From: Acidobacteriota bacterium
GTDB taxonomy: Bacteria > Acidobacteriota > Thermoanaerobaculia > Thermoanaerobaculales > Thermoanaerobaculaceae
Assembly: GCA_004298115.1 (NCBI GenBank)
Contig: SCRJ01000104.1
Location: forward strand, 1-44,607
DNA length: 44,607 bases
Direction: 5' to 3'
In this document: positions 1-44,607 of the stretch, in pieces
How positions within the stretch are numbered: position 1 is the first letter of the stretch
Layout of the letters: every line of letters begins with the position of its first letter
Notes under the pieces: model-generated
What the model was told of the DNA's origin: nothing
Database searches by the model: none
The model's input: the letters and a program-made list of their open reading frames with translations, nothing else
Made by a program: the position numbers and the translations under genes

Positions 1-460
1 TCCCCTTCGACTCCACCCCTTCGAGGTGGACCAGTGCCAGGCACTCGCGCACCCGGGCGGCGATCTCGTTCTCGCCCGACCGCGTGTGCCGGCGCAGCGG
101 GAATGCGATGTTCTCGAACACGGTCATCGAGTCGAACAGCGCCCCCTCCTGGAACGACATGCCGAACTTGCGCCGGATCGCCAGGCAGTGCGCCGGCTCG
201 CAGTTGGTGAGGTCCTCGCCGTCGACGATGACGTGGCCGCGCTCGGGGGCGATGAGCCCGATCAGGTGCTTGAGGAGCACGCTCTTCCCGGCGCCGGAAC
301 CGCCCACGATCACGAGCGACTCCCCGGCCGTGACGTCCAGGTTGATGCCGCGCAGCACCTCGCGGTCGGCGAAGCTCTTCCACAGGTCGATGACGGCGAT
401 CTTCGGGTGCGCCGGCGCCGCCGTCGCCAGGCTGCCGTTCCCCGGTTCGCCGCTCGCCAT
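1..460 (-). CDS. mlaF: MlaF-like ABC transporter ATP-binding subunit (3' part missing)
   Basis: This is the ATPase of an Mla-type ABC system that moves phospholipids between the inner and outer membranes. Reading leftward from the ATG at 460, the frame stays open to the window edge, giving about 153 codons of a protein usually near 250-270 residues. The Walker A motif GGSGAGKS and the following VLLKHLIGL are visible, and downstream come FGMSFQEGALFDSMTV (Q-loop region) and NIAFPLRRH. Both stretches are typical of MlaF. The signature, Walker B and H-loop motifs lie outside the window. It sits 15 bases downstream of the MlaE-like permease on the same strand, so the two should be co-transcribed. 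The family call is firm; the substrate is inferred from the family. Confidence 0.88.
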   Translation of the reverse strand, partial: MASGEPGNGSLATAAPAHPKIAVIDLWKSFADREVLRGINLDVTAGESLVIVGGSGAGKSVLLKHLIGLIAPERGHVIVDGEDLTNCEPAHCLAIRRKFGMSFQEGALFDSMTVFENIAFPLRRHTRSGENEIAARVRECLALVHLEGVESKG

Positions 461-475
461 CGCCGCCCTCCGCGC

Positions 476-1276
476 TCAGAAGAGGATCTTGGTGAGGAAG
501 AAGTCGCTCACCAGGATCACGACCGATCCCATCACGACCGCGCTCGTCGTCGCGCGGCCGACGCCCTCGGCGCCGCCGGTCGTGAAGAAGCCCTTGCTGC
601 ACCCGGTCACCGACAGGATGAGGCCGAAGACGGCTGCCTTGATCAGTCCCGACGAAACGTCGTTCATGTCGAGGAACTGGAACGTCTTCTCCCAGTACGC
701 GACCGGGTTGGCCCCCATGAGGACGACCGAGATCGCGTAGCCGCCGAAGATGCCGAGCCCGTTCGCGATCGCGACCAGCGGCGGCAGCATCACCACGGTG
801 GCGCCCACCCTGGGCACCACGAGGTACTGGATCGGCTCGGTGGCCATCGCGTAGAGGGCGTCGATCTGCTCCGTCACCCGCATCGTGCCCAGCTCCGCGG
901 CGAGCGACGACCCGACGCGCCCGGCGATCATGAGCGAGGCGAGCACCGGCGCCAGCTCGCGCGTCAACGAGAGGGAAACCACCGACGCCACGAACCCCTC
1001 CGCGTGGAAGCGCTCGAAGCCGCGGTACGTCTGCAGCGCCATCACCATCCCCGTGAACATCGAGGTCAGGCCCACGACCGGGAGGGAATCGACCCCGACC
1101 CGGACCATTTGCCGCAGCCACTCGCGGCCGTCGAACGGACGGCGGAAGGACCAGTAGATCGTCGCGTGGAGGATGTAGAAGAACCTGCCGACCTCCTCGA
1201 ACAGCTCGAGGCTCTTCCGCCCCAGCGCTTCGAGGACGCCGACGACGCCGGACGGGCGCGCCACCTCACCGTTCAT
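476..1276 (-). CDS. mlaE: MlaE-like ABC transporter permease
   Basis: This 266-residue inner-membrane permease belongs to the MlaE/YrbE family and should pair with the adjacent ATPase to move phospholipids. The N-terminal amphipathic stretch (FFYILHATIYW) is followed by the hallmark conserved block ELAPVLASLMIAGRVGSSLA, then AAELGTMRVTEQIDAL and several hydrophobic helices to the C-terminus. Length matches the family (about 255-270). The ATG overlaps the last codons of dnaB by 11 bases, so translation is probably coupled to the helicase message. No MlaD-type substrate-binding gene is visible; it may follow mlaF outside the window. Confidence 0.93.
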   Translation of the reverse strand: MNGEVARPSGVVGVLEALGRKSLELFEEVGRFFYILHATIYWSFRRPFDGREWLRQMVRVGVDSLPVVGLTSMFTGMVMALQTYRGFERFHAEGFVASVVSLSLTRELAPVLASLMIAGRVGSSLAAELGTMRVTEQIDALYAMATEPIQYLVVPRVGATVVMLPPLVAIANGLGIFGGYAISVVLMGANPVAYWEKTFQFLDMNDVSSGLIKAAVFGLILSVTGCSKGFFTTGGAEGVGRATTSAVVMGSVVILVSDFFLTKILF

Positions 1277-2654
1277 AGCTGGAGAACTCCGGGTTCTCGA
1301 ACCGCGTGAACTCCTCCAGGAAGACGAGCTTGAACAGGTCGGTCGGGCCGTTGCGCTGCTTGGCGATGATGATCTCCGCGAGGCGCCAGTCCTCCTCGTC
1401 CTCGGCCCCCTCCGCGGCCTGCAGCGCGCGGTTCTTGCGGTTGATGAACATCACGACGTCCGCATCCTGCTCGATCGAGCCGGACTCGCGCAGGTCGGAG
1501 AGCTGGGGGCGCTGGTCGCCGCGCCGCTCCGGGTTGCGCGAGAGCTGCGAGAGCACGAGCAGCGGCACGTTGAGCTGCTTGGCCACCGCCTTGAGGCCGC
1601 GGGAGATCGCCGACACCTCCTGGGTGCGGTTTTCGGCCCGCAGCCCGGAGGACATGAGCTGGAGGTAGTCGACAACCACCAGGTCGAGGCCGTGCTCCAT
1701 CATCATCCGGCGGCACTTGCCCCGAAGCTCGAGGATCGAGATCCCGGCGGTGTCGTCGATCCACAGCGGCGCCTCGGCGAGGCGGTCCGCGGCCTCGGCC
1801 AGTCTCTGCCAATCCGAGGCTTCCTGCCGGGTGTCCACGCTCCTGGACAGCAGCCCGCGGGTGAGGCGCTTGACGTTGATGCGCGCCTCGGCCGCGAGCA
1901 GGCGCCGGACGAGGGCCACGGCCGACATCTCGAGGGAGAACACGGCCACCTTGAGGCCGCCTTTGACCGCGCAGTGGGACGCGATGTTGAGGGCGAGGGC
2001 GGTCTTGCCGACGCCGGGGCGCGCGGCCAGGATCACGAGGTCCTGCTTCTGCAGGCCGGACGTCAGCTCGTCGAGCCGGTAGTATCCCGTCTCGATCCCG
2101 GTGTAAGGGGCGCTGGACTTCGAGACGCGCTCGATGTGGGCGACCTCTTCGTGCACGAGCTTGCCCACGGGCTGGAGCCCGCCCCGCATCGCGCGCTCCG
2201 CGATCGACAGGATCTGGGTTTCGGCGGCGTCGAGGGCGTCCATCGCCTCACCCTCGTCGCGGGCGCACGCGGCCATCAGCTCCTGCGAGATCCGCAGGAG
2301 GTTGCGCTTGACCGACCGCTCGCGCAGGATTCCGGCGTAGTGCTCGACGTTGGCGGGGTCGGGGAGACCGTCCGCCAGGCTCGCCACGTAGGCCACCCCG
2401 CCGACGGAGGAGAGCGTGCCGCTGCGCTCGAGCTGGTCGGTGGTCGTGAGCAGATCGATGTCGCGGTTGTCCCCGGCGAGCTGGCGAAACGCCTCGAATA
2501 CCAGCCGGTTGGCGTCGTTGTAGAAGTCGTCGGCGGCGATCGCGTCGACGATGCGGTAGAAGCAGTTGGCGTCGGCGAGAACGGCCCCGAGGACGGCGCG
2601 CTCCGCCGCCTCGCTGGCCGGCATCCGGAGGACCTGCGGGGCGTTCCCGGCCAT
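1266..2654 (-). CDS. dnaB: Replicative DNA helicase DnaB
   Basis: This is the hexameric replicative helicase that unwinds DNA at the fork. From the chosen ATG it has 462 residues, a normal DnaB length. The N-terminal domain begins with EAAERAVLGAVLADANCFY. The RecA-like domain has Walker A ARPGVGKTALALN, Walker B region LVVVDYLQLM, and the LSQLSRNPERR and SGSIEQDADVVMF blocks typical of DnaB. An in-frame GTG at 2723 would add 23 Gly/Pro/Arg-rich residues absent from DnaB proteins, so I prefer 2654, though neither start has a strong ribosome binding site. The gene heads an operon that overlaps mlaE. No intein or insertion is seen. Confidence 0.95.
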   Translation of the reverse strand: MAGNAPQVLRMPASEAAERAVLGAVLADANCFYRIVDAIAADDFYNDANRLVFEAFRQLAGDNRDIDLLTTTDQLERSGTLSSVGGVAYVASLADGLPDPANVEHYAGILRERSVKRNLLRISQELMAACARDEGEAMDALDAAETQILSIAERAMRGGLQPVGKLVHEEVAHIERVSKSSAPYTGIETGYYRLDELTSGLQKQDLVILAARPGVGKTALALNIASHCAVKGGLKVAVFSLEMSAVALVRRLLAAEARINVKRLTRGLLSRSVDTRQEASDWQRLAEAADRLAEAPLWIDDTAGISILELRGKCRRMMMEHGLDLVVVDYLQLMSSGLRAENRTQEVSAISRGLKAVAKQLNVPLLVLSQLSRNPERRGDQRPQLSDLRESGSIEQDADVVMFINRKNRALQAAEGAEDEEDWRLAEIIIAKQRNGPTDLFKLVFLEEFTRFENPEFSSYER

Positions 2655-2724
2655 GCCGCCGGAATCGCCCGGCGGGCCGGCAGACCTGCTCCCCGGGCCC
2701 CTCCCCCTCGCGTTTGCGCTCACC

Positions 2725-2753
2725 TCGAAATCGTAGCACGCCGGGCGTACACT
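2725..2753 (+). promoter_or_regulatory. Possible sigma-70 promoter for the zinc-ribbon/FHA gene
   Basis: TCGAAA (2725-2730) and TACACT (2748-2753) are separated by 17 bases. Each matches the sigma-70 consensus at four of six positions. It lies in the gap between dnaB and the plus-strand gene and points toward the latter, whose ATG is about 94 bases downstream. Prediction by eye only. Confidence 0.3.
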
Positions 2754-2846
2754 GAGTGCGCCGATGGTGCGGGGCGCGCAACGGGCGACGCGCGGGGCCC
2801 GCGGCCGCGCCCGGCCGCGTTCGGTCCCGGGGAACGGGGGTGTCGC

Positions 2847-3422
2847 ATGATCGTGAGCTGCCCGAGCTGCAAGACGAAGTACCAGTTCGAGGAGGCGCGC
2901 TTCGGGGAAGCCGCGTCGAAGCGGCTCAAGTGCACACGCTGCGAGACGGTGTTCGAGATTTCGAGGCCGGATGCCGCCGACCCGCTCCCGGCGACGCTGG
3001 TCGCGGCCGGGGGCCCCGCACGGGCGAACAAGCAGATCCTCGACGGCAGCGATTCCGCCGCCGCGGCCGCGGCGAGCCTGCCGCCGCTGGCCCCGCTGCC
3101 GACCGCCAAGCGGTACTCCCTCGCCGTGATCATGGGCGCCAACGCCGGCCAGATCCACGTCGTGCGGCAGCCTCGGGTCGTGCTCGGCCGGGGTGACGAG
3201 AGCGACGTTCAGTTACAGGACAGCGAGGTTTCCCGGCGCCACGCGATGATCGAAATCCACGGCGACGAGGCCGTCGTGACGGACCTGGGCTCGACGAACG
3301 GCACCTACGTCGATGCCGCACGCGTCCAGCGCGCGACCATCGGCAGCAACGACGAGTTCTCGCTCGGCACCACGACGCTCATGTTCATCGTCACCGACGC
3401 GCACGACGGCGCGGTCGAGTAG
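2847..3422 (+). CDS. MJ0042-type zinc ribbon plus FHA domain protein
   Basis: This 191-residue cytoplasmic protein is probably a phosphothreonine-reading adaptor. The N-terminus is an MJ0042-type zinc ribbon with two CxxC knuckles (Cys5/Cys8 and Cys29/Cys32). An Ala/Pro-rich linker follows to about residue 90. The C-terminal FHA domain has the conserved phosphopeptide-binding positions: GR in VVLGRGDESDV, then SRRHAMIE, then LGSTNGTYV. FHA domains bind phosphothreonine, so a Ser/Thr kinase partner is expected, but none is in this window. The ATG at 2847 is preceded by a G-rich stretch that can serve as ribosome binding site. mnmA follows after 21 bases and may be co-transcribed. The specific role is unknown. 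Confidence 0.85.
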   Translation: MIVSCPSCKTKYQFEEARFGEAASKRLKCTRCETVFEISRPDAADPLPATLVAAGGPARANKQILDGSDSAAAAAASLPPLAPLPTAKRYSLAVIMGANAGQIHVVRQPRVVLGRGDESDVQLQDSEVSRRHAMIEIHGDEAVVTDLGSTNGTYVDAARVQRATIGSNDEFSLGTTTLMFIVTDAHDGAVE

Positions 3423-3443
3423 GGCGAGGGCCCGGACCAGGCG

Positions 3444-4526
3444 ATGCGAGTCGTGGTGGCGATGTCGGGCGGTGTGGACTCGGCCGTGGCCGCGGCGCTG
3501 CTCGCTCGGGAGGGGCACGATGTCGTCGGGGTCACCCTCCGGCTCGCCGACCTCTCGGCCGACGGCCTCGGCGTCTCGCGCTGCTGCGCTCCGATCGACG
3601 TCGAGATGGCGCGCGCCGTGGCGGGTCGGCTCGGCATCCCACACCACGTCCTCGACACGACCGAGCCGTTCCGGCGGGGCGTCCTGGAGCCTTTCGTCGA
3701 ATCCTACCTCGCGGGCGAGACGCCGCTCCCCTGCGCTCTGTGCAACGCCCGGGTGAAGTTCGGCGAGCTGCTGCGGGTGATCGGGCGTTTCGGGGGCGAA
3801 GCGCTGGCCACCGGGCACTATGCTCGGATCGCCGAGCGCGAGGGCGGCCCGGCGTTGCTGCGCGGCGCCAGCCCCGCGAAGGATCAGTCCTACTTCCTGT
3901 TCGGGCTGCCGCGCGAGCAACTCTCTCGCGTCCGGTTCCCGCTCGGCGAGCTGACCAAGGACGAGGTCCGCAGCCTCGCCCGAGACATCGGCCTGCCCAA
4001 CTCGGGGCGGCGCGACAGCCAGGAGGTCTGCTTCGTGCCCGAGGGCGGCTCGTACCGGGACGTGCTGGAGCGGCTGGCGCCGGATCGGCTGCCGGGGGAC
4101 GGCGAGGTCGTGGACCGCGACGGGTGGGTGGTGGGCCGTCACGACGGCTTCCACCTCTTCACCGTCGGCCAGCGCCGCGGCCTCGGGGTCGCCGGGAAGG
4201 CTCGGCTCTACGTCGTCGAGACGTTGCCCGGCGCGAACCGCGTCGTCGTCGGCGGGGCGGGGGACGCGTCGCGGCGCCGCCTCCACGTCCGCGACATCAA
4301 CTGGCTGGTGCCTGCGCCCGCCGCTCCGCTCGCGGCCGAGGTGCAGGTGCGCTCGCGGCACCGGCCGCAACGGGCCACCGTCTTTCCGGGGGCCGAGCGC
4401 TCGGCGACGGTGGAATTCGAGGCGCCCGTGCTCGCACCGGCCCCCGGCCAGGCCGCCGTGTTCTACGACGGAGAGCGGCTGCTCGGAGGCGGGTGGCTCA
4501 CGAGGGTCGGGGCGGGCGAGGCGTAG
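3444..4526 (+). CDS. mnmA: tRNA-specific 2-thiouridylase MnmA
   Basis: This is the cytoplasmic enzyme that adds sulfur to U34 of Lys, Glu and Gln tRNAs, using ATP and a persulfide relay. It has 360 residues, normal for the family. The PP-loop [13 protein letters not shown] lies at residues 8-20. The paired catalytic cysteines are Cys100 (in [11 protein letters not shown]) and Cys196 (in [12 protein letters not shown]), equivalent to Cys102 and Cys199 of the E. coli enzyme. The substrate loop [11 protein letters not shown] and the C-terminal [10 protein letters not shown] are also intact. It follows the zinc-ribbon/FHA gene with a 21-base gap and converges on the DUF3467 gene. Confidence 0.96.
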
Positions 4527-4662
4527 AGGGGCCGGTCTGGAGGCAACGGCCGCGGGCCGGAGGCCGAAGGGGAAGAGGTACGGCTCGCCGGATCGTCCCG
4601 GCTCGGCGCACGTCGCGCCGATCCCTCGGGTCTTCACCCCGTCTGCGACCCTCCACCGCCGG

Positions 4663-4950
4663 CTACATGGTGCGTTGGCTGGGGGCGCCCTGCGGCCCCT
4701 CGTTGATCGCTCCGAAGTTGCGCTCGTAGATCGCGACGTTCTCCGTGAGCGCGCGCAGGAGCTGCCGCGCGTGGACCGGCGTCATCACGATGCGGGAGAC
4801 GACCTGGACCTCGTCACGGCCGGGCACGATGCGGCCGAAGTCGATGAGGAACTCCGCGAAGTTGTGCACGATCGACGCGAAGTTCGCGTACGTCCCCAGC
4901 GCCTGTTGGTCGGAAACCACGATCTTGATCTTGTTCTCGCCCTCCGGCAT
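4663..4950 (-). CDS. DUF3467 family protein
   Basis: This is a 95-residue soluble protein of the DUF3467 family. It shows the usual layout: a short beta-strand start (KIKIVVSD), the block YANFASIVHNFAEFLIDFG, a central VVSRIVMTPVHARQLLRAL, then NVAIYERNFG near the C-terminus. Function is unknown; members are small conserved bacterial proteins with no catalytic motif. The ATG at 4950 lies 23 bases downstream of the glycosyltransferase stop at 4974 on the same strand, so it may be the last gene of that operon. The family resemblance is good; no role can be inferred from context. Confidence 0.8.
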   Translation of the reverse strand: MPEGENKIKIVVSDQQALGTYANFASIVHNFAEFLIDFGRIVPGRDEVQVVSRIVMTPVHARQLLRALTENVAIYERNFGAINEGPQGAPSQRTM

Positions 4951-4973
4951 GGTGTGTCTCCCTCGTGACGATT

Positions 4974-6536
4974 CTACGGGAGCAGCCCGAGAAGGGCGAG
5001 GCCCGCGGTGGCGGATCTCGGCAATTCGCCGGGAGCGGCGCCGCCCGGAGCAGGGAAGCACCGGGCGGCGACCGGCAGCGTGACGTCGGGCGTCGTCACC
5101 ACCTCGGTCCCGAAACGGGCCCACCCGACCGCGAGCCGCCACGGCTCCTCCACGTCCGGGGCCGCGTCCCAGGCCGCGAGGAGCGTGCTCCGCCAGGCCG
5201 CCCATCCGAACGGCGGGGGCAGCAGGCGCCGGCCGGGCACCAGTGCCAGGTTGAGGTAGCCCGGATCGTACATGTGCAGGCCGGACCAGGGATCGGACGG
5301 GGCGCCGTCCTTGAGGAGGGTGAGGCCGCTCGCCGCGACGCGCCGGCGTGCGACCAGGCGCCCGGCGGCGACCGCCGTTCCCGGCACCTGCAGGAGCGCG
5401 AGCAGCTCGGCGAGCTGTACGGCGCTCATGCCTCCGGGCGGAGGCAGGACGATGATCTCTTCCTTGCGTTTGCGTGCCGCCGCGACCAGCGCTGCGGGCG
5501 AGTCGTCCTCCACCACCATCGCCGGCGGCCGCCGCGGCCCCGGCGTTGCCGGCCCGGTCGCCCGGCCGCCGACCACCGCGACGGCGCGGGAGAGGTCAAG
5601 GTCGGGGTGTCGGCGGACCCGAAAGATGCTGGCGTTCGGCAGCAGCACCCGGCCCGTCGCTTCGCCGCCGCGCGGGAACGCCCGCACGTGCTCGAGCAGC
5701 GCCGCGAGCGCCCGGCCGTTGGCCTGCGGCTTCGCCGCCGCGAGGCTCGCCATCGAACCGGGGGCGGTCCGCCAGTGGTAGAGGATCCCGGGCAGGTGCG
5801 CGAAGCGCCCCCCGGCCGCGAGGACCCGCAGGGCGAGGTCGTAGTCCTGCGCGCCTTCGAGGCCGGACCGGTGCCCCCCCACACGCTGCACCACGCTCCG
5901 GCGCACGACACGCACGTGGCTGACGTAGTTGAACGCCATGAGCACGTGCCGCGACCAGCCGGGCTTGAGGATCGGCTCGCAGTGGCGGCCGTGCTCGTCG
6001 AGCTTGTCCTCGTCGGTGAACAGCCAGTCGGTGGCCGGGTGCGCGGCGAGGAAGCGCGCCGCCAGCTCGAGCGCGCGCGGGTGCAGCTCGTCGTCGTGGT
6101 CGAGGAACGCGACGAACTCGCCCCGCGCCTCGGCGACCGCGTCGTCGCTCGCCACCGCGATGCCGCCGTTGCTCGACCGCCGCACGACGCGCACCCGGGG
6201 GTCGGACGAGAACTCCCCGAGGACCCGGGCGACGTGAGGTTCGGGCGCCGCGTCGTCCACGACGACCAGCTCCCAGTGGGGCCAGGTCTGCGCCACGACC
6301 GAGGCGAGCGCCGCGCGGAGGTGCGACTCGGAGACACGGAACACCGGCATCGCCACGGTGATCAGACGCGGGGAGGGCAGCGGCCCCGCTTCGACCACCA
6401 GGCCGCCGCGAGCCACGGCGGCGCGGTACTGCGACGCGACGCGCCGACGTTGCAACACGCGGCGAAGCTTGGCGGGCAGCGCCCCGGGCAGGCGCAGCCA
6501 GCCGAGGCCGCGGCGCAGCGGCACGCCCGCGGTCAT
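4974..6536 (-). CDS. Family 2 glycosyltransferase
   Basis: This GT2-family enzyme of 520 residues probably transfers a nucleotide-activated sugar during cell-surface glycan synthesis. The GT-A domain starts near residue 58 with LITVAMPVFRVSE. VVVDDAAPEP holds the nucleotide-binding aspartates, and the metal-binding DxD is in AFLDHDDELHP (about 144-154), followed by FTDEDKLDEHGRH and GAQDYDLALRVL. This pattern resembles rhamnan/O-antigen type GT2 enzymes. The C-terminal 200 residues form a second, poorly recognised segment rich in Val/Ala, without an obvious membrane helix. Its ATG overlaps the preceding glycosyltransferase stop (ATGA), so the three glycosyltransferases form one translationally coupled unit. 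The acceptor is not predictable. Confidence 0.88.
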   Translation of the reverse strand: MTAGVPLRRGLGWLRLPGALPAKLRRVLQRRRVASQYRAAVARGGLVVEAGPLPSPRLITVAMPVFRVSESHLRAALASVVAQTWPHWELVVVDDAAPEPHVARVLGEFSSDPRVRVVRRSSNGGIAVASDDAVAEARGEFVAFLDHDDELHPRALELAARFLAAHPATDWLFTDEDKLDEHGRHCEPILKPGWSRHVLMAFNYVSHVRVVRRSVVQRVGGHRSGLEGAQDYDLALRVLAAGGRFAHLPGILYHWRTAPGSMASLAAAKPQANGRALAALLEHVRAFPRGGEATGRVLLPNASIFRVRRHPDLDLSRAVAVVGGRATGPATPGPRRPPAMVVEDDSPAALVAAARKRKEEIIVLPPPGGMSAVQLAELLALLQVPGTAVAAGRLVARRRVAASGLTLLKDGAPSDPWSGLHMYDPGYLNLALVPGRRLLPPPFGWAAWRSTLLAAWDAAPDVEEPWRLAVGWARFGTEVVTTPDVTLPVAARCFPAPGGAAPGELPRSATAGLALLGLLP

Positions 6537-8914
6537 CGCCCCACCGCCTCGCGCATCGCCTGCCGGCGTCCGGTGAAGAACGCGGTGAGCAGCGTCGCAC
6601 GGTACAACCGGGTGGGGAGGGGAACGAGGCACTGGTCGAGGGCCGACAGGAGCGGCAGGCTCGGCGAGACCAGGGCTCGCGCCAGCGGATGCCACCAGCG
6701 CGGCACGAGGGGCGGCATGGCGTCGTTGGCGGCCAGCTCCGGGTGCAACCCGAGGAGGACCGCGACGGTGCGGCCGACGTGCCGCTGGCGGCGGTGGAAG
6801 GTCGCCATCGTCGTCGGGTGGACGTGCGTCGCGCGGGCCGCGGTATGGAGGACCAGGCGCAGGCCCCGGCGCGACAAACGGTAGCCCAGCTCGGTGTCTT
6901 CCCAGTCCACGAACGTGAACGCGGGGTGGAACGGGTCGTCGCCGAGGACCGCCCGCGGCAGCGACAGGTTGGACGTGTAGAAGCACGTGAAGAAGAGGTC
7001 GTCCCCGTCGCGGAAGTGTCCGTACGAGAACTGCTGCCCGTCGCGGTTGATCAGCTCCAAAAACGGCGTGACGCGCATGTGCTCGCGGTCCCAGTCGGTG
7101 AAGCCGAGGACGCCGGCCGGCTCGCCGAGCCGTCGGTGGGCCGCGACGTGCTCCGCGATCAGTTCGGGGGCGGCGATGATGTCGTCTCCGAGGAAGAGGA
7201 CCAGATCGCCGCCGGCGTGGCGCAACGCCAGGTTGCGGGCGCGGCCGGGCTTGAGGTTCTCCTGGTGGAGGACCTTGAGGTCGATGCGGCCGGTGTTGGC
7301 CTGCCGCCAAGCCTGCAGACGTTCCCACGTGCCGTCGGTGGAGCCGTCGTCGACCACGATCGCCTCGAACTTCCGGTACGTCTGCGCCGCCAGGGCGGCG
7401 AGCGCGCGCTCGAGGATCGGCCAACGGTTGAACGTCGGCACGACCACCGAGACGCAGGGGTCGGCCGCCGGCGGCCGCGGCGCCGCAGGGCGAAAGCGCA
7501 CCGCGCGGACGGCGCAGCCGAGGGTGCGGAAGTCCCAATCGCCGCGGATCGGGTGCGGGACCCAGGGCGGCGATGCGACGGTGATGCGCAACAGGCCCTG
7601 GGCATCGGCCCGGGCCGGCAGCGACACCGTGGTCCAGCCGCTCCCCGCCTGCGCCTCGACGCGCTCGCCGTTGCACGTCAGCGCGACGCTCATCGCCGGG
7701 GCGCCCGCGCCGAGGCTGAGCTCGACCGCCAGGCGGCCGGCCTGGCCCGCCTCGACGCGAAGCCAGCACTCCGCCAGGCCGCACGTCCAGCGGACCGTAT
7801 CGCCGGCGAGCCGGTCCGGGCCATACCAGCCGGCGCCCAGACGGCCCATCGCCGAGTGCCGGCCTGGCAGGAGGGTCGCGGTGACGATCCAACCGGCGGT
7901 GGTTTGGGTGTCCAGGGCCGCGGGCGGCTGCGGGGAGGGTGGCGGCCACGCGGCTCCCGTGATCAGGCCTCGCCGGTAGAGGTCGCCTTCATTCCGAACC
8001 CGGCGCTTCTGCAGCCGGCGCCGCTGGGTCAGCGTCGTGGGGAGGTGGCAAAGGTTCCACCAGCAAACCCAGAACGCCTGCCCGAAGGCGCGGTGAACGA
8101 GCCAGATCCTGGCGATGCGCTTGGCCGCCCGCAGCACGCTCAAGGGCCGGTAGCACTTGAGCAGCGTGCGGACGTTGTGCCGCATCCCGAGGCGCTCCCG
8201 CCAGCGCAGGCCGTGGGCCTGATGGGACGTGCCGCCGAAGGCGTGGTAGACGAGCGCCCGATCGCAGACGACGACGCGCCGGCCCAGGAGCCAGAGGCGA
8301 ACGCCAAGGTCCACGTCCTCGTGGTACATGAACATCGCGGGGTCGAAGCCGCCGGCCGCCAGAAACTCCCGCTTGCGGATCAGCGCGGCTGCGGCGGTCG
8401 GGAAGAGCACGTCGCGCCAGGGCCCGGTGTCGTGCGCGACCGGCCGGCGTTCGACCGGCACCATGAAGTCGATGTCGTAGCCGTAGCCGGCGGACGTCAT
8501 GGTTCCGCCGCGAGCGTTGAGCAGCTCCGGGAACTCCAGCAGGCGCAACGTCGCGCACGAGGCCGCGACCTCGGGGTCGGCCCGCAGCGGTTCGAGCAGC
8601 GCGGCCAGCCACCCAGGCTCGACCACGGTGTCGTTGTTGAGGAACGCGACGAACTCCCCGCGAGCAACCTGCACGCCGCGCCCGTTCGCCCGGCCGAACC
8701 CGAGGTTCTTGCCGAGCGCGAGCACCCGCGCCTGCGGCCAGCGCTCGGCGAGCCACTCGACGCTCCCGTCGCTCGAGCCGTTATCGGCGACGATGACCTC
8801 GAACTCCGCCTCCACCGTCGCGAACAGGGATGGAAGGCAGCGCTCGAGGTGGTGGCGTCCGTTGAAGTTGACCACCACGACCGAGACCAGAGGCGGGCCC
8901 GACGGCGCGCTCAT
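6533..8914 (-). CDS. Bimodular glycosyltransferase: two GT2 domains around a beta-sandwich
   Basis: This 793-residue protein carries two GT-A domains. Module 1 (about residues 8-260) begins VSVVVVNFNGRHHLE and has FLNNDTVVEPGW and MYHEDVDLGVRLWL, typical of rhamnosyltransferase-like GT2 enzymes. Module 2 (about 490-730) begins VSVVVPTFNRWPILE and has VVDDGSTDGTWERL, LFLGDDI and FVDWEDTELGYRL. Between them (about 345-480) lies a non-enzymatic segment with GWYGPDRLAGDTVRW and GDWDFRTLGCAVRAV. This resembles the carbohydrate-binding-like beta-sandwich often attached to bacterial glycosyltransferases. Such proteins can add two different sugars in turn. The start overlaps the upstream gene by ATGA. 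No membrane helix is evident, so it probably acts at the cytoplasmic face of the membrane. Confidence 0.9.
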   Translation of the reverse strand: MSAPSGPPLVSVVVVNFNGRHHLERCLPSLFATVEAEFEVIVADNGSSDGSVEWLAERWPQARVLALGKNLGFGRANGRGVQVARGEFVAFLNNDTVVEPGWLAALLEPLRADPEVAASCATLRLLEFPELLNARGGTMTSAGYGYDIDFMVPVERRPVAHDTGPWRDVLFPTAAAALIRKREFLAAGGFDPAMFMYHEDVDLGVRLWLLGRRVVVCDRALVYHAFGGTSHQAHGLRWRERLGMRHNVRTLLKCYRPLSVLRAAKRIARIWLVHRAFGQAFWVCWWNLCHLPTTLTQRRRLQKRRVRNEGDLYRRGLITGAAWPPPSPQPPAALDTQTTAGWIVTATLLPGRHSAMGRLGAGWYGPDRLAGDTVRWTCGLAECWLRVEAGQAGRLAVELSLGAGAPAMSVALTCNGERVEAQAGSGWTTVSLPARADAQGLLRITVASPPWVPHPIRGDWDFRTLGCAVRAVRFRPAAPRPPAADPCVSVVVPTFNRWPILERALAALAAQTYRKFEAIVVDDGSTDGTWERLQAWRQANTGRIDLKVLHQENLKPGRARNLALRHAGGDLVLFLGDDIIAAPELIAEHVAAHRRLGEPAGVLGFTDWDREHMRVTPFLELINRDGQQFSYGHFRDGDDLFFTCFYTSNLSLPRAVLGDDPFHPAFTFVDWEDTELGYRLSRRGLRLVLHTAARATHVHPTTMATFHRRQRHVGRTVAVLLGLHPELAANDAMPPLVPRWWHPLARALVSPSLPLLSALDQCLVPLPTRLYRATLLTAFFTGRRQAMREAVGR

Positions 8915-9864
8915 CGGCGGCCCAGCATCCTCCGCAACCGTTGGTAAAACCGCCAGCCAAGGGACGACTCGATCGCGCGCAGAGCGCCCTCGGCGGTTGC
9001 GAGTCGGCCGGAGAGCTGCGCAAGGTCGTTCGCGGCCGCGGCGAGCTCTGCCTCGCGCTGGCGCAGCCTGGACTCGAGCTCCACCGTCACTACGTCGGTA
9101 ACCGCGGCCGCCGTCTTGACGGCATACTGCATCCGGCTCAACGCCTCCGCCGTGTATCGGTGTGCGTGCTTCGAGAAGATCGCCACCCGTCCCTGGTGCT
9201 GGCGCTCTTGCCCGCCGCGGCCGGTAATGAACGCCTGATCGAAGATCCTGTACTCGGCAACCTGACGGTCGACGTGCCGGAACGGTAGGCGATCGGAGAG
9301 CCGCAGAAAGAGGTCCCAGTCCTCGAAGCACTCGAGCCGCTCGTCCATCCCGCCGATGTCGCGGAGGACATCCGCCGGGATCAGGCACGCGTTGACCGGG
9401 ATGAAGTTCTCGAACAGGAGCGCGTCCGGATCGAAGGGACGGCTGAAGACGCGGAACAGCCGCGGCGGTTCGCCCTCCGGGTGAAAGTACGCGTCCACCC
9501 GGCCGTACGGGACGCCGCCGCCTCCCCCAGTCGCATCCAACAACGTCGCGACCGCATCCGGGAGCAGCAGATCGTCGTCGTCGAGGAAGCCGACCCACGC
9601 ACCCCGCGCCGCCGCGACGCCGGCGTTCGCCGCGGCCGATCGCCCCCGGCCGGGCCGAAGGTTAACGAGGCGACAGTCGAGACGTCCTCCGAACGCACCG
9701 ACGACGCTGCCGACGTCGACGCCGCCGTCGTTGACGACGATCGCCTCGACCGGCTGGTGGGTCTGCGCCGCAACGCTGGCCACCGCCTCGCCGAGAAGTC
9801 TCGGGCGGTCCTTGGTCCGGATGATGACCGACACCAGGTTGCCTTCGGCGATCGGCGCCTGCAT
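8911..9864 (-). CDS. Family 2 glycosyltransferase with C-terminal coiled coil
   Basis: This is the first gene of the glycosyltransferase operon, 317 residues. The GT2 core spans about residues 10-230: VSVIIRTKDRPRLLGEAV, VVNDGGVDV, GRGRSAAANAG, the DxD-type FLDDDDLLLPD (residues 93-103), and CFEDWDLFLRLS. From about 245 to 300 a helical segment with heptad-like spacing (LESRLRQREAELAAAANDL) suggests a coiled coil for partner binding, followed by a basic tail (YQRLRRMLGRR) that may touch the membrane. The ATG at 9864 has no clear Shine-Dalgarno sequence. A TATGAT hexamer sits only 7-12 bases upstream, so a leaderless message is possible. Confidence 0.87.
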   Translation of the reverse strand: MQAPIAEGNLVSVIIRTKDRPRLLGEAVASVAAQTHQPVEAIVVNDGGVDVGSVVGAFGGRLDCRLVNLRPGRGRSAAANAGVAAARGAWVGFLDDDDLLLPDAVATLLDATGGGGGVPYGRVDAYFHPEGEPPRLFRVFSRPFDPDALLFENFIPVNACLIPADVLRDIGGMDERLECFEDWDLFLRLSDRLPFRHVDRQVAEYRIFDQAFITGRGGQERQHQGRVAIFSKHAHRYTAEALSRMQYAVKTAAAVTDVVTVELESRLRQREAELAAAANDLAQLSGRLATAEGALRAIESSLGWRFYQRLRRMLGRR

Positions 9865-10067
9865 GGCCCAATCATACGTTCATCCGAGGGCCGGCGCCCA
9901 GAGTCGATCCGTGCGGGCGACCGTCGGCGGCGACGCGGGCGTGCGCCTGGCCGCACCGCGGATGGAGCGCCCCAAGTCGAGCGGGACTCACCCTCCGAGT
10001 CCGGGATCCCGGTTCGACGCCGGCCGTCGCCTCATTCTCCCCCCTCGCGCTGCGCCGGCTCCTGTAT

Positions 10068-10089
10068 CCTGCCGGCGTGGACCGGCAGG
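10068..10089. repeat. Perfect 8-bp inverted repeat in the leader of the radical SAM gene
   Basis: CCTGCCGG (10068-10075) and CCGGCAGG (10082-10089) are exact reverse complements separated by six bases. The repeat lies 40-62 bases upstream of the GTG start at 10130. It could be an operator or an RNA hairpin in the 5' leader. There is no T-run, so it does not look like a terminator. The rest of the 265-base gap between the divergent genes (9865-10129) shows no convincing sigma-70 promoter. Confidence 0.5.
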
Positions 10090-10129
10090 GCGAGGCTTCT
10101 CGCGACGTCGTGCCGGGAGGGGGGCACAG

Positions 10130-11716
10130 GTGCGCGCGTCAGGGGGGGCCCGCGGACCCCGCGAGGTCTTCATCGAAACGACGAGAGCGTGCAATCTTCG
10201 CTGCGCGCACTGCGCCGTCAGTCAGCCGAACTACTCGGGGGGCACGTTGTCGTGGGAGGCGTTCTCCCGCGTCGTGCCGTTCCTCCGCGTTCACCGTCCC
10301 TTCGTCCACCTCAACGGTCACGGCGAAACGCTGCTCTGCAAGAGGTTCCCGGATATGTTCGAGGCCGTCGTCGCCGCCGGCTGCCTCGTGGGGTTCCAGA
10401 CCAACGGCGTGCTTCTCAAGCCCGAGTTGACCCGGCGCCTGCTCGACGTCGCAGGCTCGGGGGGGTTGCGGTACGTGTGCTTTTCGCTGGACGCCGCGGA
10501 GAAGGACCTGTACGAACGCATTCGCCGGGGCGCGGAGTTCGAGACCGTCTGCGCCCACGCCCGTTTCCTTTCCGAGGAGAAGGGACGCCGCCGGCTGGAT
10601 CTTCCTCTTCTGAAGTTCGAGTTCGTCGCCATGCGGATGAACGCGCACCAGCTCCCGGCAACGGTCAGGCTGGCGGCCCGGCTCGGCGGAGGAGAGTTCA
10701 ACGTTTCGGACCTCATCGAATACCCGGGGATGGAGGGCCAGAGACTGGGGCACGACCTCGAGTATGCGCGGCCGTACTTCCGCGAGGCGGCCGAGGTCGC
10801 CGAAGAGGTCGGCATCCGGTTCATGGTCATGCCGGTGTTCAACGACCTGTGCCGGCCGTCTGCGCCCGCAAAGTGGAACGCACGGGTGGCTGCGAGCGGG
10901 AAGGCGGAGGATTCGGCCCGCCAAGGCCCGCCGTCCCCCTCCCTCTCGGTGATCCCGCCGTCGTCACCGGACACGGTACCCCCGCGTCGGCGCGGCCGGC
11001 GCATGATCAAGGCCTGCCGCGATCCCTGGGACGTCACGTTCGTGCAAGCCGGTGGCGAAGTGATGCCGTGTTGCATCCTGCCGTTGCCGATGGGCAGCGT
11101 CGCTGCTCGGACACTGGACGAGATCTGGGGCGGCCCGCAGTACGAAGCGCTTCGGCGGCTGGTTGCGTCCCTGACGCCCCTGCCCGACTGCACCACCTGC
11201 ATCATGCGGGGCTGGAAGCCGGAGGGCCTGCGTGCGCGGCTGCGGCACACGCTCGGCCGGGCGGCCGTGGCCGCCGGTTCGCGCCTGGGCGGGGCTGACC
11301 GAGACACCCGCCCGAACCTGGAGGTCGGAATCAAACCCGACCGCGAAGCGTACCGGCAGGGTGAGTCCTGTCGGGGTTGCCTCTCGGTGCGAGTGCGCGG
11401 CAGCGGCCCCGGCGTGTTGGTCGACGTCTATGTGGTGGCGATGCCACCAGGTGGGGAGCGCCTGTGGGCGACCGACCGTGGGTTGAAGAGCGCGCCGCTG
11501 CCGTTTCTTGCCGCCTGGGAACCGTTCTCGTTCCCACGCCTGGACGTGTTCGAGCACCCCGTGCCGCGGCTGTCGCCGGGCACGCGGATCTCGCTGCTGG
11601 CGGTGGCGGTACCGACCGGCGTCGCGTTCGACGACGAGGCGTCGTGGATCGCGTCGGATTCGTCCGCGGTGAACGTCTGCTCGGAGACCGTGCCGGCGGG
11701 TGGCCAAGCCGTCTGA
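10130..11716 (+). CDS. Radical SAM/SPASM-like protein with extra C-terminal beta domain
   Basis: This 528-residue protein is a radical S-adenosylmethionine enzyme. The cluster motif is CNLRCAHC (Cys21, Cys25, Cys28). HGETLLCKRFPDMF and GFQTNGVLLKPEL follow, as in MoaA/SPASM-type barrels. A Pro/Ser/Arg-rich insert interrupts the protein around residues 255-285. A SPASM-like auxiliary-cluster region follows, with ACRDPWDVTFVQAGGEVMPC, then a second Cys, and DCTTCIMRGW. The last about 130 residues (from RPNLEVGIKPDREAY) look like a beta-sandwich, with GVLVDVYVVAMPPGGERLW, a type usually seen on exported proteins. GTG at 10130 is chosen because a strong GGGAGGGGGG precedes it by a few bases. The substrate is unknown; its neighbours are glycan genes. 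Confidence 0.85.
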   Translation: MRASGGARGPREVFIETTRACNLRCAHCAVSQPNYSGGTLSWEAFSRVVPFLRVHRPFVHLNGHGETLLCKRFPDMFEAVVAAGCLVGFQTNGVLLKPELTRRLLDVAGSGGLRYVCFSLDAAEKDLYERIRRGAEFETVCAHARFLSEEKGRRRLDLPLLKFEFVAMRMNAHQLPATVRLAARLGGGEFNVSDLIEYPGMEGQRLGHDLEYARPYFREAAEVAEEVGIRFMVMPVFNDLCRPSAPAKWNARVAASGKAEDSARQGPPSPSLSVIPPSSPDTVPPRRRGRRMIKACRDPWDVTFVQAGGEVMPCCILPLPMGSVAARTLDEIWGGPQYEALRRLVASLTPLPDCTTCIMRGWKPEGLRARLRHTLGRAAVAAGSRLGGADRDTRPNLEVGIKPDREAYRQGESCRGCLSVRVRGSGPGVLVDVYVVAMPPGGERLWATDRGLKSAPLPFLAAWEPFSFPRLDVFEHPVPRLSPGTRISLLAVAVPTGVAFDDEASWIASDSSAVNVCSETVPAGGQAV

Positions 11717-11822
11717 CCCCCTTTGTCGGCGCCCGGCTTCCTCTGCTCGCGGGACGTTCCGGAGGCAGTTGACGGGTGGGCCGGGAGGCAGGACTCCGGC
11801 CGGCGGACGCGCCTTCACGGAG

Positions 11823-11839
11823 ACGGGGCCCGCCCCCGT
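11823..11839. terminator. Weak hairpin between convergent genes
   Basis: ACGGGG (11823-11828) pairs with CCCCGT (11834-11839) across a five-base loop. It lies in the 144-base gap between the radical SAM gene and the convergent membrane-protein gene, but there is no T-run on either side. It could serve as a weak bidirectional terminator. Confidence 0.3.
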
Positions 11840-11860
11840 GGCTGCCCGGCCCGAGGCGCC

Positions 11861-13153
11861 TCAAGCCGTCGGAGGGCGCACAGGGTCTCGGTGAACGTTC
11901 GACGCGGTTCGGCTGGACGCCGCCAGGGCCAGTGCGACGACGCCAGGGAGGGGGGCGGCGATCACGCGGTCGAACGACGTTCCGAGCTGCCACACAACGC
12001 CCTCGACCGTCGTGGCATACGCAGCGCCCACCGCGAGGCACCAGACCGCGAGCGCCACAAACGCGCCGATGCTGGCCCTCCGCGCGAGAGCGGCGAGCGC
12101 CAGGAGCCAGGCGAGCATGCAGAGGCTGCTCACCGACAGGACGTGTCCTTGCAGCCACCACGCCGTCTGCTTCGCCGCGGCCATCCAGGCGGAAGGACTC
12201 ATGTTCCTGGGCTCCACGGGGATTCCGTGTTGGGCGAGGAACAGGTGCCAACAGATGAGCGGCACGGCGAAGGTGGCCGCTGCGATCGCGAGCGACCGCC
12301 GCGAAGCCGTGACGGCGACCCCGACGACGCAACCCATCGCGAGCGCGGCGCCTTCGTTCTTGGTGAGGCAGAGCCCCACGATTGCGACCGAGAGGGTGAG
12401 GAGGGCGGCACGGTCAGGCTGCGACCGCCGAGTCGCGCGGTGCAACGATCCGACGGCGACCGCGGCCAGGAACGCGATCGCGAGGTCTGCGTTGCCCGAG
12501 TTCCAGCGCTGGAGAACGACGGGCGCCGCGACCGCCACCGCCGCCGCGGTGAGCTGGATCGGGCGCGAGAGGCCGCGGCAGTTCTCCCAACATGCGGCAA
12601 CCAGAGCGAGAAAGAGGAGCGCGCCCCACGCGCTGGCGACCCGATCGGGCGCGCCCCCGAGGCGGATCCCGAACGCCAGGATGTCGGTCCACAGGGGCGG
12701 ATAATCCAGATGATGCCACGCGTTCGGCGGCCAAGCGGACCAGCTGGCGAGCGTGGCCCCCGTGAGCGCGAACGTCTTCGCCTTCAAACCCCAGAGATAG
12801 CGGAAGTCCCAGCCGATGGCGCCCCGGCCGAACAGCGCGGCGGCCCGGCCCGCCGCCGCAACTGCCGCGACGAGAGCCCAGACGCTCGTCGCGGTCGCGG
12901 TCGGTTCCGCCCCACGAGAGCGGCGCATCGTGAGCAGGAGGGCCGCCGCCGTCACGACGAGGATCGCCGGCACCGATGGTGCGAGCCCCGTCAGGTCGAA
13001 CAGGAAGAGGAGCGAGCCGAGCGCAACCGTCCCGTACAGCGGCACCAGGACGAAGGGGTTGCCCGTCGCTCCGAGGAGCCGCGACAGCCGCCAGGCGGCG
13101 AGACCGAGCAGACACGCGATCGCGGGCGCCAGCAAATCGACAATCGCCGTCAC
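11861..13153 (-). CDS. Polytopic membrane protein, GT-C glycosyltransferase-like
   Basis: This is a 430-residue integral membrane protein with about ten hydrophobic helices. Near residue 110 it has GWDFRYLWGLKAKTFALTG, and then HHLDYPPLWTDILAFGIRLGG and LCLTKNEGAALAMG. These three blocks resemble GT-C (family 39/83-type) lipid-linked sugar transferases and related multi-span proteins. In those enzymes an acidic residue in the first extracytoplasmic loop is catalytic; Asp in GWDF is the candidate. The GTG start at 13153 overlaps the TGA of the upstream gene (GTGA). It probably transfers a sugar from a polyprenyl carrier on the periplasmic side. The exact family is uncertain. Confidence 0.7.
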   Translation of the reverse strand: MTAIVDLLAPAIACLLGLAAWRLSRLLGATGNPFVLVPLYGTVALGSLLFLFDLTGLAPSVPAILVVTAAALLLTMRRSRGAEPTATATSVWALVAAVAAAGRAAALFGRGAIGWDFRYLWGLKAKTFALTGATLASWSAWPPNAWHHLDYPPLWTDILAFGIRLGGAPDRVASAWGALLFLALVAACWENCRGLSRPIQLTAAAVAVAAPVVLQRWNSGNADLAIAFLAAVAVGSLHRATRRSQPDRAALLTLSVAIVGLCLTKNEGAALAMGCVVGVAVTASRRSLAIAAATFAVPLICWHLFLAQHGIPVEPRNMSPSAWMAAAKQTAWWLQGHVLSVSSLCMLAWLLALAALARRASIGAFVALAVWCLAVGAAYATTVEGVVWQLGTSFDRVIAAPLPGVVALALAASSRTASNVHRDPVRPPTA

Positions 13154-13743
13154 CGGACCGAACCCCGCTCGGCGAGTTGCATCCCGTTCATTCGCCAGAC
13201 GACGGTCCACCCCTCCGGGGGAGGGTGGGGGGCGCCGACGACCAGCCGCAGCCTCGGAGCTCGTTTCAGCGGCCATTCCTCCGGCAGGCACCAGTGGACG
13301 TCCGGCCGCTGCCAGCGGGCCTCGTAGACCCAGAAGACCCTGGTTTCCTTGGTCGCATCCGGCGGCGGAACGACGATCGCGTGGCGTCCCGGAGCCACGG
13401 GCGCGCCCTCGAGCCCGGCCATGTCGACCTGCCATCGCCAGCGCGTGCGTTGCACGCACGACGCCTGCCACGGGATCAAGCCGGCGGCCATACTCAGCAG
13501 CGCCGCCGAGAGCGCAAGCCACGGCCGAATACCGAAGGTCGTCCCCCTGCCTGTCCGGGCTCGAACCGACGGCGCGCCGCCGTTCAGACCATGGCCGGGG
13601 TCGTCGGGCGCCACCGGTACCGTGCCAGGGGAGGGCGGCATCTCCATCGCCGCTACGCTGGCGAAGCCGATACCTGACCGGACGGCAAGGAAACCGCCGG
13701 GTCGCTCGCGAACCCTCGACTCGTGGCGTCTGAACGGCTCCAC
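13150..13743 (-). CDS. Hypothetical single-pass membrane protein
   Basis: I do not recognise this 197-residue protein. It has a polar, Pro/Gly-rich N-terminal segment of about 75 residues, one hydrophobic helix (about 77-98, WLALSAALLSMAAGLIPW), and a C-terminal beta-rich extracytoplasmic part with many Trp and Arg. The GTG at 13743 is chosen because GGAGGA stands five bases upstream on the minus strand; an internal ATG at 13647 has no such site. Its stop overlaps the start of the GT-C-like gene, so the two are translationally coupled and the product may be a partner subunit. Confidence 0.6.
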   Translation of the reverse strand: MEPFRRHESRVRERPGGFLAVRSGIGFASVAAMEMPPSPGTVPVAPDDPGHGLNGGAPSVRARTGRGTTFGIRPWLALSAALLSMAAGLIPWQASCVQRTRWRWQVDMAGLEGAPVAPGRHAIVVPPPDATKETRVFWVYEARWQRPDVHWCLPEEWPLKRAPRLRLVVGAPHPPPEGWTVVWRMNGMQLAERGSVR

Positions 13744-13882
13744 ATCGGTCCTCCGATTTGCGGCGCTTGGCGACTGACGGCCCAATCGTACTATCTGCCG
13801 GGGCGCCGGGTCCACGCCCGGCCTCGCGGCGACGAGCGCGCACCCAAGGCGCGCCGCACTCGCGCCGGACACTGAAGGTCGG

Positions 13883-13911
13883 TTGACCGGACCCGCGCAA
13901 ACCCGTATTCT
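13883..13911 (+). promoter_or_regulatory. Sigma-70-type promoter for pruA
   Basis: TTGACC (13883-13888, five of six) and TATTCT (13906-13911, four of six) are separated by exactly 17 bases. The expected transcription start is near 13918, giving a leader of about 60 bases before the pruA ATG. It is one of the best housekeeping promoter matches I found in the window. Confidence 0.6.
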
Positions 13912-13978
13912 CGGCGGCGCCGGACTTTGCGCCGGCGCTTCACAAGAGGTCCCGGGCCTGGCCGGGCGGGAGGCAGCG

Positions 13979-15607
13979 ATGAACGGCGTTTTCCGAGTTC
14001 CCCAACCAGTCAACGAGCCGGTCCGGAGCTACGGGCCGGGCTCCGCGGAGAAGAAGGCGTTGAAGGCGAAGCTGGCCGCGATGCGCGGACGGCAGATCGA
14101 GATTCCGCTGGTCATCGGCGGCGAGGAGGTGCGCACCGGGAAGTTGGGGACGTGCGTCGTCCCGCACGACCACGGCCACGTGCTCGCGACCTACCACAAG
14201 GCCGGCAAGGCCGAGGTGGAGCGGGCGGTCGCGGCGGCGCGCGCGGCGCGCGCCACCTGGTCGCGGGTGCCGTTTTCCGAGCGGGCCGCGGTCCTGCTGC
14301 GCGCCGCCGAGCTGCTCGCCGGGCCGTACCGCGACGAGGTCAACGCCGCCACCATGCTCGGCCAGTCGAAGACCGCGTTCCAGGCCGAGATCGACTCGGC
14401 GTGCGAGCTGATCGATTTCTGGCGGTTCAACCCGTACTTCGCGCAGCGGATCTACGAGGAGCAGCCGGCGTCGTCGCCGGGCGTGTGGAACCGGGTCGAG
14501 TACCGCGCGCTCGAGGGGTTCGTCTTCGCGGTGACGCCGTTCAACTTCACCTCGATCGCCGGCAACCTGCCGACCTCGCCCGCGCTGATGGGGAACACCG
14601 TGCTGTGGAAGCCGGCCTCGAGCGCCGTCTACTCCGCGTACCACCTGATGAAGGTCCTCATCGCGGCGGGGCTGCCGGCGGGCGTCGTCAACATGGTCGT
14701 CGGCTCGGGCGGGGAGGTCGGCAACCCGGTCCTCGCCAGCCCGGAGCTCGCGGGGATCCACTTCACCGGCTCGACCGCGGTGTTCCAGCAGATGTGGAAG
14801 ACGATCGGCAACACGATCGCGAGCTACCGTTCCTACCCGCGGATCGTCGGCGAGACCGGCGGCAAGGACTTCGTCTTCGCGCACGCCTCCGCCGACGTCG
14901 ACTCGCTCGCGACCGCCCTGGTGCGGGGCGCGTTCGAGTTCCAGGGGCAGAAGTGCTCGGCGGCCTCGCGCGCGTACGTCCCGGCCTCGCTGTGGCCGAG
15001 GGTCAAGGCCGCCCTGTTGGCCCAGCTCGCCGAGGTCAAGGTCGGCGACCCCGAGGACTTCACCAACTTCATGGGCGCCGTGATCGACAAGGCGGCCTAC
15101 GACAACATCAAGGCCTACATCGACTTCGCCAAGGCGTCGCCGGAGGCGGAGATCGTCGCCGGAGGCGGCTGCGACGAGAGCACCGGCTACTTCATCCAGC
15201 CCACCGTGGTGCTGACGGGCAACCCGAAGTTCAAGCTCATGCAGGAGGAGATCTTCGGACCCGTGCTGACCGTGTTCGTCTACCCGGACGCCGAGCTCGA
15301 CAAAGCGCTCGAGCTGTGCGACAGCGGCTCGCCGTACGGGCTCACCGGCGCGGTGTTCGCGGCCGACCGCGAAGCGATCCTGACGATGACCGACCGCCTG
15401 CGCGACGCCGCCGGGAACTTCTACGTCAACGACAAGCCCACCGGGGCGGTCGTCGGCCAGCAGCCGTTCGGCGGCGCGCGGGCCTCGGGCACCAACGACA
15501 AGGCCGGGTCGCTGTGGAACCTGATCCGCTGGACGAGCCCGCGGGCGATCAAGGAGACGTTCGTGCCGCCGACTCACTTCGGCTACCCGTTCCTGGGCGA
15601 GGCGTGA
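13979..15607 (+). CDS. pruA: L-glutamate gamma-semialdehyde (P5C) dehydrogenase
   Basis: This enzyme oxidises glutamate-gamma-semialdehyde to glutamate with NAD+, the second step of proline breakdown. The 542-residue length and N-terminal YGPGSAEKKALKAKL match the stand-alone ALDH4A1-type enzyme rather than bifunctional PutA. Visible landmarks are the cofactor-binding VTPFNFTSIAGNLPTSPAL, the catalytic Glu in VGETGGKDFVF, the catalytic Cys in FQGQKCSAASRAYVP, and the C-terminal QQPFGGARASGTNDKAG. The ATG is preceded by GGGAGG. No proline dehydrogenase gene is adjacent. With the following 5-oxoprolinase genes it makes a local block of glutamate-yielding enzymes. Confidence 0.96.
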   Translation: MNGVFRVPQPVNEPVRSYGPGSAEKKALKAKLAAMRGRQIEIPLVIGGEEVRTGKLGTCVVPHDHGHVLATYHKAGKAEVERAVAAARAARATWSRVPFSERAAVLLRAAELLAGPYRDEVNAATMLGQSKTAFQAEIDSACELIDFWRFNPYFAQRIYEEQPASSPGVWNRVEYRALEGFVFAVTPFNFTSIAGNLPTSPALMGNTVLWKPASSAVYSAYHLMKVLIAAGLPAGVVNMVVGSGGEVGNPVLASPELAGIHFTGSTAVFQQMWKTIGNTIASYRSYPRIVGETGGKDFVFAHASADVDSLATALVRGAFEFQGQKCSAASRAYVPASLWPRVKAALLAQLAEVKVGDPEDFTNFMGAVIDKAAYDNIKAYIDFAKASPEAEIVAGGGCDESTGYFIQPTVVLTGNPKFKLMQEEIFGPVLTVFVYPDAELDKALELCDSGSPYGLTGAVFAADREAILTMTDRLRDAAGNFYVNDKPTGAVVGQQPFGGARASGTNDKAGSLWNLIRWTSPRAIKETFVPPTHFGYPFLGEA

Positions 15608-15652
15608 GCGCCGGCCCCGCGGGGGGAGTTCCGGCCGCACGCTGAAACCGCG

Positions 15653-15681
15653 TTGACGTCGCCCGGAGCGTTGCCTACCCT
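15653..15681 (+). promoter_or_regulatory. Candidate promoter for the 5-oxoprolinase operon
   Basis: TTGACG (15653-15658, five of six) is followed after 17 bases by TACCCT (15676-15681, three of six). The expected start is about 15 bases ahead of the pxpBC ATG at 15703, leaving a very short leader. The minus 10 element is poor, so the call is tentative. Confidence 0.4.
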
Positions 15682-15702
15682 GGCGGAGCGAAACGAACCG
15701 TC

Positions 15703-17382
15703 ATGGAGAGCGCCTCGGCGAGCGGGACCGTCATCCGACACGCGAGCGACCACACCATCCTGGCCGCTTTCGGGGACGAGGTCTCGCTCGCGGCCCACCG
15801 CCGGGTGCGCGCGGCGCTCCACGCCCTGCAGCGCGAGCCGATCCCCGGGGTGACCAACCTCCACCCGGCGTATGCGTCGGTCCTCGTGAGCTACGACCCT
15901 CTCGCGGCGGCCGGGGAACTCGTCGCAGGCGAGGTCGCGCGCCGCGTGCAGGCGGCGGGCGCGATTCCGCTGCCGGGGCCGGCCCTCGTCGAGATACCGG
16001 TGCGCTACGGCGGCGAGTGGGGTCCGGACCTCGCTGCGGTGGCGACGGCCTGCGGCCTGACCGAGGCCGAGGTCGCGCGCGAGCACGCCGCGGCCGAGTA
16101 CCTGGTGTACTTCCTCGGTTTCTCGCCGGGTTTCGCGTATCTGGGCGGGCTGCCGCCGGGCCTTGCGACGGCGCGGCGGGCGTCGCCCCGCACGCTCGTC
16201 CCCGCGGGCAGCGTCGCGATCGGCGGCCGTCAGACCGGCGTGTACCCGCTCGCGTCGCCGGGCGGCTGGCAGCTCATCGGGCGCACGCCGCTGGCGCTGT
16301 TCGACCCGGCGCGCACGCCGCCCGCGCTGCTGGCCGCGGGGGACCGGGTCAGGTTCGTCGCCGTGGCGGGCGGTCGCGGCGCCGCGTCGGCGTCGTCGGC
16401 GACGCAGGCGGCGCCCGCGACGGTGGCCGGAGCGGCACCCGCCCGCGCCATCCGCGTCGTCGCGCCGGGGTTCCAGAGCACGGTGCAGGACCTCGGGCGG
16501 CCCGGTTGGGCCCACCTCGGGGTTTCGGCGTCCGGAGCCGCCGACCCCGTCTCGCTCCGCATCGGCAACTGGCTGGTGGGGAACCCCGCCGGGGCCGCCG
16601 CGATCGAGATGACGCTGACCGGCGCCGCGCTCTCGTTCTCGGCCGCGTGCGTCGTCGCGGTGATCGGCTCCGACTTCGAGCCTGCCATCGACGGCGCCAG
16701 CGTCCCGCTCTGGGCCGCCCTGGAGGTCGGGCCGGGCCAGACCCTGGCGTGCCGCGCGACGAAGTCCGGGGCGCGCTGCGCGGTGTGCGTCCGCGGCGGC
16801 GTCGCCGCGCCGCCCGTTCTCGGCAGTGCCTCGACCCACCTCACGTCGGGTCTCGGCGGGGTCGCGGGGCGGCCCCTGCGCGCGGGGGACGTCCTGACGA
16901 CCGGCGCCGCGGCCGCGGATGCCGCAGCGGGGCGGCGTTTCCCGGCCGAGGCGGCCGAGCGGCTGCTGCGCCGCGACGCGGTGCGCGTCACCCGCGGCCC
17001 GCAGTGGGAGCGCTTCACGCCGCAGGCGCGGGCGGCGCTGTTCGCGTCGGAGTACGTGGTGAGCGAGAGCGCGAGCCGGATGGGGCTGCGCCTCGACGGG
17101 ACCCCGCTCGCGGCCGACCGGCCGGGCGAGATGCTCACCGAAGGCGTGTCGCTCGGGGCGCTGCAGGTGCCTGGCGACGGCCGGCCGATCGTCTCGTTCG
17201 TCGAGCACCAGACCACCGGCGGGTACCCGCAGATCGCCTGCGTGATCACGGCCGACCTGCACCGCGTCGGCCAGCTGCGTCCCCGCGACCGGCTCAGCTT
17301 CGTGGAAGTCTCGCTCGCGGAGGCCGCCGCCGCGCTGCGCGAGCTGGAGCGCGAGCTGCGCGCGTTCGGGGTGGGGCGGTGA
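15703..17382 (+). CDS. 5-oxoprolinase PxpB-PxpC fusion protein
   Basis: This 559-residue protein joins two subunits of the bacterial ATP-dependent 5-oxoprolinase, which opens 5-oxoproline to glutamate. The PxpB-like part (about residues 1-220) contains [18 protein letters not shown] and [17 protein letters not shown] short Ala/Ser-rich linker follows. The PxpC-like part (about 245-555) contains [31 protein letters not shown] and [16 protein letters not shown]. PxpB and PxpC are usually separate proteins, but fused forms are known and are related to the C-terminal part of urea amidolyase. The TGA overlaps the GTG of the transporter gene, and pxpA follows, so the full enzyme is encoded here. 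Confidence 0.92.
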
Positions 17383-18611
17383 GCGCGCTCCGTCCGGCCG
17401 CGGGCCTCGCCTCGGTGTCGGCGGCGCAGTGGCGGACGCTCGCCGCGGCGATGCTCGGGTGGATGCTCGACGCGATGGACGTGATGTTCTACGCGTTCGC
17501 CCTGACCGCGATCCGCGCCGAGTTCTCGCTCTCGGCCGCGACCGCCGGCGGGCTCGCGTCGGTGACGTTGCTCACGTCGGCGATCGGCGGGATCGGCTTC
17601 GGGGTCCTCGCCGACCGTATCGGCCGCGCCCGGGCGTTGATGTGGTCGATCCTGCTGTACTCCGTGTTCACGGCGCTCACCGCGACGGCCCACTCCTTGG
17701 CGGAGCTCGTCCTGTGGCGGTCGCTCGTGGGGATCGGCCTCGGCGGGGAGTGGGCCGCCGGGTCGGTCCTGGTCTCCGAGAGCTGGCCGCCCGAGCACCG
17801 CGGCAAGGCGATCGGGCTGATGCAGTCGGGGTGGGCGATCGGCTACATCTTCGCCGCGCTGCTGGCGTCGGCGATCCTCCCCGGCCATGGCTGGAGGGTG
17901 CTGTTCGCGATCGGCGTGGCGCCCGCGCTGCTGGCGTGGTGGGTGCGGCGGCGGGTGGAGGAGCCGCAGATCTGGCGGCGCGCGCGGCGCGGGCAGCGGC
18001 TCCCGTTCCGCGCGGTCTTCCGCCCGCCGCTGCTGCGCAACGTCCTGGTCGCGACGTCGCTCACGTCGTGCCTGCTGTTCGCGTACTGGGGCCTGTTCAC
18101 CTGGATCCCGGCGTACCTGGCGAGCCCGGTGACGAGCGGAGGCGCCGGGATGGGTATCGTGCGCTCCGCGGGGTGGATCGTGCCGATGCAGGTCGGCGCG
18201 TTCTTCGGGTACGTGCTGTTCGGCGTGCTCGCGGACCGCTTCGGCCGGCGGCCCGTCTTCATGACGTTCGTCTTCGCCGCCGCCGTGCTCGTGCCCCTCT
18301 ACGGGCAGCTCGGCGCGCGGCCGGCCGCGTTGATGGCGCTGGGCCCGCTGATCGGCTTCTTCGGGCACGGCTACTTCTCGCTGTTCGGCGCGATGCTGGC
18401 GGAGCTGTTCCCATCCTCGGTGCGGGCCACCGCGCAGGGCTTCTGCTACAACTTCGGCCGGGCGGCCAGCGCCCTGGCGCCGTTCGTCATCGGCGCGATC
18501 GCGGACCGCCACGGCATCGGCAGCGCGCTGGCGCTGACGTCGGCGTTCTTCGTCGCCGCGGGGTTCCTCATCCTGCTCCTGCCGGAGACCCGCGGGGAGG
18601 CGTTGCGATGA
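17379..18611 (+). CDS. MFS transporter, probably for an organic acid or 5-oxoproline
   Basis: This 410-residue inner-membrane protein has twelve expected helices. The first helix has [18 protein letters not shown], and the loop-2 motif is [13 protein letters not shown]. The helix-4 region has [17 protein letters not shown], and the helix-5 region has [18 protein letters not shown]. The mirrored motif [13 protein letters not shown] lies in the second half. This pattern matches the sialate/metabolite:H+ symporter branch of the major facilitator superfamily. It overlaps pxpBC by GTGA and pxpA by ATGA, so all three should be translated together. The placement suggests that it imports 5-oxoproline or a related carboxylate; that substrate is inferred from context only. 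Confidence 0.88.
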
Positions 18612-19399
18612 GCCAGGATGCGTCCCGGCACGTGACGATCGACCTCAACGCCGACGTCGGGGAGCTTCCCGACGCCCTGGACGACGGCCGGGAGGAGGCG
18701 CTGCTCGGTCTCGTCACCTCCGCAAACATCGCGTGCGGCGGCCACGCCGGCGACGAGCGGACGATGGCGGCGGTGTTGGGGCTCGCCCGGCGGCTCGGTG
18801 TGGCGGCCGGCGCCCACCCCGGCTACCCGGACCGCGCCACGTTCGGGCGGGTCTCGGCCGGGATGGACGCCGATGCGATCGAGAGGACGGTGTTCGAGCA
18901 GGTGCGGGCGCTGGCGGCGGCGGCGAGCCGGGCGGGGACGGTCCTGCTCCACGTGAAGCCGCACGGCGCCCTGTACAACGACGCCGCCGGCGACGCGGGC
19001 GTGGCGGCGGCGGTCGCCCGCGGCGTCGCGCGCTGGGGCCGGTCGGTCGCGCTGGTCGGTCTGGCGGGATCGCGCTGCCTGCAGGTCTACGACGGGTACG
19101 GCTTCGAGGCGGTGGGGGAGGGGTTCGCCGATCGCGCCTACGAGGCGAACGGCACCCTGCGGTCGCGCGCCTTGCCCGGGGCGTTGCACGCCGACCCGCG
19201 GGTCGCGGCCGCCCAGGCGGTGCGGATCGCGGTCCGGCGCCGCGTGGGCACGTTCGACGGCGGCGAGATCGGTCTGGACGCGCGCACGATCTGCGTCCAC
19301 GGCGACTCGCCCGGCGCGGCCGACGTCGCCCGCGCGGTACGCGCCGCGTTGCTCGCGGCGGGCGTCCGTCTGGCGCCGGTCGGCGGGCGACCGGCATGA
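18608..19399 (+). CDS. pxpA: 5-oxoprolinase subunit PxpA (LamB/YcsF family)
   Basis: This 263-residue subunit of 5-oxoprolinase belongs to the LamB/YcsF family. Recognisable blocks are IDLNADVGELPDAL at the start, TSANIACGGHAGDERTM, AGAHPGYPDRATFGR, LLHVKPHGALYN, and near the end ICVHGDSPGAADVARAVRAA. Family length is 240-260 residues, so it is complete. With the upstream PxpB-PxpC fusion it should make the full ATP-dependent enzyme that turns 5-oxoproline into glutamate. The ATG overlaps the transporter stop (ATGA). It converges on the PIG-L gene with only 18 bases between stops. Confidence 0.95.
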   Translation: MSQDASRHVTIDLNADVGELPDALDDGREEALLGLVTSANIACGGHAGDERTMAAVLGLARRLGVAAGAHPGYPDRATFGRVSAGMDADAIERTVFEQVRALAAAASRAGTVLLHVKPHGALYNDAAGDAGVAAAVARGVARWGRSVALVGLAGSRCLQVYDGYGFEAVGEGFADRAYEANGTLRSRALPGALHADPRVAAAQAVRIAVRRRVGTFDGGEIGLDARTICVHGDSPGAADVARAVRAALLAAGVRLAPVGGRPA

Positions 19400-19416
19400 G
19401 CCGCGCCGGCAGCGGC
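19400..19416. terminator. Short hairpin between convergent stops
   Basis: GCCGC (19400-19404) and GCGGC (19412-19416) can pair across a seven-base loop and fill the 18-base gap between pxpA and the PIG-L gene. With a five-base stem and no T-run it is at best a weak bidirectional terminator. Confidence 0.25.
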
Positions 19417-19417
19417 G

Positions 19418-20149
19418 CTACGAGGCCGGAGGAGCGCCCGCGAGCGCCCGCACCGTGCTGGCGCGCAGGTGCAGGGTGCGGAACGACTCGGCGAGGGCCA
19501 AGCCGCGTTCCTGGCCGACTTCCCGCGCCATGCGCTCGAACGCCGCCCGCGTGGGCTCGGGGGGGAACTGCGACGCGTGCTCGCAGATCAGCGCGACCTT
19601 CTCCTCGAACACCCCGGCGATGTCCACCCAGGTGTCGGCCTCGCCGGTCGGGCCGAGCCAGACCTCCGGGACGACGTGGGGCTGCAAGCCCTCGGCGATC
19701 AGCTCCGGGAAGATGCTCGCCTTCTTGACCGCAGGGTAGAGCGCCTCCACGGCCGCGTGGCCGGCCGCGCGGTGGTCCGGGTGGTTGATGTACGTCCCGT
19801 GCCGGAACCACACGGTGGGGTCGTTCGCCACCACCAGGTCGGGCCGTACCCGCCGCATCACGCGCACGAGATCCCGGCGGAGGTCGAGGGTGGGCTGCAG
19901 CATCCCGTCCTCGTAGCCGAGGGTGATCACGTCGGCGCCGAGGCGCGCGGCGGCTCGGGCCTGCTCGGCGCGGCGGCGCGCGATCACCGCCGCGCTGGTG
20001 TCGGCCGGATCGGCGGTGCCCTTGTCGCCGTCGGTGATCAGGCACAGGGTGATGGCGTGGCCTTCGGCAGCCCACTTGAGGAGGGTGCCGCCGGCCATCG
20101 TTTCCGCGTCGTCGGGGTGGGCGAAAAGCGTCAGGATGCGTTTGCTCAT
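19418..20149 (-). CDS. PIG-L family N-acetylglucosaminyl deacetylase-like protein
   Basis: This 243-residue zinc-dependent deacetylase belongs to the PIG-L/LmbE family. The zinc motif AHPDDAE lies at residues 10-16, with the catalytic Asp in it, and the second histidine motif is NHPDHRAAG near residue 120. DGDKGTADPADTSAA and LGYEDGMLQPTLDLR resemble the BshB/MshB-like branch, which removes acetyl groups from GlcNAc-containing small molecules or glycans. No bacillithiol or mycothiol partner genes are nearby, so the substrate is unknown. The ATG at 20149 is back to back with an upstream in-frame ATG (20148) of the divergent DegV fusion gene. Confidence 0.88.
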   Translation of the reverse strand: MSKRILTLFAHPDDAETMAGGTLLKWAAEGHAITLCLITDGDKGTADPADTSAAVIARRRAEQARAAARLGADVITLGYEDGMLQPTLDLRRDLVRVMRRVRPDLVVANDPTVWFRHGTYINHPDHRAAGHAAVEALYPAVKKASIFPELIAEGLQPHVVPEVWLGPTGEADTWVDIAGVFEEKVALICEHASQFPPEPTRAAFERMAREVGQERGLALAESFRTLHLRASTVRALAGAPPAS

Positions 20150-20231
20150 GGCGGTATACTACAAGTCGAAACGCGGCGTGCCGATTCCGCTCGATTTGGA
20201 TTCGCCGGACGCTCGATCCGCGGGGGAGACC

Positions 20232-22028
20232 ATGGCACGATTGACCGTCCTGGTGGTGGATCGGCGCGAGGACCGGCGCAAACAGCTCGCCCGCGGGCTC
20301 GCTTCGTACGCCTACGAGCTCGTCACGGCCGCGGACGGCGACGAAGGCCGGCGGTTCGCCGAGGGACTGGGCCCGGACGCGGTCGTCGTCGAGGCCGGCC
20401 TGGCCGGCGCGGTGCTGCCGGCGGGCAGCGCGGCCGGGACGGGCGCTCTGCGGATCGTGCTCGACGACGGGGAGGAGTACTCGGGCGACGGACCGGTCGT
20501 GGCGGCGGCGGGCCTCGCGCCGGAGGCGATCGTCAGCAAGGTGCGTACCGCGCTGCTGGGACGCGAGCTGGGCCTCGCCGCCGATGCCCGCCTCGAGGCC
20601 CTCGAGGGCAACCTGCTCGCGCTTCCCTTGCTCGAGCTGCTGCCGAAGCTGCAACGCCTGGTCGTCAGCGGCCGCGTGCTCCTCGGCGACGGCGAGGTCG
20701 CGCTCGACGAGGGCGAGGTGATCGCCGCGCGCACCGGTGCGGTGCGCGGCGCCAAGGCGTTCGCCAGGCTGGCGCGCACCACGTTCGGCAGCTTCCGCGT
20801 GTTGCCGACGGCCCCCGGGGCGGCGCGCGAGATTGCGGAGGACATGCTCAGCCTGATGGCGCTCGCCATGGAGGATCAGGCCCGCTTCGCCGGGGCGTGC
20901 GCTCGTCTCCCGGACCTGGCGAGCCGCCTGCGGCTGGTGATCGGCCCGGCGTTCTTCACGACGCCGTTCACGCCGGGCCAGCAGGGGGTGGTGGCCGGCG
21001 CCCACGACGGCGGCACCATCTGGGACGTCGTGGACAGGGTCCCGGAACCCGACGGCACGGTGCTGGCCGAGATCGCCCACCTGCACGAGGTGGGCCTGGT
21101 GGCGCTGGACGCGCCCGAGATCAAGGTGCGGGTCGTGACCGACTCGACCGCCGACCTGCCGGTCGAGGTGGCCCAGGCCAACCGCATCCACGTCGTGCCG
21201 CTGTCCGTGTTGATCGGGAAGGAGATCTACAAGGACGGCATCGACCTGCGGCCGGCGGCGTTCTACGAGCTGCTGCAGGACCACAAGCGCGGCCACCCGC
21301 AGACGAGTCCCCCCACGAAGGGCGAGTTCCTCGCCTCGTACCGCCAGGTCATCGGCCGCAGCGACGTGGTTTCCGTGCACATCTCCGAGAAGATGTCGCA
21401 GACGGTCGCGCGCGCCAGGGCCGCGGCCGCGGAGGGCGGCGAGGACTTTCAGAGGCTGCGCGGCGACGGCACGGCCGGTCTGGAGGTCGTCGACAGCCTC
21501 CAGGTCAGCACCGGCCTCGCCCTGCTCGCCGTGATCGCCGCTCGTCTGGCGATGCGGCGTCTCGGCGCGTCCGAGATCCGGGCGCGGATCGAGACGATGC
21601 GGCCCCGCATCCACCTGCTCTTCGTCGTCGACACGCTCGAGTACCTGGCCCGCGGCGGCAGGATCGGCCAGGCGCGGGCGTGGCTCGGAGCGCTCCTGGG
21701 CATCAAGCCGATCCTCGGCGTGGTGAACGGCGAGGTCGTGCCGGTCGATCGCGTGCGCGGCGGCGCCAACGCGCAGCCGCGCCTGGTGGCCCTGCTCAAG
21801 GAGCGCGTCGCTGCCGACCGACCCGTGATCGCGGGGATCGGGCACGCGGCGGCGCCGGAGTGGGCGGTGCGGCTGCGCAGCCTGCTGCACGACTCCTTCA
21901 AGGTCGCGGAGCTGCTCGAGAACGAGATCGGGCCGGTCGTCGGGACCCACGTCGGGCCGGGCTGCGTCGGCGCGGCGGTCTTCCAGCCCACCGAGGACGA
22001 GCTGGCGCTGATCGCGCCGCAGGCGTAG
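20232..22028 (+). CDS. Pseudo-receiver + DUF4388 + DegV fatty-acid-binding fusion
   Basis: This 598-residue protein has three parts. Residues 1-115 resemble a response-regulator receiver (LTVLVVDRREDRRKQLARGL), but the usual phospho-Asp is Glu54 (VVVEAGLAG) and the acidic pair is reduced to one Asp. Residues about 125-215 match DUF4388/PATAN: LEGNLLALPLLELLPKLQ, VSGRVLLGDGEVAL, RTTFGSFRVLP. From about 298 a complete DegV domain begins with VRVVTDSTADLPVEVA, then TSPPTKGEFLASY, VHISEKMSQTV and DTLEYLARGGRIGQA. DegV proteins bind a fatty acid and, as FakB, present it for phosphorylation. ATG 20232 has GGGGAG upstream; an in-frame ATG at 20148 exists but would overlap the PIG-L start. Confidence 0.88.
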   Translation: MARLTVLVVDRREDRRKQLARGLASYAYELVTAADGDEGRRFAEGLGPDAVVVEAGLAGAVLPAGSAAGTGALRIVLDDGEEYSGDGPVVAAAGLAPEAIVSKVRTALLGRELGLAADARLEALEGNLLALPLLELLPKLQRLVVSGRVLLGDGEVALDEGEVIAARTGAVRGAKAFARLARTTFGSFRVLPTAPGAAREIAEDMLSLMALAMEDQARFAGACARLPDLASRLRLVIGPAFFTTPFTPGQQGVVAGAHDGGTIWDVVDRVPEPDGTVLAEIAHLHEVGLVALDAPEIKVRVVTDSTADLPVEVAQANRIHVVPLSVLIGKEIYKDGIDLRPAAFYELLQDHKRGHPQTSPPTKGEFLASYRQVIGRSDVVSVHISEKMSQTVARARAAAAEGGEDFQRLRGDGTAGLEVVDSLQVSTGLALLAVIAARLAMRRLGASEIRARIETMRPRIHLLFVVDTLEYLARGGRIGQARAWLGALLGIKPILGVVNGEVVPVDRVRGGANAQPRLVALLKERVAADRPVIAGIGHAAAPEWAVRLRSLLHDSFKVAELLENEIGPVVGTHVGPGCVGAAVFQPTEDELALIAPQA

Positions 22029-22037
22029 GCGGCGCCG

Positions 22038-23915
22038 TCACGCCACAGGGCCGCGCGGCGCCAGCGGCCGGGGGCGGGTCATCCTCTCGGGCGAGAGCAG
22101 CTCGTCCAGTTCGGAGCTCGACAGCAGGCCTTTGGCGAGGATGATCTCGCGGACCGGCTTGCCGGTCGCGAGCGCCTCCCTGGCGACCTCGCTCGCGCGC
22201 TCGTAGCCGAGCGCCGGCACCACCGCGGTCACGATGCCGATCGAGCGCTCCACCTGCGTGCGGCAGCGCTCCGCGTTGGCCGTGATGCCGCGGACGCAGC
22301 GGACCGTGAGCGTGTCGACGGCGGCGGTGAGCATCTGGAGCGACTGGAACAGGGCGAACGCGATGATCGGCTCCATGACGTTGAGCTGGAGCTGGCCGGC
22401 CTCGGCGGCCAGGGTGATCGTCAGGTCGTTCCCGATCACCTGGAACGCCACCTGGTTGACGACCTCGGGGATGACGGGGTTCACCTTGCCGGGCATGATC
22501 GAGGAGCCGGGCTGCATCGGGGGCAGGTTGATCTCCGCGAAGCCGCAACGGGGGCCGGAGGAGAGCAGCCGGAAGTCGTTGCACATCTTGGAGAGCTTGA
22601 CCGCGGTGCGCTTGAGCGCGCCGGAGAACATGACGAACGCCCCGGTGTCCGGGGTCGCCTCCACGAGGTTCTCCGCCAGCACCAGGTCGAGAGCGGTGAC
22701 CCGGCGGAGTTGTTCCACGACGAGACGCGGGTAGAGCGGGTCGGCGTTGATCCCGGTGCCGATCGCCGTCCCGCCCATGTTGACCTCGAGAAACAGGCGC
22801 GCGGTCTCGCGCAAGCGGGCGATGTCCTCGCCGGTGGTGACGGCGAACGCCGTGAACTCCTGCCCCATCGTCATCGGAACGGCGTCCTGGAGCTGGGTCC
22901 GTCCCATCTTCACCACGGTGCGGAACTCCTCGCCCTTGGCGGCCAGCGCGGCGCGCAACTTGTCCAGGGCGGCGATCAGGCTCTGCAGCGAGAGCACGGT
23001 GGCGATCCTGAGCGCCGTCGGGTACACGTCGTTGGTCGACTGCGACAGGTTGACCTGGTTGTTGGGATGGCAGCGCGCATAGTCGCCGCGGCGGGCGCCG
23101 AGGATCTCGAGCGCGCGGTTCGCGATGACCTCGTTGGCGTTCATGTTCGTGGAGGTGCCGGCGCCGCCCTGCACCGCGTCCACCACGAAGTGGCCGTGGT
23201 GGTGGCCGTCGACGATCTCCTGGCACGCGCGGTCGATCGCGGCGGCGACCTCGGCATCGAGCAGCCCGAGTCCGAGGTTGGCCCGGGCCGCCGCCTGTTT
23301 CACCATCGCCAGCGCGCGCACGAGGACCGGGAAGTGGGACAGGTGCACGCCGGAGATCGGGAAGTTCTCGACGGCGCGCAACGTCTGGACGCCGAAGAGC
23401 GCATCCGCGGGCACCTCGCGGTCGCCGAGGAGGTCGTGCTCTGTCCTCGTCGCCCCCGACCCGTACGCCTTGTCGCGACCGACCGGGCCGTCACTGGCGT
23501 ACTGCAAACGCCGGTTGATGGCGACCGCCACGCGGCTGAGGACCTCGACGGCGGCTGCGCCGTCGGCCGCCAGGCTGGCGCGGACCGCGTCCCGCTCCAG
23601 CACCAGCACCGACAGCGCCGTCAGCGCCAGCGCCGAGGTGGTGTGCAGCGAGGCGTGCAGGAGCGAACCCTCCCCGAGCGCGTCGCCGGGGCCCAGAACG
23701 GCGAGCCGTTGGGCGCCGTCGCGGCCCTCGCGCAGGATCTCGGCCTGTCCTTCCACGATCACGAAGCAAGCGTTCCTGGGCGAGCCGTCCGTGTACAGGG
23801 CGTCCCCAGCCGCGACCTCGAGCGGCCGGGACGCGGCCGCGAGCATCGCCACGGTGCCCTCGTCGAGGCCGGCGAACAGCTCACAAGTGCGCAATGTGGC
23901 GCGAACGTCGTGCAT
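22038..23915 (-). CDS. Aspartate ammonia-lyase with N-terminal cyclic-nucleotide-binding-like domain
   Basis: This 625-residue fusion has a CAP/CRP-type beta-roll at about residues 8-120 (LFAGLDEGTVAMLAAASRPL, FVIVEGQAEILREG, LGPGDALGEGSLLHASL). An aspartase domain follows from about 157 to the end. It shows EHDLLGDREVP, GGAGTSTNMNANEVIANRAL, LSQSTNDVYPTALRIA, MGRTQLQDAVPMTMGQEF and the signature GSSIMPGKVNPVIPEVVNQV. The NPVIPEVVNQV wording points to aspartase rather than class II fumarase, so the reaction is aspartate to fumarate plus ammonia. The cyclic-nucleotide phosphate-binding Arg is not seen: the aligned stretch is SLHTTSALAL. The ATG at 23915 has GGGAGG upstream. It ends nine bases from the convergent DegV fusion. 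Confidence 0.92.
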   Translation of the reverse strand: MHDVRATLRTCELFAGLDEGTVAMLAAASRPLEVAAGDALYTDGSPRNACFVIVEGQAEILREGRDGAQRLAVLGPGDALGEGSLLHASLHTTSALALTALSVLVLERDAVRASLAADGAAAVEVLSRVAVAINRRLQYASDGPVGRDKAYGSGATRTEHDLLGDREVPADALFGVQTLRAVENFPISGVHLSHFPVLVRALAMVKQAAARANLGLGLLDAEVAAAIDRACQEIVDGHHHGHFVVDAVQGGAGTSTNMNANEVIANRALEILGARRGDYARCHPNNQVNLSQSTNDVYPTALRIATVLSLQSLIAALDKLRAALAAKGEEFRTVVKMGRTQLQDAVPMTMGQEFTAFAVTTGEDIARLRETARLFLEVNMGGTAIGTGINADPLYPRLVVEQLRRVTALDLVLAENLVEATPDTGAFVMFSGALKRTAVKLSKMCNDFRLLSSGPRCGFAEINLPPMQPGSSIMPGKVNPVIPEVVNQVAFQVIGNDLTITLAAEAGQLQLNVMEPIIAFALFQSLQMLTAAVDTLTVRCVRGITANAERCRTQVERSIGIVTAVVPALGYERASEVAREALATGKPVREIILAKGLLSSSELDELLSPERMTRPRPLAPRGPVA

Positions 23916-24113
23916 CCCGCCTCCCTGTCGGGCCCGACCCGCGGGGCGGCTGCTGGGTCCGGCCGGCACGCGCCGATTGTAACGGCGCGGAGCTTGCGCC
24001 GGCGAGCCCGCCTCCGCTAGGGTGGACCGACACCGCGCCCGAGACAGGGAAGTAAACCGGCGTATGGGGTGTTGGCTCTCGCCGGAGGTGGGTGTGGCGC
24101 AGCGGAGCATCTC

Positions 24114-24932
24114 ATGACGGCGAACGCCCTCAACGCGGTCGTGACGGCCAAGATCGAGGTCGCGCCCGGTCTTGCCATCCTGCGGGTGAGGCCGGACGGT
24201 TGGGACCTCCCGCCGTTCCGGCCTGGGCAGTTCGCCGTTCTCGGCTTGCCCGCCGATGCGAGCCGCCATCCCGTCGCGGACCCGGAAGGCGACCCGGCGC
24301 CGAAGCCGAGCGCCCTGATCCGGCGGTCCTACTCGATCGCGTCGTCCTCGGTGGAGCGCGGCTACCTCGAGTTCTACCTCACCATGGTGCGCTCGGGCTC
24401 GCTGACGCCGAGGCTGTTCGCACTCAACGTCGGGGACCGTCTCTGGCTGGGGCCGAAGATCGCCGGACTGTTCACGTTCGAGCAGGTGCCGGCAGCGGCG
24501 GACATCGTGATGATCGCGACCGGCACCGGCCTCGCGCCGTACATGAGCCAGCTCCGCACCGCCCTGCTGCACCGGCCGGTCCGCCGGGTCGCGGTGCTGC
24601 ACGGGGCGCGGCACTCCTGGGACCTCGGGTACCGTGCCGAGCTCCTCACGATGCAGCGGTTGCGGCCGCACATGCTCTACCTGCCCGTGGTCTCGCGCCC
24701 CGACGAGGAACCGGTCGCGTGGGCGGGCGAGGTGGGGTACGTGCAGGATCTGTGGACGCGCGGAGCCCTCGAGCGGCACTGGGGCGGCCGGCCGGGTCCC
24801 GGCAGCGCCCATGTCTTCCTCTGCGGTAACCCGATGATGATCGAGACGATGGCGGCGTTGCTGGCCGGCGAGGGCTTTCGCGAGCACACCCCGCGGCAGC
24901 CGGGCGAGGTCCACGTCGAGCGGTACTGGTGA
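24114..24932 (+). CDS. Ferredoxin-NADP+ reductase-like flavoprotein
   Basis: This 272-residue cytoplasmic FAD enzyme moves electrons between NADP(H) and ferredoxin or flavodoxin. The FAD-binding barrel has FRPGQFAVLGLP and the signature RRSYSIASSSVERGYLEFYL. The NADP domain has MIATGTGLAPYMSQLR, RVAVLHGARHSWDLGY, HVFLCGNPMMIETM and a C-terminal Tyr-Trp. The layout fits the bacterial Fpr/plant-type family with a terminal aromatic residue. The ATG at 24114 has GGAG upstream; an in-frame GTG at 24069 would add 15 weakly coded residues. It is followed by the two-component genes on the same strand, after 70 bases. Confidence 0.9.
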   Translation: MTANALNAVVTAKIEVAPGLAILRVRPDGWDLPPFRPGQFAVLGLPADASRHPVADPEGDPAPKPSALIRRSYSIASSSVERGYLEFYLTMVRSGSLTPRLFALNVGDRLWLGPKIAGLFTFEQVPAAADIVMIATGTGLAPYMSQLRTALLHRPVRRVAVLHGARHSWDLGYRAELLTMQRLRPHMLYLPVVSRPDEEPVAWAGEVGYVQDLWTRGALERHWGGRPGPGSAHVFLCGNPMMIETMAALLAGEGFREHTPRQPGEVHVERYW

Positions 24933-24969
24933 GCCGGGCCGGGCGGCCGGGACGCACACCGGGGTGAAC

Positions 24970-24981
24970 CCCTGCGCAGGG
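24970..24981. repeat. 12-bp palindrome ahead of the kinase gene
   Basis: CCCTGCGCAGGG is a perfect palindrome ending 21 bases before the ATG of the histidine kinase gene. A TAGAGT hexamer lies just downstream. It could be an operator for autoregulation of the two-component operon. Short GC palindromes are frequent in such DNA, so the assignment is weak. Confidence 0.3.
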
Positions 24982-25002
24982 CTGCTGCTAGAGTGATCGG
25001 CG

Positions 25003-26193
25003 ATGAGAGCTCCGTCGGTCCGCCTCCTGCTCGCGGTGCCGGTCGCCGCCGCCGCCGTCCTGGGTATCGCTCTCGTCTGGCTCGCCGGGGTCGCGACGAA
25101 CACGCTGCGGGAGCGCGACGACGCGGTTCGCCAGGGGGTGTTGCTTCGCCTCGCCCACGAGCTGGAAACCGATCTGCGCGAGGCGGGCCCCGACGAAGCC
25201 GCCGCCACGCTCGACCGCTTCCTGGCCGCGCACTCCGGGGCGCTGGCGGGCGTCGAGCTGGTGGGGCCGCAAGGGGTGATCGCCGGGAAGGGCACTCTGG
25301 GACCCACGGCGAGCGAACAGCCGGCGATGCTGGGGCCGCGGTGGCGTCCCGCGGGCGGGATGATGGGACGAGGCGCCGGCCCCGGCCGGGGAACCCTCGG
25401 CACGCTGCGCCTGCAGCCGGTGAAGTCGCTCGGCGCCTCCGACCGGCTCGCCTCCGTGATGATGGCGGGGGCGGCGGTCGCGGCGGTCGGCCTTGTCGGC
25501 TTCGCCCTGTTCGGAGTGGCCGGCCTGGCGCAGCGACACCGCCTGGCCGCCGCCGACGCCGAGCGGCGGCGCTTGGAAGTGGTGGCGCTGGCCGGCGCCG
25601 GTTTGGCCCACCGCCTGCGCAACCCTCTGGCCGGCATCAAGGGCACGACGCAGCTCCTCCTCGAGGGCGCGCCGCCGGCGACCGAGGCCCGGGCCAGGCG
25701 CATCCTGGAAGCGAGCGAGCGGATCGAGGTGTTGCTCGGGCGCCTGCTGGCGTTCGCCCGCCCTCCCGAGGCGAACCCGGAGACGCTCGACCTCGTGGCG
25801 CTCGCCGGGCGGGTCGCGGGTCGGACGGCGGGCGCCGTACGCGTCGGCGCGCGCGGGGCGGTGCCGGCGTGGGCGGACGGGGAGCATGTCGAGAGCATCC
25901 TCGAGGAGTTGCTCGGTAACGCCCGGGCGTTCGACCCGGAGGGCGAGCTGGAAGTCGAGGTGAGGCGGGAGGGACGGGTGGCGGTGGCCGAGGTGCGCGA
26001 CCGCGGCCCCGGCCTTTCGCTCCACCCGGAGCGGGCGTTCGACCCCTACGTGACCACGCGGCCCGAGGGCGCCGGCCTCGGCTTGGCGATCGTGCGCGCC
26101 CTCGCGAACGCCAACGGGGGTGATGCCACCCTGGCCGCGAGGGCCGGCGGCGGCTGCGTGGCGCGGCTCGAACTCCCGGCCGGGAAGGGCTGA
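25003..26193 (+). CDS. Sensor histidine kinase (partner of the adjacent NtrC-type regulator)
   Basis: This 396-residue inner-membrane kinase has one helix at about residues 8-30 and a second at about 150-172. The roughly 115-residue periplasmic segment between them includes a Gly/Met/Arg-rich patch (MMGRGAGPGRG, 120-130). No HAMP or PAS domain is apparent. The phospho-acceptor is His203 in LAHRLRNPLAGIKGTTQ, an NtrB/AtoS-like H-box. The ATPase domain shows EELLGNARAF, VRDRGPGLSL and GAGLGLAIVRALAN. The stop is followed one base later by the GTG of the regulator, so they form a two-gene operon. The signal is unknown; the small periplasmic part may sense something connected to the exported protein encoded downstream. 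Confidence 0.93.
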   Translation: MRAPSVRLLLAVPVAAAAVLGIALVWLAGVATNTLRERDDAVRQGVLLRLAHELETDLREAGPDEAAATLDRFLAAHSGALAGVELVGPQGVIAGKGTLGPTASEQPAMLGPRWRPAGGMMGRGAGPGRGTLGTLRLQPVKSLGASDRLASVMMAGAAVAAVGLVGFALFGVAGLAQRHRLAAADAERRRLEVVALAGAGLAHRLRNPLAGIKGTTQLLLEGAPPATEARARRILEASERIEVLLGRLLAFARPPEANPETLDLVALAGRVAGRTAGAVRVGARGAVPAWADGEHVESILEELLGNARAFDPEGELEVEVRREGRVAVAEVRDRGPGLSLHPERAFDPYVTTRPEGAGLGLAIVRALANANGGDATLAARAGGGCVARLELPAGKG

Positions 26194-26194
26194 C

Positions 26195-27487
26195 GTGGCG
26201 CGCATCCTGGTGGCCGACGACGAGCCTTCGTTCCGCGAGCTGCTCGCGGACATCCTCGAGGGCGCCGGGCACGAGGTGGTCGAGGCCCGCGACGGCGCCG
26301 AGGCGCTGGCGGCGCTGGAGCGGGGCGCGTTCGACCTCGTGCTCGCGGACCAGCGCATGCCACGCATGGACGGCCTGGAACTGCTGCGGCGCAGCCGCCA
26401 GCTCACCGCGCCCCCGCCGGTGGTGATGCTCACCGCGTACGGCACGATCCCGGAGGCGGTCGAGGCCGTGCGCCTCGGCGCGGCCGACTACCTGACCAAG
26501 CCGCTGCCTTCGCCGGCCGCCCTGCTGGCGACCGTGGGGCGCCTGCTGGCGCCGGAGGAGGGGACCGGCGCGTTCGTGACCGAGGACCCGGTCGTGCAGG
26601 AGGTCCTCGGTCTGATCGACCGGGTCGCGCCCCGCGACGTGTCCGTCCTCATCACCGGCGAATCCGGCACCGGCAAGGAGCTGGTGGCGCGCCGGCTGCA
26701 CGCGAAGAGCGCCCGCGCGACGGCCCGGTTCGTCGCGGTGAACTGCGCGGCGCTGCCCGAGGCACTCGCCGAGAGCGAGCTGTTCGGCCACGAGAAGGGC
26801 GCCTTCACCGGTGCCGACCGGCAGCGGCAGGGCCGCTTCGAGGAGGCCGGCGGCGGCACGTTGTTCCTCGACGAGGTGGGCGACCTGCCGCCCGCGCTGC
26901 AGGCCAAGCTCCTCCGCGTTCTCGAGGAACGCGTGGTGCGGCGGCTCGGCGGGGCCGCCGACATCCCGGTGGACGTGCGGCTGGTGGCGGCGACCAACCG
27001 CGACCTCTCGGCCGCGGTCGCAGCCGGTGGTTTTCGCGAGGACCTCTACTTCCGATTGGCGGTCGTCACCGTCAACCTGCCCCCGCTGCGCGAGCGGCCG
27101 GCCGACATCCGGGTGCTGGCGCGGCACCTGGTTGCCGGTCTCGCAGCCCGCCATCACCTCCCGGTTCCGGAACTGGAGCCCGGCGTGTTCGCGGCGCTGC
27201 AGCGACGCCCGTGGCCGGGGAACGTGCGCGAGCTGCGCAACGTGCTGGAGCGGGCGCTGATCGTGCGGGCCGGAGCGGCGATCCGCGCCGAGGACGTCAC
27301 GCCCGCCCTCGCCGCCGCGCCGCCCGGAGGCGGCGGCGCCATGCCGCTCGATCGCGAGGTGCGGGAGCGCGAGGCGTTGCTCGAGGCGCTGCGGCGCGCG
27401 GGGGGCAACCGCGAGGAGGCGGCGCGCCTGCTCGACGTCTCCGTCCGCACCCTGTACTACCGCCTCCGTCGCTTCGGCATCTCCTGA
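26195..27487 (+). CDS. NtrC-family sigma-54-dependent response regulator
   Basis: This 430-residue transcription activator has the standard three-part NtrC layout. The receiver domain (about 1-120) has Asp8/Asp9 in LVADDEP, phospho-acceptor Asp52 in LADQRMPRMDG, and Lys in DYLTKPLP. The AAA+ domain has Walker A GESGTGKE (155-162), the sigma-54 contact loop GAFTGA (202-207), Walker B GGTLFLDEVGDLP, and WPGNVRELRN. The C-terminal Fis-type HTH ends GNREEAARLLDVSVRTLYYR. GTG at 26195 is preceded by GGGAAGGG. It is paired with the upstream kinase. A near-consensus sigma-54 promoter lies about 110 bases past its stop, making the next gene its probable target. Confidence 0.96.
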   Translation: MARILVADDEPSFRELLADILEGAGHEVVEARDGAEALAALERGAFDLVLADQRMPRMDGLELLRRSRQLTAPPPVVMLTAYGTIPEAVEAVRLGAADYLTKPLPSPAALLATVGRLLAPEEGTGAFVTEDPVVQEVLGLIDRVAPRDVSVLITGESGTGKELVARRLHAKSARATARFVAVNCAALPEALAESELFGHEKGAFTGADRQRQGRFEEAGGGTLFLDEVGDLPPALQAKLLRVLEERVVRRLGGAADIPVDVRLVAATNRDLSAAVAAGGFREDLYFRLAVVTVNLPPLRERPADIRVLARHLVAGLAARHHLPVPELEPGVFAALQRRPWPGNVRELRNVLERALIVRAGAAIRAEDVTPALAAAPPGGGGAMPLDREVREREALLEALRRAGGNREEAARLLDVSVRTLYYRLRRFGIS

Positions 27488-27507
27488 CTGCAACGTCGTG
27501 CGCGCCG

Positions 27508-27525
27508 GCTGCAGGATCTTGCAGC
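27508..27525. promoter_or_regulatory. Dyad, possible enhancer site for the NtrC-type regulator
   Basis: GCTGCA and TGCAGC flank a six-base centre, making an 18-bp near-palindrome. It lies 72-90 bases upstream of the sigma-54 minus 24 element, the usual distance for an enhancer-binding site. It could instead be a weak terminator for the regulator gene, but no T-run follows. Confidence 0.45.
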
Positions 27526-27597
27526 CCCGCCGGGCGCCCGTCGCCGCTGCCGTCTGGAACCCTCGACCCAACCGACACTTGGCGGTTCAGTCCGAGC

Positions 27598-27613
27598 TGG
27601 CACGGTGCGTGCT
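27598..27613 (+). promoter_or_regulatory. Sigma-54 promoter
   Basis: The bases CTGGCACG, four spacer bases, then GTGCT match the sigma-54 consensus (YTGGCACG, four bases, TTGCW) at all but one position. The essential GG and GC dinucleotides are correctly spaced. The expected start is near 27625, about 38 bases ahead of the ATG at 27663. It sits between an NtrC-type activator gene and the exported-protein gene, which supports it strongly. Confidence 0.8.
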
Positions 27614-27662
27614 CATGGTGTAGGCGGCCGCGAAGTCGGAACGGCGAAAAGGGGGTAGAGCG

Positions 27663-28541
27663 ATGAAGAGCAATTCGATCGTCGGCATGGCGGCTCTCGG
27701 GATGGCGCTGGTCTTGGCGAGCCCGCTGGCGGCCCAGCAGGGGCGCGGCGGCGCGCGCGACGGGAGCGGTCCGCGGGTGGACACCGGCACGACGTTCACC
27801 GTGCAGGGCGAGGTGGTGAGCTTCCTGGCTGCGCCGGGCCAGGCGATGCCGCAACTCACGGTGCGCGAGGCCAGCGGAAGCCAGACGGCGTTCGTGCTCG
27901 GGCCGTTCCGCTACCTGCAGGCGCAGAGCTTCACGGCCGAGGCGGGCGAGCGGGCCGAGGTGACCGGGTGGGTGTGCGCGAGCTGCGCGCAGGGCGTGGT
28001 GGTCGGCCAGGTGAAGAACCTGACCAGGGGCCTCACGCTGGTGCTGCGTGACGCCGACGGAACGCCGGTGTGGACAGGCCCGGCGGGTCGGGGCGTCCGC
28101 CGCCACCTCGCGGGGCGCACGACCGGCGTCGGCGCAGCACGGGGCCTGGGGATGGGCGCGGGCCAGGGCATGGGTGCCACGCAGCGCGGCGGGCGGCATC
28201 TCTGCGCCGCCGGCGGGCCCGACCTGGGCCGGGTCGCGACGTTCGCCGGCCCGGTGGTGAGCTTCAGTGGGGGCCCCGGCGAGGGCTTTCCGACGCTCGT
28301 GATGTCGGCCAGCCAGGGCGACGTCGAGGTCATGCTCTCGCCCTACCGCGCTCTGCTGCAGGCGGGGTACACGCCCGCCGCGGGCGCTCAGGTGGAGGTC
28401 AAGGCCGCGCCGGTGAGTCTGGACGGCCAGGACCACTGGGTGGCGCTCGCCATCAAGGATGTGGCGACCGGCGTGACGGTCACGCTGCGCGATCCCTCGA
28501 CCGGCTTCCCGTCCGGCGCCAGGCGGTGCGCCAGGCGCTGA
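27663..28541 (+). CDS. Exported protein with two copies of an uncharacterised beta domain
   Basis: This 292-residue protein begins with a signal peptide (MKSNSIVGMAALGMALVLAS, likely cleaved near PLAAQQ). Two homologous segments follow, about residues 44-137 and 190-283. Both run VVSF, then a P-G-x-x-x-P-x-L turn, a Gly, L-G/S-P-[FY]-R, an [FY]-T-x-x-A-G turn, a closing TRG/ATG-[LV]-T-[LV] strand, and LRD. They are joined by a Gly/Met-rich linker (GLGMGAGQGMGATQRGG). Copy 1 alone carries CASC (Cys105, Cys108), a possible metal or disulfide site. I cannot name the family; the fold looks like a small beta-barrel. It sits behind a sigma-54 promoter next to a two-component pair and is probably induced by it in response to an envelope signal. 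AAAAGGGGG precedes the ATG. Confidence 0.82.
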   Translation: MKSNSIVGMAALGMALVLASPLAAQQGRGGARDGSGPRVDTGTTFTVQGEVVSFLAAPGQAMPQLTVREASGSQTAFVLGPFRYLQAQSFTAEAGERAEVTGWVCASCAQGVVVGQVKNLTRGLTLVLRDADGTPVWTGPAGRGVRRHLAGRTTGVGAARGLGMGAGQGMGATQRGGRHLCAAGGPDLGRVATFAGPVVSFSGGPGEGFPTLVMSASQGDVEVMLSPYRALLQAGYTPAAGAQVEVKAAPVSLDGQDHWVALAIKDVATGVTVTLRDPSTGFPSGARRCARR

Positions 28542-28560
28542 CTGGCGGTTGGCGGCGACG

Positions 28561-28593
28561 ACGGGGGAGGAGCGATCCTCCCCCGTTCTCTTT
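28561..28593 (+). terminator. Rho-independent terminator
   Basis: An 11-bp perfect stem (ACGGGGGAGGA with TCCTCCCCCGT) closes on a GCGA loop and is followed by TCTCTTT. It starts 20 bases after the stop of the exported-protein gene and is the clearest intrinsic terminator in the window. Confidence 0.85.
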
Positions 28594-28610
28594 GGCCCCG
28601 TTCCCGGTCT

Positions 28611-28653
28611 CGGCGACCCACGATCCACGACCCACGGTCGTTACCGGTCGCCG
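28611..28653. repeat. Nested inverted repeat downstream of pstB
   Basis: The outer arms CGGCGACC (28611-28618) and GGTCGCCG (28646-28653) enclose an inner hairpin of ACGACC (28627-28632) and GGTCGT (28636-28641). The left half also contains a repeated CGACCCACG. It lies 36 bases beyond the pstB stop and could end pst transcription, or be a dispersed REP-like element. Confidence 0.4.
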
Positions 28654-28688
28654 CCCACGCCGCTGCGGCCCCGGACCCCGGTCTTCGC

Positions 28689-29534
28689 TCAGCCGAAGCG
28701 TCCCGTGATGTAGTCCTCGGTCTGCTTCTGCTTCGGGTTGGTGAACAGCTCGGTCGTCGTCCCGAACTCGATGATCCGCCCCTGGAAGAAGAACCCGGTG
28801 AAGTCGGAGAGGCGGGCGGCCTGCTGCATGTTGTGGGTGACGATGACGATCGTGTACCTCTCCTTGAGCTGGACGACCAGCTCCTCGATGCGCGAGGTCG
28901 CCACCGGGTCGATCGCCGACGTGGGCTCGTCCATGAGCAGGACCTCGGGCTCGACGGCGATCGCGCGGGCGATGCACAGACGCTGTTGCTGGCCGCCGGA
29001 GAGGGCCGATCCGGAGCGGTGCAGCTTGTCCTTCACCTCGTCCCAGAGCGCGGCCGCGCGCAGCGCCTGCTCGACGCGGTCGTCGAGCTCGGAGCCCTTG
29101 ACGCGGTAATGGAGGCGCAGCCCGTACGCCAGGTTCTCGTAGACGGTCAGGGGAAACGGCGTCGGCTTCTGGAAGATCATCCCGACCCGGCGCCGCAGCT
29201 CGATGACGTCCACGCCGGGGGCGAGGACGTTCTCGCCGTCGAGCCAGACCTCGCCGGTGGCCCGCTGGTCGCGGTAGAGCTCGAAGATCCGGTTGTAGAC
29301 GCGGATGTGCGTGGACTTGCCGCACCCCGAGGGTCCGATGATCGCCGTCACGCTGCCGGCGGGGACGTCGAGCGAGTTGTCGTGCAGCGCCTGTTGCTCG
29401 CCGTAGTAGAAGTTGAGGTTCCGGACCGAGATCTTGGTCTGCTCGGCGGCGGCCGCGGGGCCGCGTGTGCCGTCGGCGGTCTCCGGCACCGCGGGTCGCG
29501 GCGGGGCAACATCGGGCGGGGGTGTGCTCGTCAC
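28689..29534 (-). CDS. pstB: Phosphate ABC transporter ATP-binding protein PstB
   Basis: This ATPase of the high-affinity phosphate importer has 281 residues, with an unusually long Pro/Ala-rich lead of about 35 before the ABC domain. The domain begins [16 protein letters not shown]. Walker A is GPSGCGKS, followed by [13 protein letters not shown], where most PstB proteins read TLLR. The Q-loop [18 protein letters not shown], signature [16 protein letters not shown], Walker [14 protein letters not shown] and H-loop VTHNMQQA are all present. The GTG start at 29534 overlaps the pstA stop (GTGA). It is the last gene of pstSCAB; no phoU follows. Confidence 0.95.
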
Positions 29535-30373
29535 TTTCTCTCCCGTGCCAGGGTGCGGGTCACGACCGTGAGTGCCAGCACGCCGATCGCGATGATGAAC
29601 GAGGCGCCCCACGCGGCCTGCTGCCAGGCGGGGTACGGCGACATCGCGTAGTTGAAGATGGTCACCGTCAGGTTCGCCGTCGGACCGTCGAGCGACCGCG
29701 GCCAGTACGGGCTGTTGAGGGCGGTGAAGAGGAGCGGCGCGGTCTCCCCGCTCACGCGGGCGACGGCGAGGAGCACGCCCGTGAGGAGGCCTGCCCGGCA
29801 CGCCCGGAACAGGATCTGCACCGTCGCGCGCCAGTGCGGCGAGCCGAGGGCCAGAGCCGACTCCCGCAGGGCGTTGGGCACCATGGCCAGCATGTCCTCC
29901 GTCGTCCGCGCGACCACCGGCAGGACCAGAAGCGCCAGGGCCACGCCGCCGGCCCACCCGGAGAAGTGGCCGGTGGGCAGGACCAGGATCGCATAGACGA
30001 ACAGGCCGATGATGATCGAAGGGATGCCCATCATCACGTTGGCGAGGAAGCGGACCGTCGTGGCGAACCTCGTGCCGCGGCCGTACTCCGCCAGGTAGAC
30101 GCCCGCGAGCAAGCCGACCGGCACGCCGAGCGCGCACGCCAGCAACGTCATCAGGGCGGTCCCGACAATGGCGTTGCCCAGGCCGCCGCCGCTGGAGCCG
30201 GGCGCCGAAGGGAGCGAGGTGAGGAACGTCCAGTTCAGCGCGGCGGCGCCGTGGCGGAGGACGACGAAGAGGATCCAGGCCAGGAACCCGAGACCGAGCG
30301 CCGCGGCGAGCGCGGAGACGACCTTGACCGCGGCGTCCATCGCCTTGCGGGGCCAGGCGGGGCGGCGCGTCAT
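29531..30373 (-). CDS. pstA: Phosphate ABC transporter permease PstA
   Basis: This 280-residue inner-membrane permease pairs with PstC to form the phosphate channel. Six helices are expected. Family blocks include [66 protein letters not shown] and [15 protein letters not shown]. The ATG at 30373 overlaps the TGA of pstC (ATGA), and its own stop overlaps the pstB start, so stoichiometric translation of the operon is likely. Confidence 0.95.
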
Positions 30374-31311
30374 GCGATCGTCCCCGCCTGCCGGGCCAGG
30401 CGCGCGAGCCAGAGCTGGGCCAGGACCTGGATGACGAGCGTGACGACGAACAGGATGAGCCCCAACTCGACCAGCGCCGAGAGGTACACCGGCTCGGAAG
30501 CCTCGGTGAACTCGTTGGCGAGGGTCGAGGCGATCGAGTTGCCCGAGGCGAACAGCGAGGCCGCGATCCGGTGATCGTTGCCGATCACGAAGGTGACGGC
30601 CATCGTCTCGCCGATCGCCCGGCCGAGGCCGAGGAACACGCCGCCGACGATCCCCTTCATGCCGTAGCCCACCGTCACCTTGCGCGTCACCTCCCAGGTC
30701 GTCGCCCCCAACCCGTAGCCCGCCTCCTTCATGACGGCGGGCACGAGCGCGAAGACGTCGCGGACGACCGCCGTGATGAACGGCAGCACCATCAGGGCGA
30801 GGACGAGACCGGCGGTGAGCACCCCGATGCCCATCGGCGGGCCCGAGAACAACGGCAGCTTGCCCACCACCTTCTGCATCTCCGGCTGCACATAGGTGGC
30901 CATGAGCGGCGCGAGCACGAACAGGCCCCACATCCCGTAGATGATGCTGGGGATCGCGGCGAGCAGCTCGATACCGTAACTCACCGGCCGGGCGATGCGG
31001 GGGTGGGCGACCTCGACGAGGAAGAGGGCAATGATGAAGCTCAAAGGGACCGCGATCAACATCGCGATCAACGTGGAGATGATCGTGCCGAAAATGCTGC
31101 TCGCGGCGCCGAAGTTGTCGCGGACAGGGTCCCACGCGGTGGACCACAGGAAGCCCCACCCGAACCTGTGGATCGAGAGGCGGGAGCGGTACAGCAGGAC
31201 GACGAACAGCCCGGCCATGACCAAGAGCACGAAGGCGGCGCAGGTCAGGGCCGCCGTCCGGAACAAACCCTCCGCGAGCAGCGGCGCCCGGCCGTGAGCC
31301 CTCCGGGTCAT
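30370..31311 (-). CDS. pstC: Phosphate ABC transporter permease PstC
   Basis: This 313-residue inner-membrane permease partners PstA. Recognisable blocks are [80 protein letters not shown] and [20 protein letters not shown]. Length is normal for PstC. It begins 62 bases after the pstS stop; this gap holds a G/C-rich stretch without a strong terminator, so read-through from the pstS promoter is likely. Confidence 0.95.
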
Positions 31312-31373
31312 GCCGCCAGCGGTTGGGGCGGCCGCCGTGCCGGCGGCCGTCCCGCCACGATCTCCGTTCCCGG

Positions 31374-32423
31374 TCACTTCCAGACGGCCTGTCCGGCGGA
31401 GTGCACCTTCGCCGTCCAGTTCGCTTCCATCATGTCGGCGACGTTCTTGGGCATCGGGACGTAGTCCAGCTCCTCGGCCATCTTCTGGCCGTTCGCGTAG
31501 CACCAGGCGAAGAACGAGAGCACGGCCTTGGCCTTGGCGGCGTTGGGCTGGTCCTTGTAGAACAGGATGAACGAGGCGCCGGTGATCGGCCAGCTCTCGG
31601 CGCCCGGCTGGTCGGTGAGCACGAGGTAGTAGCCGGGGGCGTCCTTCCAGTCGGCGTTGGCGGCCGCGGCCTGGAACGCCTTGGCGGTGGGCGACACGAA
31701 GTTGCCGGCGGCGTTGCGGAGCAACGCGTACGTCATGTGGTTCTGCAGGCAGTACGCGTACTCGACGTAGCCGATCGCGCCGTTGATGCGCAGCACGTAG
31801 GCCGAGACCCCTTCGTTGCCCTTGCCGCCGACGCCGGTCGGCCAGGAAACCGCGGTGCTCGTCCCGACCTTCGTGTGCCATTCGGGCGACACCTTGTCAA
31901 GGTAGTTCGTGAAGATCCACGTGGTGCCGGACCCGTCGGCGCGGTGCACGACGGTGATCGCGAGGTCGGGGAGCTTGACGCCGGGGTTGGCCGCGGCGAT
32001 CTCCGGGGAGTTCCAGTTGGCGACCTTGCCGAGGTAGATGTCGGCGAGCAGCGTGGGCGTGAGCCTGACCTCGCCGGGCTTGACTCCGGGGACGTTGAGC
32101 ACCGGAACGACGCCGCCCATGATCATCGGCCACTGGATCAGCCCGATTTCGTCGAGCTGCTGCTGGGTGAGCGGCGCGTCGGAGGCGCCGAAGTCGACCG
32201 TCTTGGCCTTGGTCTGGGCGATGCCGCCGCCCGAACCGATCGACTGGTAGTTGAGGTGGACGCCGGTCTTGGCGGCGTAGGCATCCGCCCACTTCGCGTA
32301 GACGGGGTAGGGGAACGTGGCGCCCGCCCCCGTGATCGTGGTCTGACCGAAGGCCAGCCCCCCGGCGAGGGTCAAAGCCGCTGCCACCGAACCCAGGACC
32401 CAACTCTTGCTGGACCGTGTCAT
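31374..32423 (-). CDS. pstS: Periplasmic phosphate-binding protein PstS
   Basis: This 349-residue periplasmic phosphate receptor delivers phosphate to PstCAB. A signal peptide (about 1-25, WVLGSVAAALTLAGGLAFG) precedes the mature start TTITGAGATFPYPVYAKWAD. Phosphate-binding loops include SIGSGGGIAQ, FGASDAPLT, RADGSGTTWIFTNYL and GNEGVSAYVLRINGAIGYVEY. The start at 32423 is preferred over an ATG three codons earlier (32432), because GGGAGG stands nine bases before 32423 and directly abuts 32432. The upstream gap carries a PHO-box-like repeat, indicating induction under phosphate limitation. Confidence 0.96.
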   Translation of the reverse strand: MTRSSKSWVLGSVAAALTLAGGLAFGQTTITGAGATFPYPVYAKWADAYAAKTGVHLNYQSIGSGGGIAQTKAKTVDFGASDAPLTQQQLDEIGLIQWPMIMGGVVPVLNVPGVKPGEVRLTPTLLADIYLGKVANWNSPEIAAANPGVKLPDLAITVVHRADGSGTTWIFTNYLDKVSPEWHTKVGTSTAVSWPTGVGGKGNEGVSAYVLRINGAIGYVEYAYCLQNHMTYALLRNAAGNFVSPTAKAFQAAAANADWKDAPGYYLVLTDQPGAESWPITGASFILFYKDQPNAAKAKAVLSFFAWCYANGQKMAEELDYVPMPKNVADMMEANWTAKVHSAGQAVWK

Positions 32424-32492
32424 CGTGCGCATCCTCCCTTTCGGCCCGGCGGGGCTGCCCGAGTCGCCGGCTCCCCGGCCGCCGCCGGCACC

Positions 32493-32524
32493 CTTGTACG
32501 GCGCGAGTGTGAACGCTCTGTGAA
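32493..32524 (-). promoter_or_regulatory. PHO-box-like direct repeat and minus 10 element upstream of pstS
   Basis: On the minus strand TTCACA occurs twice with an exact 11-base period (32524-32519 and 32513-32508). TACAAG (32498-32493, four of six to the minus 10 consensus) follows after nine bases. This is the geometry of a PhoB-type activated promoter, in which the box replaces the minus 35 element. It lies about 70-100 bases before the pstS start. Confidence 0.6.
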
Positions 32525-32566
32525 GAGCCCGATTCCGGGCGGGGAGCGTTCCGCCGCGGCGGGTGG

Positions 32567-33145
32567 TCAGGGAACGACGGTGACCGACACGGCGCCGCGC
32601 AGCTCGCCCTCGCGGTACCCCGTCGCGCGGTCCGACGGGTAGCGCTCGGCGAGCGCCGCGCGCACCGCGGGGGCCAGAGTCGCGGCCGGGCCGTGGCAGG
32701 CGAGGCACAGCTTGCCCGTCGTGATCGGCCGCATCACCCGCAGCGTGCGGACCCCTCCGGCCTCGACCCACGCGGCATCCTCCTTCGGCGCGACGCCCCG
32801 TCCGAGCGCTTCCTGCCACCGCGCCAGCACGGCGGCCTCGAACGGGTCGGGGGTGTTCGCGGGGTTGCGCACCCGGGTGCCGACCCGGCGCACCGTGAGA
32901 CCGTCCCGGGACAGGCGTGCGGCGATCGCCGGGGCCACCTCCGAACAAACCGCGATCGCCTTCGCCGGCCCCCCCGCGTCGAGCTCCGTGCGCAACCGGC
33001 CGAGGAGCTCCGTGGTCAGGGCGGCGGCGGCCGCGTCCGCCCGCGCCAGCGCCGGATCGCCGGGCGTCACCGCGGTCGCCGGCGGAGTCGGCGTCGCCGC
33101 CCCCGCCGCGGCTACCAGCATCGTCAGTACCAGGCTCGCGGTCAT
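32567..33145 (-). CDS. Exported DUF3365 haem-binding protein (single CxxCH)
   Basis: This 192-residue exported protein has a signal peptide (MTASLVLTMLVAAAGA). The C-terminal half matches the DUF3365/Tll0287-like family: RNPANTPDPFEAAVLARWQE, then CLACH (Cys147, Cys150, His151) for covalent haem, then YPSDRATGYREGELRGAVSV. Members are periplasmic mono-haem proteins or haem-PAS-like sensor modules. The ATG at 33145 has GGGGAGG upstream. It lies 35 bases downstream of the FeoC-like gene on the same strand, so it may be the last gene of the iron-uptake operon. A role in redox or iron sensing is an inference. Confidence 0.82.
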   Translation of the reverse strand: MTASLVLTMLVAAAGAATPTPPATAVTPGDPALARADAAAAALTTELLGRLRTELDAGGPAKAIAVCSEVAPAIAARLSRDGLTVRRVGTRVRNPANTPDPFEAAVLARWQEALGRGVAPKEDAAWVEAGGVRTLRVMRPITTGKLCLACHGPAATLAPAVRAALAERYPSDRATGYREGELRGAVSVTVVP

Positions 33146-33180
33146 GATCGCCTCCCCGCCGCCATCGTACGCCGAAACCC

Positions 33181-33462
33181 TCACGCCTTCGCGGCGCCGC
33201 CGCGGCCGGGCTGCTCGCCGCCGCGTCGCAGCACCAGCGAGACGCCGCCGGACGGCGTCTCGACCCGCCCGCACGCGGCGCCCAGCGCGCACCCCGCGCA
33301 GGCGGCGGCGCACGTGGAGGGAGGCCGGGCCAGGTAGCCCTGCCGCTCCAGCTCGCCGAGCATCGCCTCGACCAGTTCGCGGTCGACGCCGAGCGCGGCG
33401 GCGAGATCCCCCGCCGTATGCAGGTTGCCCTCGGCGATCAGCGCGAGCAGGCGGGCCAGCAT
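33181..33462 (-). CDS. feoC: FeoC-like winged-helix protein with cysteine cluster
   Basis: This 93-residue small cytoplasmic protein begins with a winged-helix fold (LLALIAEGNLHTAGDLAAAL, ELVEAMLGELERQGYL). Four cysteines follow in CxxxCxxCxxxxxC spacing (Cys51, Cys55, Cys58, Cys64). This is the FeoC/FeoC-like layout, where the cysteines hold an Fe-S cluster and the protein helps or protects FeoB. The ATG shares one base with the feoB stop (TGATG). The Pro/Gly/Arg-rich tail is not conserved in the family as I know it. Confidence 0.78.
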   Translation of the reverse strand: MLARLLALIAEGNLHTAGDLAAALGVDRELVEAMLGELERQGYLARPPSTCAAACAGCALGAACGRVETPSGGVSLVLRRGGEQPGRGGAAKA

Positions 33463-35456
33463 CACATCCTCGACAGCACCTGGTACGTGACGCTGCCGAC
33501 CGCGAGGGAGAGGGCGAGGAGCATGACCACGCTGAGGAGGGCCCACCTCCAGCCGGCTTCCTGTCTCGTCGCGGCGACCGTGGCGGCGCAAGGGACGAAC
33601 AGCATCTGCACGGCGAGGAATGCGAACGCCGCCGACGGCGGCAACGCGGCGGCGACCCGCCCGGCAAGACCCACGCCACGCTCGCCGGCGCTGAACAGGA
33701 CGCCGAGAGTGGCGATGGTGTTCTCCTTGGCGACGAAGCTGGTGAGGAGCGCGACGATGAAGCGCCAGTCGTCGACGCCGATCCACGCCCCGATCGGCGT
33801 GAGCGCGCGACCCAGGCCGGCGAGAACGCTGTGCTCCATTCCTGGACCCGGCCAGCTGCTCAGGGCCCATACGATCGCGGCGACGACCACGATCACCGAC
33901 CCGGCCTTCTTGAGGAACGCCCACACGTTGTTCCACACGAAAAGACCGATGGTGCGGAGATTGGGGACGTGGTAGAGCGGCATCTCCATGATGAAGGCGG
34001 TCTTGGCGCCCCGGAACACCAGCTTGTTGAGGGCGACGCCCACGACGACGAGGACCACGAGGTTGAGCGCGACCAGCCCCACCATCGCCCAGGTCGCCAG
34101 CTCCCCGAAGAACGCCGGGGCGAGAAACGTGACGACCGCGAGCCGCGCCGTGCACGGCACCAGCGGCGCCAGCAGCAGCGTCAGCAACCGAGCGCGGCGG
34201 TCCTCGATGATTCTCGTTCCCAGCACCGCGGGGATGTTGCACCCGAAACCGAGGAAGAGCGGGAGAGAGGACTTCCCGTGCAGGCCCAGGCGGTGCATGA
34301 AGCGGTCCATCACGTACGCCATGCGGGCCATGTAGCCGACGTCCTCGAGGAGACCGATCAGGGCGAAGAAGAAGACGAGGATCGGCAGGAACGAGAGGAC
34401 CATGCCGGCGCCCCGGATGAGGCCGTCGACCACGAACGCCGCAAACCATGACGGCGCCGGGGTCAGGGCGGACCGCACGGCACCCGCGAGCGAGCCGCTG
34501 ATCGCCCGGCCGAGGAGGCTCACGAGCGGCGCCGCCGCCGCGTAGGTCAGCCAGAACACCGCGGCGAGCACGCCGAGGAGCAGGGCCAGCCCACCCAGGG
34601 GATGGGTCGCCACCCGATCGAGGCGGTCGGTGATGGTGACGACGCCGGCGCGGGGACGGACGACCGCCGCGCGGACCATCCTGGCGATCCACTCGTAGCG
34701 GCCGCCGGCGATGTCGAGGTAGGCGTCCTCGTGCTTGAGGAGGAGGGGATGGATGTCGTCCCACGCCTCGGGCGCCGCCGCGCGCACCACGGCGGCGATC
34801 TCGGCATCGCCCTCCAGGAGCTTGAGCGCGGCCCAATCGGTGGGGTAGAGAGGCGGCAGCTTGCCGGCCAACCCGGCGGCGATCGCGGCGAGGACCGGTC
34901 GGTGCGTGGCCCGGATCTCCGGGCGCAGGGGCGCGAACGCACCCGGGGCCGCGGCGACGCGCAGCGCCGCGGCGACGAGGGGGAGAAGCCCCTGGTTCCT
35001 GGAGGCGACCAGGGGGACGACCGGCACCTTGAGCGCGGCCTCCAACACTTCAGGCTCGACGCGCACGCCCTGGCTCTCGGCCACGTCCATCATGTTGAGG
35101 CCGATCACGACGGGTCGCGGGAGCACGAGCAGCTCCGCCAGGAGGTAGAGGTTGCGCTCCAGCGCCGCCGCGTTGACGATCGCGATCACGACGTCGGGGC
35201 GCTCGCGCAGGATGAAGTCGCGGGCAACGCGCTCCTCCTCGGAGTTGGCGGTGAGGCTGTAGGTGCCCGGCAGGTCGACGAGGCGGATGGGCGTGCCCTC
35301 GTACTCCATCTCCCCGGTCTTCTGCTCCACCGTCTTGCCCGGCCAGTTGCCCACGTGTTGGTTCAAACCGGTGAGCCGGTTGAAGACCGTGGACTTCCCG
35401 ACGTTCGGCTGGCCGGCCAGGGCGATCGTGACGAGTCCGGCGGCCTCGGAGCTCAC
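33462..35456 (-). CDS. feoB: Ferrous iron transporter FeoB
   Basis: This is the inner-membrane Fe(II) importer, 664 residues. The N-terminal G domain has G1 GQPNVGKST, the switch and G3 regions PGKTVEQKTG and DLPGTYSL, and G4 NMMD. The membrane core has two Gate-type segments: VDGLIRGAGMVLSFLPILVF, LFLGFGCNIPAVLGTRII and APLVPCTARLAVVTFLAPAF, and near the end SFVAKENTIATLGVLFS. It lacks the long C-terminal cytoplasmic tail of some FeoB proteins. The GTG start at 35456 overlaps the feoA stop (GTGA). It should be controlled by the DtxR-type regulator at the head of the operon. Confidence 0.96.
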   Translation of the reverse strand: MSSEAAGLVTIALAGQPNVGKSTVFNRLTGLNQHVGNWPGKTVEQKTGEMEYEGTPIRLVDLPGTYSLTANSEEERVARDFILRERPDVVIAIVNAAALERNLYLLAELLVLPRPVVIGLNMMDVAESQGVRVEPEVLEAALKVPVVPLVASRNQGLLPLVAAALRVAAAPGAFAPLRPEIRATHRPVLAAIAAGLAGKLPPLYPTDWAALKLLEGDAEIAAVVRAAAPEAWDDIHPLLLKHEDAYLDIAGGRYEWIARMVRAAVVRPRAGVVTITDRLDRVATHPLGGLALLLGVLAAVFWLTYAAAAPLVSLLGRAISGSLAGAVRSALTPAPSWFAAFVVDGLIRGAGMVLSFLPILVFFFALIGLLEDVGYMARMAYVMDRFMHRLGLHGKSSLPLFLGFGCNIPAVLGTRIIEDRRARLLTLLLAPLVPCTARLAVVTFLAPAFFGELATWAMVGLVALNLVVLVVVGVALNKLVFRGAKTAFIMEMPLYHVPNLRTIGLFVWNNVWAFLKKAGSVIVVVAAIVWALSSWPGPGMEHSVLAGLGRALTPIGAWIGVDDWRFIVALLTSFVAKENTIATLGVLFSAGERGVGLAGRVAAALPPSAAFAFLAVQMLFVPCAATVAATRQEAGWRWALLSVVMLLALSLAVGSVTYQVLSRM

Positions 35457-35692
35457 CGCTCGGCCTCGGTGGTCTCCACCAGCACGCGCGCCGCCTGTCC
35501 GAGCCCCAGCGCGACGCGGGTGTGCAAAACGGCGACGGTCAGCGGCCCGCGGCCGTAGTTGTGCACGACACCGACTAGCGCTCCCGGGGTGAGGCCCAAG
35601 CCGGCCAGGCGCGCGGCCAGCCGGCGTCCGCCCTGCAGTTCGCGCACGATCCCCCGCTCGCCGGACTTGAGGTCGGAGAGCGGCCTCAGCAC
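35453..35692 (-). CDS. feoA: FeoA domain protein
   Basis: This 79-residue SH3-like cytoplasmic protein is needed for FeoB-dependent iron uptake. It contains PLSDLKSGERGIVRELQGG, RLAGLGLTPGALV and ALGLGQAARVLV, the usual FeoA pattern. The GTG start at 35692 lies inside the end of the dtxR gene (seven-base overlap), and the stop overlaps the feoB start. Expression is therefore tied to both neighbours. Confidence 0.92.
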   Translation of the reverse strand: MLRPLSDLKSGERGIVRELQGGRRLAARLAGLGLTPGALVGVVHNYGRGPLTVAVLHTRVALGLGQAARVLVETTEAER

Positions 35693-36150
35693 GGGCCGGA
35701 ACCTCGATCAGGGCGCGTGAAGCCGGTACCGTCCACCCACTCGGCGATGCGGCGGGGGTTGGCCTGGACGAAATCGGCGAACGCGCAGAAGCGGTCGATC
35801 ACCGCGGGCGCGAGGACGTGCTCCATGCGGCAAGCGGCGGCGTTGGCCTCACCCTCGGGGAGGGCGAGAACGTCGGTGAGGAACGCCTTCAGGACGCGGT
35901 GGCGGCGCGTCACCTCGGCGGCGATCCTCCGGCCGGCGACGGTGAGGGTCGCGTGGGCGTAGGGCTCGTACCGCACCAGCCCCTTCGCCTTGAGCGCCCG
36001 CAGCGCGCCCGTCACCGAGGGCTTGGAGACGCCGAAGCGCGCGGCGATGTCGCCCACCCGTGCCATCCCCTCGTCGCGTTCGAGCGCGAGGATGATCTCG
36101 ACGTAATCTTCCAGGCTTTCTCCGAGCCCCGGGCTCCTCTTCGCCGCCAT
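35686..36150 (-). CDS. DtxR-family metal-dependent repressor
   Basis: This 154-residue transcription regulator has an N-terminal winged HTH (YVEIILALERDEGMARVGDI, GVSKPSVTGALRALKAKGLV) and a metal-binding/dimerisation domain. Its ligands read like DtxR/IdeR: His84 in TRRHRVLKAF and Cys107, Glu110, His111 in ACRMEHVL. The glutamate normally four residues after His84 is replaced by Lys88. There is no C-terminal SH3-like domain in this protein; the adjacent feoA encodes a free one. It heads dtxR-feoA-feoB-feoC and is probably an iron-responsive repressor. A matching operator-like sequence stands 17 bases before its ATG. Confidence 0.93.
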   Translation of the reverse strand: MAAKRSPGLGESLEDYVEIILALERDEGMARVGDIAARFGVSKPSVTGALRALKAKGLVRYEPYAHATLTVAGRRIAAEVTRRHRVLKAFLTDVLALPEGEANAAACRMEHVLAPAVIDRFCAFADFVQANPRRIAEWVDGTGFTRPDRGSGPC

Positions 36151-36166
36151 GAGGCCTCCGCGGGAG

Positions 36167-36185
36167 TTAGGATACCCTAAGATAC
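36167..36185. promoter_or_regulatory. IdeR/DtxR-like operator upstream of dtxR-feo
   Basis: TTAGG and CCTAA form a perfect dyad around four bases (36167-36180). The 19-base stretch starting at 36167 agrees with the classic DtxR/IdeR iron box at 13 of 19 positions by my count. It lies between dtxR and the divergent DUF6125 gene, 17 bases from the dtxR ATG, placing it for autoregulation. Confidence 0.6.
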
Positions 36186-36275
36186 GAGGCGGCGGCCGGC
36201 CGCCGACGGCCGGGAGCCTGCGCGTCGCCTCCTGGACGGCATGCGGGGGCGTCGCGACGGGAATGGGGGTGGGGG

Positions 36276-36809
36276 ATGACGGGGTACGCCGAACTGGACC
36301 GCGACCAGCTCATGGAGGCGCTCGCGGCGTTTGCCAAGAACTGGCTCGCCCACGACGGGTCGTGGTTTCTCGCCGCCGAGGAGCGGTTCGGAATGGCGAC
36401 GGCCATCGAGCTGGACGCCGCCGCCTGGGCGCGTTTCGCACCGGCCGAAGCCAAGCGCGCGCTGGATTTCCTCGGCATCCCGCCCGGCGGCGGCCTCGCC
36501 GCCCTGGAGAAGGTCCTGGGCCTGCGGATGTACAGCCTCATCAACCCCTACCGGATCGAGTGGGCCGGCGACGGCGCCGTGCTGCGCTTCGTGACCCAGG
36601 CGTGCCGCGTGCAGCAGACGCGGCGGCGCAAGGGGCTCCCCGACTTCCCCTGCAAGAGCGTGGGGGAAGTCGAGTTCCGCGGCCTGGCCGGGGCCGTCGA
36701 TCCGCGCATCCGGGTGCGCTGCGTCGCCTGTCCGCCGGATCCGGAGGCCGACGGAGCGTGTGCGTGGGAGTTCTCGCTCGCCCAGGGGCCGGAGGCCGCG
36801 CAAACTTGA
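36276..36809 (+). CDS. DUF6125 family protein
   Basis: This 177-residue cytoplasmic protein is of unknown function. The first half is helical (ELDRDQLMEALAAFAKNWLA, HDGSWFLAAEERFG). The second half carries conserved blocks: MYSLINPYRIEW, CRVQQTRRRKGLPDFPCKSV, IRVRCVACPPDP and CAWEFSL. Several cysteines (in FPCKS, RCVAC, ACAWEF) suggest a metal or catalytic site. This matches what is called DUF6125, related to amino-thiazoline-carboxylate hydrolase-like proteins. The ATG at 36276 follows GGGGGTGGGGG. It is divergent from dtxR across the iron-box region and might share its control; that is inference. Confidence 0.72.
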   Translation: MTGYAELDRDQLMEALAAFAKNWLAHDGSWFLAAEERFGMATAIELDAAAWARFAPAEAKRALDFLGIPPGGGLAALEKVLGLRMYSLINPYRIEWAGDGAVLRFVTQACRVQQTRRRKGLPDFPCKSVGEVEFRGLAGAVDPRIRVRCVACPPDPEADGACAWEFSLAQGPEAAQT

Positions 36810-36835
36810 CCGTGCGGCAACCCTCCGAGTACCGT
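36806..36835 (+). promoter_or_regulatory. Possible promoter for the M3 peptidase gene
   Basis: TTGACC (36806-36811, five of six) overlaps the stop of the DUF6125 gene, and TACCGT (36830-36835, three of six) follows after 18 bases. The expected leader is about 60 bases. The minus 10 match is poor. Confidence 0.3.
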
Positions 36836-36906
36836 GACGGCGCGACCGGCGGGGCCCGACTCCGCCGCGCCGGCGCGCGAGAAGCCACAACGGGAGGACA
36901 CACGTG

Positions 36907-39063
36907 ATGCTGCGAACCCTCACCCTCACCATCGTCGGCGCGGTCGCGCTCGCGGGCATCTTCGCCCAGTCCGCCGCCGGCGCCGACAAGCCCGCGGCCG
37001 CGGCGCAGCATGCCGCCGTGCGGAGCAACCCGTTCTTCACCCCGAGCCCGCTGCCGTTCCAGGCGCCGCAGTTCGACAAGATCCAGGACGCGGACTTCAA
37101 GCCGGCGCTCGAGGAAGGGATGAAGCAGCAGCGGGCGGCGGTGGAGAAGATCGCGGACAACCCGGCCTCGCCGACGTTCGAGAACACCCTCGTCGCCCTG
37201 GAGAAGAGCGCGCCGCTGCTGCTCCGCGTCGGCCAGGTGTTCAACGCGCTGTGCTCGGCGAACACCGATCCGACCTTGCAGAAGCTGCAGGAGGAGGTGG
37301 CGCCCAAACTCGCCGCGCATCAGGACGCGATCTTCCTCAACGACAAGCTGTTCAAGCGCGTGGAGGCGATCTACGCCGGGCGCGCCTCGCTCAAGCTCGA
37401 CCCCGAGTCGCTCCGCCTGGCGGAGTACTACCACCAGCAGTTCGTGCACGCGGGGGCCAAGCTCTCGGACGCCGACAAGACCCGGCTGAAGCAGCTCAAC
37501 GAGCGCGACGCGGCGCTCTCCGCCAAGTTCACCAACCAGTTGCTGGCGGCCGCGAAGGCCGGCGCGCTCGTGGTGAGCGACAAGGCGGAGCTGGCCGGCC
37601 TGTCGCAGGGCGAGATCGACGCCGCCGCGCAGGGGGCCAAGGGCCGCGGCCTCGCGGGGAAGTGGGTGCTCCCGCTGCAGAACACCACGCAGCAGCCGGC
37701 GCTCTCGTCGCTGTCCGACCGCGCCACACGGCAGCGGTTGTTCGAGAACTCGTGGCTGCGGGCCGAGCGCGGCGACGCCAACGACACGCGCGCGACGATC
37801 GCCGAGCTGGCGACGCTGCGCGCCGAGAAGGCGAAGCTGCTCGGCTACCCGAGCTACGCGGCGTGGCGCCTCGAGGACCAGATGGCGAAGACCCCGGCTG
37901 CCGTGGAGCAGTTCCTCGCCAAGCTGGTGCCGCCGGCAACCGCCAACGCGCGCCGGGAAGCCGCCAACATCCAGGCCTTGATCGACGGGCAGCACGGCGG
38001 CTTCAAGCTCGAGCCCTGGGACTGGGAGTTCTACGCCGACCAGGTCCGCAAGGCGAAGTACGACCTCGACGAGGCGCAGCTCGAGCCGTACTTCGAGCTC
38101 AACCGCGTCCTCCAGGACGGGGTGTTCTACGCGGCGAACCAGCTGTACGGCCTCACCTTCAAGGAGCGCCACGACATCCCGGTGTACAACCCGGATGTGC
38201 GGGTCTTCGAGGTTTTCGACAAGGACGGCGCGCCGATGGCGCTGTTCTACTGCGACTACTTCAAGCGCGACAACAAGTCGGGCGGGGCGTGGATGGACAA
38301 CTTCGTGATCCAGTCCAAGCTGCTCGGCACCAAGCCGGTGGTGTTCAACGTCGGGAACTTCACCAAGCCCGCCCCGGGCCAGCCGGCGCTGCTCTCCTGG
38401 GACGACGTCACGACGATGTTCCACGAGTTCGGCCACGGCCTGCACGGCCTGTTCGCGAACCAGGAGTACCCGAGCCTCTCGGGCACCAACGTGGCGCGCG
38501 ACTTCGTGGAGTTCCCGTCGCAGATCAACGAGCACTGGGCGCTCGACCCGAAGGTGCTCGCGCACTACGCGATCAACGTCACCACCGGCAAGCCGATGCC
38601 GCAGGAGCTCGTGGACAAGATCAAAAACGCCGCCACCTTCAACCAGGGCTACGACCTCACGGAGCTCCTGGCCGCCGCCGAGCTCGACATGCAGTGGCAC
38701 ACGCTGGCCGCGGGCGCTCCCAAACCCGAGGTGGACGCGTTCGAGGCCGCAGCGCTCAAGGCGACGGGCGTCGACCTGCCGCAGGTGCCGCCGCGGTACC
38801 GCTCCAGCTACTTCCTCCACATCTGGAGCAACGGCTACGCCGCCGGCTACTACGCCTACCTCTGGGCGGAGATGCTCGACGACGATGCGTTCGCCTGGTT
38901 CGGGGAGCACGGCGGCCTGACGCGGGCGAACGGCGACCGCTTCCGCGCCATGATCCTGTCGCGCGGCAACACCGAGGACCTGGCCACGATGTTCCGCGAC
39001 TTCCGCGGCCGCGACCCGAAGATCGAGCCGATGCTCGAGACCCGCGGGCTGCTCAAGAAGTAG
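36907..39063 (+). CDS. Exported M3 family metallopeptidase (peptidyl-dipeptidase Dcp-like)
   Basis: This 718-residue zinc peptidase cuts short peptides. A signal peptide (LTLTIVGAVALAGIFAQSAAG) indicates export to the periplasm. The zinc motif HEFGHGLHGLF carries the HExxH-type ligands and catalytic Glu, and the third ligand is expected in DFVEFPSQINEHW. The C-terminal RYRSSYFLHIWSNGYAAGYY is the usual Dcp substrate-binding block. Length fits Dcp (about 680-720). The ATG at 36907 is chosen, with GGGAGG nine bases upstream; a GTG one codon earlier is equally possible. It is followed by a strong hairpin terminator. Confidence 0.95.
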   Translation: MLRTLTLTIVGAVALAGIFAQSAAGADKPAAAAQHAAVRSNPFFTPSPLPFQAPQFDKIQDADFKPALEEGMKQQRAAVEKIADNPASPTFENTLVALEKSAPLLLRVGQVFNALCSANTDPTLQKLQEEVAPKLAAHQDAIFLNDKLFKRVEAIYAGRASLKLDPESLRLAEYYHQQFVHAGAKLSDADKTRLKQLNERDAALSAKFTNQLLAAAKAGALVVSDKAELAGLSQGEIDAAAQGAKGRGLAGKWVLPLQNTTQQPALSSLSDRATRQRLFENSWLRAERGDANDTRATIAELATLRAEKAKLLGYPSYAAWRLEDQMAKTPAAVEQFLAKLVPPATANARREAANIQALIDGQHGGFKLEPWDWEFYADQVRKAKYDLDEAQLEPYFELNRVLQDGVFYAANQLYGLTFKERHDIPVYNPDVRVFEVFDKDGAPMALFYCDYFKRDNKSGGAWMDNFVIQSKLLGTKPVVFNVGNFTKPAPGQPALLSWDDVTTMFHEFGHGLHGLFANQEYPSLSGTNVARDFVEFPSQINEHWALDPKVLAHYAINVTTGKPMPQELVDKIKNAATFNQGYDLTELLAAAELDMQWHTLAAGAPKPEVDAFEAAALKATGVDLPQVPPRYRSSYFLHIWSNGYAAGYYAYLWAEMLDDDAFAWFGEHGGLTRANGDRFRAMILSRGNTEDLATMFRDFRGRDPKIEPMLETRGLLKK

Positions 39064-39083
39064 CGTGTCGGCGGAGTAGGTCG

Positions 39084-39111
39084 GGGGGGCCGGCCGCTGC
39101 GCCGGCCCCCC
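39084..39111. terminator. Perfect 11-bp hairpin between convergent genes
   Basis: GGGGGGCCGGC (39084-39094) pairs exactly with GCCGGCCCCCC (39101-39111) around a six-base loop. It lies 20 bases after the M3 peptidase stop and 27 bases before the stop of the convergent sensor kinase. No T-run is present, but the position and stability suggest a bidirectional terminator. Confidence 0.6.
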
Positions 39112-39138
39112 TCGTATCCGCGTGGGCAGCGCGGCCGG

Positions 39139-42100
39139 CTAGAGCTCGGTCAGCGCCGCGCGCAGCTCGCGGGCCAGCGTCGTCATGTCGAACGGTTTCT
39201 GCAGGAAGCGGACGCTGCCGCTGGCCAACTCGCCGCGCGACAGTGCGTCGGCGGCGTAGCCCGACATGACGACGACCTTGAGCCGCGGCCAACGGGCGCA
39301 GAGGTCGCGCGCGGCCGTCAGGCCGGAGACCCCCGGCAGCATGAGATCGGTCAACAGCAGGTCGAACGCCGGCTCCGCCGGCAGGGCGGCGGCATCCTCG
39401 CCGCTCGCGACCGCCGTCACCGAGTAGCGCAGCAGGCCGAGCAACTCCTCCAGCCCGGCGCGGGCGCCGTCCTCGTCCTCGACGACGAGGATGCGCTGGC
39501 CGCTGCCCGTCGGCAGCGTGTCCGCCGTGACGCCAGCGCCTTTGACGGCGTCCGCAGCCATCTCGACCGCAGGCAGCAGCACGCGGAAGCGAGCGCCGCG
39601 GCCGGGCTCGCTGGCGACCTCGATGCGGCCGCCGTGGCTCTCGACGATGCCGTGCACGACCGCGAGGCCCAAACCGGTGCCGTGGCCGTGACCCTTGGTC
39701 GTGAAGAACGGGTCGAAGATCCGCTCCCGCACCTCGGGAGTCATCCCGCTGCCGGTGTCCTCGACCTCGAGGACCACGTCGCCCCCGCAACGGCCGGTGC
39801 GCACCGAAAGGCGGCCGCCTTCGGGCATCGCGTCACGCGCGTTCACGACCAGGTTGGTGAGCACCTGACTCACTTGCCCCGGGTCGGCTGCGGTCAAGAG
39901 CGTCGCGGGGGCGTTTTCGACCGTCAGGCTGATCGTCTCCGGCAGGAGCCGGCGCAACATCGCCATCCCGTCGGCGACCGCGGCCGCTACGTCGACGGCC
40001 TCCCGGCGCGCCGTCTCCTGACGGGAGAAGAGCAGCAACTGCCGGGTCAGCGTCGCGGCCGTACGGACGTGGGACTCGAGCTCGGTCAGCGCCCGCGCCA
40101 CGTCCGGCTCGCCGGTGCGCAGGCGCGCCGCCTGCGCCACCGAGAGCATCGCCTGCAGCAGGTTGTTGAAGTCGTGCGCCACGCCGCCCGCCAGCGTGCC
40201 CACGGCCTCCATCTTCTGCGCGTGGCGCAGCTGCGCTTCGAGGGAATTTCGCTCGGTGACGTCGTGCGCGACCACCGCGCGGCCGGGGCGGCCCTCGAAA
40301 ACCAGGTCGTGCGAGGTGATCTCCACGTCGAGAACGCGCCCGGAACGGGTTCGGTGGCGCCACCCTTTGGACGCCTCGAATCCGGGCTGGGTCCGGGAGC
40401 CGTCGACGCTCGACTCGAGGCTCGCCACGTCCTCGGGCGGGCGAATGTCGCGCAGCGTCATGGCCAGGAACTCCGCCCGCGACCAACCGTACTTCTCGAC
40501 GGCCGCGTCGTTGACGGCGAGGAAGCGGAGGGTCTCGAGGTCGTAGACCCACATCGGCAACGGGTGGGCGAGGAACAGCGCTCGGTAACGCCGCTCGCCC
40601 GCGTCGAGGCGCTGCTCGGCCGCCTTGCGCTCGGTGATGTCCTGGATCGTGCCGACCATCCTCACCGCCACGCCGCTGGCGTCGAAGGTCAGCTCGCCGA
40701 GCCCGGCCACCCAGCGTTCGGCGCCGTCGCCGACGCGAACGATCTTGTACTCCCTCTCGAAGCGGCCACGCGTCACGACGAGGTGGCCGAGGTAGTCGAG
40801 CATCCCCCTGCGGTGGTCGGGGTGGACGACGGCGCCCCAGCCCTCGACGGTCCGCGGGTAGCCGGCGTCGATGCCGAAAATCTCGTCGAGCATCGGGGAG
40901 CTCGTCCAGACGCCGGCGGCGAAGTCGAGGACGTAGGAGCCGAGGCGGGCGACCCGCTGCGATTCCGAGAGCCAGAACTCCCTCTCCTTGAGTGCCCGCT
41001 CGGCCGCCCGCTCCGTCGTCTGGTCGCGAAAGACGAGCACCACGCCGACGATGTGGCCGTCCTCGTCGCGGATCGGCGCCCCGCTGTCGGCGATCGGCCG
41101 ATCGCACCCGTCGCGGGCGATCAGCATCGTATGGTTCGCCAGCCCGACGACGGTACCCTCGCGGAGGACCCGCTCCACCGGGTTCTCGACCGTCGCCCGC
41201 GTCCCCTCGTTGACGATGCGGAACACCTCGGGAAGCGGCTTGCCCGCTGCGTCCGCCTCCCTCCAGCCCGTCAGGGCCTCGGCGACCGGGTTGAGGAGAT
41301 TGACGCGCCCGGCCGCGTCGGTGGTGATGACGGCGTCCCCGATGCTGTACAGGGTCGTGCGAAAGGCCTCCAGGGCCTCCCGTCGCTCGCGTTCCGCGCG
41401 GTGGAGCCTCTCGAACGCGCGCTTTCCCCGGTGCTTGTACAGGAACCCCGCGGCCAGGCCGGCGAGGAGCAGGAGGAGGACCGTGAACGCCGCGACGCGG
41501 TAGGCGAGCGCCCGCACTCCGGCGAGGATCTCGTCGCGGTCGACCTTGACGACGAGGAACCATGGGGAGTCGGGCACCGGCTGGAGCTGCGCCAGGACCT
41601 CCACCCCCCTGTAGTCGCGGCCATCGTAGGCGCCCACGCTCCCGAGGACTGCGCGCGCGGCGGGTAGCCGGGCCTGGGAAACCGGAACGCGCAAGCGCAG
41701 TGCGGCGCCGGGCCGGAAGCGCAGGTCGTTGAGGAAGACCACCGCATCGCCCTCGCGGCGCACGAGCAGGCTCTCGGCGGTGCGGCGGTACACGGGCCAC
41801 GACCGGATCATCGGGTCGAGCGCGCCATGCGGGTCGATGCGGAGCAGCAGTGCGGCCGCCGGCCGCCCGCCGCCGTCGGCCACGGCGGCCACCGCGGCCA
41901 CGACGTCCATCCTGATCTCGCCGCCGGCGGCAGCGCGGTGGACGTCGCAGAACTGCGGCGCGGCGGCGGCGAGCGCCTGACCAATCGCGGCCCGTTCCTC
42001 GGCGTCGGGGGGCGGCGCGCCGGCGGGGACCCCGGCGAGAGTCCGTCCGTCGGCGGCGAGCAGGAGGACCGCGGCGTACTCGCGGTCCCGGCTGAGTTCC

Positions 42101-42414
42101 AACCGCTCGTTGACGGCATCGAGGAGACCGCGGTCGTCCGGGCGCCGCAGGAGATCTCTCACCGCCGCCGCGAAGAAGGGGCTCCGGGAGAGGAACCGGG
42201 CATCCTCGAGCCGCTCGCTCCGCCAGGCGCCGATGGCATCCACCTTCATGCGCGCGACGCTCGCCAGGTCCTCGAGCTTCTCCGCCCGAACCGCCGCAGC
42301 CTGCCGTTCGAAGGCGAGGCGAGCGCCCGCCATCATGACCGCCGCGACGAGCGTTCCGAGGGCCGCCCTCGCCCACACGCGCCGTCGCCGCCGGGCCACG
42401 TCTCGGCCTTTCAT
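39139..42414 (-). CDS. Hybrid sensor histidine kinase (Cache-like, three PAS, HisKA, ATPase, receiver)
   Basis: This 1091-residue membrane sensor has one helix at about 15-36 and a second near 310-330 ([19 protein letters not shown]). Between them lies a large periplasmic sensory region of double-Cache type. Three PAS domains follow: [38 protein letters not shown], and [19 protein letters not shown]. The kinase core has the H-box [19 protein letters not shown] and the ATPase blocks [22 protein letters not shown] and [12 protein letters not shown]. The C-terminal receiver has VVEDEDGAR and [10 protein letters not shown], with the phospho-Asp in TDLM. ATG 42414 is chosen because GGGGGAGG precedes it. 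No separate regulator is adjacent, so its output is unknown. Confidence 0.93.
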
Positions 42415-42481
42415 GACCTCCCTCCCCCGCGGGTGCATCCACGGCCTGCAACGAACATTAGCACCCCGGCGAGCGTCAGCG

Positions 42482-43243
42482 TCACCGGGGCAGGCGGCCG
42501 AGCAGCCGGAGGAGGCCGTCGAGCAACGTTGCCGGGTGCGGCGGGCAACCCGGGACGAACAGGTCCACCGGCAGCAGGCCGGTCGCGCCGCCCTCGATCT
42601 CGGGGTGGCCGGCGAACGGCCCCCCCGAGATCGCGCACGCGCCGGAGACGATCACCAGCTTGGGTGCAGGGACGGCATCGTACGTCGCGAGCAGCGCGCG
42701 ACGCATGTTCGCGGTCACCGGGCCGGTGACGAGCAACCCGTCGGCGTGCCGCGGCGAAGCGACGAAGCCGATGCCGAAGCGCTGCATGTCGAAAACGATG
42801 GTCTGCAGCACGGCGGCGTCGGCTTCGCAGCCGTTGCAGCCGCCGGCGCTCACCTGGCGCAGCCGCAGCGAGCGCCCGAAGATCGCCCGCGCGCGCCGAT
42901 CGAGCGCCGCCGCCGACCGCTGCGGGTCGGTGCCGACGACGAGATCCTCGCGCGACCTGGTGGCCATCCGGTACTCGCCGGTCATCGTGAGCGCGCCCGC
43001 CGGGCACGCGTCCTCGCACTCGGTGCAGAACAGACAGCGGCCGAGGTCGATGCGGACGGCGCCGCCGGCGACGGCGATGGCGCCCGTGGGGCAGGCATCG
43101 GCGCACGCGCGGCAGCCCTCGCGGCAGCGGCCGGGGTCGATGGAGGGCACGCCGCGGAAGCGGTCGGAGAGCGCGGGCATCGCGGCCGGGAACCGGGAGG
43201 TCCGATGACCTTGGCGCAGGCGGGCGAGCAGGACCTTCAGCAT
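42482..43243 (-). CDS. Group 4 hydrogenase-like small subunit fused to a 2x[4Fe-4S] ferredoxin domain
   Basis: This 253-residue protein combines two subunits normally separate in formate hydrogenlyase-type complexes. Residues about 35-90 form a ferredoxin with two complete clusters: Cys40, 44, 47, 51 and Cys70, 73, 76, 80. Residues about 110-253 are NuoB/HycG-like, with SAGGCNGCEAD, VSGACAISGGPFAG and FVPGCPPHPATLLDGL holding the proximal [4Fe-4S] cluster. It lies on the cytoplasmic side of a membrane complex and passes electrons between a soluble partner and the large subunit. The ATG is eight bases from the large-subunit stop. A divergent small subunit, it fits Ehr or group 4 hydrogenases. 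Confidence 0.86.
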   Translation of the reverse strand: MLKVLLARLRQGHRTSRFPAAMPALSDRFRGVPSIDPGRCREGCRACADACPTGAIAVAGGAVRIDLGRCLFCTECEDACPAGALTMTGEYRMATRSREDLVVGTDPQRSAAALDRRARAIFGRSLRLRQVSAGGCNGCEADAAVLQTIVFDMQRFGIGFVASPRHADGLLVTGPVTANMRRALLATYDAVPAPKLVIVSGACAISGGPFAGHPEIEGGATGLLPVDLFVPGCPPHPATLLDGLLRLLGRLPR

Positions 43244-43251
43244 CGCACCCC

Positions 43252-44607
43252 CTACAGGTCGTGGCCGCAGTACGAGAGGTTGAAGCTCTTGTTGCACAGG
43301 GGGAAGTCCGAGATCTGCCCCCCCTGCAACGCCAGCGCCAGCCCCGTCCAGTTGTGGAAGGAGGGGTCCACGACCTTGTAGCGCGCGAACCGGCCCCGGG
43401 CATCGGTGACCGCCACGTGGCACACCTCGCCGCGCCACCCCTCGGCCATGCTGACGGCCAGCGCGTCCGGCGCCAGGGCCCCGGCCGGCGTGCGGCAGCC
43501 GCCGTCGGGCAAGCCCGCGAGCTGGTCGCGGATGAACGCCGCCGAGCGCTGTACCTCGAGCCAGCGCACCCAGGCGCGCGCGAACACGTCGCCGCTGTGC
43601 CAGGTCGAGACCGGGAGCTGGGCGAAGCGGTAGAGACCCGAGGGGAACTCGAGGCGCGCGTCGCGCTCGAGGCCCGAGGCCCGCGCCGCGGGGCCGACCA
43701 TGCCCATCTCCACGGCCTGGGCGCCGGTCACGGCCCCGGTCTCTTCGAACCGGCCCTGCACCGACGGTTCCCCGAACATCAGCTCGACGGCGCTGCGGAC
43801 GTCGGCGAGCGTCCGGTCGAGCCGGTCCAGGAGGTCGGCGGTGCGCTCCGGCCCGGCGTCGAAACGCACGCCCCCGGGGCGGACCATGCCGCGGCCGAAG
43901 CGGCTGCCGCAGAGCAGGGCCGTGAGGTTGAGCAGGTCGCCGCGCAAGCGGCCGCAGTACGCCGCGGTCGGGAGGAAGGCGACGTCGCCCGCCAGCGCAC
44001 CGAGGTCGCCGACGTGATTGGCGAGCCGCTCGAGCTCGAGGGCCACCGCGCGCAAGCTGTCGGCGCGGCGGGGCGGCGCGACGCCGGCGAGCGCCTCGAC
44101 CGCCTGGGAGTACGCCGTGGCGTGCGCGACGGTGCTGTCGCCGGCCAGCGTCTCGATCAGGTGCACGGTGCGCGCATCCGGGCCGGCGAGGAGCGCCCGC
44201 TCCACGCCGCGGTGCTGGAAGCCGAGCGAGATCTCGAGGTTGAAGACGCGCTCGCCGTGGCAGTTGAAGCGAAAGTGACCGGGTTCGATGACGCCGGCGT
44301 GCACCGGCCCGACCGCGACCTCGTGCACCTCGTCGCCCGCGACGGCGAAGAACGGCATGACGGAGGGCAGGATCTCCTCGCCCGGACCGCGGCGCCAGGC
44401 GTCGCGTCCGGGGAACCACGAGCGGTGGAACCGGACCGGCTTGAACCACGGGTGCCCCTCGGGGACGACGCCGAACTGCTCCGCGATCTCCCGTTCGAAG
44501 AGGTGCACCTGCGGGCAGGCGGGCGTCAGCGAGGGGAACGCACCCTCCACGGCCGCGGCGCACAGCGCGAAGCTGCCGGAGGCGGGATCGGCCAGCACCG
44601 CCACGAT
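43252..44607 (-). CDS. HycE/HyfG-like large subunit lacking nickel ligands (5' end missing)
   Basis: This is the large subunit of a group-4-hydrogenase/complex-I-like complex, fused NuoC-like and NuoD-like parts. The frame stays open to the window edge (the codon before the first GTG is ATC), so the true N-terminus lies outside. The NuoC-like end reads VHLFEREIAEQFGVVPEGHP. The NuoD-like part has EISLGFQHRGVERALL, then VHLIETLAGDSTVAHA where hydrogenases have the CxxC nickel ligands. The C-terminus is SDFPLCNKSFNLSYCGHDL rather than DPCxxC. Without the first cysteine pair a NiFe site is unlikely. This points to an energy-converting hydrogenase related (Ehr) complex coupling a redox step to ion pumping. 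Confidence 0.84.
   Translation of the reverse strand: MVAVLADPASGSFALCAAAVEGAFPSLTPACPQVHLFEREIAEQFGVVPEGHPWFKPVRFHRSWFPGRDAWRRGPGEEILPSVMPFFAVAGDEVHEVAVGPVHAGVIEPGHFRFNCHGERVFNLEISLGFQHRGVERALLAGPDARTVHLIETLAGDSTVAHATAYSQAVEALAGVAPPRRADSLRAVALELERLANHVGDLGALAGDVAFLPTAAYCGRLRGDLLNLTALLCGSRFGRGMVRPGGVRFDAGPERTADLLDRLDRTLADVRSAVELMFGEPSVQGRFEETGAVTGAQAVEMGMVGPAARASGLERDARLEFPSGLYRFAQLPVSTWHSGDVFARAWVRWLEVQRSAAFIRDQLAGLPDGGCRTPAGALAPDALAVSMAEGWRGEVCHVAVTDARGRFARYKVVDPSFHNWTGLALALQGGQISDFPLCNKSFNLSYCGHDL

Follow-up and report, generated by a model that had tools for sequence, protein, structure and literature searches.

FakB proteins are described as kinase shuttles, and the gene at positions 20232 to 22028 of the window (the whole stretch of 44,607 nucleotides that was analysed) belongs to a family in which a FakB-type domain is joined to signalling domains and often persists without the kinase. 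The question raised by this locus, which such a kinase-free domain makes testable, is whether it lets bacteria monitor their fatty-acid pool. The combination of a pseudo-receiver and an identifiable ligand domain on one chain would provide a direct way in; if the reading developed below is true, pseudo-receivers gain a new kind of small-molecule input, and a group of Acidobacteriota gains a candidate lipid-status signal.

The gene and its N-terminal modules

The open reading frame begins with ATG and has GGGGGAG just upstream. Its product is 40-83% identical to full-length relatives in sister genera and families, and we therefore regard it as a real gene. A scan of positions 20050-20300 for promoters and terminators found none. 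The gene and its immediate surroundings are as follows:

20232..22028, + strand: gene of 598 amino acids for a predicted pseudo-receiver/DUF4388/winged-helix/DegV protein (open reading frame, relatives, model)
20222..20228, + strand: likely ribosome-binding site GGGGGAG (sequence; similar G-rich stretches lie 5' of the relatives' starts)
19418-20149, - strand: PIG-L family gene, divergent from the fusion gene (flank)
22038-23900, - strand: cNMP-binding domain fused N-terminally to an aspartase/fumarase-type lyase, convergent (flank)

Sequence homologous to the last of these genes also adjoins the fusion gene in other genomes of the same family. A 5-oxoprolinase-type cluster at 15703-19399 (+) encodes a fused PxpB/PxpC carboxyltransferase-like protein, an MFS transporter and a LamB/YcsF (PxpA-like) protein.

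The first-pass annotation had described a fusion of three domains, a receiver, DUF4388 and DegV, all of which are present; it had overlooked a fourth, winged-helix-like module at about residues 232-295. An AlphaFold model of residues 1-296, built with 35 sequences (pLDDT 94.5, pTM 0.89), together with the fold matches and the DegV match, therefore gives four modules in the order pseudo-receiver, DUF4388, winged helix and DegV. The N-terminal features are:

20232..20576, + strand: degenerate receiver domain, residues 1-115 (fold model, Foldseek, Pfam Response_reg in 18/24 relatives)
20391..20393, + strand: Glu54 codon, at the phospho-Asp position and variable in relatives (model, alignment)
20589..20909, + strand: DUF4388/PATAN domain, about residues 120-226 (Pfam in 21/24 relatives; model)
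20925..21116, + strand: winged-helix-like segment, about residues 232-295, acidic (model; Pfam HTH_27 in 3/24 relatives)

In the model the receiver comprises beta1 (5-9), alpha1 (13-24), beta2 (29-33), alpha2 (36-46), beta3 (50-54), alpha3 (55-61), beta4 (73-78), beta5 (89-91) and alpha5 (97-113); alpha4 of the (beta-alpha)5 fold is absent and the rest of the fold is present. The closest solved structures to the N-terminal half are response regulators (Foldseek; PrrA, E 7e-5), and the best Response_reg match among the relatives reaches 7.6e-7. Structure prediction and Foldseek thus uphold the earlier assignment of a receiver fold to residues 1-115, and the model places Glu54 where that annotation had put it, in the phospho-Asp position, which in this fold closes beta3. 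We rejected the further idea that Glu54 is a meaningful phosphomimic because the residue is not conserved across relatives: over 38 sequences, position 54 is H in 11, P in 8, E in 5, D in 4, T in 4, A in 3, S in 2 and Q in 1. The first acidic-pair position is occupied by V, A, L or I, and near the ends of beta4 and beta5 the aligned relatives share neither a Thr/Ser nor a Lys; the usual phosphotransfer residues of a canonical receiver (phospho-Asp, acidic pair, Thr/Ser and Lys) are accordingly lacking. Judged from the model and the alignment, the N-terminal domain is a pseudo-receiver, defined as a receiver fold without the key phosphotransfer residues (PMC12632262).

The match to DUF4388 (PF14332) in the target protein itself, at residues 126-214, is sub-threshold (E 0.014; 15.9 bits vs the Pfam cut-off of 25), and the best match among the relatives has an E-value of 3.8e-8. 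We take DUF4388 and the PATAN domain to be the same domain. In the model its C-terminal helix extends to residue 225, and the winged-helix-like segment follows to 293. This segment carries a net charge of -6 in the target and a mean of -3.8 over 35 relatives, and the positively charged recognition surface of a DNA-binding winged helix was not found, as judged by sequence alone; its acidity argues for protein contacts and against DNA binding.

The DegV domain and its putative fatty-acid site

The C-terminal half of the protein holds the following features, in which residues are related to Staphylococcus aureus FakB1:

21123..21983, + strand: FakB-type DegV domain, putatively fatty-acid-binding, residues 298-584 (Pfam E 3.4e-70; Foldseek)
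21303..21305, + strand: Thr358, equivalent to FakB1 Thr62, carboxylate network (alignment)
21384..21386, + strand: Ser385, equivalent to FakB1 Ser95, invariant (alignment)
21660..21662, + strand: Arg477, equivalent to FakB1 Arg173 (latch, catalysis), invariant (alignment)
21756..21758, + strand: Arg509, equivalent to FakB1 Arg205 (membrane and FakA contact), invariant (alignment)
21948..21950, + strand: His573, equivalent to FakB1 His270 (alignment)

The Pfam DegV match covers 278 of 280 positions at 237 bits (cut-off 27) and TIGR00762 scores 257.7 (cut-off 99.7), while the NCBIfam FakB1 equivalog NF038249, at 113 bits, stays below its cut-off of 350. Foldseek with the full-length model returned the fatty-acid-binding DegV protein 2dt8 as the best match (E 1.7e-26; TM 0.91 by target), and the DegV part also matched FakB1 (5uto, E 6.3e-24). 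The full-length model has a pTM of 0.58, which makes the placement of DegV relative to the other modules unreliable.

S. aureus FakB1 binds the carboxylate of the fatty acid through a network of Thr62, Ser95, Ser171 and His270; Arg173 serves as latch and catalytic residue, and Arg205 contacts the membrane and FakA (PMC8892158, PMC9136124). The FakB1 numbering was transferred by alignment, and the mapping is our own. All 38 aligned sequences keep R477, R509 and S385, and T358 and H573 each occur in 35 of them; the counterpart of Ser171 in the target is G475. The presence of the lipid-pocket residues T358, S385, H573, R477 and R509 bears out what the first-pass annotation had assumed of the DegV domain. 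DegV is also the most conserved part of the protein, with a mean identity to the target of 57% vs 39-44% for the other domains, and the site Arg, Ser, Thr and His are equally conserved in families with and without FakA. By alignment and fold comparison, the domain is a complete FakB-type DegV domain that keeps a putative fatty-acid site and the membrane-docking arginine.

Known FakB/DegV proteins (PF02645, TIGR00762), among them FakB1, FakB2, Bacillus subtilis DegV (3fys) and the Thermus protein 2dt8, share with the fusion the full-length domain, its fold, the carboxylate-site residues and both conserved arginines. They are standalone carriers for FakA, whereas in the fusion the domain forms the C-terminal part of a signalling protein, and FakA is missing from most genomes with the fusion.

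Distribution of the fusion and of fatty acid kinase

An architecture search recovered the fusion in 46 of 148 sampled Thermoanaerobaculia genomes, spread over eight families of the class (f1, f2, f12, f13, f14, f15, f16 and f18). In a tree built with 35 fusion DegV domains, these group together in a single clade (support 100/100) that is separate from the DegV domains fused to Dak2; the tree has long branches among the kinase-fused sequences, and we claim from it only the separation of the clades. Given this single clade and the 46 of 148 carriers, the fusion is old. A recent or artefactual fusion was rejected, since the protein is conserved across eight families and has one origin, and the tree likewise rejects derivation of the domain from a Dak2-DegV paralogue.

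In a genome scan, every close match came from a record of Acidobacteriota or of an uncultured bacterium (Thermoanaerobaculia, Thermoanaerobaculaceae and Holophagales are among the titles) and had some 300 residues ahead of DegV, and the next best matches (Symbiobacteriaceae, Cohnella, Chloroflexi, Clostridia and Thermus) were almost all standalone DegV proteins. The intact form of the fusion is confined to the target's class in the samples taken. Restriction of the whole architecture to that class was rejected, because a divergent version without the lipid site occurs in another Acidobacteriota family (L136:3753-5516 and L137:3821-5584; 19-20% identity). These two proteins match Response_reg, DUF4388 and, more weakly, DegV (E 3.1e-14 and 1.9e-16), have N or A at the phospho-Asp position, and have lost the Ser95 and His270 motifs along with the segment that would bear the Arg173 equivalent. 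Their sequences suggest either that lipid binding was lost there or that the architecture works without it. Persistence of the architecture in such a form, similar to FakA_C, where the fold is present but the tunnel insertions are missing (PMC9136124), is what would be expected if DegV were only a structural or protein-binding module that binds no lipid in the cell. We consider this improbable for the target's class, in which the site residues are almost invariant and DegV is the best-conserved domain.

Dak2 and FakA-M were searched over the genomes of the class and the tables compared by hand. Neither was detected in 30 of the 46 fusion genomes, 24 of these 30 being at least 90% complete with contamination of at most 5%; Dak2 is present in the other 16, namely 14 of family f1 plus G017 and G023. 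A control search for PlsX matched in 142 of the 148 class genomes. Every further DegV domain in the class shares a reading frame or a contig with Dak2 or FakA-M, and nearly all of them belong to a Dak2-FakA_M-DegV fusion; standalone FakB was not seen among the class genomes sampled. The target genome, which the first-pass annotation had proposed to check for fakA/Dak genes, encodes one such Dak2-FakA_M-DegV protein (L002:562-2343, contig C103), and this holds its only Dak2. There a FakB-type domain replaces FakA_C, apparently giving a one-chain fatty acid kinase; like the fusion it is a multidomain protein with DegV, but its architecture is that of a kinase and its DegV falls in the separate clade.

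This kinase distribution bears on the possibility that the protein is still a FakB, carrying fatty acid to the Dak2 kinase while its N-terminal half only localises or regulates it, which would place lipid scavenging under the control of signalling. The FakB residues listed above are all conserved, Arg477 and Arg509 included, the target genome and the rest of family f1 have the Dak2-FakA_M-DegV protein, and both PlsX and PlsY occur (in the target genome PlsY is split into two fragments lying at contig ends or edges). We nevertheless judge such a role unlikely, because 30 of the 46 fusion genomes have neither Dak2 nor FakA-M and because the kinase, where present, bears a DegV domain of its own where one would expect FakA_C, the part that normally binds FakB (PMC9136124).

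A sensor or a kinase-independent carrier accounts better than a Fak subunit for a lipid site that is kept in the absence of the kinase. Such a carrier might move acyl-phosphate or fatty acid among PlsX, PlsY and the membrane, for example, with the regulatory half setting where and when. FakB can exchange acyl-phosphate with PlsX and PlsY (PMC9136124), and conservation of the site without FakA and the near universality of PlsX in the class agree with the idea; yet no plsX or plsY linkage appears in the neighbourhoods seen, and the gene associations described in the next section point to signalling, so we regard this role as slightly less likely still.

A conserved operon with lipid genes was rejected, as none was found across families and the neighbours of the fusion gene differ: PIG-L in the target's family, an LpxL-type acyltransferase in f2, and chorismate mutase/prephenate dehydratase in some others. 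In nine f2 loci the LpxL/HtrB-type lipid A acyltransferase gene (L060:3003-4157, -) lies divergently upstream of the fusion, a possible lipid link that is limited to f2. Downstream of the fusion, several f2 genomes encode a GreA/GreB-type protein that is extended N-terminally by about 560 residues (L060:6135-8297, -).

Candidate signalling partners and a proposed lipid-gated reading

Directly upstream of the fusion gene and on the same strand, L062, L079/L134, L132 and L135 carry a gene for a Response_reg plus DUF4388 protein of roughly 490-520 amino acids, with two copies of the arrangement in L132. These proteins share the two N-terminal domain types of the fusion and have no DegV. In L133 (5947-9033, -) a REC-DUF4388 protein of this kind and the pseudo-receiver/DUF4388/DegV protein are joined in one frame, as a single open reading frame of 1028 amino acids with no stops. 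The phospho-Asp is kept in the first receiver of L133 (VILDIMMP) and in the second L132 copy (VVLD), and the remaining partner receivers have G or S at this position. The adjacency together with the in-frame fusion supports a common complex or pathway, in some families only.

The earlier claim that lipid status is read into a signalling protein stands in its structural part, since the DegV site and the receiver fold show a lipid-binding-type domain joined to a signalling protein; the sensing itself we treat as follows. We hold with even confidence that the protein is a fatty-acid (or acyl-phosphate) gated pseudo-response regulator and no longer a carrier of kinase substrate. With slightly less than even confidence we propose that it is a FakB-type protein turned signalling sensor, mostly in organisms without fatty acid kinase, in which exchange at the membrane switches the pseudo-receiver/DUF4388 half. 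The DegV domain would dock on the inner face of the membrane and there exchange fatty acid, or acyl-phosphate that PlsX has made. This exchange would change its conformation, as FakB1 opens and closes at membranes (PMC8892158). Whether the domain is loaded or empty, and open or closed, would then be passed to the DUF4388/pseudo-receiver half and alter how that half binds signalling partners; in several families the partner is probably the neighbouring REC-DUF4388 protein. Instead of handing fatty acid to the FakA kinase, the fusion protein would report lipid supply, with motility or polarity machinery, transcription or lipid synthesis as candidate outputs.

The sensor reading gains weight from the 30 of 46 fusion genomes without a detectable FakA kinase domain, and a fusion family of Acidobacteriota that is often without the kinase suggests that the cell senses its fatty-acid or lipid state. 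The invariant Arg477, whose counterpart is essential for Fak catalysis in S. aureus, fits a role as latch and fits a role with the kinase as well. The main counter-evidence is the persistence of the architecture without the lipid site in L136 and L137. The target genome also counts against the sensor reading, as it has a Dak2 kinase, and none of its 15 DUF4388 matches is an orthologue of the REC-DUF4388 partner.

Several known systems resemble parts of this proposal. Streptococcus pyogenes FakB4, also a DegV protein, acts on lipids in a regulatory way: it limits their quantity and the release of vesicles, and plays no major part in the incorporation of exogenous fatty acids (PMC10138225); it differs in being standalone, in an organism that has FakA, and in having no receiver or DUF4388. 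The cyanobacterial regulators PatA, PixE and LsiR combine a receiver with a PATAN-type domain and act by protein contacts, for example with PilB, and PATAN response regulators are thought to act on the pilus motor (PMC7690835). Their receiver is CheY-like and they have no lipid-binding domain, whereas the receiver of the fusion comes first and is degenerate. Myxococcus xanthus FrzS, whose pseudo-receiver binds SgmX (PMC11580455), and the pseudo-receivers of a review (PMC12632262) likewise have a receiver fold without the key phosphotransfer residues. Together, the PATAN regulators and the FrzS-SgmX pair indicate that such modules can work by protein contacts. None of the reviewed pseudo-receivers is described with a DegV domain, a word absent from the text of that review, and a literature search for DegV with a receiver domain found no describing paper, although its coverage was limited and absence is not proof. 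Within that limited search, then, we found no earlier description of a pseudo-response regulator with a FakB-type input domain, as this protein appears to be.

The target genome (G000) is itself rich in DUF4388, its 15 matched stretches being spread over about a dozen open reading frames, and some of these stretches are followed by a winged-helix-like stretch.
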